NCBI GenBank assembly: GCA_016929595.1
Contig: JAFGIN010000193.1
Location: forward strand, 62,001 to 126,000
Length of the DNA: 64,000 nt
Direction of reading: 5' to 3'
Source of the DNA: Chitinispirillaceae bacterium
GTDB lineage: Bacteria > Fibrobacterota > Chitinivibrionia > Chitinivibrionales > Chitinispirillaceae
Below the pieces are notes generated by a model, which worked only from the letters and a program-made list of their open reading frames with translations, searched no databases and was not told where the DNA came from. A program made the translations under genes and the position numbers. Of this stretch, positions 1 to 64,000 are shown in pieces; the first letter of the stretch is position 1, and each line of letters begins with the position of its first letter.

Positions 1-142
1 GATTAAAGATACAACATTCTGAGTGTTTAATAACATCAAATTTTTCTGCATCAAAGGGAAAGAATATATAAATAATCAACAGTTGATAGCACTGAATACC
101 TATCCCTTAAGGAATGAAATGACAATATCTTGCGGGTTGAAT

Positions 143-240
143 AAGACCCGACTGAAAGACCCGACTGAAAGTCCCGATAAATTTATTCGGGATACATTTA
201 TTCGGGATTCGAGACAAGGTCCCGATTTCCATTCGGGATC
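143..240. repeat. Cluster of TCCCGA/TCGGGA palindromes with short direct repeats
   Basis: A 13-base unit (AAGACCCGACTGA) occurs twice in tandem from 143 and a third, diverged copy begins near 169. It runs into an inverted repeat, TCCCGA at 172-177 facing TCGGGA at 187-192. The segment ATTTATTCGGGAT is then duplicated directly at 181-193 and 196-208, and a second inverted pair lies at 220-225 and 233-238. The pattern resembles REP-type intergenic repeats; no family name can be assigned from sequence alone. Confidence 0.7.
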
Positions 241-302
241 GTCACCAACTGCCGTTTTCAGGTTATTAAAATGTGCAACGGTTGTACCATAATAAAAAAG
301 GA

Positions 303-333
303 AAAGGTGCAGGTTTGTTACATCTGCACCTTT
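303..333. terminator. Stem-loop resembling a bidirectional terminator
   Basis: AAAGGTGCAG (303-312) pairs perfectly with CTGCACCTTT (324-333) around an 11-base loop. On the minus strand it is followed by a T-rich run (complement of 285-301), which is the better terminator orientation. No gene on either side obviously ends here, so it may be the remnant of a lost gene or belong to a transcript entering from outside the window. Confidence 0.5.
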
Positions 334-712
334 ATTGGGGGAAGGGTAGCGCCTCATTGAACGAATCTGATTATGGCAGAAAGACAACAGGGAATAGTTT
401 AACACCTCAATTTTTTAAGCTTCACTCCTTGGATTGCTTTCGTTAGTTCATAATCATTCATATCTAAAATATAGACCAGTTTTGAAATTCTGTCTGTGAC
501 GTAGATCACAAATCTGCATTTTTTTTTAAAAAATTCTGAACAGTACTTCCAATTGGAAGAGGTGAACCGAAGTTATAGTTTGATTTTGATAATTTCAGAT
601 CTATTTTAAAATTAAATTGGCTTAATAATTGAGAAATTGGATAATTATGATTCTTTTTTTTCTAATCCGATAAATATCTTTATACCGATACATTTGAAAG
701 GTGCTTTCAGAC

Positions 713-3658
713 ATGTCAAAAAAAATACCGCCAGCTCAGAATATTCAAATAAATGCTTCAATAAACGGTTTTTCATTGATCAGGATTCAACCCATTGAAG
801 AATTAAATGTTACGGCATATGAATTTATCCATGAAAAAAATGGTGCCCGTTTAATTCATATTTATAATGAGGATCCAAATAATCTTTTTTCCATAGCCTT
901 TAGAACACCTGTATATGACAGTACTGGTGTTCCACATATTCTTGAACATTCAGTACTCTGCGGTTCAAAGAAATTTCCGATCAAAGATCCATTTCAGGAG
1001 CTCCTCAAGGGGTCGCTGCAGACATTTTTAAATGCGCTTACGTATCCTGATAAGACCGTGTATCCAGTTTCTTCACAGGTGGAAAAAGATTATTTCAATC
1101 TTGTCGATGTTTACTGTGATGCGGTATTCAATCCGATGCTTACCGAGAATACCTTTTATCAGGAAGGGTGGCATTTTGATGTTGAAGATACATCAAAACC
1201 GGTAGGTATTAAAGGCATTGTATACAACGAGATGAAGGGCGTTTTCTCAAATTTCTCAAGTCATGTCGATCGAAAATCACTTTCGGCAATATTTCCGGAT
1301 ACAACATACTGCCATGAAAGTGGTGGTGAACCGGAGCAGATCATAAATTTGACATATGAACAGTTTAGAGAGTTTCATCGCAAATATTATCATCCATCAA
1401 ACTCTTTTATAATTCTCTATGGAAATATTCCGTCAGAAAAGACACTACGTTTTCTTAATGACAATTATGTTAATCATTTTGAGCGGCTTGAGATCGACTC
1501 TGTTATCAAACGCCAGGTACCATGGAGTGCGCCAAAAGAACAGTCAATTCTTGCTCCGGCACCAAAAGAAGATGATGGAACTGCTACTATTGCTGCATTA
1601 TGGATCTTTGGCGATGCTGCTGATCCTGTTTCATCCCTGGCTGGAAAAGTGCTCACACACTATCTCTTAGGTACAGAAAGTTCACCTCTTAAAAGGGCGC
1701 TTATCGATTCTGGTTTAGGTGAGGATCTGGATGACATTTCAGGATTTGAGTCTGATCTTGCGCAAACGATTTTTGCCGCCGGTTTACGAAAATGTCTTCC
1801 AGGAAATGCTTCAAAGGTACTTGATTGTATCATGTCAACTCTCAGAAAAGAAGTCGAGAGGGGAATGGATACAGAACTCCTTGAAGGCGCACTTCGTCAA
1901 ATTGAGTTTTCTTTGCGTGAGGTTACCAGCGGACATTTTCCATACAATTTAAGGCTTGCTGAGAGATGCTACCGTTCATGGATCTATGATGGTGATCCTT
2001 TTGCGCACCTTGCATTTGAAAAACCGCTTTCGGAAATAAAGAGTAAAGGAAAGGAATTTTTTATCGGACTGATCCGTTCCAGACTTCTCGACAATCCTCA
2101 TCGACTTCTTTCTACAGTAACTGCTTCATCAGAGATGGGAAAGAAGCTCGAACAGCAGACCCTGCAGCACGCGCAATCGCTGACACAGAATTTTACGGAT
2201 TCAGATAAACAACGCTTCTCTGTACTCACGGAGGAACTGTTACACCAGCAGAAGACCCCCTCGGCTCCGGAAGCACTGGCTTCATTACCGAAACTGGATA
2301 AGAGAGATTTGCCTCGTGAAGGCAGGAAATATCCGATTGAGATAATTGATGTTGACAGTGCAAAATTGCATCTGCATGATGTATTTACATCTGGGATTGT
2401 CTATGTCGATTGCGGTTTTGATCTCGGTGGTATTCCGCTTGAGCTTATTCCGTATGTACCGATCTTTGCTGAGTTAATCACACGATGCGGTGCCGGTGGT
2501 AGCAGCTACGAAAAGATGGCTACCGAAATAGCGTTGGCAACCGGAGGTATCGATGCATCTATTGTATGTAAAACAAAAACAGGTACTGATGACGAACTGG
2601 TGATGTATCTGTTTCTTAGTGGTAAATCGCTGCACTCACGGGTTGATGAGATGCTTGGTATCATGAGCAAAATTCTTCTGACACCTGAACTTGATAATGG
2701 TAAGCAGATTCGGGATATTTTAAAAGAAGAACGTAACAGCCTTCATTCCTCGATAGTAGCAGCCGGACACCAGTTTGCGATCATGAATGCTTCTTCACAT
2801 ATATCAAAATCACGGTACATCGATGAACTGATGGGAGGAATTTCGCAGTTGCGGTTTCTTGATTCATTGGTTACCCGAGACGCAGTTGAAGAGATTGTGA
2901 GTGCAATGAAAAAAATTCAATCTCTGCTTCTCGATCGAACACGGTGTGTCCTTTCTGTGACTGTTGAGAATCCCTATGAACTTCAGGATAAACTCAAAAC
3001 ATTTTTGAAATCACTTCCAACGCTTAACGGAAAAACTGTTCAGTATGAGATAAAAACGACATTGCCGGAATTACCAAAGGCAATCGAACTAAATTCTGCA
3101 GTCAACTTTGTCGGTAAGGTCTGGAAGCTCTCGGGGCTATCGGCGCAAGATGCAGGTATTCTCTTTCTCGCTACCCGTCACTTATCGACAGGTTATTTAT
3201 GGGATAAGGTTAGAGTCGAGGGGGGGGCGTACGGTGGTATGTCCATTATGTCTGTATCTCATCCAGTTTTTACATGTGCATCTTATCGTGACCCGAATCT
3301 TAAAAGCACAATCGATCATTTTACCGGCGGTCTCAAAGAGATCGCTTCAGGAATACCTCAGGAAAAAATCGATCAGAGTATCATTGGAGCGATTGGAAAA
3401 ATCGATTCCCCGAGGCCGCCACATTCGCAGGGATTCGGTAGTACCATAGATTATCTGTCTGGATATACAACTGAATACAGGCAAAAACTGCGTGAAGCTG
3501 TTCTTGGAGCGGATACTACGACATTGGCAAATGCCGCACAGATAATACTCGATATAAAAGAATCTGCAGTTACTGTTCTTGGGGGTACTTCGGCGATAGA
3601 AAATGCTATCAGGGAAGGAATGCAGTTTCAGAGGGAATTACTGCTGCCTGAGAGTTGA
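713..3658 (+). CDS. M16C zinc metallopeptidase (PreP/insulinase family)
   Basis: A protein of about 981 residues, the usual size of the PreP/Cym1 branch of M16 peptidases, which degrade short unfolded peptides inside a closed two-half chamber. The inverted zinc motif HxxEH is visible as H-I-L-E-H at about residues 75-79, followed by the distal Glu in a YNEMKG segment near residue 172. The C-terminal half carries the R-V-E-G-G-A-Y-G motif (near residue 834) that contacts substrate in this family. I start it at ATG 713, 11 bases after AAAGG; an upstream GTG at 701 in the same frame has no Shine-Dalgarno sequence. There is no signal peptide, so a cytoplasmic role is likely. It stands alone. A run of eight G at 3220-3227 sits inside the RVEGGAYG codons. 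Confidence 0.9.
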   Translation: MSKKIPPAQNIQINASINGFSLIRIQPIEELNVTAYEFIHEKNGARLIHIYNEDPNNLFSIAFRTPVYDSTGVPHILEHSVLCGSKKFPIKDPFQELLKGSLQTFLNALTYPDKTVYPVSSQVEKDYFNLVDVYCDAVFNPMLTENTFYQEGWHFDVEDTSKPVGIKGIVYNEMKGVFSNFSSHVDRKSLSAIFPDTTYCHESGGEPEQIINLTYEQFREFHRKYYHPSNSFIILYGNIPSEKTLRFLNDNYVNHFERLEIDSVIKRQVPWSAPKEQSILAPAPKEDDGTATIAALWIFGDAADPVSSLAGKVLTHYLLGTESSPLKRALIDSGLGEDLDDISGFESDLAQTIFAAGLRKCLPGNASKVLDCIMSTLRKEVERGMDTELLEGALRQIEFSLREVTSGHFPYNLRLAERCYRSWIYDGDPFAHLAFEKPLSEIKSKGKEFFIGLIRSRLLDNPHRLLSTVTASSEMGKKLEQQTLQHAQSLTQNFTDSDKQRFSVLTEELLHQQKTPSAPEALASLPKLDKRDLPREGRKYPIEIIDVDSAKLHLHDVFTSGIVYVDCGFDLGGIPLELIPYVPIFAELITRCGAGGSSYEKMATEIALATGGIDASIVCKTKTGTDDELVMYLFLSGKSLHSRVDEMLGIMSKILLTPELDNGKQIRDILKEERNSLHSSIVAAGHQFAIMNASSHISKSRYIDELMGGISQLRFLDSLVTRDAVEEIVSAMKKIQSLLLDRTRCVLSVTVENPYELQDKLKTFLKSLPTLNGKTVQYEIKTTLPELPKAIELNSAVNFVGKVWKLSGLSAQDAGILFLATRHLSTGYLWDKVRVEGGAYGGMSIMSVSHPVFTCASYRDPNLKSTIDHFTGGLKEIASGIPQEKIDQSIIGAIGKIDSPRPPHSQGFGSTIDYLSGYTTEYRQKLREAVLGADTTTLANAAQIILDIKESAVTVLGGTSAIENAIREGMQFQRELLLPES

Positions 3659-3984
3659 TTAGCATCATACCTGAATATTTGGTATCGAAAATAACGGGTT
3701 TTCTGGTGGGATGTCGGTGTTTCGCACTTTTGGTATTCTGGGGGCTTGAATTATAACAACTGTTGGCTTCGAGAGACTCAGCCAACGGTGCCTGAGGTTC
3801 TCGAAGGCATCGCTGGCAACCACAATCTACTCAAACCTGCTGTGCATTTCATAACTGGACTCCGCTCAGTACAGGTACTCCGATGCTGCTAAATACGGTT
3901 TGTTAAGGATTCGTTCGAATTAGGCTAATGTCGGGATATTCTGACCTTTATTCTTAAAAATGAAATGGTTTCACAATTGTTTTT
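3659..3984. other. Intergenic region between convergent genes
   Basis: No gene is visible. The stretch lies between two converging genes and contains a nested palindrome at 3762-3806, listed separately. No clear poly-T terminator was found for either neighbour. Confidence 0.6.
3762..3806. repeat. Nested palindromic repeat element
   Basis: Two interleaved inverted repeats share this stretch: GTTGGCT (3762-3768) with AGCCAAC (3780-3786), and CTTCGAGA (3767-3774) with TCTCGAAG (3799-3806). They cannot both form fully at once. The text (CTTCGAGA, CTCAGCC, TGCCTGAGG) resembles mobile palindromic intergenic repeats common in environmental genomes; I infer a REP-like unit rather than a gene-specific regulatory site. 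Confidence 0.55.
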
Positions 3985-5682
3985 TTAAGCTGCTGGACGA
4001 TATTTTTTTTCAAAAAACTGCTGAAACCACAATTCCATTGTAGCATATCGATTTATAAGAGCGGTGTTATGCTTTCCATGCAAATGATTACTCCAGACTG
4101 CAGCTACCTCGTCTCTATTAAAAAAATGGGCATAAATTGCATCGGGATTGGTAAGAAGCTTTTCGATAAAGGATCTTCCAGGTTCAAGTAGTGTTCGGTT
4201 CAGATGATTCACATAATTTCTTTTATCTTTAACTGGCAGACCAAAATGTTCAGCAGCGCGTAGTAAATGGCTGAAGCTTTTTTTACTGATGGATAAAATG
4301 TTACTGTACACTGCCGGATAAGAAATCGGTAATCCCGTTTTCTGCCAGGGAGTAGTTTTAAAAAACGCAGGATAATTATGTAACAATATTTTATTGTAAA
4401 TATTTGATTTTTTGCGTAAATCGGTAGGCAATGACAGCTGAAATTCCAGTAGTTTATTATCATAAAAGGGACAACGCACATGGTAAAAAGACTCATCAAA
4501 CCTGAATCCCTGGCGAATGTAGCGTCGCCCGCGCGAACCATAAGGGTCACCGGAGGAATTAGTGTGCTGATGGTGCATAGTAAGAAATGACCCTCCATGT
4601 AATGCATCGCCACCGATGCCATTAAAACAAATGTCAATATGTTCTGAAATAATCTGGAGATATTCATTGCCAATTGTATCAAGTAACCCGATTTCTCCAT
4701 CTGCAGCCCATACTGCAGCACAATTACCTTCAAGCCAGGAAACAGGATTCAGAACACAATTGTGATGTTTTGTTCCCTTTAATGCTGCAACTTTAGTTGC
4801 AATCAGGATGTCATCACAATGTTCAATACCAAAAGTAAAAGAATGTATCTGGTCTTCCAATTCTGGTAATGCAGCCAGGATACACCTCGAATCAAGTCCT
4901 CCACTAAGGGTAATTCCAACTCTTTTTTGGGGAAATAATCGACGCTTCATTGCTTTATCAAAAAGCCGACCCCACTCCTGTGCACATTCCGTTTCGTCTA
5001 CACGCAGTGTGCGTATTGTTATCGAATTCCAATTCCAGTAATGTTTTAACGAAACACCTCTTGAACGAAGATTGAAAATCAATATTGATGCCGGCGCAAG
5101 TAGCTTTACGTTTTCTAACCATGTCCGTTCATCGGTAAGATATCCGTATTCCAGAAATTCTTTTACAGCGACAGTATCTACTCTGAAACCGGGTCCTGGT
5201 AGTGTTGTGAGAGATTTGTACTCAGAGGCCCAGGCAAAGTAATCAGCGCATTGTGTCCAGTGGATGTGCTGCAATCCATAACGGTCATTTGCGATTATAA
5301 TCACGTCGCTGTTCTGGTCGTATATTACAGCTGCGAATTTGCCATCAATTTCCTTCAAGAATTTCATTTCGGGATCAATAATGTAGTGATCGAGAATTAT
5401 CGCTGCGTCTATTCTTTTTTTTTCACCGACTCTAAGGGGGAGCTCGTCCTGGTTATACAATTCTCCATCAAACCAGACTTCAACGCCGCCTTTTTCAGAA
5501 TAGTACTGTGCTTCATTATAAACTCTTCCAAGTTGTGAAAAGCCATTGTAAAGGTTATTTTTTCTGCAAGTACATTTTTTGAAGGATGTTGAAGAAGTGT
5601 GTAGCTGACACATGTTTTCGATGGATTTAGTAAATGAAACGTCATCTTCCTTGAAAACAATTAAACCGAATATTCCAGGCAT
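3985..5682 (-). CDS. Asparagine-synthetase-like amidotransferase lacking the catalytic Cys2
   Basis: 565 residues with the two-domain layout of glutamine-hydrolysing asparagine synthetase: an N-terminal class II glutaminase fold (about 1-200) and a C-terminal ATP-pyrophosphatase domain with the PP-loop SGGLDS at 260-265 and a later GIGGDAL motif. The protein starts M-P-G-I-F-G where true AsnB enzymes have M-C-G-I-F-G, so the nucleophilic Cys exposed after Met removal is replaced by Pro. Other members with this loss (beta-lactam synthetase, carbapenam synthetase, lasso-peptide cyclases) adenylate a carboxylate and form an amide without glutamine. The ATP domain looks intact, so a ligase role or ammonia-dependent synthesis is inferred; the substrate is unknown. 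AAAGGT precedes the ATG at suitable distance. No partner gene is adjacent. Confidence 0.8.
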   Translation of the reverse strand: MPGIFGLIVFKEDDVSFTKSIENMCQLHTSSTSFKKCTCRKNNLYNGFSQLGRVYNEAQYYSEKGGVEVWFDGELYNQDELPLRVGEKKRIDAAIILDHYIIDPEMKFLKEIDGKFAAVIYDQNSDVIIIANDRYGLQHIHWTQCADYFAWASEYKSLTTLPGPGFRVDTVAVKEFLEYGYLTDERTWLENVKLLAPASILIFNLRSRGVSLKHYWNWNSITIRTLRVDETECAQEWGRLFDKAMKRRLFPQKRVGITLSGGLDSRCILAALPELEDQIHSFTFGIEHCDDILIATKVAALKGTKHHNCVLNPVSWLEGNCAAVWAADGEIGLLDTIGNEYLQIISEHIDICFNGIGGDALHGGSFLTMHHQHTNSSGDPYGSRGRRYIRQGFRFDESFYHVRCPFYDNKLLEFQLSLPTDLRKKSNIYNKILLHNYPAFFKTTPWQKTGLPISYPAVYSNILSISKKSFSHLLRAAEHFGLPVKDKRNYVNHLNRTLLEPGRSFIEKLLTNPDAIYAHFFNRDEVAAVWSNHLHGKHNTALINRYATMELWFQQFFEKKYRPAA

Positions 5683-5914
5683 CTTATCAACCTTTAGTAT
5701 TTTACATTACATATTTACTAAAATCGAACCATTGTTTTAAATAAAAATAGCCTATATTAAAATATACTAAAACAATTCAATTACCAAACAAACTATTGTT
5801 TTTATTAATTCGGGGTACGATTCAGACAAATCTCAACTAAGTATTTAAATTATCAATCTTATGATAATGACATCTCCAATGGCAGGGTATCTTTTTTTGT
5901 ATTGTTGTGGAATT

Positions 5915-6577
5915 TCAGGTTTTGTTTTCACGATGGCGGACGATGTCGCCGTTTATCATGTATATAACATCTTCAGCGATATTAGTTGCATGATCGGCGA
6001 TTCTTTCCAGATTTCTTGCTACAGAAAGAAGAAGAAGGTATCCATTCACCTGTTTGGGAGTCCGGATTATCTCCTCCTTAACGTATCGTACAATTTCTCT
6101 GTTAATATTATCAATGTCATCATCAGATTTGCATACTTTATGAGCGATAGATACATCCATTTTGAACAGTGAATCAAGACATTGCCGAAGCATCAAAACC
6201 ACTTTTTCGCACATTGTCATTAAATTCACATTGAAGTTGAAAGATTCTCCTTTCGGAAGGATAACAACTCTGTCAGCAATATTGGCGGCAAGATCTGCAA
6301 TTCTCTCCAAATCATTGTTGATCTTCATTACTGCAATGATAAACCGGAGGTCAATTGCAACCGGTTGGTGCAGAGCAAGAAGTTTAAGACAATCCTCTTC
6401 AACTTCAATTTCAAGCATGTCAATATTGTGATCAAAGGAGATTACTCTCTGAGCGGATGTAATATCTCTTTTTTCAACTGAAGTGACAGCTGTTATTACC
6501 TGCTCTTCAACCAGAGAAGAGAGAGACAGGAGTTTTTTCTGGAGCGTATCAAGTTCGCGCTGCATATGTTGAGGCAT
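5915..6577 (-). CDS. phoU: Phosphate signalling protein PhoU
   Basis: 220 residues, normal PhoU length, with the family's paired three-helix bundles. Metal-binding-type acidic motifs typical of PhoU are visible in both halves (for example NNDLERIADLAANIADR, repeated later as ARNLERIADHATNIAED). PhoU links PstB and the sensor kinase PhoR and damps the Pho response when phosphate is plentiful. It is the last gene of the pst cluster, 21 bases after pstB, with a purine-rich site (AAGGAGA) before the ATG, so translation from the same transcript is likely. Confidence 0.95.
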   Translation of the reverse strand: MPQHMQRELDTLQKKLLSLSSLVEEQVITAVTSVEKRDITSAQRVISFDHNIDMLEIEVEEDCLKLLALHQPVAIDLRFIIAVMKINNDLERIADLAANIADRVVILPKGESFNFNVNLMTMCEKVVLMLRQCLDSLFKMDVSIAHKVCKSDDDIDNINREIVRYVKEEIIRTPKQVNGYLLLLSVARNLERIADHATNIAEDVIYMINGDIVRHRENKT

Positions 6578-6598
6578 AATAGTCTCCTTTATTCATGA

Positions 6599-7375
6599 TC
6601 ATCCGAAACGGCCGGTAATATAATCTTCGGTTTTTTTCTGTTTTGGCATTGTAAAAATCTGTTTCGTTTCCCCAAACTCAATCAATTCACCTTCAAAAAA
6701 GAACGCAGTGTAATCAGATACACGCGCAGCCTGCTGCATATTATGTGTTACGATGATTATGGTGAAATTTTTTTTCAAATCACCGATAAGATCTTCAATG
6801 CGGGCAGTTGATCGTGGATCAAGTGCTGATGCCGGTTCATCCATTAGTAGCACCTCCGGACCAACAGCGAGAGCACGAGCGATACAAAGGCGTTGCTGCT
6901 GTCCTCCGGAAAGGCCTAAAGCATTATTATTCAGACGATCTTTAACTTCATTCCAGAGGCCTGCCTGTTCGAGACTCTTTTCAACAATTGAATAAAGATC
7001 GCTTTTATTACGAATTCCATGGATTCGAGGGCCAAAGGCGACATTTTCAAATATGCTTTTAGGGAATGGATTAGACTTTTGAAACACCATCCCCACCCGT
7101 TTTCTCAAATGAACAACGTCAACATCAGGTGCATAAATGTTCTGATCATCGATCATAACGGTACCTTCAATGTAGGTTCGATCGATTGTGTCGTTCATAC
7201 GGTTCAGCGTTCGAAGAAAAGTGGATTTACCACAGCCGGAAGGTCCGATAAACGCAGTTACCTGCTGTGCTTCCATTGCCATGGAGATTTTAAATAATGC
7301 CTGCGATTTACCGTAAAAGAAATTAAGTGAATCAACGCTGATTTTGGGCTTTTGCATCGTGCTACTGTCAATCAT
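6599..7375 (-). CDS. pstB: Phosphate ABC transporter ATP-binding protein PstB
   Basis: 258 residues. Walker A is GPSGCGKST near residue 42, the ABC signature is LSGGQQQRL, and Walker B is VLLMDEP followed by SALDP. The spacing and the sequence after Walker A ([11 protein letters not shown]) are characteristic of PstB rather than of other importer ATPases. It energises phosphate import through PstC and PstA. Its start codon overlaps the stop of the upstream histidine kinase by four bases, which implies translational coupling between sensor and transporter. Confidence 0.95.
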
Positions 7376-9195
7376 ACTTGCGTACCTCCTGTATTGGAAT
7401 TGAGCAATGGAATGTGAATGTAAAATGTACTTCCCTGTCCAGGAGAGCTTTTAACTGTTGCGCGTCCATTATGTACAAGTGCAATATGCTTAACTATAGA
7501 TAGACCAAGGCCACTGCCGCCAAGTTTCCGACTGCGTGCTTTATCGACTCTGTAAAATCGTTCGAATACCCGTTCATGGTGCTCAGCAGCTATTCCACAT
7601 CCGTTATCGGTGACCGAAAAACAGATTTCGTGAGATGGTACATCAACAGTGCCAGATATGATTACATGGCCGCCTTCCTGAGAGTAATTAACCGCATTGT
7701 CAACAAGATTGATAAGAGCTTCTTCGATAAGAGCCCCTTCCACTTCAACTTCGGTTGTCTGGTCACATTGCAGTTTAAGTGTTATATGTTTGGCAGATGC
7801 ACGTGTCCCACAGGTCTCCTGCACAGCTGTCAATAAATTAACTATTTTAACTTTCTGAAGATCCGGGCCTTGCGACTTGGCTTCCTCCTCGATACGTGAG
7901 AGTGTCAGTAGATCCTCGGTAATGTTTGTAAGACGCTCTACCTGTCTGCTTATTATGTCAAGAAAACGCACGGCCTCTTCTCTCGAATCGATGGCTCCCG
8001 AAAGAAGAGTTTCAATAAAACCTTTTACAGAGGTAAGCGGTGTACGTAACTCATGTGACACGTTGGCGACAAAGTCGCTTCTCATGGTTTCAAGCCTTTT
8101 CAGACGTGTTGTATCGTTGATTACGGTGAGAACCCCAATAGCGTTTCCTTCTGCATTACGCAATACATTCCCATGCAATTGTAAAATATGGCTGGATGTT
8201 TCTCCCATGGCCATATTGATAATAAGATTAATTTCATCCTCGAGAGCGTTACCGCTTTGCTGCACTTTTTTCATGAAACCACTGACAGCGGCATTACGGA
8301 GTACTTCGCCGATCCAGGTCCCTGTCGACGGTCTGCTCCAGAGACCGAACAGGCGGACCGCTGCATCATTTATGGCAATTATTTTTTCATTGTTATCAAG
8401 AGCGATCACACCTTCAACCATACTTGAAAGAACTGCGTCAATTCTGTTGCGTTGTTCAGTAAGGCTGTCGATAGTATTGCGCAGTTTCCCGCCCATTTCA
8501 TTGAGAACATTGACAAGCTGGTCGATTTCGTATGTACCTGAAGGATTGATCTTTACGGCAAAATCCCCTGAGGCTATATTAAGGGCACCCTGCTTCATTG
8601 CTTCGATCGGTAAACTGATCTGTCGGGAGATAAAGAAACTTGCAAGTGCTGCAATAATTGCAAGTACTAAATAACCAAGACCAAATCTTAGATACATCAA
8701 GGTAAGCTCTTGATTTATTACCGATGTCGAGATTGCAGAGCGCACCACGCCAAGGAGTTCCTGATTTCGAAAAACCGGAGCTGCAACGTACATCATCTGT
8801 TCATTTAAGGTATTACTGAATCTTTGTGTAACACCAACAGTGCCATTGAGCGCAGAAAGTACTTCAGTGCGATTTTTGTGATTCTCCATTTCCCGGGGGT
8901 CTTTATCCGAATCGCCAAGAACAGAACCGTCGGTAGCGATGACAGTAAACCGCATAACAATATTTTTCCCAATAGTTTTGCAAAGAGAATCGATAATTGC
9001 GGGTGGTGTCAAACCGATAAGACCTTCCATTTGTACACCGATCTGATGTGACCGCTCGGTAAGCTCGTTGACGGTTGTTTTTATAAAAAAATTTCTGAAT
9101 GTCGCTGTTGAATACCAGGTGAAAAGAAGTGCAGGTATAGCGATAGTAAGCAAAAACGCGCTATAGAGTTGCCAGATAAGTTTTCTATGTCCCAT
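7372..9195 (-). CDS. phoR: PhoR-like membrane sensor histidine kinase
   Basis: 607 residues. Order: TM helix near residues 9-29, an extracytoplasmic sensor of about 140 residues, a second TM near 171-193, HAMP, a PAS domain at about 255-370, the HisKA H-box with [13 protein letters not shown], and a HATPase domain with [15 protein letters not shown] and GGSGLGLS. This is the PhoR/ResE/WalK layout. Its position inside the pst cluster, between pstA and pstB, argues for phosphate sensing. No response regulator gene is adjacent or anywhere in the window, so the partner must be encoded elsewhere. AAGGA precedes the ATG. The function of the extracytoplasmic sensor is not deducible from sequence. 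Confidence 0.88.
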
Positions 9196-9230
9196 AAAAG
9201 TCCTTACGTTTTTTTGGGGTACCAGTTAGT

Positions 9231-10136
9231 TTATGCAATACGTTTCTTTCTTAATTGATACCGAATTATAATTGCAATAAAATTAAGAATAAATGTGAGT
9301 AAAAGCAACACCAGTGTTGTTGCATATTGAATCCCAAGGGTTTTCTCAACATTCGTCGATTGTGTTGCCATGACATATATATGATACCCAAGCTGCATAA
9401 ACTGGTCTGTGACACGTGTTGGAATATAGGGTAAAAAGTAAGCGACACCGGTAAAAAGTATAGGCGCGACCTCTCCGGCACCTCTACTGACCGCCAGAAT
9501 AGTTCCTGTCAAAATACCTGTAATAGAGTTTGGTAAAACAACTCTTATGATGGTTTCCCACTTTGTAGCACCGAGAGCGAGGCTGGCTTCCCGCCATTCA
9601 CGTGGAACGGAAGTTATTGCCTCCTCAACAACGATAATTACTGTTGGAAGAGTGAGCAGTGCCATGGTAAGACCGGCCCAGATCAATGATGGCTGTCCCC
9701 AGATAAGTTCACCGGGTGGAGACAAAACTTTATCCATATTGCGGCCTACAAATTGAATGAAAAATCCAAGACCGAAAAGACCAAACACAATGGAAGGAAT
9801 TCCAGCAAGTGTATTTACTGCAAAACGGATAATTTTGGCCACAGGAGAACTTTTCTTTACATATTCACATAGGAAAACGGCAGTTATGGTGCCTACCGGT
9901 ACTCCTAAAATGGTCATGATGAACACTAACATGAATGTACCTGCAATAGCAGGGAAAATTCCACCTTCAGTCATACCGTTTTTAGGTGATGAGAAAATGA
10001 ATTCCAGGCTTAGTGTGTTCCACCCACCATGAATTATCGTAAGAAAAATAAAGATCACCAGGCCAATGATTAAAAATGCACTCGCCTGAGTAATGAAAAC
10101 AAACCCGGTACCAAAAATACGTCTTCCCGGTTTCAT
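9231..10136 (-). CDS. pstA: Phosphate ABC transporter permease PstA
   Basis: 301 residues with six predicted membrane helices and the binding-protein-dependent transport signature around EAITSVPREWREASLALGAT, where the EAA loop contacts PstB. It pairs with PstC to form the inner-membrane phosphate channel. The start overlaps the pstC stop by four bases. The Gly-rich short loop and the length fit PstA rather than other permeases. Confidence 0.94.
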   Translation of the reverse strand: MKPGRRIFGTGFVFITQASAFLIIGLVIFIFLTIIHGGWNTLSLEFIFSSPKNGMTEGGIFPAIAGTFMLVFIMTILGVPVGTITAVFLCEYVKKSSPVAKIIRFAVNTLAGIPSIVFGLFGLGFFIQFVGRNMDKVLSPPGELIWGQPSLIWAGLTMALLTLPTVIIVVEEAITSVPREWREASLALGATKWETIIRVVLPNSITGILTGTILAVSRGAGEVAPILFTGVAYFLPYIPTRVTDQFMQLGYHIYVMATQSTNVEKTLGIQYATTLVLLLLTFILNFIAIIIRYQLRKKRIA

Positions 10137-11074
10137 GCTCCTCCCTGAAATTTTTTCATCATGCGCTGCTTTAAAAAGAACTCAGCAATAGCATTGAGTG
10201 TAAAGGAAAAAATGAAGAGTAACACTCCAATAAAAAAGAGAACATTGTAATGTGCATCACCGAATACGACTTCAGCCATTTCTGCACCGATTGCAGCAGA
10301 CATGGTTCTGACAGATTCAAATATGTTGGTAGATGAGAGAGCTGCATTTCCTGTTGCCATGAGGACAATCATCGTCTCCCCAAAAGATCTTCCCAGACCG
10401 AGCAGAAAGGCAGCAAAGATGCCTTGTGTAGCAGCAGGGAGAAGAACATACAATGATGTTTCCCACCGTGTTGCACCAAGTGCAAGGCTCGCTTCAGTCA
10501 TCGTTTTGGGTAAAGTATTCAGTGCTTCTTCGGTAACTGTATATATGATAGGAATCACGGCAAGTGACAATGCGACTCCGCCTGTAAATGCATTAAGCCT
10601 GAACCGGAGATTAAAAACATTTTGAAAAAAGGTTGCAAGCACCATTAATGCAAAAAAACCGATAACAACTGAGGGAAAACCTGCAAGGATCTCGATTACA
10701 GGCTTCACAATCTCCTTTGTCCGCTTTGACGCAAGAGTGGCTGTGTAAAGTGCAGCAAGAACTGCAATTGGAAATGCAATGATAAGAGATATTGCGGTAA
10801 CTTTGATACTTCCAATGATTAACGGCCAGATCCCGAATTGCGGGTGGTTAGATACCGGAATCCAATTGTTTGAAAAAAGTGCAGTCAGAGAAAGCTTGTT
10901 GTCTTCCTCCATAGCATATCCCAGAACAAGCGGAATAGATTCCCTGAAAACAAAAATGAGGATCAGGAATATAAAAACAAGTGAGGTAGTTGCTATTGCC
11001 GCAATTGCTTTCTCTGCTAAAAACTCATTAAGACGAAAGTTGGCTTTTTTGAAAAATTTCATATTAGAATCCAC
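10133..11074 (-). CDS. pstC: Phosphate ABC transporter permease PstC
   Basis: 313 residues, about six membrane helices. The EAA-type loop EEALNTLPKTMTEASLALG lies in the second half, and the long periplasmic loop between helices 1 and 2 (about residues 50-90) is typical of PstC. It is separated from pstS by 121 bases that include a strong hairpin, so pstC-pstA may be transcribed at a lower level than pstS. Confidence 0.94.
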   Translation of the reverse strand: MDSNMKFFKKANFRLNEFLAEKAIAAIATTSLVFIFLILIFVFRESIPLVLGYAMEEDNKLSLTALFSNNWIPVSNHPQFGIWPLIIGSIKVTAISLIIAFPIAVLAALYTATLASKRTKEIVKPVIEILAGFPSVVIGFFALMVLATFFQNVFNLRFRLNAFTGGVALSLAVIPIIYTVTEEALNTLPKTMTEASLALGATRWETSLYVLLPAATQGIFAAFLLGLGRSFGETMIVLMATGNAALSSTNIFESVRTMSAAIGAEMAEVVFGDAHYNVLFFIGVLLFIFSFTLNAIAEFFLKQRMMKKFQGGA

Positions 11075-11145
11075 ATGAAAAAGCTGGCTTATATATCGAT
11101 ATCAACAATAAAACAATTCGTTGAAAACTCTGTAAGCCAAGTGCG

Positions 11146-11189
11146 AAAAAAGGCATAAACGATCAACGGTGATCCTTTATGCCTTTTTT
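11146..11189 (-). terminator. Terminator/attenuator between pstS and pstC
   Basis: AAAAAAGGCATAAA (11146-11159) is perfectly complementary to TTTATGCCTTTTTT (11176-11189), and the intervening 16 bases contain two GATC tetramers that can extend the stem. Read on the minus strand it follows the pstS stop by six bases and ends in a T run. In pst operons such an element typically lets the abundant binding protein be made in excess over the permeases; that role here is inference. Confidence 0.85.
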
Positions 11190-11195
11190 AAAAAA

Positions 11196-12038
11196 TTAGT
11201 TTACAGGAAAGTAACCAACTTTTGTTACAAGTTCCTGACCCTCAGCACTCAAAATCCAGTCAATATATTCCTTCATTGCACCTGTCGGTTTTGCTCTGGA
11301 ATACATATACAGGTAACGGGCAATCGGGTATTGACTATTCTTAATTGATTCAAGTGTCGGGGCATACGCCGGAGATGAATCATCTTTCTTAACATTAACG
11401 ATTTTGATGCCTTCTGCGTAAGCTGCACCTCCATATCCAATACCATTTTTATCTTTAACAATAGCATTGACAACTGCGGCTGTACCTGGAAGACTCTGCA
11501 TTGATGACATGTAGTCTTTGCCACCGAGAACATTATCTCTAAAGTAAACATAGGTTCCGGAACTGTTCTCACGACCATAAACTACAATTGGTGCATCAGG
11601 ACCTCCAAGATCCTTCCAGTTGGATACTTCGCCCAGATAGATCGCCCTGATCTGTGCTATTGAGAGTTCTTTTACGGGATTTGATTGACTGACGTATACG
11701 GTGATACCATCTTTGGCAACCTTTATTTCATTACCGAGAGTGTTGAAACGTTGTTTAAGTTTGTTAAATTCACTCTTTTTCATTTCACGGGATGCATTTG
11801 CAAAATCGGTTGTCCCATTGATAAGCGCAGAGATACCGGTTCCTGAACCACCGCCGGTTACCTGAATCACAACTTCAGGGTGTGACTGCATATATTTTTC
11901 TGCCCAGCGCTGTGCAAGAATGACTAGTGTATCTGATCCTTTGATAGTGATCGTTTTTTTAGCTGCTGCAACAAAAAGCAGTGATCCGGCGAATGCCAAT
12001 CCTATTACTGATGCTGTTTTCATATATTTTTTCAACAT
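11196..12038 (-). CDS. pstS: Periplasmic phosphate-binding protein PstS
   Basis: 280 residues with an N-terminal signal peptide (hydrophobic stretch at about 10-25 ending at AAA). The mature part opens with TIKGSDTLVILAQRWAE and contains GGGSGTGISALINGTTDFANASR, the Ser/Thr/Gly-rich phosphate-binding elements of the PstS/SphX type. It delivers phosphate to PstC/PstA. The site AAAGGAGTTTG lies before the ATG. It is the second gene of the cluster, 30 bases after the porin gene. Confidence 0.93.
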   Translation of the reverse strand: MLKKYMKTASVIGLAFAGSLLFVAAAKKTITIKGSDTLVILAQRWAEKYMQSHPEVVIQVTGGGSGTGISALINGTTDFANASREMKKSEFNKLKQRFNTLGNEIKVAKDGITVYVSQSNPVKELSIAQIRAIYLGEVSNWKDLGGPDAPIVVYGRENSSGTYVYFRDNVLGGKDYMSSMQSLPGTAAVVNAIVKDKNGIGYGGAAYAEGIKIVNVKKDDSSPAYAPTLESIKNSQYPIARYLYMYSRAKPTGAMKEYIDWILSAEGQELVTKVGYFPVN

Positions 12039-12068
12039 TCAAACTCCTTTGTTGTTTGTTTCTGTGAT

Positions 12069-13436
12069 TTAGAACTTGTACTGTAATCGTAAAGTAAATA
12101 CATTGTCTTTCAGGTCACGGGAAAAGTTTTTATACGGATCCTTGTTTGTCAAATTGAAGGATTTCTCATTTCTGGGTATATCGTAATAGAACATAAACTT
12201 TAAATTTGCATCCCAATTATAGACAAGACCAACGCCGGCAGTTTTAAATGCAATATCTGCTATGCCGGTACCACTTCCGCTAACGCCAATATCATGTTTT
12301 TCAACATCGACGTTTGGATCGTAATAGTCTGCCTTGATAACAGATTGTACTTTTGTACCCCAGCACTGTACCCAATACAGATATGCACCTGAAAAATTTC
12401 TGGAGTAAACAGCACCATGTGGTGCACCACCAGATGATGGCTGATAAAATGAAGAACTGGATGAAGTTCCTGGCTGAACTCCCCATAGATACTCTCCACG
12501 GAGAGTGAGACCACCAATGACTGGAATGTCAAGATAATACTGAAGGTCAAGACCAAAGTACTGACGGTTGAACTCTTTCCCTTTCTGACCTGTCATTCTT
12601 TTGAAAACTTCGCCATACATTTCATAGGCTGCTCCTTTTGTGATACCTGTAGCATTGGTATCAGTATTAGTAACCTTGCCAAGATATGTGGAAAAACCTC
12701 CATCGATTCCCATACCTGCATTGCGAAGTGGAATTTCAAACCCTGCACGTCCTATGAAATCTTTGCTGTCATCATTGTCAAGTTGAAGGGTTGTTACACC
12801 GTTGAAAATACCTGCTTTCAGGTTGAAAAAGCTTGCGATACCCTGGTCTGCAGAAAATGCTAATTTCGCTCCGATTTCTCTTTCTTTTGGAAAAAGCGTC
12901 TGATACACTCTTGAACGTTCCGGTGATTCACGCATGCTTGAAGAATAGGATATTTCATAACCGAACGGACGATCAAAAATACCCATAGTCGCTGTAAAAT
13001 TTTTCAACCAGGGTTCTTTAAAACTGAGGTATGCATCTTTTATCTCAAACCCGCCACTTGATGCGTCAAATTGAAGTACGTACTGGCTCAATCCATTGTT
13101 ATAATTGAATTTGATGCGACCTCTGCGCACAAAAAAACGATTGTCTGTACCCTTGTCAAATTTAGCTCCGGCCTTACTGGTCGATACTCCAAGTGTTTCT
13201 GCATGGGCCCATTGAGCCTGCAGGTAACCGCTTACTTTTAATCTGGCAAGCTTTGAAACAGTTGCTTTAGTTTCAAGATAACTTTCTTCAAGACCATTAA
13301 CTTTACCTTCAAGTTCTGCTATCTTCTCAGAACTGCTATTATTGTTCGATTCATTTTGAACTGCTGCATTATCACTTTCCTGTCCAAATATAACAGCAAA
13401 AAAAACTGGTAGTGCAATCATCAGTTTTCTTAACAT
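12069..13436 (-). CDS. OprP/OprO-type phosphate-selective porin
   Basis: 455 residues: signal peptide (about 1-18), a short coiled-coil segment near residues 35-65 (ELEGKVNGLEESYLETKATV), then a beta-barrel that begins with LKVSGYLQAQW and ends in LRLQYKF with the terminal Phe used for outer-membrane insertion. This is the layout of the phosphate-selective porin O/P family. Being first in the pst cluster, it probably admits phosphate or polyphosphate across the outer membrane. The N-terminal coiled coil could trimerise or bind peptidoglycan. A Pho-box-like operator was sought upstream but not found with confidence. Confidence 0.9.
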   Translation of the reverse strand: MLRKLMIALPVFFAVIFGQESDNAAVQNESNNNSSSEKIAELEGKVNGLEESYLETKATVSKLARLKVSGYLQAQWAHAETLGVSTSKAGAKFDKGTDNRFFVRRGRIKFNYNNGLSQYVLQFDASSGGFEIKDAYLSFKEPWLKNFTATMGIFDRPFGYEISYSSSMRESPERSRVYQTLFPKEREIGAKLAFSADQGIASFFNLKAGIFNGVTTLQLDNDDSKDFIGRAGFEIPLRNAGMGIDGGFSTYLGKVTNTDTNATGITKGAAYEMYGEVFKRMTGQKGKEFNRQYFGLDLQYYLDIPVIGGLTLRGEYLWGVQPGTSSSSSFYQPSSGGAPHGAVYSRNFSGAYLYWVQCWGTKVQSVIKADYYDPNVDVEKHDIGVSGSGTGIADIAFKTAGVGLVYNWDANLKFMFYYDIPRNEKSFNLTNKDPYKNFSRDLKDNVFTLRLQYKF

Positions 13437-14028
13437 TAGAAACTTCCTTTCATTCTGATTTTCATTGTAAAGATGCCCGTCTGTTATTGTTTTTAAATTT
13501 CCCGTCCCTCATAAGCACATAAGATAACCCCCGATTGTTAGGAATGTGTTTGGAGAATGTTCTAAAAAAGTTAGTAAATCATTTCTTTTTTCAAAGAGCT
13601 GCATTACATGTAAAATATCGCCGGGAATTGTGAGTCTGAGGTTAGGTGATTACTAGAAGTTTATTAGTTGAGTATGATGCTATGCTGTTGTTTTGTTTGG
13701 AGAAAGGAGAAAGGAGAAAGGAGAAAGGAGAAAGGAGAAAGGAGAAAGGAGAAAGGAGAAAGGAGAAAGGAGAAAGGAGAATGGAGAATGGAGAATGGAG
13801 AATGGAGAATGGTGAATGGTGAATGGTGAATGGTGAATGGTGAATGGTGAATGGTGAATGGTGAATGGTGCGCGCGTGAAACGCTGATATTTCTAATACT
13901 GAGTACTATTTGAATGATAGTGCGGATAAATTTGTGTAAACACTTTTAATAACAGGCGTTTTTTTTCTCTTTTTACTTACTCCTCACCTCTCTATACTGT
14001 TTTCCGTTTGCATCAGAGTGATAAAAGC
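13437..14028. other. Intergenic region upstream of the pst cluster, with satellite
   Basis: No gene is visible. From 13437 to about 13690 the sequence should hold the promoter of the porin-pst cluster on the minus strand. The heptanucleotide satellite at 13699-13870 follows, and the last 160 bases precede the 3' end of the radical SAM gene. No typical terminator for that gene was recognised. Confidence 0.6.
13699..13870. repeat. 24-copy heptanucleotide satellite in three homogeneous blocks
   Basis: The array has a strict 7-base period. It consists of 11 GGAGAAA units (13699-13775), then 5 GGAGAAT units (13776-13810), then 8 GGTGAAT units (13811-13866), ending in a partial GGTG. Neighbouring blocks differ by one base, and no unit inside a block deviates, so variants have spread by local slippage or unequal exchange. 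The first two blocks are pure purine on the plus strand apart from the T of the second unit. It lies between a radical SAM gene and the pst promoter region and is not within a recognisable reading frame. Confidence 0.97.
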
Positions 14029-15837
14029 TTAGAAATAATACCAGATCGATTCATAATCATCCGGATTATCACCATCATTGTGCAATCGAAGGAGGTAATT
14101 GTAAATAGGGACATCCGTATACAGGTAAGCATCTTCATGAGAATGACGTGATTCCCAGGGGAAAAACCGGTATACGCGCGAACCATCCGGATTGATCATA
14201 ATTGGTTCATGATCCTGCCATGCACGCAGATGGGATTTTCCTAACCGGGGAACATTGAACACCGGCTCATCAGTTCGTACAAGACCGGGAAGAAGGCGGG
14301 CTTCCTCTTTTCGCTCCTGCTCAATTCGAGCTATCGGTACACGAAAATCAATAGTTTCCTCCTTACCCTTGGTGTTGAAAGAGTAATAGGGATCAAGTCC
14401 GCTTAGCTTACAGATTTTCCTGAGATATGATGTCTCAAAACGGTGGCTGTTGTAATAAGTGAAAACCTGCTGGTTATAAATGTTGATTCCAACCCGTTTA
14501 ATCCGTTGTACCGCATTTAGAACATCCGGGGTAATTTCAAGCGGATGCTCGCAATGAGTCATGATTGCAATCTCTTTGCTCCCCCAGCGATGATGTTTTT
14601 CAAAAATTGAGAGAAGTTCATTGTTGAATCTGAAGGGGATTGTCACTAGTGTACGTGTTCCAATACGAATTCTATCGATATGAGAAATTGAGGCTAATGA
14701 GGAGATGATCCAATCCAAATATTTGTTATCCAGTGTTAATGGATCTCCACCGGTGACAATAACTTCATTAATCAGTTCATTTTCACTTATCCAGGTAATA
14801 GCGTTCTTGATTTTTTCTCTTGAAATAACAGCGTCATTGATTCCGGTAATCTCCCAGTTTCTCTGACAGTAAACACAAATTTGCGGACAGGAGTCAAATG
14901 GTTTCAGGATGACAATCTGAGGGTATCGCCGGGTTATTCCTGCAATTGGACTGCAGCTTTGTTCATCCATGTAATCATGACTTTCGCCCTTGAGACGGCT
15001 TGTATGAATCTGATTGCAATAATCTGTAGATGGGATGACCTGTGCCCTGACAGTGCGATCGTGTTTTGTTCTGCCTGATTTATTAAACAGTGAAAGGTAG
15101 TATGGGGTGATCTGTACAGGTATTCTGTATTCCTTTGCTTTGTCAAGTCCTGCTGCTTCATCCGGCTCTAATTTGACAAATTGCTCAATAGTTGTTCTGT
15201 CTGTAATGAGATTTCTGATCTGCCATCGGTAGTCTGTCCACATCTGTTCTGTTGCGCCGGATGCTCTAAGAAACGCGGCTTTTATTTCCTCTTGGTTACT
15301 GATAATATCCGGATCTGTTCCTTTTTTGAACTGAGAAGATGCATCGGCTAGAAGCGATGCGTATTTATCAATGCGATCTGAGCGTATCTCAGATGTTGAA
15401 ATTCTCTCCGGGGAATACTTGAACATATAATTGCCAGTAGTGAGATTGATTCCCTGGAGCAGACGAATAAACTCACAGTAAAATCCCTTACCTGTTGTGG
15501 CAATAACCTCTTCATTTCCCTGTGCACTCTGCATGAGGGTTTCAAGGGCACTGAATTGTGTAAGTCTTTCATTCTCTGTTCGAAGCACGTTCTTGAGTAC
15601 ACGAATGCACTCTTTTGCACAATCACGATCTATGATGTGAGCATCTGTTCTGGATTCATCCGAGAAAATGTTATAGTATCTGCGTTCATAACTATCAATA
15701 TATGCAAATATTTTGTTGCGTGTCTCGATAACATCGGCTGATTCTCTCAGAAGTTGATAAAAAATTGAATCTGAATTCCATAGCTCGTTAAGTAATTGTG
15801 GTAAAGTGAGTTGCAATAAGGCTGAAAAACTGGTCAT
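14029..15837 (-). CDS. KamA-family radical SAM protein with long N-terminal extension
   Basis: I start this at ATG 15837 (602 residues), which follows AAAGG by a good distance; a TTG twelve codons upstream has no such site. The radical SAM cysteines are C-P-Q-I-C-V-Y-C (CxxxCxxC) at about residues 317-324, and the downstream GGDPL motif binds S-adenosylmethionine. The core resembles lysine 2,3-aminomutase, which shifts an amino group using SAM and PLP. A late segment, NVPRLGKSHLRAW, contains a Lys in the region where the family binds PLP, so PLP use is plausible. The protein is about 190 residues longer than lysine aminomutase, mainly at the N-terminus, where I recognise no domain. Substrate unknown; it has no operon partner. 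Confidence 0.82.
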   Translation of the reverse strand: MTSFSALLQLTLPQLLNELWNSDSIFYQLLRESADVIETRNKIFAYIDSYERRYYNIFSDESRTDAHIIDRDCAKECIRVLKNVLRTENERLTQFSALETLMQSAQGNEEVIATTGKGFYCEFIRLLQGINLTTGNYMFKYSPERISTSEIRSDRIDKYASLLADASSQFKKGTDPDIISNQEEIKAAFLRASGATEQMWTDYRWQIRNLITDRTTIEQFVKLEPDEAAGLDKAKEYRIPVQITPYYLSLFNKSGRTKHDRTVRAQVIPSTDYCNQIHTSRLKGESHDYMDEQSCSPIAGITRRYPQIVILKPFDSCPQICVYCQRNWEITGINDAVISREKIKNAITWISENELINEVIVTGGDPLTLDNKYLDWIISSLASISHIDRIRIGTRTLVTIPFRFNNELLSIFEKHHRWGSKEIAIMTHCEHPLEITPDVLNAVQRIKRVGINIYNQQVFTYYNSHRFETSYLRKICKLSGLDPYYSFNTKGKEETIDFRVPIARIEQERKEEARLLPGLVRTDEPVFNVPRLGKSHLRAWQDHEPIMINPDGSRVYRFFPWESRHSHEDAYLYTDVPIYNYLLRLHNDGDNPDDYESIWYYF

Positions 15838-16088
15838 CTGGCACCTTTGTGAAAAAAATGAAAAAAGATTCAACCTGATTTCCGGATCAGGTTTCTACTG
15901 TTAATAAAGATGTTATGGTAACCACAAGAAGTGGAGCTGTCAGAACAATCTGACCACAAAACCTGGATAATTAATAAAATCCAGGGATAAATCAGGAGCT
16001 GATAAATTTAATATAAACAATTATCATTCGATTTGAAATGATTTTTTCTTTCTACAATTTGATGCTGACGATTACTTTAAGATGAGAT
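15838..16088. other. Intergenic region
   Basis: About 250 AT-rich bases between the start of the radical SAM gene and the end of the fibro-slime reading frame. It should hold the radical SAM promoter. I see no gene or clear hairpin. Confidence 0.5.
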
Positions 16089-16292
16089 CTATTTAATTGC
16101 GACCCCGATTTTTCTCTGGTGGAGTACCGATTGGCCGGTTTTCAGATCAGTCGCTTTTGCCAAAAGAAGATAGGTACCGTTTCCAACCCGTCTCTTATTC
16201 TTATTGGTGCCATCCCAGGAGCATTTAATCATACCATTACTTTCCTGTAAATTCCTGAATAGCAGATTTCCAAGGCAGTCGTAAATTATAAT
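16089..16292 (-). pseudogene. FlgD-like C-terminal domain severed from the fibro-slime protein by TAA
   Basis: Directly beyond the TAA at 16293-16295 the same frame stays open for 67 codons to a TAG at 16089-16091. It reads as a FlgD-type Ig-like tail: I-I-Y-D-x-L-G-N-L, then W-D-G-T-N, then V-G-N-G-T-Y-L. The segment just before the stop (SAVKIRT) is the start of the first strand of the same domain, so the stop falls inside it. One base (for example AAA to TAA) explains the interruption. Such tails terminate many exported Fibrobacter and Bacteroidetes-type surface proteins. It is a recent nonsense mutation, a read-through site or a sequencing error. Confidence 0.85.
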
Positions 16293-19200
16293 TTAAGTCC
16301 GGATTTTTACGGCAGATTTTGTTTGCGTTTCAGGGTCGGCCGTTATGATAAATCGTTCTTTTGCAGGATTGAATGGTGATGGACCGGATATTACATTAAG
16401 GTTAAGAGAGACCGGCCTTGTTTTTAATAGTGCCCGTCGGTTGTTATAATCAGTCTGGACATTTCCATATTTATCTGAGACCTTGCCGGAAGGAGTGATA
16501 AAGACAGAATCATTCTCTTGAGGATAGCCGTCTCCTTCTATATTGTAAACTTCGAAATAATACTTCACATCGTTATGTCCGGAGCCTTTTACAAATAGCG
16601 TATATGGGTTATATACACCCTGAGGAGATTTAAATGTAAATGGCTGATCGGTGTAGTTTTCCGTAATCTCCTCTGAAAAGATAACCACCAGCGTGTCCGG
16701 AGAGATATCTCTGGAAGCGGACTGCGCGTTCTCAGAAAAATATGCATCAAGAATAACCGGCGCAGCGCTGTCACTCACTGAATGTGTTGCGGTATAATCG
16801 GGAAAATCACTGAGTGTCACTGCAATAATCATTGTACCTGAAGTAAATCCATCGACAGATTCCTGGAATATATCACGGATATCGAATGTAAGTACAGATC
16901 GAGCCGATGCATGAGCGATTCTGCTCTCACTGATCGATAATGAGGTCAGAGACCTGAATGATATTATACCTTTCACACTATGAATGGTAATATCTTTATC
17001 AAAGAATACCGTAACTTCATCGAGAATTCCGTCTGAATTCACGTCCCTGTAAAAAGCTTTATTGATTTCAGGTGGTTTTTTTCTTATGGTAAGTGCCACA
17101 GGACGGTTTTCCGGATGCGGATGGTTGCCATAGCAATCCTGAACAGGGCTATCGGAACATAATCGTAAACTGTCGCCCTCGGCAATTGTAACGCCATCAA
17201 GTGCCTTTGTAAAGACCCGAAACGAGCTGCCGATAGAAATAATGTCAATTACAGTCAATGTACATAAAAGAGCCGGTTTTATTAAGAGTAATGACTTTCC
17301 CAGACAGGTGGTATCGATTATGTTTTCTGAGAATTGCAGAATGAAAGTGTCAGGGCCCGCAACTGTACGTTCGGAAAATGAAGCCGACGCAATAAGTGGA
17401 CCGATACTATCTGCGATTCTGAATGAAATTATCGATAATGGATTTGAGAATGAGGTGTCCAGTGCGTAACAGACCCCGAGATTGTCTGTGCCGCCGTAAG
17501 TGGTCGCTTCAGGGCGGAATGTTTCAGTTGCTTTAACTGTAAGGCGATTTTTATCTTCATTATAAGAGATAATGCTGCTTCCGGTAAAGACTTTTCTGTC
17601 CGTAAGTGATGGCCATGCAATTATGATTGAATCCGGCAGCTTTTTCAACGTATCTTTGAAATAGATTTCTGCACGGTCAGCTCTGCCGTAGCCATTGTCG
17701 GCAAAGAGTGCAGCGGAAATTACGGAATTTATTATTTGTACCGGCTTTTGTGATTGTGTGACAATGAATATCAGTTTGTTTGACTGATCAGGATTTTTTG
17801 AAGAGTAATACGTAATTGTGTAAACACCTGGTTCAAGCCCGGAGATGTTTTCTTCACTTATTATTATCTGTGAATAATCCGGAGAGATAGTCACCCCATT
17901 CCAGTGTGTTCCGGCATCAAGTTTTTGAGCGGTATCAAATGATGGGCCCTTGATGTAAAAGTTAACAATTGCTTTAACTGTGTCAATTACTTCGCCGGAT
18001 ACATCACAGGAGAGAGAACCCTGAGTCACTTTTTCGTACAGGTCATATTGAACACCACCTGCAGGATAATCTGATTTTGTATAAAAAAGGTTACTGCTGG
18101 TGCGAAGATTGATCGATGTCACCATTTTAAAATTTGAGCCGCAGCAGTGACGTTCTGCAAAAAACAGTTTGAAACTATACGATTTACCCTGAGTAAGTCC
18201 CAGTGTATCCAGGTCAACAGACCGTTCGATTGGTCCATGAATACCGCCGATATCGACTACCAGCTGGCTGTCGATAAATACCCACACATCATCATCACCC
18301 CGGAAATAAAACGTCTGACCTTTACGGTATTCAAATTCACATCCCAGCTCCATTACAAAGTGAAAATTGTGTTCATACCCCTGGTTTCCGTCAGCCCAGT
18401 TTGGATTGGCAACAGAACCTGCGTCGTCGAGATGTTTAAAGTCGTCAATGGGAAAAAATGAGCTGGTCTGATATTCATGCAGGCCGTCATCGTTTTTATG
18501 GAGTACTATATTGCAGCATCGTTCATTTGTATATCCTCCCGTAAATTTTTCTGTAGTAAACCATTCACTGAGAGCCTTAACGGTAGAGTCTGAGGGATCA
18601 TGGACCGGTTTGCCGTTGCTGCCCAGTTTCGTTTTTACAATTCCCGGAACAAAATTGGTTACTGTCCCTCCAAAATCGATATGATTTCCAATATCCCAAA
18701 CTTTTGCGGCCAGGGTAATTGGCGGGCAGTCGGCGACTCTCCCTGGAAATGTTTCAGATAGCACCGGTGGTCCTTCAGGGTAGGGCATTGGCAGGAGCCA
18801 GAGAGTGTCGGTTTTATCGAATAATCCGGAAAAGTCGATGTACGTTGTGTCATTGAGACCCATCGCGCCGTATCCGATACTGTCTGATGTATTGAAAAAA
18901 TAAAGTATCGGAGTAGTAGTTGTATCAAGGTGAACGTAACTGAACCAGCCACAAAGATTGGGGACGCCCCGCATTTTAATGGATATATTTTCTGTGCCTT
19001 TGAGTACTACACGGGGGGCTCCGAGATCCCAGGGACTGAAAAACCTTACGACTTTGCCAGGTGGGGGGACAGATACAATTCTGGGTGGTTTTTTTAAGTC
19101 GTCAACGTAGATCCAGAGCTCACTGGCATTGGAATGTTCCGTGAGAATCTCCTTGAAATTCATCTGTTGTGAACCATCAGGATATTTGGCGCTGCTGTCA

Positions 19201-19490
19201 TACTGAACATACTTTGTCGTTTCATAGCTGACAAGATTAAACCGGTCGTTGGTGCTGCTGTCTACTTCATTGAAAGTGTAGGTAAACCAATCGCCAGCCT
19301 CACGGGACATTGGAACTCCCGGGTACCAGTAAGGGTTGTACTGAACATAAAGCCCAAATGCAAGACGGGCACTATCTGAGGCCCACGGATGAAGAACATG
19401 AATGGTAAGTTCGGCCCTGGGAATCAGATGCATTACAGCTACGAATAGTGCAGCGAAAAAAACTTTTTGAAAACGAAAAACAGGATCCAT
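16293..19490 (-). CDS. Exported fibro-slime (PA14-like) domain protein, C-terminally truncated
   Basis: 1065 residues as read, 1133 positions if the stop is ignored. An N-terminal signal-like hydrophobic segment (about 8-25) is followed by a module rich in aromatic residues, possibly carbohydrate binding. The fibro-slime domain lies at about 300-470 and shows Y-F-R-G-D-D-D-V-W-V-F-I, then D-I-G-G-I-H-G, then F-F-A-E-R-H. This PA14-related domain was named from Fibrobacter and slime moulds and probably binds glycans. The rest is a series of beta-rich Ig-like or bacterial-repeat modules containing DVNSDGILDEV, a type I dockerin/EF-hand-like acidic loop. No Shine-Dalgarno is obvious. Likely cell-surface or secreted; loss of the C-terminal tail (see the adjoining entry) could prevent its export or anchoring. 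Confidence 0.82.
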   Translation of the reverse strand: MDPVFRFQKVFFAALFVAVMHLIPRAELTIHVLHPWASDSARLAFGLYVQYNPYWYPGVPMSREAGDWFTYTFNEVDSSTNDRFNLVSYETTKYVQYDSSAKYPDGSQQMNFKEILTEHSNASELWIYVDDLKKPPRIVSVPPPGKVVRFFSPWDLGAPRVVLKGTENISIKMRGVPNLCGWFSYVHLDTTTTPILYFFNTSDSIGYGAMGLNDTTYIDFSGLFDKTDTLWLLPMPYPEGPPVLSETFPGRVADCPPITLAAKVWDIGNHIDFGGTVTNFVPGIVKTKLGSNGKPVHDPSDSTVKALSEWFTTEKFTGGYTNERCCNIVLHKNDDGLHEYQTSSFFPIDDFKHLDDAGSVANPNWADGNQGYEHNFHFVMELGCEFEYRKGQTFYFRGDDDVWVFIDSQLVVDIGGIHGPIERSVDLDTLGLTQGKSYSFKLFFAERHCCGSNFKMVTSINLRTSSNLFYTKSDYPAGGVQYDLYEKVTQGSLSCDVSGEVIDTVKAIVNFYIKGPSFDTAQKLDAGTHWNGVTISPDYSQIIISEENISGLEPGVYTITYYSSKNPDQSNKLIFIVTQSQKPVQIINSVISAALFADNGYGRADRAEIYFKDTLKKLPDSIIIAWPSLTDRKVFTGSSIISYNEDKNRLTVKATETFRPEATTYGGTDNLGVCYALDTSFSNPLSIISFRIADSIGPLIASASFSERTVAGPDTFILQFSENIIDTTCLGKSLLLIKPALLCTLTVIDIISIGSSFRVFTKALDGVTIAEGDSLRLCSDSPVQDCYGNHPHPENRPVALTIRKKPPEINKAFYRDVNSDGILDEVTVFFDKDITIHSVKGIISFRSLTSLSISESRIAHASARSVLTFDIRDIFQESVDGFTSGTMIIAVTLSDFPDYTATHSVSDSAAPVILDAYFSENAQSASRDISPDTLVVIFSEEITENYTDQPFTFKSPQGVYNPYTLFVKGSGHNDVKYYFEVYNIEGDGYPQENDSVFITPSGKVSDKYGNVQTDYNNRRALLKTRPVSLNLNVISGPSPFNPAKERFIITADPETQTKSAVKIRT

Positions 19491-19941
19491 GGAGTGATTC
19501 CATTCAAAAAAAGTGACAGAAAAACCGGTTGTATAAAGTTAGTGATGATTATGGACAATTAAGTATACTTTATTTTGAATTTCCGTTGAAAGACCCTTCA
19601 ACAGAATACCTGTTAAAAAAAACTGGCTATCAAAAAAGGTTTCATCAAATGTAGCAGGTTGAAAAATACAAAAATGTAAGAATTCACGACAGGTACAACC
19701 TGATATGGATTCTTAAATAGTACAGTACCGAAAATCTTGATTCTAAATAAAAGCTTCTTTCTTGATGGTTCCGGAAGAGTAGTACTACGTACGCTTCAGT
19801 TTACCACTTTTTGCAAGTGTATCCGCTATCGACCTTGTTACACCTTTTCTGCGTAAAACATTGCCGTTATTTTGAAAAACATCAATTGTGTCTGCAATAG
19901 CAGGTACAGATTAATTTACAGATTTTGATAATTTCGGGTAA
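19491..19941. other. Intergenic region with a possible gene remnant
   Basis: No complete gene. The part nearest 19491 must carry the promoter of the fibro-slime gene. A short minus-strand frame (about 19785-19917) looks protein-like and is listed separately. The remainder is AT-rich without recognisable signals. Confidence 0.5.
19785..19917 (-). pseudogene. Possible coding remnant without start codon
   Basis: A minus-strand frame of about 44 codons opens after a TAA and closes at TAG 19785-19787. It reads like real protein with balanced composition (for example R-R-K-G-V-T-R-S-I-A-D-T-L-A-K-S-G) but has no ATG, GTG or TTG and no ribosome binding site. I do not recognise the family. It could be the tail of a deleted gene or chance. 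Confidence 0.25.
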
Positions 19942-19943
19942 AA

Positions 19944-19971
19944 AAAAGCCCTCCGTTAAAGAAGGGCTTTT
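19944..19971 (-). terminator. Terminator of the tRNA-Gln/tRNA-Glu transcript
   Basis: AAAAGCCCT (19944-19952) pairs with AGGGCTTTT (19963-19971) around a 10-base loop. On the minus strand it starts exactly at the tRNA-Glu 3' end and runs into seven T residues (complement of 19941-19947), a standard intrinsic terminator. Confidence 0.85.
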
Positions 19972-20046
19972 GGTAGCGCTACGGGGAATCGAACCCCGGT
20001 TTGATGGCTGAGAACCATCCGTCCTGGGCCACTAGACGATAGCGCC
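19971..20046 (-). tRNA. tRNA-Glu (anticodon CUC)
   Basis: 76 bases including an encoded CCA. The acceptor stem pairs GGCGCTA with TAGCGCT (one G-U), the T-arm contains GGTTCGATTCC, and the anticodon stem GATGG/CCATC encloses the loop TTCTCAG, giving anticodon CTC for GAG codons. It is cotranscribed with the tRNA-Gln gene seven bases upstream. Confidence 0.95.
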
Positions 20047-20053
20047 GGAAAAG

Positions 20054-20127
20054 TGGCTGGGGTGCAAGGATTTGAACCTCGATAGCTGGAGCCAGAATCC
20101 AGAGTCTTGCCATTGGACGACACCCCA
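20054..20127 (-). tRNA. tRNA-Gln (anticodon CUG)
   Basis: 74 bases including encoded CCA. The acceptor stem TGGGGTG/CACCCCA has the U1-A72 pair typical of tRNA-Gln, the T-loop reads GGTTCAAATCC, and the anticodon loop TTCTGGC gives CTG for CAG codons. First gene of the two-tRNA transcript. Confidence 0.95.
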
Positions 20128-20190
20128 AAGTTGTGTTCTAATATAATTTTTTTTTAATTACAGTGCAAGATCCATGAACGAGAAAATAAA

Positions 20191-21189
20191 TCAACAATTA
20201 AAGCAGGAAACAAGATGACTTTCTCCGGCGTCCTTAAGATCAGGATATGATTCGAGGCACCTTTCTGTTCTCTTGGGGCACCGGGGATAATATGTACAGC
20301 CTTTTGCGGCTGATAAGGAGGAATTTTGCTCATCTTGAAGCCCCTGACCTTTGCTGGATCTTCCTTTTCCGGGGAGGGGAATACTTTCCAGCAGCAATCT
20401 GGTATAAGGATGTAAAGGAGAATTAAAAATCTGCTCTTCAGTGCCAGATTCAACAATTTTTCCCATGTACATGACTCCAAGCCTGTTTGCTAGATGACGG
20501 ACAACGGCCAGATCATGTGATATAAAAATCATTGTAAGATTGAAGTCTTTCTGAAGATCCTGCAGAAGATTGATAATCTGTGCCTGAATTGATACATCCA
20601 GCGCACTCACTGGCTCATCTGCGATAACGACCTCAGGTTCTGTTATGAAGGCGCGAGCTATACCGATTCGCTGCCGCTGACCACCGGAAAATTCATGCGG
20701 AAAGCGGTGAAGGTATTCGCTGGAGAGGCCGACCTTTGATAGCATCTGCCCAATCCGATCAGAACGTTCTTTTTTTGCATAATCATGAATGACAAGCGGT
20801 TCTTCAAGAATAGATTCAATGGTCATTCGCGGATCAAGAGAACTGTAAGGATCCTGAAAAACAACCTGAAGGTGCTTTCTCAGCTCTTTTTTTCCTTTTT
20901 TATCCAGATCGTTCCAGTTTACTGGTGTTTGGTTCCATGGTCCGATTGCAAGATCGATCGTTCCTGAAGTTTTCGGGGTCAGGCCAAGAATCGTTTGCGC
21001 TGTGGTCGTTTTTCCACATCCTGATTCACCAACCAGCGCGAACATCTCTCCTTTATTCACCGAAAACGAGATATCATCGACAGCCTTTACACACCCTTGA
21101 ATGTTACTGAACACCCCTTTTCTTATGGGAAAATGAACTTTCAGATTATTGACAGAAATGACTGGCGGCCGTGTCTGCTGGTTATTCAT
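20191..21189 (-). CDS. Oligopeptide/dipeptide ABC transporter ATPase, OppF/DppF type
   Basis: 332 residues. Walker A GESGCGKTT near residue 55, signature FSGGQRQRIGIARA, Walker B VVIADEPVSALD, followed by the C-terminal oligopeptide-transporter extension with the cysteine cluster C-T-Y-Y-P-R-C-P near residue 298 and a final Cys pair, which in OppD/DppF proteins binds an Fe-S cluster or metal. It is the second ATPase of a heteromeric pair, its start overlapping the stop of the upstream ATPase gene by eight bases. No permease or binding-protein genes are present around it. Confidence 0.9.
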   Translation of the reverse strand: MNNQQTRPPVISVNNLKVHFPIRKGVFSNIQGCVKAVDDISFSVNKGEMFALVGESGCGKTTTAQTILGLTPKTSGTIDLAIGPWNQTPVNWNDLDKKGKKELRKHLQVVFQDPYSSLDPRMTIESILEEPLVIHDYAKKERSDRIGQMLSKVGLSSEYLHRFPHEFSGGQRQRIGIARAFITEPEVVIADEPVSALDVSIQAQIINLLQDLQKDFNLTMIFISHDLAVVRHLANRLGVMYMGKIVESGTEEQIFNSPLHPYTRLLLESIPLPGKGRSSKGQGLQDEQNSSLSAAKGCTYYPRCPKRTERCLESYPDLKDAGESHLVSCFNC

Positions 21190-22150
21190 ATAGAAAGCAC
21201 CTTACCTGGTGATTATTTGCCGTGTTGAATATAGGCGGTTCAGATGTTCTGCACCGATCCATGCAGCGGTTGCATCGGGGATGAAACGGGCATCCACCCG
21301 GGATGGAACTGAGTGTCGGTACATCACCGGGTATGACATTGAGTCGTTGCTTTTTGCCGTGAAGATGAGGAATTGTTTCGAGAAGATTTATCGTATAGGG
21401 ATGCTGCGGTGAATCGAAGAGCACGTTTACAGGAGCGTATTCCATCAGGAGACCGGCATACATGACCATCACATTGTGTGCAATATCACCAACAATGCCA
21501 AGATTATGGGTGATCATGATCATGCTCATATCTTTACTTTGCTGAAGTGTGTGCAGCAGATCAAGTATCTTTGCCTGAACCGTCACATCAAGTGCGGTTG
21601 TTGGTTCATCTGCAATGAGTAGCTTCGGTGAGCACACAAGTGCCATTGCGATCATCACCCGTTGACGCATTCCGCCGCTGAGTTGATGCGGAAAACTTGA
21701 AACTACCCGTTCGGTATCTGCAATCCCGACCTCTTTTAAGATTTGATGTGTCATATCCAGTGAGGTTGATTTTGGTACCGAAAGATGAGTATGTATACTC
21801 TCCTGTATCTGCATTCCGCAGGTAAATACGGGATTGAGAGAGGTCATCGGATCCTGAAAGATGAGCGAGATCAAGCCCCCCCTTATTGAGCGCATCTCTT
21901 TTTCGGGCAACGCTAAAAGATTTCTGCCATTGAAATGTATCTCACCCTTTTCGATAAATCCATAGGGAGCGGGGATCAGTCTCATAATTGAAAGTGCAGT
22001 AAGTGACTTTCCACATCCCGATTCTCCAACGATCCCCAGTGTTGTCTTCTCCTCCAGAGAAAAAGAGAGACCCCGGACTGCTTTTAAGACCTTTTTATCG
22101 ATGGTCTTGAATGAAACTTGAAGGTCACGGCAAGAGATACAATCTGACAG
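21182..22150 (-). CDS. Oligopeptide/dipeptide ABC transporter ATPase, OppD/DppD type, non-ATG start
   Basis: The first ATG in frame (21985) would remove the Walker A loop. Reading upstream, the same frame gives D-L-Q-V-S-F, then K-A-V-R-G-L-S-F and GIVGESGCGKS, so the true protein begins earlier. The frame opens after a TAA near 22214 and has no ATG, GTG or TTG before Walker A. The best candidate is CTG at 22150, five bases after GGGAGG, giving 322 residues, the normal OppD size. Signature LSGGMRQRVMIAMAL and Walker B LLIADEPTTALD are present, with the C-terminal Cys-rich oligopeptide module (CPFHPRCNRC). Either CTG/ATT initiation or a mutated start codon must be assumed. Confidence 0.82.
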   Translation of the reverse strand: MSDCISCRDLQVSFKTIDKKVLKAVRGLSFSLEEKTTLGIVGESGCGKSLTALSIMRLIPAPYGFIEKGEIHFNGRNLLALPEKEMRSIRGGLISLIFQDPMTSLNPVFTCGMQIQESIHTHLSVPKSTSLDMTHQILKEVGIADTERVVSSFPHQLSGGMRQRVMIAMALVCSPKLLIADEPTTALDVTVQAKILDLLHTLQQSKDMSMIMITHNLGIVGDIAHNVMVMYAGLLMEYAPVNVLFDSPQHPYTINLLETIPHLHGKKQRLNVIPGDVPTLSSIPGGCPFHPRCNRCMDRCRTSEPPIFNTANNHQVRCFLYE

Positions 22151-22361
22151 AGCTGCCTCCCGAATGCTGGCGTCTATGGTTGAGTTTTCAGTGATTCGAA
22201 TTCTAAAAATAACAGATTATATGTTTGATTACAATTTTAAACTAAAATTGTTTTCCAGAGCTCTCGGGGATAATGGTAGCGGGAAATGGTGACCTCCTTC
22301 GTATAAAGCTACGGAGCGCAGGCGGGTATGGGTGGGGTATTACGCGTGTATTACCACGTAG

Positions 22362-22381
22362 GGGCATTTTTATAAATGCCC
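22362..22381. repeat. Palindrome in a GC-rich repeat-like patch
   Basis: GGGCATTT (22362-22369) and AAATGCCC (22374-22381) form a perfect 8-bp stem with a four-base loop, preceded by CCACGTAG. The preceding 60 bases contain further short dyads (CGTA/TACG near 22300-22316, GGTA/TACC near 22337-22356). The style resembles intergenic repeats with a GTAGGGGC motif; assigning a family needs a genome-wide search. Confidence 0.5.
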
Positions 22382-22514
22382 GTCCGGATAATATCTCAAA
22401 CGCAGATTCAACATAATAAGAGTGTAATAGTGTATGTAAATGATTTCAGAATAGTGTCGGAGTTTGTCATGTGCACAATTTAAGACACTGTGATTATTCC
22501 GGGAGAGAAAAAGG

Positions 22515-22548
22515 AAAAACCCCTGACCGCTACAGGTCAGGGGTTTTT
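22515..22548 (-). terminator. Strong terminator after the surface lipoprotein gene
   Basis: AAAAACCCCTGACC (22515-22528) and GGTCAGGGGTTTTT (22535-22548) are perfectly complementary over 14 bp with a six-base loop. It follows the lipoprotein stop by about 30 bases and works in either direction. Confidence 0.9.
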
Positions 22549-22579
22549 GTCTATAAAGGTGATTTATTTCGAGAAAACA

Positions 22580-24226
22580 TCATTCAGGATTTCTGCTGAT
22601 GACAGATAATGGAATTGAATGATAGTTAATGGTTCTGTATGCAGATGCTTTGTTTCCGGCTGCATCACTGACAGAATATTGCCTGATTGCAAAATCTTCG
22701 AACTGCTGCATGGTAATGGAGACTTTTGATGTGATGTCTCCATCTAAATTATCAATTGCCGTGTAGCCCGGTTCCTGAAACAGTGAGTCATTTGTATAGC
22801 TGATTTCGAGCGGGCCTTTTAACTTTATCACGGGTGGAACAGTGTCAATACTCTGTGTAGTTGTGTAAATGATAATACGGGTTTTCGAGACTGTGTGCCC
22901 GGCTTTATCTGAAACAGTATATGTTACGCTATACACACCCGCGACGGTAGAGTCATGAAAACCACTGATATGAATGGAATCGGTCAGGTCTCCCTCAGTA
23001 CTGTCATAGGCTGTAGCACCAAATTCATGATAGGGACCGTATAAGGGAATGATTACTGTATCCGGACCTTTTAATGTCAGAACAGGGAAATCAGTATCGG
23101 GAGTAGTAATGGTATCAGCTAACAAGCCACTTTTTATTGTAAACTGGAAGTATGATGGGGAAGACATGATTGTAGTATCACCATACATCCTGCGGGCACG
23201 TAATCTGACCTGATAAAAGCCGTCTTTAGGGTATTCGATAGTTAACAGCTGGCCAAGCAGGTAAGAATTGTATATGGTATCCATATCAACTGTTCGAAAT
23301 ACTTCCCAGTAGTAATAGAGTGAATCCCTGTAGGCTGAGCCATCAGTCGCAAGTGACAATGCATAGCAGCGGGGAGGATTGGTTTGAGTTAATTTGTAAC
23401 CATAAATGTAGGGTACAGAAGGAGTCGGGATGGTATCTGAAGGAGGAGTAATAACTGTATCAATTAATAAACCGTTACGTATTGAAAAACAGAGACTGTC
23501 TGAATAATAAGATTTTGCAGCAGTATCACCATACATTCTTCTGGCACGAACAAATACAGAGTAGAATCCGTCCTGGGGGTATTCAAGTGTCAATATATGA
23601 CCACGCCGGTAAGAGGAATCATACAATGCCCTGTTATTATTTCTAAAAACTGACCATTCGTAATACAAAGAATCCGGATAAACGGACCCATCAGTTGCAA
23701 ATGTTAATTCTCTGCACCGGGGAGGATTTGATGAAGTTAACTTATAATTGTAAATGTATGGAGTTGAAGGTACCGGGATGGTATCTGACGGAGGCTGATA
23801 TCCTTCAATGTACCCTTCAATGATCGCTGTGCCACCGGGTTGACGTAAAATGATTTTGATATATGTTTCCTGGCCTGCATAGATATTGGCATAGGAATCT
23901 CCATAATACATCAGTTTCTTTCCGCTGGTTCCATATACGAAGACTTCAAAGTGACGATTAAATCCGGCAGGAACATTTTCGATTACACCGTAAATTGATG
24001 AATAGTTGATGTACAATTGCTGGCGTATGGTTCTCATGCTATCACCAGATATTTCAACATATGCCTCAGAAATTGCAGTATCAAGACCCTTAGGTATAGC
24101 AATCGCAATTTTAATCGATTCCGACTTGCCTGTTATCTGATGTTCACTACTCGCCGGGTTCTCTGAACATTGTGATACAAAAAGAGAAAATGATGCTGCT
24201 AACATTGTCAAAAGCGTCTTTTTCAT
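22580..24226 (-). CDS. Exported repeat protein with DUF5011-type Ig domains, probable lipoprotein
   Basis: 548 residues. The N-terminus has a Lys-rich start and a hydrophobic stretch ending V-S-Q-C at about 17-20; the Gln before Cys makes it an imperfect lipobox, so lipidation is likely but not certain. Two internal copies of a roughly 95-residue module follow (near 150-245 and 262-360), each with P-Y-I-Y-x-Y-K-L-T and A-T-D-G-S and ending in RARRMYGDT. Two C-terminal domains (about 370-455 and 460-540) match the DUF5011/HYR-like pattern GPDTVIIPLYGPYHEFGATA..D..DGDLT.....V, common in surface adhesins. No enzyme motif is visible. It is monocistronic, with a good AGGAGG-type site before the start. 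Confidence 0.75.
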   Translation of the reverse strand: MKKTLLTMLAASFSLFVSQCSENPASSEHQITGKSESIKIAIAIPKGLDTAISEAYVEISGDSMRTIRQQLYINYSSIYGVIENVPAGFNRHFEVFVYGTSGKKLMYYGDSYANIYAGQETYIKIILRQPGGTAIIEGYIEGYQPPSDTIPVPSTPYIYNYKLTSSNPPRCRELTFATDGSVYPDSLYYEWSVFRNNNRALYDSSYRRGHILTLEYPQDGFYSVFVRARRMYGDTAAKSYYSDSLCFSIRNGLLIDTVITPPSDTIPTPSVPYIYGYKLTQTNPPRCYALSLATDGSAYRDSLYYYWEVFRTVDMDTIYNSYLLGQLLTIEYPKDGFYQVRLRARRMYGDTTIMSSPSYFQFTIKSGLLADTITTPDTDFPVLTLKGPDTVIIPLYGPYHEFGATAYDSTEGDLTDSIHISGFHDSTVAGVYSVTYTVSDKAGHTVSKTRIIIYTTTQSIDTVPPVIKLKGPLEISYTNDSLFQEPGYTAIDNLDGDITSKVSITMQQFEDFAIRQYSVSDAAGNKASAYRTINYHSIPLSVISRNPE

Positions 24227-24631
24227 GTATCCTCCTTAAACTATATAGGGTTAAAAAAAGTGTTGATTTGTTTACATTAATAAAGATACAACATTTGCTG
24301 ATAATGTCAGGGATTTGAAGGGCATAAAGTGTTCTCGTTTTGAGAACAACTACCAGAACCTTTAAACGCTTCAATTACAGGCATACAAGAACAAAAACAG
24401 CAAAGATGATTAAGAGGTAGAAAAACTGATATTATTCAATTGCTTTTATAAAAGGCGCGGGATTTGCAGCTATCGCTTCAGTAACTCACCTAAAAAAGGT
24501 TTTAAAATTGCGGGTTTGATTGAATAACATCCAGTGATAGTTACTCTGGAAATTTTTATGGAAATGATTCAGTATTATGGGAAAAAACCTTAGAAATCGA
24601 GTGTCCATGTTACTATACAAGAAGGTGGAAT
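24227..24631. other. Intergenic region between divergent genes
   Basis: About 400 AT-rich bases between the divergently transcribed lipoprotein and histidine kinase genes, presumably containing both promoters. Short open frames in it have no recognisable domain. I could not single out promoter hexamers. Confidence 0.55.
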
Positions 24632-25957
24632 ATGAAAATGCAGCCGGAATCGGAGAAGGTTTTATCCAACAACGAGGTTACAGAATTGAACGAAAATGTT
24701 TTGCTTCATCTCTACAGAACAATAAGCATTATAGCCTTACAAATGGTAAATGTAAGAGCCGCCCGGCAGCATCGCCTGGTTCCCTATAGTCTACGATTAC
24801 TTTCAAATAATTTCTATTCTGAACGAGTTTACATTACGCAGTTCACTGATTCGTGCGGGAAGTGCAGTATTTACTACAACTGGCAAAAGAGTAGCTCAGT
24901 CTCCGGTGTTGACTCAAAACAACAAACAATACCTTCAAGCTATGTGCATGATGAGTATTTAAAAGGTGGGGCAGTTCTTTTTGTCGGGTATAATGATGTA
25001 ACAATAACTGCTATGGATGATAACAGGTTGAAAATCTATCCCGGAATGTATGGAGAAATTCATATACCGATACAGAACAGGAAAAAAACCATAGGTGTAT
25101 TGAGCTTCGATACCATGCAGAGGCGCATTATTCCTAATTTACAGTTATTACGTCCGATGAAAATAGCAGCACTGCTTCTGGCTAATATTCTCATTCTAAA
25201 TCAGGAACAGAAAAAAAACAGCGGTAAGGTACCTTTTAATGATCCGTGTAACCTTCAGGAAATATCATCTTTACAAAAAATGGTAACAGTAAAAAATAGG
25301 CTCATTTCAACGGTGTCACATGAATTGCGGACTCCGCTGACGGGTATAATAGGGTTAACACAGGCATTACGTATGTCAGGTGTTTCTCTTACAGAAGAAG
25401 AGAAAGATACTTTCCTTGGCATTATCGAAAATGAAGGAAAAAGGCTGGCTGCCCTGATTCGCGATTTACTGGATATGTCGGTGAGTGAAATTGATGGGGT
25501 AAAACTTTCGTTGTCAAAGTTCAGTTTAAAAGAGCTGATATCAGAGATTGCCATGCTTATGGATAACTCATCGGGAAAAAGTGAAATCATAACGCAACTG
25601 AATAATGAGATCATTATACATGCGGATAAAGACAGGATTAAGCAGGTAATAATTATTCTCCTGGACAACGCACTGAAACATGGGGGCAACCGTTGTACCA
25701 TAACTGCATCGCTGGACAACAAAGAAAAGTGCGTTGTGGTCAGGGTAACTGATAATGGTCAGGGAATTCTACCCGAGGATCAAAAGAGAGTGTTTGAATC
25801 TTTTTACACTACCGGTTCGCTTAGGAGAAAAAAGCCGGAGAGCACCGGGTTGGGGCTTTCTATTGCAAAGAAAATTATCGAGTCTCATGGAGGGAATATC
25901 TGGGTTGAGTCAATTCCCGGGAATGGATGCACATTTTTAATTTCTATACCGACGTGA
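24632..25957 (+). CDS. Orphan GAF-domain sensor histidine kinase
   Basis: 441 residues without membrane helices. A GAF-like sensor at about 60-190 (VYITQF near 66, later IHIPIQNRKKTIGVLSFD) is followed by HisKA with [16 protein letters not shown] and a HATPase domain with ILLDNALKHG, DNGQGI and STGLGLSIAKKI. It is therefore a soluble kinase that probably senses a small ligand or redox state. AAGGTGG precedes ATG 24632; a second ATG two codons on is also possible. There is no response regulator next to it. Its mRNA shares a bidirectional terminator with the convergent glgC. Confidence 0.85.
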   Translation: MKMQPESEKVLSNNEVTELNENVLLHLYRTISIIALQMVNVRAARQHRLVPYSLRLLSNNFYSERVYITQFTDSCGKCSIYYNWQKSSSVSGVDSKQQTIPSSYVHDEYLKGGAVLFVGYNDVTITAMDDNRLKIYPGMYGEIHIPIQNRKKTIGVLSFDTMQRRIIPNLQLLRPMKIAALLLANILILNQEQKKNSGKVPFNDPCNLQEISSLQKMVTVKNRLISTVSHELRTPLTGIIGLTQALRMSGVSLTEEEKDTFLGIIENEGKRLAALIRDLLDMSVSEIDGVKLSLSKFSLKELISEIAMLMDNSSGKSEIITQLNNEIIIHADKDRIKQVIIILLDNALKHGGNRCTITASLDNKEKCVVVRVTDNGQGILPEDQKRVFESFYTTGSLRRKKPESTGLGLSIAKKIIESHGGNIWVESIPGNGCTFLISIPT

Positions 25958-26100
25958 TCCACTTCTGATTCAAAAATTAACAAATGTTGTGTAAAGATAT
26001 TGTGATTGTAAATCCCTATCAGGGGGCGCTCATGCCACACAATCTGCATAATTCAGGGATTTGTTTTCGATAAAACCCTGTAATTAAAAATTCTGAAGTA

Positions 26101-26129
26101 AAAAAAGGCGTTTTTGCAAACGCCTTTTT
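26101..26129. terminator. Bidirectional terminator between the histidine kinase gene and glgC
   Basis: AAAAAGGCGTTT and AAACGCCTTTTT form a 12-bp stem around a short loop, with A and T runs on the two sides. It lies between two convergent genes and is U-tailed in both directions. Confidence 0.88.
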
Positions 26130-26146
26130 AAAATTTAGTTGAAAAG

Positions 26147-27415
26147 TTAAAATGAAAAACCATCCGGCACGACTGAACCTTTCGGCACAACAATGATTCC
26201 TTCACGAATGTGAATACCATCTTTAAAACCATTGTGCATGTTCTCTTTGTTGATCAGCTGGACGCCATCTCCGATACGGACATCTTTATCAAGAATTGCG
26301 TTTTTAATAACACAATTTTTACCTATCCCCATCCTGGGGGTTGAGGTGGAATCCTCGCTTTCATAGGAATCAGCACCCATGAATACAACCCTTGAAAGTA
26401 CACTTCCAGCGTTAATAATTGCACGAACTCCAACGACACTGTCAGATATAGAGGCGTCCTGGATCATGGAACCTTCACAAATAATTGAAGAGTTAATGAC
26501 AGAGCCGGTTATTTTTGCTGCAGGAAGAAATCGGGCATTGGTAAAGATCGGTTTTTCCTGATCGTAGAAATTAAATGGAGATTTAGGTTTTGTAAGATCA
26601 ATGTGTGCGTCAAAAAACGCTTTGATTGTTCCGATGTCCTCCCAGTACCCTTCAAAAGGATATGCAAAGACACGATAATCGGGAATTGCAGCAGGAATGA
26701 TCTGCTTTCCGAAATCATCGTAAGAATACTTGTTCAGAAGGTCGAAGAGCACTTTTTTATTAAAAATATAGACGCCCATGGATCCAACATGCGTTTTTCG
26801 GGGCCCTGGAGTTTTTTGCTTGAATTCCTTAAGATCTGAAGGAATTACAAATTCATCGATGATGACATCTTCAGTGGGCTTCTCAACAAAATCGGTAACC
26901 CGATGGTCGGAGTCCATTTTTAATATTCCAAGTTCACGCACTTTTTCCCGTTCAACCGGGACGACCGCAAGAGTCACATCTGCTTTGTTTTCATTATGAA
27001 AGTCGAGAAATCTCTCAAAATCCATTCTGTAAAGATGGTCTCCGGAAAGAAGCAGGATGGTTTCACCAGCCTGGATGAAATTGGCCATGTTCTTCCGGAC
27101 CGCATCAGCAGTACCCTGATACCAGCCTTTATTGTCCATAGTCTGTGATGCTGCAAGTACCGAAACAAAACCACCGGAAAAGCTATCCATTCTGTAGGTC
27201 TGGAATATATGCCGGTGTAGAGATTCCGACGCGAATTGTGTCAAAACCCAGATACTACGTATACCGTGGTGAAGACAGTTGCTTATCGGAATATCTATAA
27301 GACGAAATTTACCGCCGATAGGAACAGCGGGTTTTGATCGTGATTCAGTAAGTGGATTAAGTCTTTTACCCTGGCCTCCGGCAAGAATAATGGAGGTTAC
27401 GCGTGGATTTGGCAT
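26147..27415 (-). CDS. glgC: Glucose-1-phosphate adenylyltransferase
   Basis: 422 residues, normal for bacterial GlgC. The N-terminal nucleotidyltransferase opens with ILAGGQGKRLNPLT and SKPAVPIGGKFRLIDIP, and G-T-A-D-A-V-R follows near residue 101. Asp of the L-S-G-D-H-L-Y-R-M motif coordinates magnesium, and the C-terminal 130 residues form the left-handed beta-helix with hexapeptide character. It makes ADP-glucose from glucose-1-phosphate and ATP, the committed step of glycogen synthesis. AGGAGA precedes the ATG. No other glycogen genes are nearby. Confidence 0.95.
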   Translation of the reverse strand: MPNPRVTSIILAGGQGKRLNPLTESRSKPAVPIGGKFRLIDIPISNCLHHGIRSIWVLTQFASESLHRHIFQTYRMDSFSGGFVSVLAASQTMDNKGWYQGTADAVRKNMANFIQAGETILLLSGDHLYRMDFERFLDFHNENKADVTLAVVPVEREKVRELGILKMDSDHRVTDFVEKPTEDVIIDEFVIPSDLKEFKQKTPGPRKTHVGSMGVYIFNKKVLFDLLNKYSYDDFGKQIIPAAIPDYRVFAYPFEGYWEDIGTIKAFFDAHIDLTKPKSPFNFYDQEKPIFTNARFLPAAKITGSVINSSIICEGSMIQDASISDSVVGVRAIINAGSVLSRVVFMGADSYESEDSTSTPRMGIGKNCVIKNAILDKDVRIGDGVQLINKENMHNGFKDGIHIREGIIVVPKGSVVPDGFSF

Positions 27416-27562
27416 GTTATCTCCTGTTGTTCGTATTATTAGTGTAATTTTTTAACATATCATAAAAAAAATACTGCAGTTTAGAACCTTTTTTTCAAGT
27501 AAATATACGTTTTGTAAGGTGAGAATTGAAAGTTTAAATAGAGTCGACTGTAACTGTTATGT

Positions 27563-28714
27563 TCATGCGACTTTCTGAAAAAAATCTGAAAAGAAATCTC
27601 TGCTGTTTTTGAATCTTGATGGATCGATGCACATTTCTAGTTCGCTCTGGAGATCTTTCATGGAAGTGAATCGTTTTTCTTTCTTTATATTCAAACATTT
27701 CTCAACAATTTTTGTGATTTTTTCTGGAAATGATTTTCCGGTTGCTTTCTCAATTGATTGATAAACGTTTTGGACTTTTGCGTTTACAATGGCTGTAATG
27801 TCTTTCTGAGGGAACAATTGTTTTCCAGTAAGCATTTCATAAAAAATAATTCCAAGAGAGTAACAATCCGAACGTATGTCCAGTTCCTGTCCCGCCATCT
27901 GTTCGGGTGAGAGGTACTGAAGCGTCCCGACAACTTTGTCTGCTTCCATGGTGTTACATAAACCGGATTCACATGGACGGGCAACGCCAAAGTCAAGTAA
28001 TTTTACTATCCCTTTTTTAGAAAGCATAATATTGGCCGGTTTTAAATCACGGTGGATAATTCCACTGTAGTTTTTACCATTAAGGGTAAAATCACTGGTA
28101 TGCGCATAATTGAGCGCCTCACAGAGATACCACATTATTAACGAGGCAACATCAAAAGGAAATGCCCCATGATCACGGATATATTTATCAATACTTATGC
28201 CATCAATAAACTCCATCTCCATAAATAATCGGCCGGAGCGATTACCGATTGCATAGACTTCGATAATATTTGTGTGGTGGAGTTGAGCCGCGATTTTTGC
28301 CTCTGTTTCAAAGCGCTTAATGGTTTCAGGCGATACAGAATCGATACTACACAGTTTTACTGCACGAAAGATCTCAAGCTCACTATTCCAGATTTTAAAT
28401 ACTGTCGAATTACCGCCCTCACCAATTTTTTCGACAACTTTTCCAGAGCCTAATAACATATCTGAAAAACTGGATTCTGCAGTGTCCTGCGCAATTGAAT
28501 TATCGATTTTTGAAATTGTGGTGGGCTTAACTCTTGATGATAGAGGTTTTTTGGCCGAATCTGAATTTTCCGGTATTTTTATCACTTCACACAGCAGCGG
28601 TTCCCGAATAACAAAACTGCAGATTGATTTATGAAGTAGAGAATAGTTTCTGGTAATTACTGGTTTACTACTGCTTTTTTTACAGAATTCATTTTGTTCC
28701 GAAGTTTGAGCCAT
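27563..28714 (-). CDS. Eukaryotic-type Ser/Thr protein kinase (active)
   Basis: 383 residues. A Ser-rich, probably flexible N-terminus of about 90 residues precedes a kinase domain with all key motifs: G-loop GEGGNSTVFK, Lys in RAVKLC, catalytic loop HRDLKPANIM, DFGVARP, and an APE-equivalent segment LSPEQM. No membrane helix or PASTA domain follows, so it is a soluble kinase. It lies 43 bases downstream of a pseudokinase gene on the same strand, and the two probably form an operon and may interact. Confidence 0.92.
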   Translation of the reverse strand: MAQTSEQNEFCKKSSSKPVITRNYSLLHKSICSFVIREPLLCEVIKIPENSDSAKKPLSSRVKPTTISKIDNSIAQDTAESSFSDMLLGSGKVVEKIGEGGNSTVFKIWNSELEIFRAVKLCSIDSVSPETIKRFETEAKIAAQLHHTNIIEVYAIGNRSGRLFMEMEFIDGISIDKYIRDHGAFPFDVASLIMWYLCEALNYAHTSDFTLNGKNYSGIIHRDLKPANIMLSKKGIVKLLDFGVARPCESGLCNTMEADKVVGTLQYLSPEQMAGQELDIRSDCYSLGIIFYEMLTGKQLFPQKDITAIVNAKVQNVYQSIEKATGKSFPEKITKIVEKCLNIKKEKRFTSMKDLQSELEMCIDPSRFKNSRDFFSDFFQKVA

Positions 28715-28757
28715 AGATACATCCTCTTACTGTGTAACACAACAAAGATGACAATGT

Positions 28758-29945
28758 TTAAGTTGTTTTTGATCCGGGAGAACTTAATTCTGTCTCCTCG
28801 TTTACCCCGGATTCACCTTTTGGGCTTGCGGAATCAGAACCGTTCTGCTGGTAATCTGCTGAATTACTGTTGACGGTAGATTTGCTTCGTGCCGATCTGA
28901 CAACTGAAATCAATTTACGATTAGAAAAACTACCTTCATTTAAACGTTGCAATTGAAATGTATAGTATTGTGATGTTTTAATCTTTCCAAGTATAGCGTT
29001 ACGAAACTGGTCTAGTAGTTCAAATCTGTCATTGTTGACATCGTGCAGCTGCATCTCCCATTCCTGGTCGGCAACGAACGCACACGTTTCATTGCTTCTA
29101 TAATCCTGAAAAAGGAGAGAAAGTATAAAAGTGATCTCTTTTGTTGATAATGGCTCGTTATGAAGTGATGAAACCGCACGCTCAAGAGTATCGAAACTGT
29201 CCGGTCTGAAATCGGGATTTGAGGAGAGCATTTGCATAACAATATTTTGAAAGGACGCTGGAATCCAGGGGGAGAGTGCATTGATCGGGATAACTGGACT
29301 TGAGAGAAACGGTGCTCTGCCCGTAAGAAGCTCATAAAAAATTGCACCAATAGAGTAAAAATCAGACCGGAGATCACCTGCAGCGTTATTGCGCACCTCA
29401 GGGGCTTGATAGATCTGGTTTTTTGGCTGATCTGAAAAGATCAGTTTTTTTGAAAAACCGCCATGCTCAAGAATTTTAATAAGTCCTCCATGTGTAAAGA
29501 GGATTTTGGAGGGTGTCAATCTCATCAGTGGATGGGGGTTTTCCCGGCTGATCCCCTTATGCAGACCCTTCAGTGCTCTGAAAAAGAGAATAAAAACAGG
29601 CAGCAAAAACCATGGCGGAAGAGTCAACCGCAATGCCGCAAGTTGTTCGATACATTGACTAAGAGTAACTCCCTCATAATACCGTGTGGCGATGAACGGT
29701 TTGCCATCCATATATCCGTAGTCAACTATCGGAGCAAAAACCGGTGGCGATGTATGAATGAGCACGTTCATATACTTCTGAAAAGTATATACCCAGGAGC
29801 CATTATACAAGGTTTTGTCTTTGAGTACTTTAATTGCTATTGTGCCGGTATTTTTATCTCTGGCCTTACCTTCAGCAATCCATAGAGAGGAGGTATCATC
29901 CTCCTGATGCAATCGGGTAAGGGTATATTTGACACCAGTGTTCAT
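28758..29945 (-). CDS. Protein-kinase-fold pseudokinase
   Basis: 395 residues. The kinase fold covers about residues 8-265: the VAIK-type Lys is kept (IAIKVL, Lys39), and the APE-like Q-A-P-E-V, D-x-x-S-x-G and Y-E-L-L-T-G-R-A-P motifs are clear. The catalytic loop HRDLKPSN is replaced by L-M-R-L-T-P-S-K (140-147), so the catalytic Asp is Arg and the Mg-binding Asn is Lys. DFG is replaced by E-H-G (160-162), and no glycine loop is evident. Phosphotransfer should be abolished. A C-terminal tail of about 130 residues ends in a Ser/Asn-rich segment. Next gene is an active kinase, suggesting an allosteric or scaffold partner. Confidence 0.87.
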   Translation of the reverse strand: MNTGVKYTLTRLHQEDDTSSLWIAEGKARDKNTGTIAIKVLKDKTLYNGSWVYTFQKYMNVLIHTSPPVFAPIVDYGYMDGKPFIATRYYEGVTLSQCIEQLAALRLTLPPWFLLPVFILFFRALKGLHKGISRENPHPLMRLTPSKILFTHGGLIKILEHGGFSKKLIFSDQPKNQIYQAPEVRNNAAGDLRSDFYSIGAIFYELLTGRAPFLSSPVIPINALSPWIPASFQNIVMQMLSSNPDFRPDSFDTLERAVSSLHNEPLSTKEITFILSLLFQDYRSNETCAFVADQEWEMQLHDVNNDRFELLDQFRNAILGKIKTSQYYTFQLQRLNEGSFSNRKLISVVRSARSKSTVNSNSADYQQNGSDSASPKGESGVNEETELSSPGSKTT

Positions 29946-30134
29946 AATATTGACCGTGATAAACTGACTGACGCTTAAAAGTGCGCCTCATCACAATAAA
30001 AACGGAAAAATCGATGCATTACTATCAAATAAAAATATTCGTTACTGCCCCAGAAGTCAAAAACAAGAATATAGAATTCATTCCGAGCTTGAAATGTCTC
30101 CCGAATTCTGGATACCTGAGTAGTAGCAAATATA

Positions 30135-31334
30135 TTACAATCGGAACTCTCCACCTTCATAGATCACCTTACCCGATCCATCATTGAGCACTGCAGTTAC
30201 TTTACGATCGGTCGTAGCAATAATATCTGTATGCTCCGGAGATTCGTTATACCCAAGGTTTTGGAAATCCTCACCGGTCATTTCAGACGGATTCAAACTG
30301 CATGCATCATGGTAGGCTTTTCCAACCGCAAGGTGTGTATTACCATGATCACCCCCGAAATTTTCATCAAAGAGAGTGTTAGCCATAAATCGGTTTATTT
30401 TAGAAAATCTTTTATCAGTCAGAGAAAATTCACCGATCTTGTCTGCATTTTTCTGGGAGAGCATTTCGTGAAGTAACATTTCATTTTCAGCTGCTTTGGC
30501 AGTTGTAATAATGCCCTTGTTTATCTCTAATTTAATATCTTTTATAATGTTGCCATAGCGGTAGAGCGGTAGATCAAAAAATATCGTACCTTCAACCTCC
30601 CGCCAGTCCGGAGAGGTGAATATTTCAAAACTGGGTATATTTCTACCTCTTCCACCAAGCCATTTCCGGTTTTTTCCCAGGCCAACCCATAGATCGGTCT
30701 GGTGCGCTTCGACATGTAATTTAACAATTGGCAATTCGTTCAATTGTTTAAGAATCGTGTTCATCGAGGCGAGCACGTCCTGCCACTTTTTAATAGGATC
30801 GGTTTCATTGAGAAAACAGGCACGGTTGATCTGCTCCCAATACTCTTCAATTGTCATACCGGCTTCTTTAGCTGCACCGCTGGTTCCATACATGCATAAC
30901 GTCCAGGTAAACTTTCCTGCATCTTCTTTTATATCAAGCCAGTCCCGGAATTGCTTGACACTTCGACTGGAAAGTATCACTTTACGTGGGTCTGCCTTGG
31001 ATAAAAAAAGCGGGTCCTCTTCCGCAAGTATTCTGACATAATGATCAATTGAATCCGCAAGACCTTTATAATACGGTGATGGAAAGAAGGACAACTGCTC
31101 GTCGGTTCCTTCCTGAAGATGCAACAGTTTAAAATCATCATCCTGAATGTTTAAAATGGGATGACCACCCCTTTTCAAAATGGCTCTGTATATCTCTTTA
31201 GCAAGTGGCAATCCAGGGGTTTGGGTAACAAGGTATACAACATCATTTTTCTTAATACCCTGCCCATCATTGAGTGCGAAATTGATAAGAACATCAGAAT
31301 AGTTTTTAAGAATAAGTGGCGAAGGTAAAAACAT
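30135..31334 (-). CDS. M29-family metallo-aminopeptidase
   Basis: 399 residues, matching the AmpS/PepS/aminopeptidase T family, which binds two cobalt or zinc ions and removes N-terminal residues. Family motifs include V-E-G-T-I-F-F-D in the middle, A-E-N-E-M-L-L-H, and near the C-terminus the strongly conserved D-E-N-F-G-G followed by G-N-T-H-L-A-V-G-K-A-Y. There is no signal peptide. AGGAGAC sits before the ATG. It is transcribed alone; 189 bases separate it from the pseudokinase gene downstream. Confidence 0.9.
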   Translation of the reverse strand: MFLPSPLILKNYSDVLINFALNDGQGIKKNDVVYLVTQTPGLPLAKEIYRAILKRGGHPILNIQDDDFKLLHLQEGTDEQLSFFPSPYYKGLADSIDHYVRILAEEDPLFLSKADPRKVILSSRSVKQFRDWLDIKEDAGKFTWTLCMYGTSGAAKEAGMTIEEYWEQINRACFLNETDPIKKWQDVLASMNTILKQLNELPIVKLHVEAHQTDLWVGLGKNRKWLGGRGRNIPSFEIFTSPDWREVEGTIFFDLPLYRYGNIIKDIKLEINKGIITTAKAAENEMLLHEMLSQKNADKIGEFSLTDKRFSKINRFMANTLFDENFGGDHGNTHLAVGKAYHDACSLNPSEMTGEDFQNLGYNESPEHTDIIATTDRKVTAVLNDGSGKVIYEGGEFRL

Positions 31335-31569
31335 GTAGTCTCCTGTTGTTGAAAATAGCTACCGTCAAAAAAAAGAGAAAAAACATTTTTGAGATTGTGC
31401 AGGACTCTCCAAATATATAAAAAGCCAGCACGCATAAAACGTTCTATTAACAATAAGCTGTATTCTATGAAGAATTATTATGAATGTGAATTGTGTTTTT
31501 TAATTCCAAGCATCCGTCGTAACCGGTACCGGAAGAGTTTCCAGAAGTAGTTTTTACGATGAATACCGA

Positions 31570-32232
31570 TCATATAAACCATGGGTTGTTTCGGATATCA
31601 CCACTGATGGTATGAAAGGTAAAATGTTCTTTCCAGGCAGCATAACTGAAGCTGAACTGGTCGCGTTTGCTTCCGCTACAAAACTCATTTCACCATTGTT
31701 CCATAGTTCTGACAACTTCCCGATCATTATGCCTTCGGATGAGAACTCCTCCAGAGATAAGTCCATTGTGTTCCGGATACAGATCTTTTTTATATCGGGC
31801 CATCTGTTCCTGCATGACCAGTGGATTGTCTTTATATTTGTGTGTCTTTCCCATTTCCATAATGGCCATGTATTCCTGATAGACACAGTCTTTCTTGTCA
31901 AAAGATGCGTGATTGTGATCAAACACTGTCATTGATTTTTCCGATAAGGCGTTTTGTATCAGCGCATGTAAATCACCAACAACAAGAAAATTCGCATCAA
32001 TATAGACACTGATATCATAATTATGAAGGAATTCATGTGGCTTAATTTTATAAATACTTGAACAGCGGCAAGCATCTGCAATCCCCGGTTCAACCTTAAC
32101 AATTTTCCAGCATCGTGATTTAAGCGGGCGATCGGTGAAACAGATTCGATCTTATTCCTTCAAATCGTCGCTGAGGGAGCAGACCGTCATAACCTCCGCA
32201 ATCGACGTATATAAAACGATTTTGTTTTGCAT
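31570..32232 (-). pseudogene. Glycosyltransferase-like (DUF616/TOD1-MUCI70 type) pseudogene with two nonsense codons
   Basis: A single frame of 221 codons runs from ATG 32232 to TGA 31570, interrupted by TAA at 32152-32154 (codon 27) and TGA at 31690-31692. It opens K-I-V-L-Y-T and after the TAA reads D-R-I-C-F-T-D, then Y-K-I-K-P-H, then Y-I-D-A-N-F-L-V, N-G-L-I-S-G-G-V-L-I-R-R-H and, across the TGA, E-Q-W-stop-N-E...K-R-D-Q-F-S-F. This is the order of motifs in the DUF616 glycosyltransferase family, where the second stop replaces the second Trp of a usual WW. The motif G-G-Y-D-G-L-L-P occurs in another frame just before the first stop, suggesting compensating indels as well. It starts eight bases after pyrC. 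Confidence 0.75.
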
Positions 32233-32239
32233 GAGGATG

Positions 32240-33580
32240 TCATTCCTTTCGCTCAAACACGATATGCCCATCTAAAATGGTCATCACGACAAGACCCTGA
32301 AGCTTATATCCTTCAAAAGAGGTGTTTCTTGATTTTGAGAAAAAGTTTTTCGGGTCCACTTTCCATGGGGTTTCGGTATCAACTATTGTGATATCTGCCG
32401 GGATGCCAGGAGTGAGCGAACCACCATGTACACCAAGAATTCTGTTGGGAATGACACTCATCTTTTTTACCATTTCAGATGGTGAAAGGATACCTTTCTT
32501 GACAAGATGGGTGTTAACAACAGAAAAAGAGGTTTCCAGGCCGATTACACCGAAATTTGCAGCTTCAAACTCCACATCCTTTTCTTCCGGAACATGCGGT
32601 GCGTGATCGCTGGCAATAACATCAATTGTACCGTCCTGAAGCCCTTCAATGATCACTTCCCGGTCTTTTGCAGTACGGAGCGGGGGATTCATTTTTTTAT
32701 GGGTATCATACAGGCCGACATCTTCTTCCGTCTGGGCTATATAGTGCGGACACGTTTCCGCTGTTACATTGACTCCACGCTTTTTAGCATCGCGAATCAA
32801 TCTGACAGATCCTGCTGTTGAAACATGTGCGATATGCACGCGTCCATGAGTGTATTCTGCCAGCAGAAGGTCGCGCGCTACAATAATCTCTTCAGCGATT
32901 GTCGGGATTCCACGCACACCAAGTCGTGTTGAAACCACTCCTTCATTCATGTGACCTTTCTGGCTTAAAGCGGGGTCTTCACAATGGCAAATGATAGGAA
33001 TGTTGAATGGTTTTGCATAGTTAAATGCATTTCTCATGATGTTACTTTTTGCGACAGATTTTCCATCATCAGAAACTGCACGTGCACCGGCACGGATCAT
33101 CTCGCCCATCGGAGCAAGCTCCTCACCTTCGAGCCCTTTTGTTATCGCACCTACCGGGTAGATTTTTGATGGGCACTGCTCTGCATGCTGAATGACATAG
33201 CGTATTTTTGATTCCTCATCGAGTGCTGGAGTAGTATTTGGCATACAGGCAACAGCGGTAAAGCCGCCAGCAGCGGCAGCTTGTGTACCAGTTGCAATTG
33301 TTTCTTTATCCTCCCGGCCTGGTTCCCGTAAATGCACATGCATATCCATCATACCAGGAATAACCCACTTGCCGGAGGCATCGATACTTTTCTTTGATAT
33401 GAACTCTGCAGGAATATCATCGGTAACCGCTTTAATCACCCCGTCTGAAAGTATGACATTGGTGATTTTGTCAATGTTGTTGACCGGATCGATAACCCGG
33501 CCGTTTTTGATCACCAGCGGTTCTGCCTTTATTTTAAAATCTATAGGAAATATGGTCGCACCATTTGGTTTTCTAAGCAT
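32240..33580 (-). CDS. pyrC: Dihydroorotase
   Basis: 446 residues from ATG 33580, which overlaps the end of pyrB and follows GGAGGTG at the right distance; an earlier in-frame start at 33631 would lie inside pyrB without such a site. Class I dihydroorotase motifs: M-D-M-H-V-H-L-R-E-P-G (zinc His pair and substrate Arg), I-C-H-C-E-D, V-H-I-A-H-V-S, and the catalytic I-A-S-D-H-A-P-H near the C-terminus. It cyclises carbamoyl-aspartate to dihydroorotate in de novo pyrimidine synthesis. Third gene of pyrR-pyrB-pyrC. Confidence 0.95.
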   Translation of the reverse strand: MLRKPNGATIFPIDFKIKAEPLVIKNGRVIDPVNNIDKITNVILSDGVIKAVTDDIPAEFISKKSIDASGKWVIPGMMDMHVHLREPGREDKETIATGTQAAAAGGFTAVACMPNTTPALDEESKIRYVIQHAEQCPSKIYPVGAITKGLEGEELAPMGEMIRAGARAVSDDGKSVAKSNIMRNAFNYAKPFNIPIICHCEDPALSQKGHMNEGVVSTRLGVRGIPTIAEEIIVARDLLLAEYTHGRVHIAHVSTAGSVRLIRDAKKRGVNVTAETCPHYIAQTEEDVGLYDTHKKMNPPLRTAKDREVIIEGLQDGTIDVIASDHAPHVPEEKDVEFEAANFGVIGLETSFSVVNTHLVKKGILSPSEMVKKMSVIPNRILGVHGGSLTPGIPADITIVDTETPWKVDPKNFFSKSRNTSFEGYKLQGLVVMTILDGHIVFERKE

Positions 33581-34499
33581 TTTCTCCACCTCCAAGCAGG
33601 TAGAGAACTGCCATCCGGACAGCAACACCATTAGTAACCTGCTCTAAAATTACGGATTTTGGTCCATCAGCAACATCTGATGAAAGTTCAATGCCACGAT
33701 TTATTGGACCCGGATGCATAATAAGCACATTTTTTGAAAGTTTGTTTAATTTTTCGGTATCCATTCCCCACCGTTCACGATATTCGCGAATTGTCGGGAA
33801 AGCACCACTGGCCTGACGCTCAAGCTGCAGCCGCAGAAACATTACCACATCAGCACCTTCAAGTGCTTCATCAAGGTTGAATGTCACCGGGACACCAATG
33901 CTATCCATAGGCTGGGGGAGAAGTGTCGGCGGGCCGCACAACACCACATTCATTCCTAACGTACTCATACCCCAGGCATTGGAACGGGCAACCCGGCTAT
34001 GAAAAATGTCCCCAATTATCGCGACCTTGAGTCCCTCAAGACGGCCAAGTTTTCTGCGGATCGTCATAATGTCCAGAAGCGCCTGTGTCGGGTGCTCGTG
34101 CAGTCCATCACCTGCATTGATTATCACTGCATCGGTACACTGTGTCAGAAAATGGGGGACACCGGCAGCACCGTGCCGAACAACAACCATATCGATTTTC
34201 ATCGCTTCAATATTTTGAATTGTGTCCCGAAGTGATTCACCCTTATTTACAGAACTGGAGGATGAAGAAAAATTCAGCGGGCTCGCCGAGAGCCGCTTTT
34301 CAGCCAGTTCGAATGAGATTCGTGTTCGGGTGCTGTTTTCGTAGAAGAGATTGACAATTGTCTTACCTCTGAGTGTCGGGACAACTTTAATCTCTCGATC
34401 TAATACCTCATGAAATGAATCAGCAGTGTTTAAAATTAATTCTATATCCTCTTTCGAGACGCCTTCAAGTCCTAGCAGATGCCTACTGCTTAGTCCCAT
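33573..34499 (-). CDS. pyrB: Aspartate carbamoyltransferase catalytic chain
   Basis: 308 residues, the usual catalytic-subunit size. Carbamoyl-phosphate site F-Y-E-N-S-T-R-T-R near residue 51, the K-G-E-S-L loop, and H-P-T-Q-A-L-L-D near 139. It condenses carbamoyl phosphate with aspartate. No pyrI regulatory gene follows, so the enzyme is probably the unregulated trimer type controlled by PyrR. Overlaps the pyrC start by eight bases and lies three bases after pyrR. Confidence 0.96.
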   Translation of the reverse strand: MGLSSRHLLGLEGVSKEDIELILNTADSFHEVLDREIKVVPTLRGKTIVNLFYENSTRTRISFELAEKRLSASPLNFSSSSSSVNKGESLRDTIQNIEAMKIDMVVVRHGAAGVPHFLTQCTDAVIINAGDGLHEHPTQALLDIMTIRRKLGRLEGLKVAIIGDIFHSRVARSNAWGMSTLGMNVVLCGPPTLLPQPMDSIGVPVTFNLDEALEGADVVMFLRLQLERQASGAFPTIREYRERWGMDTEKLNKLSKNVLIMHPGPINRGIELSSDVADGPKSVILEQVTNGVAVRMAVLYLLGGGENA

Positions 34500-34502
34500 G
34501 TA

Positions 34503-35051
34503 TCAATCGCCTTCCTCAAATTCTGTTAACCACAGAGAGTCTTCACCATCGATTTCAGCTACTTTCAGCGCAACTTCCTGATTTGGAAGAGTTGTAATCT
34601 TTTTCCCTACATAATCTGCCCGGATAGGCAGCTCACGGTTTCCACGATCAACCAGCACTGCAAGTTGAATGGTCTTCGGTCTTCCGAAATCCACCAGTGC
34701 ATCAAGAGCAGCCCTCACCGTACGACCTGTATACAGCACATCATCAACCAGAATAAGATTGATATGGTTAATATCGAACGGGATATCGGTGATTCTCACT
34801 ACCGGCTGCTTTAAAGCCATTCGATAATCATCACGGTACAGCGTCGGATCAACAGTCCCCGCTGTCAGCGCAAGATGCTCCAGTTCATTAATTTTCGCAA
34901 CGATCCGTTTAGCCAGAAACACTCCCCGGGATTGCATTCCGACAACACCGAGTTTGGAAAAATCCTGGTTACGTTCTAAAATCTGATGAGTGATCCGGGT
35001 AAGGGCGAGATCCAGAGAATGCTTGTCCATTAAAAGTTCACGTTGTTTCAT
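34503..35051 (-). CDS. pyrR: PyrR: pyrimidine operon regulator / uracil phosphoribosyltransferase
   Basis: 182 residues with the PRPP-binding loop L-V-D-D-V-L-Y-T-G-R-T, and V-G-M-Q-S-R-G-V-F-L-A near the N-terminus as in PyrR. In Firmicutes PyrR binds anti-terminator RNA in response to UMP; many PyrR proteins also make UMP from uracil. Here only 64 bases separate it from the dynamin gene, too short for the usual attenuator, so regulation may be translational or the protein may act mainly as an enzyme. Start could be either Met1 or Met8; neither has a clear ribosome binding site. Confidence 0.9.
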   Translation of the reverse strand: MKQRELLMDKHSLDLALTRITHQILERNQDFSKLGVVGMQSRGVFLAKRIVAKINELEHLALTAGTVDPTLYRDDYRMALKQPVVRITDIPFDINHINLILVDDVLYTGRTVRAALDALVDFGRPKTIQLAVLVDRGNRELPIRADYVGKKITTLPNQEVALKVAEIDGEDSLWLTEFEEGD

Positions 35052-35115
35052 ACTGAAGAAAATAGTTTGAATGGATAAGTATTGGCAAGGGATGTTTTTT
35101 GATAATGAATTAAAC

Positions 35116-36936
35116 TTATTTTAGTAATGAAATAATGTTTTCTATTGCGCTTACATGATTTTTAAGTGCTCTGACTGATGGATCAGATTCCAGCTTTCTA
35201 CTGGTAAGAGAGCGCTCCTTTTTGCTGGAAATTTCGTCCACACACTTGAGAAGCTCAGAATACGTATCACTGAGTACAGATCTCATCTTATCAAAAGCAT
35301 TTTTGTATTGTATTGAAAGATCTGTGAAATACTCTTTTTTATTTACGGCGATCATTTCACCAGCGAGTTTTTCGACGCGGTTGCGGATTCGTGCTATCCG
35401 GGTTTGTCTGTTTTGAAACCAGTCGGTCCATTCAGAAATGATGTCTTTTGATGAAATTGATTTCGAGAAGTTCCAGCTCTCCTCAGCATCGACTTCTGAT
35501 AAATCAAGTTTATCCTGTACTGATGACATAACAGAATCCGGGATCTCGCCTACGCAATCTATGACCATCTCATGAATTTTGGCCAGTTCACGGAGATGCA
35601 CCTGGATTGCTTTGCGGTAAGGACGGTTAACGCGATTGATAGTTGCAGTACGTTGCATGGTAAGCGTCTGTAGTACCATCCTGTTAAGAGCTGATGTGAG
35701 GTTATCGATGGTTTTAAGAACTCCGGCTGAGTTGCTGAAAAGTGTTCCGATAGATACTGTTAATGCCGATTGTATTGTGGAATCTGCCTGCCTGGATTGC
35801 TCATCAAGAAATTTAAGTATCGCTTTCTTTTCAATTTCAACAAGGGCAAGTTCTTTGTCGATTGCTTTTCTGATTGTATCTGCACCAGCGACAAATCCTT
35901 CATGCTCTTTGTGCATCGTTTCAACAGGTTTGTGAAAATCCTCGATTTGCTGTTTGAGGGTGTTGGTGATCTCCCTGAGTGCATCCCCGAGCTTCTCATT
36001 CAAAGCCTGTGATAATGCAAAATATTTTTCTCTCGTCATAAAATCAAGAACGCCGCTACGGATTGTATCCATTCCACTGCCGATCCAGTCACGGTCATCG
36101 ACGTGCTGTCTTTCAGCGTTAAGCCCTTTGATGGCACAGATATGAAAAAGGCGCAGATCAACTTCGTAACCCATACGGGAGATAAGTGTTCCCCTGATAA
36201 AACGGTCAACCTCCCGAAGATCCGGTTCACTTAGAAGATCTATTTTATTGAGAATGAAAAAAATCCTTGAAACCCGGTTTTGAACCTGTTTGAGAAATTC
36301 AACTTCCATTTGTGTCAATGGTGGATCTGCACTTATAAGAAACAGTGCTGCATCACATTCGACAATCGTTTCGAGTGCTGTACGCGTGTTGTGAAGGTAG
36401 GTTGAACCAAAGCCGGGTGTGTCTATCAGTACCGTTCCGTTCTCAAGAAGTACCGATGGACATTGTACTTCAACCTCTTTTACACAGAGTTGATTTTTAG
36501 GATTATGCTCTTCTGCGACATAGGTGATAAGGGTTGCAGAAATGTCTTCATTGGATGTTTGAACGACCAGATCCCCTTTGCCATTGAGAAATCGTACCAC
36601 ACATTTCAGATGCGGTCCCCAGCTGATCAGGGTCGGTACTGATGTAAGTGGCAGAACTGAGGTCGGCAAAACATTGAACCCGACCAGGGCATTTATAAAT
36701 GTACTCTTACCCCTGTTGAATTGTCCAAGTACCGCAAGGTGCAGCCTGCCATGAGCAAGCCGATGGCGAAGTTCCTCAATATTATTAACAGAAACCCTGC
36801 AGCTATCAGGAAGATTACGGCAGACGTTCAATGCCCGATCGATGATCTCATCAATAGAAAGCGGCTCAGTCTCCACCGGAAGAGAACCATTATTATTTAT
36901 TGGAGTTGATATCTGATAATTTTCACTGCTGATCAT
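35116..36936 (-). CDS. Bacterial dynamin-like GTPase
   Basis: 606 residues. G1/P-loop G-Q-F-N-R-G-K-S-T at about 69-77, G2 Thr in L-P-L-T-S-V-P-T, G3 D-T-P-G-F-G-S-T, and G4 N-K-I-D-L. The remaining 370 residues are helical with heptad-like patterning and no strongly hydrophobic membrane span, as expected for the stalk and lipid-interacting tip of the dynamin family. Such proteins remodel membranes or hold them together under stress, and some act in vesicle formation or phage defence. It occurs singly here, whereas many bacterial dynamins come in pairs. It lies just upstream of pyrR on the same strand. Confidence 0.88.
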   Translation of the reverse strand: MISSENYQISTPINNNGSLPVETEPLSIDEIIDRALNVCRNLPDSCRVSVNNIEELRHRLAHGRLHLAVLGQFNRGKSTFINALVGFNVLPTSVLPLTSVPTLISWGPHLKCVVRFLNGKGDLVVQTSNEDISATLITYVAEEHNPKNQLCVKEVEVQCPSVLLENGTVLIDTPGFGSTYLHNTRTALETIVECDAALFLISADPPLTQMEVEFLKQVQNRVSRIFFILNKIDLLSEPDLREVDRFIRGTLISRMGYEVDLRLFHICAIKGLNAERQHVDDRDWIGSGMDTIRSGVLDFMTREKYFALSQALNEKLGDALREITNTLKQQIEDFHKPVETMHKEHEGFVAGADTIRKAIDKELALVEIEKKAILKFLDEQSRQADSTIQSALTVSIGTLFSNSAGVLKTIDNLTSALNRMVLQTLTMQRTATINRVNRPYRKAIQVHLRELAKIHEMVIDCVGEIPDSVMSSVQDKLDLSEVDAEESWNFSKSISSKDIISEWTDWFQNRQTRIARIRNRVEKLAGEMIAVNKKEYFTDLSIQYKNAFDKMRSVLSDTYSELLKCVDEISSKKERSLTSRKLESDPSVRALKNHVSAIENIISLLK

Positions 36937-37163
36937 ACCACATCATCTTACATACATTTCATAAAAAAATCAAGGTCTTACGCTAAAACATCCATCGTGT
37001 TGCGGACGATGCAAAAAGAACGAGATCCATTTCGGGGACATTATAATCATCTGTCAGAAGTTGAGAGCCCGAACTATCTGCAAACTCTGGCACCAAATGT
37101 ATAATTCTAATATAGATAATGGCCTGGCCGCTTCAGGTAATGGTATATTAGTCGACGATGTAT

Positions 37164-37541
37164 CTATCGATGTGAAATCCATTGCCGGATCCTTTTTTTA
37201 AGAATTAATTTTATTTTCATTCGAAAAACCGGAATCAGCAGAAAAATTCCTGTCAGATCGGTAAGCACTCCCGGAGTGATCAGAAGAATTCCTGCAATCA
37301 GTATCATTACACCATCAATCAATTCGTCTGTGGGCATTTTTCCCATCGAGAGGATCGATTTGATTCTGCTCAGGACCGATAGTCCCTGCCGGTGTGCGAG
37401 CCAGGCACCGAGAACACCGGTAAAAAAAACAATAAAGATAGTGTTCCATACGCCTATATAGGTACCAATTGTTATGATTAAATAGAGCTCAATAAGGGGA
37501 ATAATAGTGAAAGCGAGAAGAAGTGTTCTGAATAGTTTCAT
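37164..37541 (-). CDS. fxsA: FxsA family membrane protein
   Basis: 125 residues with three or four hydrophobic segments. The N-terminus (L-L-A-F-T-I-I-P-L-I-E-L) and the G-x-L-L-I-T-P-G-V-L-T-D-L-x-G segment are the family hallmarks. E. coli FxsA, when overproduced, counteracts F exclusion of phage T7; its normal role is unknown. Monocistronic, divergent from the TauE-like gene. Confidence 0.85.
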   Translation of the reverse strand: MKLFRTLLLAFTIIPLIELYLIITIGTYIGVWNTIFIVFFTGVLGAWLAHRQGLSVLSRIKSILSMGKMPTDELIDGVMILIAGILLITPGVLTDLTGIFLLIPVFRMKIKLILKKRIRQWISHR

Positions 37542-37622
37542 TTCAAGGTGCTCATATCATATTTGAAATTGTATATAATGTAATTATTTTAAACCTGAAC
37601 ATTAAATTTTAAAGGTCGTAAC

Positions 37623-38003
37623 ATGTCGATGTATTCTCTGGTAATCTATATTCTTATTGGTGGTTGTGCTGGCGTTTTATCGGGACTCTTTGGCATTGGT
37701 GGTGGAGTTCTGATAGCACCCTCACTTATCTATATTGCAGGTTATCCACATTTAACTGCGATTGGGACCAGTCTTGCAATATTGCTTCCACCTATAAGCA
37801 TTGCTGCTGTTGTGGAGTATTACAATAAAGGACATGTCAATGTACCTGCTGCAATCGTGATCGCTTCCGCATTGATGATCGCATCATGGATGAGCGCCCG
37901 TTTTACTTTCAGACTTAATGGTGCTGTTGTAAGGCTGTTGTTTGGCATTTTTCTGGTCGTAATGGGTGGGTATACGATTATACAGGGTTTATTAAAAAAA
38001 TAG
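37623..38003 (+). CDS. Half-length TauE/SafE family membrane protein
   Basis: 126 residues with about four membrane helices. The glycine-rich start (G-G-C-A-G-V-L-S-G-L-F-G-I-G-G-G) and P-H-L-T-A-I-G-T-S-L-A are the TauE/SafE (DUF81) signature, found in exporters of sulfonates and sulfite-like anions. Full-length members have about 250 residues built from two similar halves, so this half would need to dimerise to form a transporter. AAAGG lies before the ATG. Convergent with the TPR protein gene. Confidence 0.82.
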   Translation: MSMYSLVIYILIGGCAGVLSGLFGIGGGVLIAPSLIYIAGYPHLTAIGTSLAILLPPISIAAVVEYYNKGHVNVPAAIVIASALMIASWMSARFTFRLNGAVVRLLFGIFLVVMGGYTIIQGLLKK

Positions 38004-38035
38004 CACACTAACATTGGCACCTTTCAATGCTGTAG

Positions 38036-39256
38036 TTATTTCGGTCCGGTGCCGTTTACCTGTATGGAGATCATTTTTATTTTCTGCCGGGCAATCGGGT
38101 TAAGATCTTCAATTGATACTATGCGCTTGTACATAGTCAGAGCATCAGAGAGTAATCCAATCTTTTCATATGAAACTGCTGTCTGGAGAATGACACGGAT
38201 GTTATTCGGATCATTTTGAAGAATTTTTTCAAAATAGCCGATCGCTTCCTTATACATATTGTTACGCATGCTTATCAATCCAACCCTGAAATTTGCATCC
38301 TTGTGATCGGGTTTTTGATGAAGAACACTGGTGAATTCTTTGAGTGCAGTAATTGTATCACCTTTAATGTAGAGCAATTCACCAAGATTATATCGTGTGT
38401 TGTAGTCTCCGGGATTTAATGCCAGGGTTGTACGATAGCTGTTTTCGGCAAGAGAAAAATTATGCATATAGTAGTAGAGCATGCCCAGTCGTGCATGACT
38501 CTTTACATGAAGCGGATCGAGTTCTAGTGCGTAAAGTAGATGTTTCCGGGCCTGAAATGTATCTCCCTGCACCATTTCAAGCCGTCCCAGCTGATACCAG
38601 GCTTCAACATATGAAGAATCGTGTTTGATAGCCTTTTCTAAGTATCGGCGTGCATCTGATGAGTCGATTACATTAAAGGTCTTTACTATACCCATAAAAC
38701 ATAACGTTCTGGCTGAGCCTGGAAAGGACGAAAGACAATCATTGAGCTTCCGGGTGGATTCCGTGATTTTTCCTGAATAAAAAAGCGCCATGGCTGTAGT
38801 AACACAAATCGACTCCTTCAGAGTGTCCGGCAGGGCTGACTGATCAAGTTCAGAAATTACAGAGAGACTCTGTTCATACATCCCAGCTTCAAGCTCTGCC
38901 CTGGCCAGAAGGTAGCGTGCCTTTATGTCGCTATTTGAAAGCTGCAGCGCTCTCTCAAGGTGAGGAATGGATTCAAAGGGTTTTCCGCGCTGAATGTAGG
39001 ACTCTGCAATCTGAAGATGTGCTTCAATATCTATGGGGTGTCCTGTTACTGACGACGAATTACTTTTTTGAAATTTTCTGGAAACCGCAGGAAGCGGATT
39101 GCGGGTAGTAATTTTTAAATAGCTCCAGATAGCGGCAACAGACACTATACACAGCACAAATGAAACCAGTACTACTTTCTTTATAATATTAATTTCTGAT
39201 TGACTTAAACCACTTTTTCTGATAAGATCCAGGACTTTTTTAAAAATGGTCTTCAT
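38036..39256 (-). CDS. Membrane-anchored TPR repeat protein
   Basis: I start it at ATG 39256 (406 residues, M-K-T-I-F-K-K); the frame extends further upstream, to a TTG without a ribosome binding site. A single membrane helix at about 24-46 (VVLVSFVLCIVSVAAIW) follows a short basic cytoplasmic segment, leaving the rest in the periplasm. From about residue 70 to the end there are eight or nine tetratricopeptide repeats (for example A-W-Y-Q-L-G-R-L-E and A-R-L-G-M-L-Y-Y). TPR solenoids hold protein complexes together. The partner is not deducible; no operon partner. Confidence 0.82.
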   Translation of the reverse strand: MKTIFKKVLDLIRKSGLSQSEINIIKKVVLVSFVLCIVSVAAIWSYLKITTRNPLPAVSRKFQKSNSSSVTGHPIDIEAHLQIAESYIQRGKPFESIPHLERALQLSNSDIKARYLLARAELEAGMYEQSLSVISELDQSALPDTLKESICVTTAMALFYSGKITESTRKLNDCLSSFPGSARTLCFMGIVKTFNVIDSSDARRYLEKAIKHDSSYVEAWYQLGRLEMVQGDTFQARKHLLYALELDPLHVKSHARLGMLYYYMHNFSLAENSYRTTLALNPGDYNTRYNLGELLYIKGDTITALKEFTSVLHQKPDHKDANFRVGLISMRNNMYKEAIGYFEKILQNDPNNIRVILQTAVSYEKIGLLSDALTMYKRIVSIEDLNPIARQKIKMISIQVNGTGPK

Positions 39257-39640
39257 TTTGCATGTTTCTTTGTGCCTGATCTTATGGGTACATGTGTTGT
39301 TCTTTTCACATAACCATAATAAAATCAGACGATTGTGTTGAAAAAACAAGACGATAAGTAGTGTAGCTGGCTAATCAGTGTTGCAAAATAGATCAATAAT
39401 GTTTCGTTATGAAACGAGTTGAGGTTGCTGAATTACTGATTACCAGCTCCTGAAATAATCATGACAATGTTAACTATATCATTGATTATTAAAATTATCC
39501 AGGCAAAAGATATTGACACAGGTAGCATATAGAGAGCAATTATTTTCAGTGCCCGATCGTAATGAGTGCCTGAATGAGAATTTTGATAAAAACGCTATCT
39601 TTTTTATGTTATTAACAATTTAAACCAAAGGAGACGCATT
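39257..39640. other. Intergenic region upstream of groES
   Basis: 384 bases, AT-rich, holding promoters for the TPR gene (minus) and groESL (plus). AGTGCC is directly repeated at 39548-39553 and 39565-39570. A full CIRCE operator (TTAGCACTC, nine bases, GAGTGCTAA) is not present; only a right-half-like GAGTGCC is seen, at 39564-39570. The candidate promoter is listed separately. Confidence 0.5.
39583..39610 (+). promoter_or_regulatory. Candidate groESL promoter
   Basis: TTGATA (39583-39588) and TATGTT (39605-39610) are spaced by 16 bases and lie about 30 bases before the groES start, with AAAGGAGA as ribosome binding site at 39626-39633. The match to a housekeeping promoter is moderate. Chance matches are common in such AT-rich sequence. 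Confidence 0.35.
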
Positions 39641-39925
39641 ATGAATGTTAAACCTCTCGCAGACCGGATTATTATTCGTCCGCTTGAAGCTGAACAGAAG
39701 ACCGCTGGCGGTATCATTATCCCCGATGCAGCAAAAGAAAAACCGCAACGTGGTGAAGTTGTTGCTGTTGGTCCGGGCAAAGTGGCTGATAACGGTCAGA
39801 AGGTTGATATGTCTGTAAAGAAAGGTGATACGGTTCTTTATGGAAAGTATTCTGGCACAGAAGTTCAGATCGAGGGATCCGATTATCTTATCATGCGTGA
39901 AAGTGATGTTCTGGCTCTGCTGTAA
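39641..39925 (+). CDS. groES: Co-chaperonin GroES
   Basis: 94 residues, full length. The mobile loop [13 protein letters not shown] near residue 18 contacts GroEL, and [10 protein letters not shown] lies in the C-terminal half. It caps the GroEL folding chamber. AAAGGAGA is placed eight bases before the ATG. groEL follows 47 bases later. Confidence 0.98.
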
Positions 39926-39972
39926 TTATTTTATTTGATGTAAACTAAATTTTTTAAAAGGAGATATTTAAT

Positions 39973-41655
39973 ATGGCTGGAAAACAACTGGCTTTTGATA
40001 CCATTGCTCGTGATAAACTTCTCAAAGGTGTAGACACCCTTGCAAATGCAGTTCGTGTGACTCTCGGTCCTCGTGGTCGAAACGTTGTTCTTGATAAGAG
40101 TTTCGGTTCTCCGACGGTCACCAAAGATGGTGTTACTGTTGCAAAAGAGATTGAACTTGAAGATAAGTTCGAAAATATGGGCGCTCAGATGGTTAAGGAA
40201 GTTGCTTCCAAGACGTCTGATGTGGCTGGTGATGGAACAACAACTGCGACTGTTCTGGCTCAGGTAATTGCACGACTTGGTGTAAAAAACGTAACTGCCG
40301 GCGCAAACGCTATGGCACTCAAACGCGGGATCGATAAAGCTGTAAAAGCCATTATCGAACAGCTCAAAAAAGAATCGAAGCCAATCTCAGGAAAAAAAGA
40401 GATTTCTCAGGTTGCCTCTATTTCAGCAAATAATGACAAAGAGATCGGTGATCTTATCGCTGATGCAATGGAAAAAGTTGGTAAAGATGGTGTTATCACT
40501 GTTGAAGAAGCAAAAGGGATCGATACACACCTTGAAGTCGTTGAAGGTATGCAGTTCGACCGTGGTTACCTCTCACCATATTTTGTGACTAATTCAGAAA
40601 CAATGGAATGTCTTCTGGATGAACCTCTTCTTCTCATTTATGACAAGAAGATCAGCACCATGCGTGACCTTCTTCCAATCCTCGAAAAAGTTGCACAGAT
40701 GGGGAAGGCACTTGTAATTATTTCTGAGGATGTTGATGGTGAAGCACTGGCAACTCTTGTTGTCAATAAACTGCGTGGTACCCTCAAGATTACCGCTGTC
40801 AAAGCTCCTGGTTTTGGTGATCGTCGTAAAGCGATGCTTGAAGATATTGCTATTCTTACCGGTGGTATCGTTATTTCTGAAGAAGCCGGTTTCAAACTCG
40901 AAAATACGACAGTTGATTCTCTCGGTAAAGCAAAACGCGTTGTCATCGACAAGGAAAACACAACCATTATCGAAGGTGCAGGAAAAGCTGACGATATTAA
41001 AGGTCGTGTCAACCAGATCCGCAGACAGATGGATGAAACAACCTCAGATTATGATCGCGAAAAACTTCAGGAACGTCTTGCCAAACTTGCAGGCGGTGTA
41101 GCAGTTGTAAACATCGGTGCAGCAACAGAAACAGAAATGAAAGAAAAGAAAGCACGAGTTGAAGATGCTCTTCATGCAACACGCGCTGCTGTTGAAGAAG
41201 GTATTGTGCCTGGAGGTGGTGTAGCGCTTATTCGTTCTGTAAAGGCGCTTGATTCTCTCAAACTCGAAGGTGATGAGGCAATTGGTGTCGATATTATTCG
41301 TCGCGCAGTTGAAGAACCACTTCGTATGATCGTGGCAAATGCCGGACTTGAAGCATCAGTGATTTGTGATGATGTCAAGAAGGGTAAAGGTGCTTACGGT
41401 TTCAATGCATACTCCAACACCTATGAAGATCTTCTTCAGGCTGGTGTCATTGACCCGACCAAGGTAACACGAACAGCGTTAGAAAATGCTTCAAGCATTG
41501 CAGGTCTTGTTCTCACAACCGAGTGTGTTATTACCGAACGTCCCAAAGATGAAAAAGAAAGTGCCGGTGCGCCTGGTATGGGCGGCATGGGTGGAATGGG
41601 CGGTATGGGAGGCATGGGTGGAATGGGCGGTATGGGCGGTATGGATATGATGTAA
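39973..41655 (+). CDS. groEL: Chaperonin GroEL
   Basis: 560 residues. The ATP-binding motif [11 protein letters not shown] at about residue 87 and the conserved opening [10 protein letters not shown] are present. The tail has seven GGM repeats ending in D-M-M, as in typical GroEL where the flexible tail fills the ring floor. It folds proteins in the cytoplasm. AAAAGGAG precedes the ATG. Single copy within the window. Confidence 0.98.
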
Positions 41656-42091
41656 TATCCATGCGGTTTTATCGTATTTCACGATTTATTGCATGAACAA
41701 TTAAACTGCAGAGCAGATCTGCTCTGCGGTTTATAATCAAATGTGAACCTCTTTTCCATCATGAATAACAAGTATCTTTTTGACCGGAAATTAAAGGTGC
41801 CTGGCGCTTTCGTCGGGAACTGTATTCTCGAATGCATCACCAATAGGGTCTCTCGTAACCTCTTTCGTCAGAAGTGGTTTGACCTTTCTGCAGCATCTTC
41901 ACAATTATCTGTGTTGCAATATGAGGGAAAAAGAAAACCAGTTACATGCTGTTGAGTAGCATGGTGGAATATATTTTCTGATGCATCCTTGATGGCCCCC
42001 GGGTGGGGATCGGGTGTATCGGCGTGAATTAAAAAGTAGATGTTATTAATACAACAGAGGCACAGTTGTGTACTGCCCGGAGGAGACGAAA
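41656..42091. other. Intergenic region between groEL and grpE
   Basis: 436 bases. It contains a 20-base palindrome near the groEL end (listed separately) and presumably a promoter for grpE-dnaJ. A 70-codon open frame at 41743-41955 has biased, Cys/Arg-rich composition and no ribosome binding site, so I do not count it. There is no trace of dnaK or hrcA. Confidence 0.6.
41708..41727 (+). terminator. Perfect 20-base palindrome after groEL
   Basis: GCAGAGCA, GATC, TGCTCTGC form a perfect palindrome about 50 bases after the groEL stop, followed by GGTTTATAAT. As RNA it gives an 8-bp stem with a GATC loop. The weak T tract makes it a modest terminator. It could instead be an operator for a dimeric repressor acting on grpE. 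Confidence 0.6.
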
Positions 42092-42748
42092 ATGGCTGAA
42101 AAGAAAAATAAAAAAGATATCCTGGACAAGGAAACAAATGATGAGAAGGTAGCTGATGAATCCATGTCCCAGGCGGTTAATGAAAATTCTGGTGAAAAAA
42201 ATGAGGATGCTGAAAGTGAAGCTGCTCAGGGGCAGGAACACGCAGCTGAGGAACCGGCTGAGACTGTTGAAGTACTCAAGGCACAGGTTCAGAACTGGAA
42301 TGACCGTTATTTAAGGTTAATGGCAGAATTTGACAACTACAAGAAACGGTCCAGCCGGGAGTACCAGACAATGGTGGACAGCGCCAATGAGAGACTGATG
42401 ACTGATCTTGTTGATGTTCGCGAAAGTTTTGAGCGTGCCGTAAAGTCCAGTGAGCAGGCAGAAGATTATAAAACAATATTTGAAGGATTGAAACTGATAT
42501 TCAGTAAATTTGACACCGTTCTGGTAAAACATGGTCTTGAAGTGTTTGGCGCACCTGGAGAACCGTTTGATCCGATGGAGCATGACGCTTTGATGAAAAC
42601 TCCACATCAGGAAATTCCTGAGGATCATATAGCAGACATTTACGAACGCGGATATCGTCTCAAAGGCAAGGTCATGAAACATGCGCGGGTTATCGTATCA
42701 TCAGGTAAACCTGAAGGCGATAATGAAGAAAAGAAGACTGAAAAGTAA
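42092..42748 (+). CDS. grpE: Nucleotide exchange factor GrpE
   Basis: 218 residues from ATG 42092, which follows GGAGGAG; a frame extension upstream adds eight residues without support. A long charged coiled coil (about 1-95, very Glu/Lys-rich) is followed by the globular part with [26 protein letters not shown] and [11 protein letters not shown]. It releases ADP from DnaK. The acidic N-terminal region is longer than in E. coli GrpE. dnaJ follows 14 bases downstream; dnaK is not in the window. Confidence 0.95.
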
Positions 42749-42762
42749 AGGTACAGGATATT

Positions 42763-43875
42763 ATGGCTAAAGAAGATTACTATGCAGTGCTGGGTATTGA
42801 AAAAGATGCCAGTGATGAAGAGATAAAAAAGGCGTACCGCAAGCTTGCGGTAAAATATCATCCTGATAAAAATCCGGGCGATAAGAACGCTGAAGAAAAA
42901 TTCAGGGAAGCTACAGAGGCTTATGAAATCTTGAAAGATCCTAAAAAACGTCAGCAATATGACCAGTTCGGTCATGCTGCTTTTGAGCAGGGTGGCGGAT
43001 ACGGTGGCGGTGGATTCAGCGGTTTTGGCGGCTTTGGAGGTTTTGATATTTCTGATGCTCTGCGGGCATTCATGAGCGATTTTGGAAGTTCTGATCTGTT
43101 TGGTTTTGGCGGCTCTCGTGGCGGGCGCCGTGGCGGAGGCGGAGGAGGAATTCCTGGAAACGACCTTCAGATACGTTTGCCATTAACTCTGGAAGAGATT
43201 GCCAGTGGTGTTCAAAAAACGCTGAAAGTTCGTAGAAAAGAGAAATGCAGCGCCTGTAATGGAACCGGATCAAAAAGCGGGAAGCGAACTACCTGTACAA
43301 AATGTAACGGAGCCGGAAGGGTTCGCCAGGTTGCACAGTCCTTTTTTGGTCAGGTTATTCAGGAAAGTGTCTGCCCGGTATGTCGGGGTGAAGGTCAGGT
43401 TGCTACTGATTCGTGTAATTCCTGTGGAGGTTCGGGGCTTGAGTCTAGCGAAACAACAGTTACGGTCGACATTCCTAAAGGCGTAGCCGAAGGAAACTAT
43501 ATAAATGTGCCCGGGAAGGGTGATGCTGGACGCAATGGTGGACCGGCCGGTGATTTGATAGTACTTATTCAGGAAAAAAGGCATGATTTCTTTCAGCGGC
43601 ACGGTATCGATTTGATTTGTGATGTTGATATCACATTTTCCAATGCAGCGTTAGGTACCAGTAAGATGGTTGAAACCATTGATGGAAAAGTAAGTCTTAA
43701 GGTACCATCCGGGACTCAATCTGAAAAGATATTTCGTCTTAAAGGCAAGGGGCTACCTTCTCTTCATGGTAGAGAGACTGGAGATCAACTTGTCCGGGTA
43801 CACGTCAGAACACCCGAGAAACTCAGCAAAGATGCAAAAAATCTTCTTGAAAAGCTTGCCGAAATGGGGCTATAG
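42763..43875 (+). CDS. dnaJ: Chaperone DnaJ
   Basis: 370 residues with all DnaJ regions: J-domain with H-P-D in K-Y-H-P-D-K-N-P, Gly/Phe-rich linker (about 75-125), four zinc motifs [24 protein letters not shown] and C-N-S-C-G-G-S-G at about 160-230, and the C-terminal substrate-binding domain. It hands unfolded proteins to DnaK and stimulates its ATPase. The last codons and stop form half of a palindrome with the neighbouring convergent gene. Confidence 0.97.
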
Positions 43876-43890
43876 CCTATAGCTCCATTT
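43862..43890. terminator. Palindromic bidirectional terminator made from the ends of two convergent genes
   Basis: AAATGGGGCTATAG (43862-43875) and CTATAGCTCCATTT (43877-43890) pair over 14 positions with one G-U and a single base between them. The left arm is the last codons of dnaJ (Met-Gly-Leu-stop); the right arm is, on the other strand, Met-Glu-Leu-stop of the HAMP-type protein. Both stop codons are inside the stem. A hairpin here would end transcripts of both genes with no intergenic sequence. Confidence 0.8.
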
Positions 43891-44446
43891 TGTCCAGGGC
43901 TTTTTTTATCGCTGCAACATGCTCTTTTACAAACTCTGCGTTTTCCGGATTATAGGAAATTGCGTCAGAATGTTCTGCTATTTCAAGACATGTTTTCCGG
44001 AAAAATTCTGTTACGCCATTACATTGACTTGTCAGGTCATCGAGGCGGTCTTCAGTTCTGAATGCAAGTTGCGCATTTAATTTTCCGTTTCGGAGGCGGT
44101 GAGCCCACTTTTCGATCTTGTATATCGGAACTGCGATCTTTCTGGAAGAGATGAGTCCGATAATAAAAGCAATAGACACGCCCACCAGTTCAACTGCAAG
44201 GATTGGAGGAAGTATCGTTCCAAGAATACTTTTCAGTTCCAGCAATTGAAGATCTTGTCTGATATCATTACTCATGTAGTAGTAGCTTCCATGCTGGGAC
44301 TTCCAGTCGTAAACAAGAACAAGAACCGCCAGCGTGAGCAATGCTGATACCAGTACGGATACGAAAATTTTAAATGTCACTTTGAACTGTAATGATTTTT
44401 TGATAAAAAAATTCCTGAAAGGGCGTCGATGTATTTTTTCTGTCAC
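43877..44446 (-). CDS. Two-helix membrane protein with HAMP-like region and no output domain
   Basis: 189 residues. A basic N-terminus (about 1-20) precedes membrane helix 1 (about 25-47), a short periplasmic loop of about 40 residues, and helix 2 (about 77-102). After that comes a HAMP-like segment with P-I-Y-K-I-E-K-W-A-H-R-L-R-N-G-K-L and a helical tail. HAMP domains relay signals across the membrane, but here no kinase, cyclase or chemotaxis domain follows. It could be a signalling adaptor or a degenerate receptor. The only neighbour is dnaJ, convergent with one base between the stops. Confidence 0.7.
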   Translation of the reverse strand: MTEKIHRRPFRNFFIKKSLQFKVTFKIFVSVLVSALLTLAVLVLVYDWKSQHGSYYYMSNDIRQDLQLLELKSILGTILPPILAVELVGVSIAFIIGLISSRKIAVPIYKIEKWAHRLRNGKLNAQLAFRTEDRLDDLTSQCNGVTEFFRKTCLEIAEHSDAISYNPENAEFVKEHVAAIKKALDKMEL

Positions 44447-44576
44447 GATTGGATTTTTTCCTTTCTAATAACATATTATTAATAAAATAGAAAGTGAACG
44501 CGTACTGCTGCAATACATATAATTATAATAGAATTAAAACTTACCTATTCTCAAATCGTTTCGAAGGAAACTTTCA

Positions 44577-46382
44577 ATGAATCTTTCATCTGTTGATACA
44601 ATTGTTGTACTGGATTTTGGAGGTCAGTACGCCCATTTAATCGCGAATCGCATTAGAAGATTGGGGGTATACTCAGAAATTGTTCAACCTGATGTCGACC
44701 CGGCTGCACTGAAACATTTTAAGGGAATAATTCTCTCCGGATCACCGCACAGCATTCTTGCTCAGGACAGCCCCTGTTTTAATGGTGAACTGTTGTCTTT
44801 GAAGCTACCGGTTCTTGGTCTCTGCTATGGGCATCAGCATCTCTGTTCGTCGTTAGGTGGTGTCGTGAGCAGAGGAACTACCAGGGAGTATGGAATTGCA
44901 CAACTTCAGATTAAAAATTCAACAACCCTTTTCAACGGACTGGAAAAAACAGAGCAGGTATGGATGAGTCATGGTGATACCGTAAGTAAGATCCCCGATG
45001 GATTTGAGATACTTGGTAGTACTGATGATTGTGCATTTGCTGCAATCGGTGATGAGAAGCGACATTTTTATGGCCTGCAGTTTCATCCGGAAGTTACCGA
45101 TACCCCATGTGGAATGAAAATTCTTGAAAATTTCATCGGGATATGTGGATGTAAACATCAATGGAATAGTGATACCTTTTTTGAATCGATTGCTGAAGAC
45201 ATTCGTAAAAAAGCAGGAAACAGAAATGTATTTTTGCTTGTGTCAGGAGGGGTTGATTCGACAGTTGCGTTTTCACTCCTTAATAAAGTACTTGGAAAAG
45301 AGCGGGTGTTAGGGGTTCATATCGATAACGGGCTGATGCGGTTACATGAATCTGAGGCTGTGCTCAACTATATGAATGAACACGGTTATGATAATCTTAA
45401 GGTCGTTGATGCTTCGGACGATTTCCTCTCGGCGCTCGATGGGGTGATCGAACCAGAGAGGAAACGCAAAATTATTGGAGACATGTTTCTTACTGTTAAA
45501 GAAAAAACGTACGAAAAATTCGGACTTAACGCTGATGAATGGATTCTTGCACAAGGGACAATCTATCCGGACACGATTGAAAGTGCAGGGACAAAGCATG
45601 CCGACAGAATAAAAACACATCACAATCGTGTTGATCTCATACTTGAGCTCATTGAGAAGGGGCTGGTAATAGAGCCGCTTGCGCATCTTTACAAAGACGA
45701 GGTACGTGAGATCGGTGAAAAACTGGGGATACCTCATTCACTGATCTGGAGGCATCCATTTCCCGGGCCGGGCTTAGGTGTCCGCGTTCTGTGCTCAGAT
45801 GGAATTGTTCCTCTTACCAGTGATGATCAGAGTGCAGTTGACTCAATTGTCTCAAAATACGGCTATATGTCATCAATACTTCCTGTGAAGAGTGTTGGTG
45901 TGCAGGGTGATGAACGTTCCTATGCACATCCGGTGCTGATTCGCGGTACATGCGACTGGGAGCTTTTAGAGATACTTTCAACAAAAATTACCAATTCAAT
46001 ACACTCTGTCAATAGAGTTGTTTTCGGAATAAAGACCGGAGCAACTCCTGAATACACACTCATAAACGCTCAGATCAATCGCCAAAGACTTGATAAGTTG
46101 CGACAGGTGGATCACATTGTAACTGAAGCACTTCGTACCTCTGGTGAATATGGCACGATATGGCAACTTCCGGTAGTATTGCTTCCGTTACTCAACAGTG
46201 ATGGCAATGAGTGTGTGGTTGTTCGTCCGATCGTTTCCCAGGAAGCAATGACAGCAAGATTTGCGCCACTGGCACAGCAAACAATCGACAGGATAATTCA
46301 GCAGGCTGCAGAAATCGATGGAATTGGTGATCTGTTTTTCGATATAACGCACAAACCCCCGGCAACAATCGAATGGGAATGA
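44577..46382 (+). CDS. guaA: GMP synthase, long form
   Basis: 601 residues. Glutaminase triad with G-L-C-Y-G-H-Q (Cys83) and F-H-P-E-V; the ATP-pyrophosphatase loop L-V-S-G-G-V-D-S-T near residue 222; and the C-terminal dimerisation region with N-S-I-H-S-V-N-R-V-V and E-W-E at the end. It converts XMP to GMP using glutamine. Common bacterial GuaA proteins have about 510-525 residues; this is the longer type with an enlarged dimerisation part, around residues 400-520 (Q-G-D-E-R-S-Y-A-H-P), resembling eukaryotic GMP synthetase. AAGGA precedes the ATG. Confidence 0.95.
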   Translation: MNLSSVDTIVVLDFGGQYAHLIANRIRRLGVYSEIVQPDVDPAALKHFKGIILSGSPHSILAQDSPCFNGELLSLKLPVLGLCYGHQHLCSSLGGVVSRGTTREYGIAQLQIKNSTTLFNGLEKTEQVWMSHGDTVSKIPDGFEILGSTDDCAFAAIGDEKRHFYGLQFHPEVTDTPCGMKILENFIGICGCKHQWNSDTFFESIAEDIRKKAGNRNVFLLVSGGVDSTVAFSLLNKVLGKERVLGVHIDNGLMRLHESEAVLNYMNEHGYDNLKVVDASDDFLSALDGVIEPERKRKIIGDMFLTVKEKTYEKFGLNADEWILAQGTIYPDTIESAGTKHADRIKTHHNRVDLILELIEKGLVIEPLAHLYKDEVREIGEKLGIPHSLIWRHPFPGPGLGVRVLCSDGIVPLTSDDQSAVDSIVSKYGYMSSILPVKSVGVQGDERSYAHPVLIRGTCDWELLEILSTKITNSIHSVNRVVFGIKTGATPEYTLINAQINRQRLDKLRQVDHIVTEALRTSGEYGTIWQLPVVLLPLLNSDGNECVVVRPIVSQEAMTARFAPLAQQTIDRIIQQAAEIDGIGDLFFDITHKPPATIEWE

Positions 46383-46407
46383 TTGCACGGCCTGCGGCCG
46401 CCAATCA
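46381..46407. terminator. GC-rich dyad between convergent guaA and hldE
   Basis: GATTG and CAATC flank a core GGCC-TGC-GGCC at the junction of the two convergent genes, so both stop codons lie at its edges. The fold is imperfect around the core, and T runs are lacking. I treat it as a possible bidirectional terminator of lower confidence. Confidence 0.4.
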
Positions 46408-47823
46408 ATCGATATCGGCAGATTGAAATTTTCTGTTCAATTCCTGCGTTGAATATCCATCGAGAATGGGAATGATCACGGCTTTGTGCGCGAATTCTTT
46501 TCCAACAATTTCATCGACGGAATAATTACCACCTTTTACAATAATATCGGGCATTATTTGTGTCAGTAATGTTTCGGGTGTTACTTCGTCAAAGATGGTG
46601 ACAAAATCAACATCTTTGATTGACGATACAACAAATGATCTGTCCTGTTCGCTGTTGACAGGGTAGCGGTTACCCTTGATTTTTTTCGCCGATTCATCAC
46701 TGTTGATTGCAACTACAAGGACATCACCCATTTTTTTTGCTTCATTGAATAGATGAAGGTGGCCTCTGTGAAGCAGATCGAAACAGCCGTTGGTAAAAAC
46801 AATCTTCTTACCCTCATTCTTTAATGTCTGAATTTTTTGCAGAAGACTTTCTGTACTGGTAACTTTACTGTTATCCGTTGATGAATAAGCGGCCTGAAGT
46901 TCTGTAAGTTCGATTGGAGCTGTACCTATTTTTCCACAAACTATTCCGGCGGCTTTGTTTGCGAGTCGTGTTGATGTAACGATATCATATCCTGATGCCA
47001 GTGATGCTGCAAGTGTTGCCATGACTGTATCTCCAGCTCCTGACACATCAAAAACCTCCCTGGCTTCTGTCGGGAAATGGCTGCAACTGGATTGATTGAG
47101 GAGACTCATCCCTTTTTCAGAACGTGTTACCAGCAGGTGTTCAAGTGCATAGGTGGTACGAATTCTGGTACCGGTTTCGCAGACGCTGTCGTCCTCATTA
47201 TCAATTAATGTACCTGAAATTTCTAAAAGCTCCTTAACATTCGGAGTAATGATTGTTGCATTTTTATATTTGGTCCAATCGTTACCTTTGGGATCGATAA
47301 GCACTTTCAGGTTACGTCTGGAGGCGTTTTCTATGATGTGTGAACAAAGGCCGGGTGTGCAGAATCCTTTGCCGTAATCACTTATTACAACAAGGGAAAT
47401 TTCATCAAAAACGGAATCAAGACTTTTGAAAAGTTCACTTTTTGCCTTACTGTCAATAAACAGGGGGTCTTCAAAGTCTACTCTGACGATCTGTTGATGA
47501 TCCCCGAATACACGGATTTTTACAATTGTTTGAGAAACGCTGCGTACAGGTTTGAAATCGATTCTACCCGCGTTACATCTGGTATGGATCAGTTTACCAT
47601 GATCATCGTCACCGATTGCACCAATCAGAATGCAGGCAGCTCCAAGATGGACCAGGTTATTTGCAACGTTTCCGGCGCCACCGAGGGTGTCATTGGTCGA
47701 GGCTATTCTGGTAACCGGTACCGGTGCTTCAGGAGAGATTCTTGTCACTTTACCGAAATAGTAACGGTCAAGCATGCAATCGCCGACAACCAGTACTTTT
47801 GCATTTTTGAAATCGAGGTTCAT
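46405..47823 (-). CDS. hldE: Bifunctional heptose 7-phosphate kinase / heptose 1-phosphate adenylyltransferase
   Basis: 472 residues. The N-terminal PfkB-type kinase (about 1-310) has L-G-G-A-G-N-V-A-N-N near 50 and the catalytic D-V-S-G-A-G-D-T-V. The C-terminal nucleotidyltransferase (about 338-472) opens with F-T-N-G-C-F-D-L-L-H-R-G-H. Together they make ADP-heptose for LPS inner core, which supports a Gram-negative envelope. AAAAGGA precedes the ATG. It is 12 bases downstream of the large protease-propeller-barrel gene and likely cotranscribed with it. Confidence 0.95.
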   Translation of the reverse strand: MNLDFKNAKVLVVGDCMLDRYYFGKVTRISPEAPVPVTRIASTNDTLGGAGNVANNLVHLGAACILIGAIGDDDHGKLIHTRCNAGRIDFKPVRSVSQTIVKIRVFGDHQQIVRVDFEDPLFIDSKAKSELFKSLDSVFDEISLVVISDYGKGFCTPGLCSHIIENASRRNLKVLIDPKGNDWTKYKNATIITPNVKELLEISGTLIDNEDDSVCETGTRIRTTYALEHLLVTRSEKGMSLLNQSSCSHFPTEAREVFDVSGAGDTVMATLAASLASGYDIVTSTRLANKAAGIVCGKIGTAPIELTELQAAYSSTDNSKVTSTESLLQKIQTLKNEGKKIVFTNGCFDLLHRGHLHLFNEAKKMGDVLVVAINSDESAKKIKGNRYPVNSEQDRSFVVSSIKDVDFVTIFDEVTPETLLTQIMPDIIVKGGNYSVDEIVGKEFAHKAVIIPILDGYSTQELNRKFQSADID

Positions 47824-47835
47824 ATATATCCTTTT

Positions 47836-50800
47836 TTAGAATTCTGCGCCAAGTGAGAAGTAGTTAATCGGACTACCGACTTTTTCCCAGTCTGTAGGCC
47901 AGCCCCGATCATAGCGAAGCACGAAAATTCCAAGATTTGCACGCATGCCAAAGCCAAAACCGCCATAAAGTTTATCGGGTAAAGGGAGTCCATTATTTTT
48001 AGTACCTTTATCCCATGCGTTTCCAGCATCGAAAAAGAGTGCACCATTAACATATTGTATTCGAAGTGGCAGGGGCCATGCAAGGGAAATATCTCTGATA
48101 AATGGAAAACGGAATTCTGTGTTAAGAAGTACTGTCCTTGTACCTGTGATATCCAGGTACTTATGTCCTCGCAAAGGTGTTACGAACTCTGAGTGAATAG
48201 TGTATGCAATATTGCGCTCATATTCGTTTCGGTTAAGATCATAAAAAAGCCAGTTGTCATTACCTCCAAGAAAGTAGCGTTTATCGGAGGCCGCATCACT
48301 GATTGGAAAACTGATTCCGGTAAATAGACGGTTTGCCCATACAAATCGTTTCATTATATGAAAGTAATGTCGTATGTCAATATCAAGTGAAATGTATGGA
48401 TTGACAATAAAATCAAAGGGGGGCGTGATGTCCAGTGTAACCTGTGCCCGTGTACCATTGACAGGGCCGGTGATTCCCCAGAGAATATTATCATAAGAAT
48501 AGCCAATGGACGGTTGAAATATAGTACTTATGATAGTTGTATCTTTGGTGTTAATCGGATCGCGTTCGAGATGGTTAACCAATAAACTGAATTCCAGGCG
48601 TGAAATCAATGAAAACGGGTATTGTGCAAAAATAAACCCGGTGATCTCTTCATCGTGAAATAATTGTTCCGCGAATAATCCCAGGTAGGAATATTCTCTG
48701 CTGACATACCCGCCGATACCAATGTCAAGACGCTGTTTTAAATAAATGTAAGAAAGGTAGAGATGAAGGTAGTCTTTAAAGTTACCCTGAAGGTCACCGG
48801 CGACAGTGATACGATGATCACCCATTACATCACTGAAAGAGAGTTGTGCCTGACCTGCTGGTGAATAAATGGTACTCATACCGACACCAACCGCTACAAC
48901 ATCGGGCGAAAATTTCAGTCTGTACGGAACTGTCGTCATTTTCTCCTGTGATGGTAATTCTTTAATTGAAAAAGAATCCTTTTGTGTCGTCGTGTCCCGG
49001 GACGGAATATTTTCAGTGATCGCTGCAGAATCAGAAGATGAGTCCGATAGGCTTTCGACTTTTACCTGAACAGAGTTTGAATCTGAAACTAACTCAGTAT
49101 CTGTTTCTTTTATTATTATATCAGAAATTGTTGCTGTATCAGCCTCTTTCTTTTTATAGCGTGAAGTTTTTGAGGACTTCTCAGTCAGTTCAACTATTTC
49201 GGTCGTATCTGACTGATTTCTATTTCCCGGTCCGATTTTTTGTTTCATGTTTTTACGAATCGTATCTACCGGAATAGGATTTCTGGAGAAATAGTGTATG
49301 GAGGTGTCAAGATTTGATTCTACCCAGCGTGTTACAGCAAGGGTATCTTTTTTGATTTTGGAGTGTGGTGATTCGATAATGCGGACGTTCCATCCCCGGT
49401 TTTGAAAAAGGGTGAAGGTGATAAAATCGCCAGTCCAGTCAGGATTTGAACAGCTTCCCACATAATCAGTAAGTGGCTTGGCCTTTGAAATGGAATCGAT
49501 TGGTGCGATGTATATATTATCAATGCCGTTGCGATCAGAAACAAATGCGACAAAATTTCCATCAGGAGAAAAACAGGGTTGTTTTTCACTCCAGGGTGTT
49601 GAGGTGAGAAGAGTGATTGTACGGGTGTTGATGTTGAGCATGCGAAGATCTGACGGGGATCGTCCATACGCGTTTTTCTTTATATCGGCAGTAAGGCAGG
49701 TGTCCTGATAGGAATAGATTATTTCGGAACCATTTGGTGAAAAATGAGGGTCGGTTTCATCTGTAATTGTATTTGTCAGGCGCACAAGTGAATCGTTCCT
49801 AAGATCGTACATGTAAATGTCTCTCCAGCCACGGTCAATCCCGCTGAAAACAAGATGGTCTCCATCGGTGGACCAGTCAGGGCTGCTGAGGCTTAACAGA
49901 TTTGTTTTGACTTTTCTGATTTTCCTACGCTTTGTGACGTCTATGATTCTGATCTCATCACGTCCTTCAACCAACGTGACGAATGCTAATTTTTTGCTGT
50001 CTGAAGACCAGCATATTCCGCTGCGAAAAGGGTGAAATGATTGAAAATATCCTCCATATCCGGTTTGGGAAATGGATTTTTGAATTTTTCCATCTCTGTC
50101 AGTCAGCAAGATACTGGTAAAATCTTTGTGATCACTGAAAAATGCTATCGTTGAGCAGTTCGGTGCCATACGTGGTTGAAGGTTGAAGTAGTTGCGGGAT
50201 TTAAGATGGTTGGTGACCGCAGTAGAGTTTTCTGAAGGATCCAGCCTCTGTCCTATCTCAGGCCAGTACATCTTTTTTAATTCTCTGAGCCATTCCTTTC
50301 CAAGTTCATCAGGTCCCTTTGCGTAAATTCTTTTAAATGAAGTTTCAAAGTTTCTGGAGCGTCTGAATTCTTTGAGAAAATAGGAAAATGCGCTGTCTCC
50401 TTTAGATGCCTCAAGAAAGTGAAAAAAAGATTGTCCGCCCTTGTAAGCCATGTATCCATCAAGATAAGGTCCCGGGAGGGGAATTTCACCGTGTATCGTC
50501 TGGTCAAGAAGAAACATATCCGCTTCAATATCCCATCCCGATGAAAGATATTCAGCAAGTCCTTCCATGAACCACAAGGGTACCTGAACCCCGGATGTAA
50601 AAATGTTGCCGCCAATCTGGTCAAACAGTATTCCAAATTGAAAAGCATGGACCAGTTCATGGTGCAATACGTGTCGTAATTCGTTATAGGAGCCGTTATA
50701 GGGAATTGCAATGCGGTTTTTAAGTACTTCTGTAAATCCACCAACCTCTTCAGGCAGAATCTCTGTTATTATGTTTGTTTGTGTAAAGAGATTCGGATTT

Positions 50801-51096
50801 CCGTAAATCACCAGGGGAATGGGGTCTTTGTGGGTAAAATTGAAACTGTTTGAAAGACGGGTATAAGCGTCTTCAATCATTCTATTCGAAAGAAATGGCA
50901 AGTCGCCCTGATCCTGATGGAGATATGTTCTGAAATGAGTAGATTGTATGTAGCGCCATTGAAGTGGCTGATACTGAACTTTGTTCAGACCAAAAGCAAA
51001 TGAACTCTTTGAGAGTGAAAAGATTATAATTACAATTTTAAGGGTAGTAAAAAAGTTAAAAATTTTCATAGTGGTACCAGGTTGGACTGTGCTCAT
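47836..51096 (-). CDS. Secreted gluzincin-like metalloprotease / beta-propeller / outer-membrane beta-barrel fusion
   Basis: 1086 residues. A signal peptide (about 10-36) precedes a peptidase-MA-like domain with H-E-L-V-H at 146-150 and the downstream zinc Glu in W-F-M-E-G-L-A-E-Y. From about 320 to 620 there is a TolB/PD40-type beta-propeller with repeats such as F-S-P-D-G-N-F-V-A-F-V-S-D-R. A low-complexity linker rich in Ser/Thr/Glu (about 640-745) leads to a C-terminal barrel of about 340 residues ending in F, resembling the surface-antigen/BamA barrel. The protein may present a protease and propeller on the outer membrane. Start at Met1 or Met10 is uncertain; neither has a strong ribosome binding site. 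Confidence 0.8.
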   Translation of the reverse strand: MSTVQPGTTMKIFNFFTTLKIVIIIFSLSKSSFAFGLNKVQYQPLQWRYIQSTHFRTYLHQDQGDLPFLSNRMIEDAYTRLSNSFNFTHKDPIPLVIYGNPNLFTQTNIITEILPEEVGGFTEVLKNRIAIPYNGSYNELRHVLHHELVHAFQFGILFDQIGGNIFTSGVQVPLWFMEGLAEYLSSGWDIEADMFLLDQTIHGEIPLPGPYLDGYMAYKGGQSFFHFLEASKGDSAFSYFLKEFRRSRNFETSFKRIYAKGPDELGKEWLRELKKMYWPEIGQRLDPSENSTAVTNHLKSRNYFNLQPRMAPNCSTIAFFSDHKDFTSILLTDRDGKIQKSISQTGYGGYFQSFHPFRSGICWSSDSKKLAFVTLVEGRDEIRIIDVTKRRKIRKVKTNLLSLSSPDWSTDGDHLVFSGIDRGWRDIYMYDLRNDSLVRLTNTITDETDPHFSPNGSEIIYSYQDTCLTADIKKNAYGRSPSDLRMLNINTRTITLLTSTPWSEKQPCFSPDGNFVAFVSDRNGIDNIYIAPIDSISKAKPLTDYVGSCSNPDWTGDFITFTLFQNRGWNVRIIESPHSKIKKDTLAVTRWVESNLDTSIHYFSRNPIPVDTIRKNMKQKIGPGNRNQSDTTEIVELTEKSSKTSRYKKKEADTATISDIIIKETDTELVSDSNSVQVKVESLSDSSSDSAAITENIPSRDTTTQKDSFSIKELPSQEKMTTVPYRLKFSPDVVAVGVGMSTIYSPAGQAQLSFSDVMGDHRITVAGDLQGNFKDYLHLYLSYIYLKQRLDIGIGGYVSREYSYLGLFAEQLFHDEEITGFIFAQYPFSLISRLEFSLLVNHLERDPINTKDTTIISTIFQPSIGYSYDNILWGITGPVNGTRAQVTLDITPPFDFIVNPYISLDIDIRHYFHIMKRFVWANRLFTGISFPISDAASDKRYFLGGNDNWLFYDLNRNEYERNIAYTIHSEFVTPLRGHKYLDITGTRTVLLNTEFRFPFIRDISLAWPLPLRIQYVNGALFFDAGNAWDKGTKNNGLPLPDKLYGGFGFGMRANLGIFVLRYDRGWPTDWEKVGSPINYFSLGAEF

Positions 51097-51718
51097 TAAA
51101 AAAAATCAAACAGATTGAATTTTATTGTATATATGGAAATTAATAAAGGTATAATAGAAAATAACAGGGTTATTTTTTATTGTTATAATGCTGGTATATT
51201 TAGTCGTTGGATAGAATAATAATTGTAACCTGATGGTGATAGATTGCGGGAGTTCCACACCTTTAGAGATATTTTCAAGATTTTATTTATGCGATTCTGC
51301 TCTGCAACAGAAATACTGTCATATAAAGGATCTATATTGAGGGATGGTAAAACCCGTATTACAAAATAAATCTTTTAATCGGTTAAATGAACTTTGTACA
51401 CAAAAAATTTTTTACAATATCCAGAAAAACACTATATTAATGGTTACTTGAGGTTAAAGTTTGAAGTAACACATTGTATCTGTATTATATTTGTTTTATA
51501 TTACTACGATAAATGTCGCGTGTGCTGTTACAGATGTTCAAATTTGATGTATACTGCGAAATTTAATCGTTAAATATGGTTACTCTGTATTTGTATTGTG
51601 TGTGTGGGGAACTTGAATGGTACTTTGGAAAAAGATATATTTAAGAACCTCTTCGACGTATAAAGGAGTAGGCTGGTAAGTCTTCTTTAATTTAAGCCCT
51701 TAATATACCCGGGTTTTT
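51097..51718. other. Long leader region upstream of the envelope-machine cluster
   Basis: 622 bases, AT-rich, no convincing gene. It separates the divergent protease-propeller-barrel gene from the OmpA-like gene. A TATAAT occurs at 51184-51189, but a good -35 was not found. An AAGGAG at 51662-51667 is too far (about 50 bases) from the downstream ATG to serve it, and no start codon follows it at normal distance. A long 5' untranslated leader is possible. Confidence 0.45.
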
Positions 51719-53218
51719 ATGAACAAACGAGATAGTTTAAAGTCAGTTCGTATCCTCTCCCTGATCGTAATGGGAGTATGCCTTTCAATGGCAGGTAAAA
51801 AGATCGTAGTACCTCACGATTACCCGACTATTCACCAGGCATTAGGTGAGGCTGATGAGGGTGATACGGTTTATGTTGGTAAGGGAGTTTATTACGAGAA
51901 TGTCACAATGGTTGATAACGTGGTTTTGCAGGGGCAGGATATGCTCGGTACTGTTATCGATGGACGAAGGCTCGGACCTTGTGTTACAGGTGCCGATGAT
52001 GCGACTATTACCAATTTTACAATTCGAAATGGTACTGTTGGTGTCCTCTGCAAGAACACCAGGCCGATTATTAAACGGAATCTCATAATAGATAATAAGG
52101 GTACAGGTATCCACGCGCTGATTTCATTGCCGGATATTAACAACAATGTAATATATCGCAACGAGTGGACTGGTATTTTCCTGGAAGGTTCACGGGGTAC
52201 CCGGACCAGTGTCGATCATAATGTCATTCTTGAGAATGGTTACTGTGCTATTTATTGTGCCAACAGGACAGAAGTGTTAATACGTAACAACATTACCACC
52301 CGGAATAAACAGTATGGTGTATTCATAGAGCCTCAAGCCAGAAAAACCCGTATTATTAATAACAATTTCTATGAAAACAGAGCTCCTTTCAATAATGTAG
52401 CTGTTGTTCATCAAAGCAACATTCAGAAGGAACCGATATTCATATCAGAAGGACATCCGGATTTTAATTATTTCGTTAAACCTGTATCTCCCTGTAAGGG
52501 TACCGGAGAGAACGGAACCGATATTGGACTCATTACCGATCAGATGGTTGAAGTACTCACTACGGATAAAGACGGTGATGGTATTCCCGACGACGTCGAT
52601 CAGTGCCCTGATGTTGCGGAAGATAAAGATGGATTCGAAGACATAGACGGTTGTCCCGATTACGATAATGATAAAGATGGAATTTACGATGCTCAGGATC
52701 AATGTCCCGATGAACCTGAAGACAGGGATGGATTCCAGGATGTTGATGGTTGTCCGGATCTGGATAATGACAAAGATGGTATTCCGGATGTGTCAGATGC
52801 TTGTCCAAATAATCCTGAAACTGTTAACGGTTATAAAGACACGGACGGTTGTCCTGATGAAAAACCGGAGGAAATTAAACAGACACTTGTATTACGTGGA
52901 GTGAATTTCAAAACTGCAAGTGCAGAACTGCTTGAAGAATCCTACTACGTCCTTGAACAGGTATATAACAGTCTGGAAGCATATCAGAATGTACGAGTGG
53001 AAATAGGCGGTCATACTGATGATCAGGGATCAGACGATTATAACCTGGCTTTGTCATACGATAGAGCAAAATCAGTAGTGGAATACCTGGTGATGAGAGG
53101 AATCAGTGCTGATCGATTAGTTGCTCGTGGTTATGGAGAAAGTAAACCAACTGCAAAAAATAAAGATGCAGAGGGTAGGGCCAGGAATCGGCGGGTAGAG
53201 GTCGTTCCGATACATTAA
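51719..53218 (+). CDS. OmpA-family protein with beta-helix and thrombospondin type 3 repeats
   Basis: 499 residues. Signal peptide (about 1-25, V-C-L-S-M-A-G), then a right-handed beta-helix of the pectate-lyase/NosD type at about 28-270 with short N-x-I and G-I-x-x repeats. Next come calcium-binding type 3 repeats at about 280-385 (D-K-D-G-D-G-I-P-D-D-V-D-Q-C-P-D and further copies). The C-terminal OmpA domain (about 395-499) has G-H-T-D-D-Q-G-S, L-S-Y-D-R-A-K-S and A-R-G-Y-G-E-S-K-P, whose Asp and Arg bind peptidoglycan. It probably anchors the cluster to the cell wall. First gene of the block. No ribosome binding site is visible before the ATG. Confidence 0.85.
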   Translation: MNKRDSLKSVRILSLIVMGVCLSMAGKKIVVPHDYPTIHQALGEADEGDTVYVGKGVYYENVTMVDNVVLQGQDMLGTVIDGRRLGPCVTGADDATITNFTIRNGTVGVLCKNTRPIIKRNLIIDNKGTGIHALISLPDINNNVIYRNEWTGIFLEGSRGTRTSVDHNVILENGYCAIYCANRTEVLIRNNITTRNKQYGVFIEPQARKTRIINNNFYENRAPFNNVAVVHQSNIQKEPIFISEGHPDFNYFVKPVSPCKGTGENGTDIGLITDQMVEVLTTDKDGDGIPDDVDQCPDVAEDKDGFEDIDGCPDYDNDKDGIYDAQDQCPDEPEDRDGFQDVDGCPDLDNDKDGIPDVSDACPNNPETVNGYKDTDGCPDEKPEEIKQTLVLRGVNFKTASAELLEESYYVLEQVYNSLEAYQNVRVEIGGHTDDQGSDDYNLALSYDRAKSVVEYLVMRGISADRLVARGYGESKPTAKNKDAEGRARNRRVEVVPIH

Positions 53219-53242
53219 ACCTTTTAAAAAGGCTGGTATGCC

Positions 53243-55624
53243 GTGAAACGTTTACAAAAAGTACAAATGAGAGTGATTGGTTTTGTCGTTGCGATGATGC
53301 TTTTGGCTGGTTTATATAAAACTGCTGCAGCCAAAGCCAGTGGAGGGTATGATGCGCCCTATTTCCAGGCAGACTTTACTGAGGATCTTAACGACTGGAC
53401 TTCCTCATTGATTAATCCGGCACTGTTGTACCGTGTTAATCAGATGCATGTCGGACTGAATTTTTATAGATGGTCAGCATTTGATGACGGACTGGGATTT
53501 CAGAACTTACGGGCACTTTTTCCCATTCGTAGAAACCATACAGCCGGATTTACAACTGTGTGGACAAGCGGTATCATGGAAAAAACAACAACTTCGGAAG
53601 ATGCCGGTGTCAGTGATTCAGGATCAGTACGATTCCTTGATCTTTGGGCAATTGGACATTACAGTTACCGGATTTTCCCATTTTTAATGGTTGGGGCAAA
53701 CCTTAAATTCAGACTCCAAAACCAGTTTGGTGAAAATATCGCGTTCTCGCATATACCGGGTGTGGACCTTGGTGTTTACTGGAATCCCATAGATCATTAT
53801 CGTCTGGGAGATCTGGGCTTCAGTCTTACTTTTCAGGATCTTCTTCCAACGCAGGTGAAATGGGAAGATACTGAAAATCCGGAAATTACCATAAGTCGTG
53901 TACGTGCCGGTGTTCGCTATGCTCTCTTTAATGATAATCTGGTTCTTGATTATGAATTAGTACTGGATAATGGACTCTCACCGATATTTCAAAATTGGAA
54001 ATCTTATGCAGAAATGTTCAAAAGTGAGGGTAAAGGAAGCATACCGATAACCTATCGTAATGGTTTTCATGTAAAGTATATGTTTATCCCTCAGATATGG
54101 TTCAAATTAGGTTGGACGAATAATAATATCCCTTATCTGGGTTTCAATTATAATCTGATGTATCCATTACCTGACATGATTAACTATGTCAATTTTGATT
54201 TCAATGGAGGTTACAGTTTTATTGAAACAGTACTTCCTGGTGGTGATAAGAGAGATGAACGTGGGTTTACGGGTACGTTCAAGCTTTCAACTGATTTCGG
54301 GCAGACCCGGGAGCAGAAAGAATCAAAACGTCTTTACGATCAGCTGATTCTTGCTCCCATGGACGCTTATAATGAAGCTATGCGGTTGTATCTTGCCGGA
54401 AAATACTGGGAAGCGGCGTTTGCCTTTGGTAAAGTGCTCTCACTGTTCCCGAATTTTCATCTGAACGACAAAGCAACCTGGTACATGGGAAATAGCTACC
54501 GATTCCTTTATATGAACGATATCGCTCGTCAGGTATACAAGGATGCACTTGAAGAATTCACAACATCAGAAATGCGTTCGAAATACATTTTTGGTTTGCA
54601 AAGTCTTGATTATCGTGAAAATAAGAATGATGATGCGCTTAAAAACCATGCATTTATTACAAATCTGTATGCTGACAGTGATATTCGTCCTGATGCGGAC
54701 TATCTTGCTGGTCAGATTCATTTCAGTCGAAAAAATTACAATGTTGCAGAACAGCTGTTCTCGGCTATACAGCCTGGAGATCCTAACTATCTTTATGCTC
54801 AATACACACTTGCAATTATAAATGTTGAGAACGGTAAAGATCAGGCTGCCCTTAATCAACTGAAGGCTATAGTAAGTGATACAACACAGGAAGTTTCTGA
54901 TCAATTGCTCCAGGATGCAGCAAATACTAAACTGGGACATTTGTATTACGAAATGGGAGATAAGCTTCGTCTTGCGGTTGAGTCCTACCAGAGAGTTGAG
55001 GAAGGCTCTACGTACCAGGATGAAGCATTACTGGGTACGGCATGGGCATGGATAAAGGTAAATCAACCAAATGTGTCCTTGCAGACCTCAGAGAGACTGA
55101 TTTCATCCTTTCCTGAGTCACCCTTGATTCCTGAGGCATTTCTATTAAAAGGGTATGCTTTAATGTTACTTAAAAGGCAGCCTGAGGCTCTGACTGTTCT
55201 CGAACAGTGTGTAGCTGCATGCAACAGAACTTTTATAACTGATGAAGATCTTGCCGCGAAAAAATCTCAATTTGAGCAAACTACCAATGAGTTCGCTCCG
55301 ACAGCAGAGATGATACTCAAAAATGCAAAAAGAAAGCCAACTAACAGAACGCTTGAAGAACGGTCACCGCTTCAAAATGAATTTGAGAAATTTGCAAAAG
55401 AATCGAAGGCATATTTTAATTACACACTTCTGGCGAAGTCTCACACACGTTTTTTCAAGAGAAAAGAAGAGATTCTCATGGATGCTGAATATGCTCTTGC
55501 TCGTGTAACCAAAGCTGTTAATGCAAAGAAGGCTAATGAGTTGATTCGGGATGCAAAAGAGAAGAGTGAGAAGATTGATGAAGAGATCGAAAAATTAAAA
55601 GAAGAACTCGATAAGCAAAATTAA
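53243..55624 (+). CDS. Outer-membrane-type protein with TPR repeats and C-terminal coiled coil
   Basis: 793 residues from GTG 53243 (AAGG about 10 bases upstream). Signal sequence at about 1-30, then roughly 310 residues rich in Gly and aromatic residues that begin S-S-L-I-N-P-A-L-L-Y and resemble PorV/FadL-like barrels. From about 340 to 680 there are TPR-like helical repeats (for example Y-L-A-G-K-Y-W-E-A-A-F-A-F-G-K). The last 40 residues form a charged coiled coil (K-E-K-S-E-K-I-D-E-E-I-E-K-L). The combination of barrel and TPR suggests an outer-membrane hub with periplasmic arms. I recognise no named family. Confidence 0.65.
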   Translation: MKRLQKVQMRVIGFVVAMMLLAGLYKTAAAKASGGYDAPYFQADFTEDLNDWTSSLINPALLYRVNQMHVGLNFYRWSAFDDGLGFQNLRALFPIRRNHTAGFTTVWTSGIMEKTTTSEDAGVSDSGSVRFLDLWAIGHYSYRIFPFLMVGANLKFRLQNQFGENIAFSHIPGVDLGVYWNPIDHYRLGDLGFSLTFQDLLPTQVKWEDTENPEITISRVRAGVRYALFNDNLVLDYELVLDNGLSPIFQNWKSYAEMFKSEGKGSIPITYRNGFHVKYMFIPQIWFKLGWTNNNIPYLGFNYNLMYPLPDMINYVNFDFNGGYSFIETVLPGGDKRDERGFTGTFKLSTDFGQTREQKESKRLYDQLILAPMDAYNEAMRLYLAGKYWEAAFAFGKVLSLFPNFHLNDKATWYMGNSYRFLYMNDIARQVYKDALEEFTTSEMRSKYIFGLQSLDYRENKNDDALKNHAFITNLYADSDIRPDADYLAGQIHFSRKNYNVAEQLFSAIQPGDPNYLYAQYTLAIINVENGKDQAALNQLKAIVSDTTQEVSDQLLQDAANTKLGHLYYEMGDKLRLAVESYQRVEEGSTYQDEALLGTAWAWIKVNQPNVSLQTSERLISSFPESPLIPEAFLLKGYALMLLKRQPEALTVLEQCVAACNRTFITDEDLAAKKSQFEQTTNEFAPTAEMILKNAKRKPTNRTLEERSPLQNEFEKFAKESKAYFNYTLLAKSHTRFFKRKEEILMDAEYALARVTKAVNAKKANELIRDAKEKSEKIDEEIEKLKEELDKQN

Positions 55625-55679
55625 AAAAAATTTATTATAGTATAGTATCACAGCTGAATAATATAACAGGAGTTAATGA

Positions 55680-58600
55680 ATGCGCTTAAGGATTGGATCA
55701 TCGTTGTTTAGAGGAACTTCGGTTATTGTCCTGCTACTGATGTCAGTGAATTTTGCTCAGGACAGCAGGAGGCAGGAAGAAATAAAAAGAAAGATTGCAG
55801 AACTGGAAGCCAAAAGGAGAAAAGTTGCAGAAAGACAGCCACAACTAGATAATGTAAGGCCTTCTGGATCAAGGCTTCAGGAAATTATCGCCCGTTATGA
55901 AAAGTTGCTCGGTGGTTGTACCGGAAGAAAATCGGAGCGATGTGCTGATGTTATATACACGCTTGGAAATCTTTATTACGATGAATCTCGTGATGCATAC
56001 ATCCAGAAAAGAGAAGAGTACGAAAAAGCGATGGAAGCGTACTCAAAGACAGGCCGTGGTCCTGAACCGGTTAACCCGATTCCGGATTATTCAAAGCCGT
56101 TAGGGATGTACGAACGCCTGAATCAGGAGTACCCTGATTTTCCAAAATTAAGTGAAGCATATTATCAGATGGGTACTATTTATTTACTCATGGGTGATCT
56201 TGACAAGTCAAAGGATGCTTTCGCTAACCTTGTAAATAAGTTTCCAAAAAGTCCCAGAACGTCATCTGCTTATTTCCGTTTGGCCGATCTGACATATCTT
56301 GATCATGATATGAGCACAACAATTAAATATCTTGAGAAAATCAACCAGAATGAGGTTGACATTCAGTCTTGGGAAATGGTCAACTACCGAAAAGCTGAAG
56401 TTTATTATAATCTTGGAGATTTAGACAAAGCTGTCGATCTGTTTCATACCTATGTTGAAAATTGTGATGCCAATATTTATCCCAAAAAAGAGTTCAGGGA
56501 TATGGCACTCGAATTCATGGCGATCTCATTTTCTGATATGGGTGATGGTGCAAAGCGAGCAATTGATTACTTTAAACGTGTGGGTAAAAAACCATATGAA
56601 GACTACGTAATGTATACTATCGGTCTTAAAAATCGTACACATGGTCAGTTTGATGATGCAATTGTAGCTCTGACAACAGCTCTTAAAAGATTCCCGAATT
56701 ATAAAGAGGCTCCAACTGCACGACAGGCACTTATCGAATGTTATGTTGTCAAAAAAGAGCATGAAAAAGCTAACCAGGAGCGTGTTCGTCTTGTTGATGA
56801 TTACGTTCAAGGCTCCGAGTGGTTTAAATATAACAAAAGCCAGCTTGCCGTTATCGAGAAATCACAGAGTGAAATGAGAAGAGCTTTGGGCCATATTGCC
56901 ATTTATTATCATGCTCTTGCTCAGAAAAAGAAAGACCGATCTGCATATGAGATGGCTTTGAAACGTTATGAGGAATATTTTGTAAAATTTCCTGGTGACA
57001 AATGGAAAACGTATGAGTTCAAATACAATGTTGCCGAAATTTATAATGCCCTTAACGATTGTGCCAAAGCCGCGGAAAGTTACGATTATGTGGCGATGCA
57101 GGATCTCAGCACCTATCCGAAGTATTCAGCAGAGGTTGATACGCTGGGAGTGGATGCTGACGATGCTGAAAAAATGAAAAAGGAAGCCGGCAAGGGGCCG
57201 ACTGTCATTTCCCAGGAAGATGCGGGATATAATGTGATTGTTGCTCTGGATAAATGTAAGAAACAGACAATGTCAGAAAATGGGATTACGGATGATAAAG
57301 CCTATGAACTACCAGAAACAAAAAAGCTTTTAGAATACACAGAGCGTTTCCAGCAGCGTTTCCCAAAGAGTTCAAACTCACCGGAAGTGTTGTATCTTGC
57401 AGGAAATGTGCATTTTTCTGCAAAATCATATGATAACGCTATAAGAGTGTTCAAGCAGATTACCGATAACTATCCAGACGCAAAAGTTGCTGACAAAGCA
57501 AACAGAATGCTTGCCAACAGCTATACTTCAAATAATCAGTATGATATGGCAATGGGCATCTATAGAAAACTTCTTTCAAGAGAAGCTTCAAATTCTCCGG
57601 AATATACTGAAGTTTTGGATCTTGCTGCTGGTGCGATGTACAAACGGGCTGAAGGTCTCAAGAAAGATGGTAACGCAGATGCGGCTGTTCAGGCATTTAA
57701 ATCGATTTATACAGAATTCCCAACCAGTAAGGTTGCAGACCGTGGATGGTTCGAAGCGGCTGTTATTTATGAAGAACAGAAAAATTACGCAATGGCAGCT
57801 CTGGTGTTGGAAGAACTGCCAGGTAAATTTCCGAAGTCAACATTAAAGGAAAAAGCATTCTTAAGAGCTGCAGAAAACTATAAGAGTGCGGAACAGTGGG
57901 AAAAGGCGGCTCAGGTCTATCAGACTGCTGCAAACAATATTACCAATGCAGAATTTGCGATACCAAGTTTGTCTTCTGCATCTGAATGTTACCAGAAAGT
58001 CAACCAGTTTGATATGGCTGGAAAAATGTTCGAAATGATTTATGAACGTTACAATAACGATCCAAAAACACCTCAGGCACTGTACAATGCCGGTCTCATA
58101 TTTGAGAAGGGTAAGCTTTATCCAAACGCTATCAATGTGTATGATATTCTTGCAAAACGGTTTGAACAGTCCGAATATGCAGCTGAAGCATTTTTCTCTA
58201 TAGGATTGTGCTACGAAAAAATGGAGCAGCACGATAATATGGCGAAAGTGTTTTCTGAATATGCCCAGAAGTTTGCCGGTGACCGTTTCAAACAGGTTCA
58301 GGCTCTTGTTAAAGCTGCTGATGCCTATTTCAATATGAAAAACTATGCACAGGCAAAGATTAATTATGGAATGGCAACATCAATCTACGAGAAGTTCAAG
58401 AAGGAAGCTGATATCGATGTAGCAAGTATAGCAACTGCATACTATCGTCTTGGAGAGATCAGTTACATGGATTTCCAGAGGATCAGTCTTACAACCAAGA
58501 ACGAAAGGGCGATGAAAGATCTTATCAAGAACAAAACCAAAGCTCTTGAAGAACCTGCCAAACAGTATGCAAAAGCAATTGAGCTTGGAATCGCAGAGTG

Positions 58601-59390
58601 GACTGTCAGATCTACCTTTATGATTGGTATGGGATTTGTAGATATGGCAGAGGCCGTTGCAAATCAGAGTCTTTTTGGTTCTGCAGAGCAGAGAATTGCT
58701 TCAAGGATTAGAATTCTTTCCAGTCTGGATAAATACTATGAAAAGGCTCAGGAATATTTCTTTAAAAATATTGATTGGGCTCATACTCAGAATATCAAAG
58801 GTGAATATGTAGAAAAGTCAATAGACCGTTTTATGGAGATGCTCTATAAAAGGGGCTGGATTATGGAGCAGGTTGGTGTTGAATTCGCAAGCGCTCCGAT
58901 TCCAAGGGGGCTGAGTCCCGAAGAGGTCGAAGCGTTCCGGGGTTTGCTTGAAGAGAAAAAACTCGAAGCTATGGATATGGCTCTTCCGAAATATGAAGAC
59001 GGGATCAGGGCTGCTAAAGAGCTCGGTATTGCCAATAGTGAATGGGTTGCGAAAATAAAAGGGCGTATACAGGAGATCAATCCAACGTCCGAAATGCTCA
59101 GTGTTCAGATTGATGAGTGGAAGCCTTCAGAACAACAGAAACAAACAGCACTAATTTCTCCGGATGGAAGCACCGATCAGAGTGTAATTGACACTAATGA
59201 TCCATTGCAACAAGGTCCTCGCGATGAAGAGTTTGACAGGAATATGTCAAGAATTCGAAATATTATGAATATGTCGATTTCAATGGAGGAGAAGATCAAG
59301 CAGCTCAACAGAATTGAAATGGATGCTAAACGTAATATTGTCCTTGAAGAGGAGAAAATTAAAGATTTGAAAGAGAACAAGAATATGTAA
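55680..59390 (+). CDS. Large exported TPR protein
   Basis: 1236 residues. A signal peptide (V-I-V-L-L-L-M-S-V-N-F-A, about 16-27) is followed by a coiled coil (about 30-55) and then more than twenty tetratricopeptide-type repeats to about residue 1040; clear ones include A-Y-Y-Q-M-G-T-I-Y and A-L-Y-N-A-G-L-I-F-E-K-G. The C-terminal part is helical and ends in a charged tail. Long periplasmic TPR proteins of this kind (compare AglT/GltE-type proteins of Myxococcus and YbgF of Tol-Pal) scaffold trans-envelope machines. AGGAG lies seven bases before the ATG. A gap of about 100 bases to tolQ has no clear terminator. Confidence 0.8.
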   Translation: MRLRIGSSLFRGTSVIVLLLMSVNFAQDSRRQEEIKRKIAELEAKRRKVAERQPQLDNVRPSGSRLQEIIARYEKLLGGCTGRKSERCADVIYTLGNLYYDESRDAYIQKREEYEKAMEAYSKTGRGPEPVNPIPDYSKPLGMYERLNQEYPDFPKLSEAYYQMGTIYLLMGDLDKSKDAFANLVNKFPKSPRTSSAYFRLADLTYLDHDMSTTIKYLEKINQNEVDIQSWEMVNYRKAEVYYNLGDLDKAVDLFHTYVENCDANIYPKKEFRDMALEFMAISFSDMGDGAKRAIDYFKRVGKKPYEDYVMYTIGLKNRTHGQFDDAIVALTTALKRFPNYKEAPTARQALIECYVVKKEHEKANQERVRLVDDYVQGSEWFKYNKSQLAVIEKSQSEMRRALGHIAIYYHALAQKKKDRSAYEMALKRYEEYFVKFPGDKWKTYEFKYNVAEIYNALNDCAKAAESYDYVAMQDLSTYPKYSAEVDTLGVDADDAEKMKKEAGKGPTVISQEDAGYNVIVALDKCKKQTMSENGITDDKAYELPETKKLLEYTERFQQRFPKSSNSPEVLYLAGNVHFSAKSYDNAIRVFKQITDNYPDAKVADKANRMLANSYTSNNQYDMAMGIYRKLLSREASNSPEYTEVLDLAAGAMYKRAEGLKKDGNADAAVQAFKSIYTEFPTSKVADRGWFEAAVIYEEQKNYAMAALVLEELPGKFPKSTLKEKAFLRAAENYKSAEQWEKAAQVYQTAANNITNAEFAIPSLSSASECYQKVNQFDMAGKMFEMIYERYNNDPKTPQALYNAGLIFEKGKLYPNAINVYDILAKRFEQSEYAAEAFFSIGLCYEKMEQHDNMAKVFSEYAQKFAGDRFKQVQALVKAADAYFNMKNYAQAKINYGMATSIYEKFKKEADIDVASIATAYYRLGEISYMDFQRISLTTKNERAMKDLIKNKTKALEEPAKQYAKAIELGIAEWTVRSTFMIGMGFVDMAEAVANQSLFGSAEQRIASRIRILSSLDKYYEKAQEYFFKNIDWAHTQNIKGEYVEKSIDRFMEMLYKRGWIMEQVGVEFASAPIPRGLSPEEVEAFRGLLEEKKLEAMDMALPKYEDGIRAAKELGIANSEWVAKIKGRIQEINPTSEMLSVQIDEWKPSEQQKQTALISPDGSTDQSVIDTNDPLQQGPRDEEFDRNMSRIRNIMNMSISMEEKIKQLNRIEMDAKRNIVLEEEKIKDLKENKNM

Positions 59391-59494
59391 TCAGTAAAAA
59401 TATTCCAGCATTAATAAAAAAAATTATATACCTTAAGAAGAAAATTTGTAACATTTTGTTTTATTTATTCGTTTAATCTAAAAGGAGTCTTGCT

Positions 59495-60133
59495 ATGAAT
59501 GAATTGCAGATGATGGTTAAGTTTATCGTGGATGGGTTTGTCTCACCTGGAAGCGTCTATATGTGGTTAATTCTGTTTATCGGTTTTGGAATCCTTGGGC
59601 TGATTGGTGAAAGAGCATGGTTCCTTTTTATGAAATGTGGAACAAGTACTGCAGCATTCATGTCTTCAATTTCAAAATATCTGAAATCAGGGGACTTCGA
59701 AAAAGCAATCAAGTTTTCCTCAACCGTACAGACACCACTCGCAAAAGGTATCCTTGCTGTTCTCCAGAACAGAGGTAAAGGATCAAAGCAGGTTTCAAAA
59801 GCTGTTGATGAAGTGTTCCTTAGTGAAGCACCGAAAATCGGTCGTAACATTCCTCTTCTTCCAACTCTTGCAAACCTTGCAACACTTCTGGGACTGGCAG
59901 GAACAATTTACGGTTTGATGCTTGCCTTCGACGCTATCGCTAACGTTCCTGCAGCACAGAGAGCACAGGCACTTGCAACAGGTATTTCCGTTGCTATGTC
60001 AACAACACTCTGGGGTCTTATTGTTGCTATTCCGACAATTCTGATTCACGGGTTCCTTGCAGCACGTGCAGATAGAATTATGGAAGAGATGGATGAAAAA
60101 ACTGCAAAATTGATTAACCTTGTTGAAGAATGA
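59495..60133 (+). CDS. TolQ/ExbB/MotA-family proton channel protein
   Basis: 212 residues with three membrane helices. The hallmark region L-P-T-L-A-N-L-A-T-L-L-G-L-A-G-T-I-Y-G, then A-L-A-T-G-I-S-V-A-M-S-T-T-L-W-G-L, forms the pore-lining helices around the TolR/ExbD helix. Such pentamers use the proton gradient to rotate or pull an energy transducer. AAAGGAG is placed well before the ATG. Tight operon with the two TolR-like genes. Confidence 0.93.
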   Translation: MNELQMMVKFIVDGFVSPGSVYMWLILFIGFGILGLIGERAWFLFMKCGTSTAAFMSSISKYLKSGDFEKAIKFSSTVQTPLAKGILAVLQNRGKGSKQVSKAVDEVFLSEAPKIGRNIPLLPTLANLATLLGLAGTIYGLMLAFDAIANVPAAQRAQALATGISVAMSTTLWGLIVAIPTILIHGFLAARADRIMEEMDEKTAKLINLVEE

Positions 60134-60171
60134 TCCTGTTCCGAAAAAATCAATAGGGAGAGGATAATAAA

Positions 60172-60957
60172 ATGAGAAACAGAAAAAAAATGACTGTAAG
60201 CCAGGACATGGACCTTAAACCGTTCATGAACCTGATGGTTACCCTGATTCCAATGCTTCTTATCTCTGCAGAATTTGCTAAGGTTGCTATCATTGATATC
60301 AAGCTGCCTGAGCAACGCGGTTCGCAGACTAAGACTGCTGTTACACAACAGCCACAGGAAGACAAAAGTGAGAAACTCCTTCTTACAGCGATTGTAACAG
60401 ATTCAGTGGTAACGTTGGGAGCAAAAGGCGGATTTATGCCTAGCCTTTTCTACTCAGAGTATCATCATTATATTGCTAATGATGATAATCACGATTTTAC
60501 GGTTGCGTATGAACCTGGTAAGCCCGTAAAACATCCCAATACCGGAAGAGATATGACAATTTACGAGAGATATGACATTTACCTTTATACCGTAGATGGC
60601 GAAACTCGTCAAATGATTAAAACTCTTTATACCAGTTTTGGTGAAATGCTTACTAACGCAAACTCAGAGCCTGTTCAGCAGGCAAATGTTGGAGACACGT
60701 TGTATGCTCTATCGAATCCCCGAAGAGTTATAATTGTCAAAAATCCTGCAGAGTTTGAGTTAAAACCGATGTCTGCATATGATGAGTTAAAAAATCGCCT
60801 TATGAAAGTAAAAGAACGGTATCGGGATGCTGAGGATGGCAATGATGTAATTATCGCTGCTGAGAACCAGGTTATCTATGATAAAATCGTTCAGATCATG
60901 GATAAGGCAAGGGAAGCTGAATTTCCTAACATATCTATTGCAAAGTTGAGGGGTTAA
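60172..60957 (+). CDS. TolR/ExbD-like protein with Asn in place of the membrane Asp
   Basis: 261 residues, longer than usual ExbD (about 140). The single membrane helix begins D-L-K-P-F-M-N-L-M-V-T-L-I-P-M-L-L; the position normally held by the proton-accepting Asp (V-D-V or M-D-M) is Asn20. A periplasmic domain of about 210 residues follows. Its middle carries an insertion, so only the C-terminal part has a recognisable ExbD-like pattern (V-I-I-A-A-E-N-Q-V-I-Y-D-K-I-V-Q-I-M-D). The Asn suggests a non-protonatable partner to the next gene's product. AGGGAGAGG precedes the ATG. Confidence 0.85.
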   Translation: MRNRKKMTVSQDMDLKPFMNLMVTLIPMLLISAEFAKVAIIDIKLPEQRGSQTKTAVTQQPQEDKSEKLLLTAIVTDSVVTLGAKGGFMPSLFYSEYHHYIANDDNHDFTVAYEPGKPVKHPNTGRDMTIYERYDIYLYTVDGETRQMIKTLYTSFGEMLTNANSEPVQQANVGDTLYALSNPRRVIIVKNPAEFELKPMSAYDELKNRLMKVKERYRDAEDGNDVIIAAENQVIYDKIVQIMDKAREAEFPNISIAKLRG

Positions 60958-60958
60958 T

Positions 60959-61465
60959 ATGGCAAATGCTAAAGGTCGTACCAAAAAGGTACCAAGAAAT
61001 AATGACCTGAACGTGACCTCCATGATGGATATGTTCACTATTATTCTTGTGTTCCTTCTAAAGTCGTTCTCCTCTGAAGGTAGTCTTCTTACAAACGCTG
61101 ATAACCTTGTGTTACCGAACTCGGTATCCAAGAAAAAACCTCAGGAAGTCAATCTTCAGCTGGCGGTTACAAATGAAATGGTTCTGGTTGATAACCAGCC
61201 CGTCATTCCAACAGAAGATGTAAGGAAAATACCTGCAGATGATCCTGATCCTTCTCCGCCTAAACTCATAGAAAAGTTAAAGGCATGCTACGCAATGGAA
61301 GAGGAGATGGTTCGCCTTGGTGCCATTAATCAGGTCCAGGGTAAAATCGTTATACAGGTAGATAAAAACATCGACTTCGATGTTCTGTTTAAGATAATGA
61401 ACACATGCGGAAAAGTTGGATACAATAACATGAATTTTGCTGTCATGGAAAGGGATCAGGGGTAA
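60959..61465 (+). CDS. TolR/ExbD-like protein with conserved membrane Asp
   Basis: 168 residues. The helix reads N-D-L-N-V-T-S-M-M-D-M-F-T-I-I-L-V-F-L-L-K-S-F; Asp24 is the expected proton-carrying residue. A periplasmic domain follows with the typical ExbD end (G-K-I-V-I-Q-V-D-K-N-I-D-F-D and V-G-Y-N-N-M-N-F-A-V). It starts one base after the previous stop, with AGGGG inside that gene as ribosome binding site. Probably pairs with the upstream paralogue inside the TolQ channel. Confidence 0.9.
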   Translation: MANAKGRTKKVPRNNDLNVTSMMDMFTIILVFLLKSFSSEGSLLTNADNLVLPNSVSKKKPQEVNLQLAVTNEMVLVDNQPVIPTEDVRKIPADDPDPSPPKLIEKLKACYAMEEEMVRLGAINQVQGKIVIQVDKNIDFDVLFKIMNTCGKVGYNNMNFAVMERDQG

Positions 61466-62790
61466 TGAAATATAAAGTTCTTATCCAGAAATGTTCTGAT
61501 CCTCAACGGGCAACCCGGATTGCGGAAGAGATTGCGCGATGGTCTGGTAGTACGGTCGATGTAGTTTTAAATGTAATTACTCAGAAACCTGTATGTATCA
61601 GGAAAGAAGCTGATGAAGCTGAAGCGCGCAGGCTCCAGGAGCAGTTTGGAACTGTTGGGGCAACTGTCGAACTCGTCCCGCTCGGGCAGACTCATGGTGC
61701 TGCTCCTGTCGCATCGGTTGCAACTGCAGCAAGTGCACAGGGATATCAGCAGGCACCCAGAAAAGCCGGAGATGATGACGAGGATGATGAGCCTGGACGT
61801 GTTTTATCCGAAGCTGAATATGCAGAGATGCTGAAAACTCGTGGAGATATTTTTAAAATTGAGAAACAAAATCAACTAAGAAATACCGAACTTGTTTGTA
61901 TGATACTTGCGATTCTCGTCGGTATCTATTTCAGCACACGTGAAATCGTTCAGATCGCTACTGATTTCTTCGAAAAAGTTCCTGAAGAGCGTGTTGCAAA
62001 ACTTGTTAAAGAAGAGGTTGATGCAACTCTCGATAAGAAAAAGGAAGAGAAAAAAGAGGAAGAAATCAAATCAGATAAGAAAAAACTTACACCAAAAAAG
62101 AGCCAGGGAAAAGGTGGTATGCAGGGAGGTGGAGGTGATCCACGTGCTCGTGTTACACACAAAGGAGTTCTTGGTATCATTTCTGGTCAGATTAAAGGAA
62201 AGTCTGTTGCATCTGCAGATATTTTTGGTAAAGGTGGATTCGCGACAGATATTGACGCTATTCTCTCTGGAGTTGGCGGTCTTAAATCTGGTGGTAGTGG
62301 AGGTGTAGGAAGAAAAGGTGTCGCCGGTATCGGATATGGAGCGGGTTATGGAAGCGGTTTTGGTGGCAGTGGTGCTGGTGGAATCGATGACCTCATCGGT
62401 GGTCTGATGGGTGGCGATGGTGGTGGGCTTAATCTCAAGAAGAGAGGTTCACTCAAGATTTCTGCACCGGAATTTCTTAAGGGTGGAGCCTTGACTGGTG
62501 GAAGAAGTAAAGCAAGTATCATGCGTGTGGTTATGCAGAACCTTGCAGCGCTTCGTTATGCCTATAACAAACGCCTGAGAGATAAACCCGGTTTGAATGG
62601 AAAGATTACATGCAAATTTGCAATTGATGAGTTTGGAAAGGTAATTTTCTGTCAGGTTGTAGAATCAACAATGGGTGATTCTGAGCTTGAAACGCTTATC
62701 GCTGCAAAGATAAAACTCTGGGTATTCGAGAAAATCGACAAGCCTGGTGATGTGACAGAAGTAGTCTATCCTTTTGTTTTCTCACAATAG
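61465..62790 (+). CDS. AgmX/TonB-like energy transducer with N-terminal L7/L12-like domain
   Basis: 441 residues. Residues about 13-72 resemble the ribosomal L7/L12 C-terminal fold (V-D-V-V-L-N-V-I, then K-E-A-D-E-A-E-A-R-R-L-Q-E-Q-F, then G-A-T-V-E-L-V). An acidic linker leads to one membrane helix at about 141-158, a charged Lys/Glu coiled coil (165-215), a glycine-rich stretch (about 215-340), and a TonB/AgmX-type C-terminal domain (about 345-441) with I-T-C-K-F-A-I-D-E-F-G-K-V. The long N-terminal part would be cytoplasmic. AgmX/GltJ proteins link inner-membrane motors to the outer membrane. It overlaps the previous stop by one base (TAATG). Confidence 0.82.
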   Translation: MKYKVLIQKCSDPQRATRIAEEIARWSGSTVDVVLNVITQKPVCIRKEADEAEARRLQEQFGTVGATVELVPLGQTHGAAPVASVATAASAQGYQQAPRKAGDDDEDDEPGRVLSEAEYAEMLKTRGDIFKIEKQNQLRNTELVCMILAILVGIYFSTREIVQIATDFFEKVPEERVAKLVKEEVDATLDKKKEEKKEEEIKSDKKKLTPKKSQGKGGMQGGGGDPRARVTHKGVLGIISGQIKGKSVASADIFGKGGFATDIDAILSGVGGLKSGGSGGVGRKGVAGIGYGAGYGSGFGGSGAGGIDDLIGGLMGGDGGGLNLKKRGSLKISAPEFLKGGALTGGRSKASIMRVVMQNLAALRYAYNKRLRDKPGLNGKITCKFAIDEFGKVIFCQVVESTMGDSELETLIAAKIKLWVFEKIDKPGDVTEVVYPFVFSQ

Positions 62791-62865
62791 TTTTAATCTT
62801 CAAAAAAATCTTGCATTCGTATTTCCAGAATGCTAAGATTCAAGTACTTGCGTCAAATTATTACA

Positions 62866-62891
62866 GGATGTATTCTCAATAGGATACATCC
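62866..62891 (+). terminator. Hairpin after the AgmX-like gene
   Basis: GGATGTATTCT (62866-62876) and AGGATACATCC (62881-62891) form an 11-bp stem (one G-U) with the loop CAAT, followed by TTAATAATT. A moderate terminator, about 75 bases after the stop. Confidence 0.6.
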
Positions 62892-62983
62892 TTAATAATT
62901 ACGACCGATATTACTTAACAACCTGCAAACAGTAATAATATTTTATGTGACATAATGGGGATTGAATGAATGGGAGGATCTGT

Positions 62984-64000
62984 ATGAAAAAGGTGCTGTT
63001 TTGGGCGTTAGCAGCGGGGTGCTGTGCCAGTAGTTTTGCAACTGATGCAAGAGTTATTACAATGGGACGTCATGATGCTTTCTTTATGGATGAAGCAAGC
63101 ATTTATAGAAATCCGGCAAATATAAATATTTACCCAAACATGGTATATGGGTCATACGGGTACTACAATCAGGACTCGACTGTGGATAAAGAAAATGGAA
63201 ACAGAGATCCATTAGACCCATTTTTTGGTGCAATAATTTCATATTCACTCAATCAGGGAACTGATGGCGGAAGTCAGTACCCGATGCTCTCATTAGGGGC
63301 ATTTTTTAACCGTTATGATCAAATGCTTGATTATGTTACACCTGGAAAGGCTAAATTTCTTGGAAATGGATTGAAAGCAAGAGAAAAAATTTATAGCCCC
63401 AAAGGTAAAATTGATCTTTTGCTTGGCTATGTGATGGAAAAAGGGGGAATGATAGGTGGAGGGGTATATATTGCCACTCAACAGATTAAAGAAGACGGTC
63501 AGGAATTTGAAACAAGTGTTTATAAAGGAAGTGTCGGTATCAATATACCCGTTGCAAAATCAATGGATCTTGAAGTATCCATTAATGGTGGAACGATTAC
63601 AGCAATTGCAAAAGATTCTGCTGCAAATGGCAGTGTCTACCAGAATAAACTTGCTGAAGGGGATTATTTCGGTACGCTTGAAGCACGGCTCTTTTCATCA
63701 CTTTCCTCTTTGAATGGTGATTTTGTTCCTCATCTGAGAATTGATGTACTTGAACTTGATAGAAGTAAAACGTTTGATCTTGGTCTTGCAGCTGGACTGG
63801 GCGTTAATATAAACATAGACAAAGGATTCTTCTGGACTGGAATGGAGTTTCTTTATGGGCAACAGGACTCCTCAAATTCTACAGCAAAAGAATATATTGG
63901 TGGAAGGGTTTCTTTTGGTATAGAGAGAAATATAATCTGGGATTGGTTTGTTATCAGAGTCGGTGGTCAGAAAGAGTTGAAATATGTAAGCGAGGGTTCG
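62984..64000 (+). CDS. Exported barrel-like protein, 3' end outside the window
   Basis: Open to the window end, at least 339 codons. Signal peptide at about 1-20 (V-L-F-W-A-L-A-A-G-C-C-A-S-S-F-A), then M-G-R-H-D-A-F-F-M-D-E-A-S-I-Y-R-N-P-A-N-I, a start typical of PorV/FadL-like outer-membrane barrels, and alternating aromatic/Gly strands (S-Y-G-Y-Y, L-L-L-G-Y-V-M-E-K-G-G-M). GGGAGGATCTGT lies before ATG 62984. It resembles the barrel part of the protein encoded at 53243 only in style. Probably another outer-membrane component, but it may be a separate transcript because a hairpin precedes it. Confidence 0.7.
   Translation, partial: MKKVLFWALAAGCCASSFATDARVITMGRHDAFFMDEASIYRNPANINIYPNMVYGSYGYYNQDSTVDKENGNRDPLDPFFGAIISYSLNQGTDGGSQYPMLSLGAFFNRYDQMLDYVTPGKAKFLGNGLKAREKIYSPKGKIDLLLGYVMEKGGMIGGGVYIATQQIKEDGQEFETSVYKGSVGINIPVAKSMDLEVSINGGTITAIAKDSAANGSVYQNKLAEGDYFGTLEARLFSSLSSLNGDFVPHLRIDVLELDRSKTFDLGLAAGLGVNINIDKGFFWTGMEFLYGQQDSSNSTAKEYIGGRVSFGIERNIIWDWFVIRVGGQKELKYVSEGS

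Follow-up and report, generated by a model that had tools for sequence, protein, structure and literature searches.

How proton flow is turned into movement in 5:2 motors is debated, and current schemes alternate the two Asp residues of the dimer. The shaft of the 5:2 motors ExbB–ExbD and TolQ–TolR of Escherichia coli is built from a single protein that forms a homodimer and hence carries two Asp. In such homodimeric motors the two shaft subunits are seated unequally in the pentamer, and Thr148 and Thr181 of ExbB act together with the Asp of ExbD (PMC12965293). Closest in gene content to the locus described here is the AglRQS motor of Myxococcus xanthus with its Glt/Nfs partners (PMC3169522), which consists of a TolQ-like protein, two tandem TolR-like proteins, a GltG/AgmX-type protein, TPR proteins and outer-membrane proteins. 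Asp is described in both AglQ and AglS, which places them in the two-Asp class according to the literature, and AglQ with the engineered mutation D28N supports neither proton conductance nor gliding nor sporulation (PMC3858216). The core gene set, including that of a member of the Fibrobacteres, already appears in Luciano et al. 2011 (PMC3169522), the main text of which does not discuss the Asp.

The window analysed here, a stretch of 64 000 nucleotides, comes from a 6.6 Mb genome assembly of 224 contigs that belongs to Fibrobacterota, judging by close relatives named Chitinispirillum, Chitinispirillaceae and Chitinivibrionales. From 51.7 kb to the end of the window, genes for an OmpA-like protein, two TPR proteins, an ExbB/TolQ/AglR-like protein, two ExbD/TolR paralogues, a GltG-like protein and a further outer-membrane protein follow each other on one strand (Table 1). 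A TolQ-like gene, two TolR-like genes, a GltG-like gene and TPR and outer-membrane genes are thus present in one cluster, as in the AglRQS/Glt core gene set. The Asp that AglRQS has in both TolR-like proteins is missing from the first of them at this locus, where residue 20 is Asn. The AglQ position is therefore neutral here, and the protein that occupies it also differs from AglQ in a proline seven residues further on and in a large insert. In M. xanthus, AglRQS powers gliding, a possible function of the system in the window.

Table 1. Features of the gene cluster at the end of the window.
Feature	Position	Strand	Evidence
OmpA-like outer-membrane protein	51719..53218	+	NCBIfam OmpA-type matches
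TPR protein, weakly GltC-similar	53243..55624	+	NF033756 2.7e-9, below cut-off
Large TPR protein, 1236 aa	55680..59390	+	TPR families, YbgF/BamD-like repeats
ExbB/TolQ/AglR-like channel subunit, 212 aa	59495..60133	+	PF01618 4.9e-25
First ExbD/TolR paralogue, 261 aa	60172..60957	+	PF02472
Asn20 codon AAC, first ExbD/TolR paralogue	60229..60231	+	Read from sequence; aligned to Asp column
Second ExbD/TolR paralogue, 168 aa	60959..61465	+	PF02472
Asp24 codon GAT, second ExbD/TolR paralogue	61028..61030	+	Read from sequence; invariant across partners
GltG-like/TonB-like protein, 441 aa, AgmX/PglI C-terminal domain	61465..62790	+	NF033768 4.2e-22, above cut-off
Outer-membrane porin-like protein	62966..64000, continues past window edge	+	Weak NF053618 PopA 4.3e-7, below cut-off

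A single base separates the stop codon of the first ExbD/TolR gene from the start of the second, and the start of the GltG-like gene overlaps the stop of the latter. The GltG-like protein stays below the cut-off of the GltG equivalog family NF033760 (107.6 bits against 650; 6.1e-31), which aligns to its C-terminal part alone. In Fibrobacter succinogenes, the products of Fisuc_1894–1897 were found in the membrane proteome and are annotated as MotA/TolQ/ExbB, two ExbD/TolR proteins (32.4 and 18.2 kDa) and a TonB-family protein (PMC4619616). Their order and sizes agree with the gene set in the window, of which they are probably orthologues.

Both reading frames contain the motifs on which the initial annotation was based (...QDMDLKPFMN(20)LMVTLIPMLL... 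in the first protein and ...LNVTSMMD(24)MFTIILVFLL... in the second), and both proteins match Pfam family PF02472 well above its cut-off of 25.4 bits, with 44.6 bits for the first and 51.4 bits for the second. The second paralogue has the N-terminal transmembrane helix with the proton-site Asp and the C-terminal domain expected of an ExbD/TolR protein, and its family profile sets the invariant Asp24 on Asp25 of E. coli ExbD (PDB entry 6tyi). The C-terminal domain of the first paralogue likewise has the family fold: Foldseek retrieves TolR (PDB entry 5by4) with probability 1.00, at a limited E value of 5e-3, and ExbD (PDB entries 8pek and 8vgc). In a profile alignment anchored on the transmembrane helix, its Asn20 shares a column with Asp25 of E. 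coli ExbD, as had been proposed. The helix thus lacks the protonatable Asp, and the first paralogue is, as far as its sequence tells, an ExbD/TolR homologue that is not a working ExbD by itself. The proposal would have failed if an Asp had moved along the helix. This can be ruled out, since all 179 neutral first members are free of acidic residues between positions −5 and +13 relative to the site. The acids that occur at −8 and −6 are located at the cytoplasmic end; no more than about half of these proteins have Asp at −6, and most of the others have Asn.

The large extra periplasmic part that had been ascribed to the first protein is real. It is a β-rich insert of residues about 72–199, predicted with pLDDT values mostly above 90 and placed between the transmembrane helix and the ExbD/TolR C-terminal domain (202–258). 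Apart from the ExbD/TolR domain, a fold search with the insert matched nothing significantly, the TM-scores of actin/MreB-like folds being near 0.25. Two open reading frames from other loci (L286, 294–2210, 639 aa; L285, 2638–3861, 408 aa) are similar to the first protein in its periplasmic part only (about 54–259) and seem to have no transmembrane site; perhaps the insert domain is reused elsewhere.

The pore of the channel subunit is of the familiar type. Alignment to the E. coli TolQ and ExbB chains identifies Thr137 and Thr171 as the equivalents of Thr148 and Thr181 of ExbB, and both columns are invariant in 196 ExbB homologues, one gap apart. The locus thus has in common with ExbB–ExbD and TolQ–TolR the channel family with its threonines, the ExbD/TolR domain and the Asp of the second protein; the difference is that two paralogues with one Asp replace one protein with two. 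Where E. coli ExbB has Glu176, the protein in the window has Val166. An equivalent of Glu176 is found in five of seven two-Asp systems and in one of 157 neutral systems with a separate ExbB. As a compensating change, loss of this residue is no more than a lead, with just two well-supported independent comparisons; an Asp-only system of the source genome (L004) also lacks the glutamate. At two further loci of the source genome (L049, 4213–6753, contig C193; L003, 1–1878, contig C18), two different ExbB genes are followed by one Asp-type ExbD, and one ExbB has the Glu176 equivalent while the other does not, which hints at a mixed ExbB pentamer.

The unequal pair recurs throughout the source genome. 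Ten of its 14 ExbD domains form five tandem pairs, all of them with the neutral member first and the Asp member second, and the four solo ExbDs all have Asp. In one of these pairs (C184) the neutral ExbD is fused onto the C-terminus of ExbB. The check on orthologues came out in favour of the proposal, and the pattern proved far wider than the sequence of the window could show. First members from Fibrobacterota carry N, G, S, C or A at the site and never an acid; Asp is present in seven first members that are more distant. Strict conservation of Asn can be discarded: one family (f8, probably Fibrobacteraceae) has mostly Gly, and Ser, Ala, Cys and Thr occur in others. Since all these residues replace Asn, the conserved feature in the aligned proteins is the absence of an acid, usually in the form of Asn.

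Across 186 distinct pairs that can be read at both sites, no second member lacks Asp, while the first has N in 147, G in 18, S in 6, A in 4, C in 3, T in 1 and D in 7, an overall neutral share that is biased because part of the set was selected for N. The selected part stems from a motif scan of named genomes with 80 hits in KSB1, Calditrichota, Bacteroidota, a bin labelled Deferribacteres and Fibrobacterota; wherever the contig extends further, in 79 cases, an Asp-type ExbD lies directly downstream. A sample that is unbiased in this respect came from 160 genomes outside Fibrobacterota, searched with a profile built on the Asp partner. The partner was present in 41 of them, and the site could be read in 42 first members next to it: 35 are neutral (32 N and one each of S, G and T) and seven have Asp. 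A proline at +7 (Pro27 in the window) accompanies the neutral site: 174 of the 179 neutral first members have it, and all seven with Asp lack it. The seven two-Asp pairs, which are of the AglQ/AglS kind, are found at L208, L214, L224, L225, L228, L241 and L243. A tree of ExbB and its partner contains Asp/neutral switches of either possible direction, at least two of them on well-supported branches and at best five in all. As about five switches are needed, the neutral state is not only widespread but has also undergone more than one change. Judging from these genomes, the unequal pair is not a local quirk and occurs in dozens of bacterial families.

We propose, with a probability of roughly 0.64, that the locus encodes a proton motor of the AglRQS/ExbBD type with a heterodimeric shaft inside an ExbB pentamer, in a 5:1:1 stoichiometry and with one protonatable residue per motor. 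The shaft would consist of the neutral subunit in the AglQ position and the Asp subunit in the AglS position, with the ExbB/AglR protein as the surrounding pentamer and the helices of both subunits sharing one pore. Asp24 alone would cycle the proton past Thr137 and Thr171, and Asn20 would act as an arm that is permanently protonated-like. With a single site, about five protons would be used per turn instead of ten. The heterodimer and its stoichiometry are inferred, and the evidence for a shared pore is indirect: the strict pairing, the fusion architecture and the couplings described below, and the known asymmetry of homodimeric motors. A precedent for joint insertion exists in the TolQ-associated vWA transducer pairs (PMC12204202), heterologous gene pairs predicted to enter a TolQ-like pentamer together, although their periplasmic domains are different and each member has an Asp. 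Also in favour, the natural Asn resembles the MotB mutation D22N, described as protonation-mimetic (PMC9389320). Against a single-site motor counts the inactivating D28N mutation of AglQ, because of which one Asp is insufficient in this two-Asp relative. Neutral systems must consequently differ from AglRQS beyond the site residue, and candidates for such further differences are the proline at +7 and perhaps the glutamate position of ExbB.

Couplings between the two proteins were determined by mean-field direct-coupling analysis of the 186 pairs and compared with a null in which partners were re-paired within broad clades. The strongest have z values of 8.9, 8.8, 7.8 and 7.5, against 6.8 for the best and 4.7 for the third best of the null; the signal survives re-pairing among close relatives only, so relatedness at a middle level is a possible cause of it. 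The top ten couplings all join transmembrane to transmembrane or periplasmic to periplasmic positions, with five of the former where 0.2 are expected. They include Met19, beside Asn20, with Met23, beside Asp24, and Ile256 with Phe140. These couplings suggest contact between the neutral and the Asp protein, with some transmembrane couplings at odds with a simple parallel helix pair.

Fusions of ExbB to the neutral ExbD are found in many Fibrobacterota genomes. An unfused ExbB gene lies just upstream in all 16 cases with readable upstream DNA, and an Asp ExbD lies downstream wherever the contig continues. At L045 (4958–7536), ExbB, the ExbB–ExbD(neutral) fusion, the Asp ExbD and a TonB-like gene stand in a row. 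If all five ExbB were fusions, the pore, which has space for two helices, would be faced with five neutral ones; four plain and one fused ExbB would supply a single neutral helix and leave room for one Asp helix. The fusion operons fit the latter arrangement, in which the fused ExbB brings the neutral subunit with it and a single Asp subunit completes the shaft. The AlphaFold2 single-chain model of the fusion (pTM 0.48, pLDDT about 50 at the second transmembrane helix) is too weak to position this helix.

The same data bear on the other ways in which the two proteins could be used. They might form two separate homodimers, the Asp protein in a working 5:2 motor and the neutral protein in a non-conducting structural or regulatory complex in other pentamers. 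The periplasmic domains of ExbD and TolR are known to be homodimeric (PMC4646322; PDB entry 8pek), and the two ExbB genes of the fusion operons could supply two complexes. Most loci have a single ExbB for both proteins, however, and the strict pairing of genes that nearly abut or overlap (median gap of four bases in open-frame coordinates), the crowding expected in a fused homopentamer and the inter-protein couplings all make this arrangement unlikely. Similarly improbable is a neutral protein that works as an accessory outside the pentamer, like TonB or TolA, next to a motor with an Asp homodimer. Loss of the acid is easily explained once a helix has left the pore, and fusion to ExbB would permit up to five copies, comparable to the 5:2:5 structure of TolQRA (PMC12965293). 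Yet both the helix pattern and the C-terminal domain of ExbD are retained, the site is mostly Asn (147 of 179) and not random, and seven homologues retain Asp there. In addition, the outer position is already taken by a separate TonB/GltG-like protein, plain ExbB always accompanies the fusions, and residue couplings link the helix to that of the Asp partner. Neutral subunits could also be a brake that enters part of the Asp motors with a dominant-negative effect and thereby sets how many of them are active. This would agree with the inactive AglQ D28N but is very unlikely: genes that abut are likely to yield the two proteins in similar amounts, which would inactivate most motors, and an optional inhibitor is hard to reconcile with a pattern conserved across many families and shared by five operons of the source genome.

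In the 5:1:1 motor, the asymmetry of the shaft, together with the large insert carried by its neutral subunit, would determine which side engages the GltG-like protein, the TPR proteins and the outer-membrane proteins. The output of the motor is likely to be Glt-like, with these proteins relaying movement to the cell surface, and adhesion, polymer export and gliding are candidate uses.

In the open-access literature that we searched, we found no report of ExbD partners with a neutral site. The gene set is known, and our best reading is that the neutral-site pair is a widespread but so far unreported form of the AglRQS/ExbBD type. Somewhat short of even odds, we extend this to many phyla, where the 5:2 motor may naturally be a 5:1:1 motor with a single protonatable residue and about five protons per turn, and where the neutral, proline-bearing subunit (here with a large insert) may serve as a dedicated arm. 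What is lethal to the motor of Myxococcus is the rule in systems with a neutral and an Asp subunit, and a natural, conserved one-Asp pair opens the mechanism of 5:2 motors to tests that do not depend on engineered mutants. If the proposal is true, two-site alternation, the core of current rotary models, would be unnecessary.
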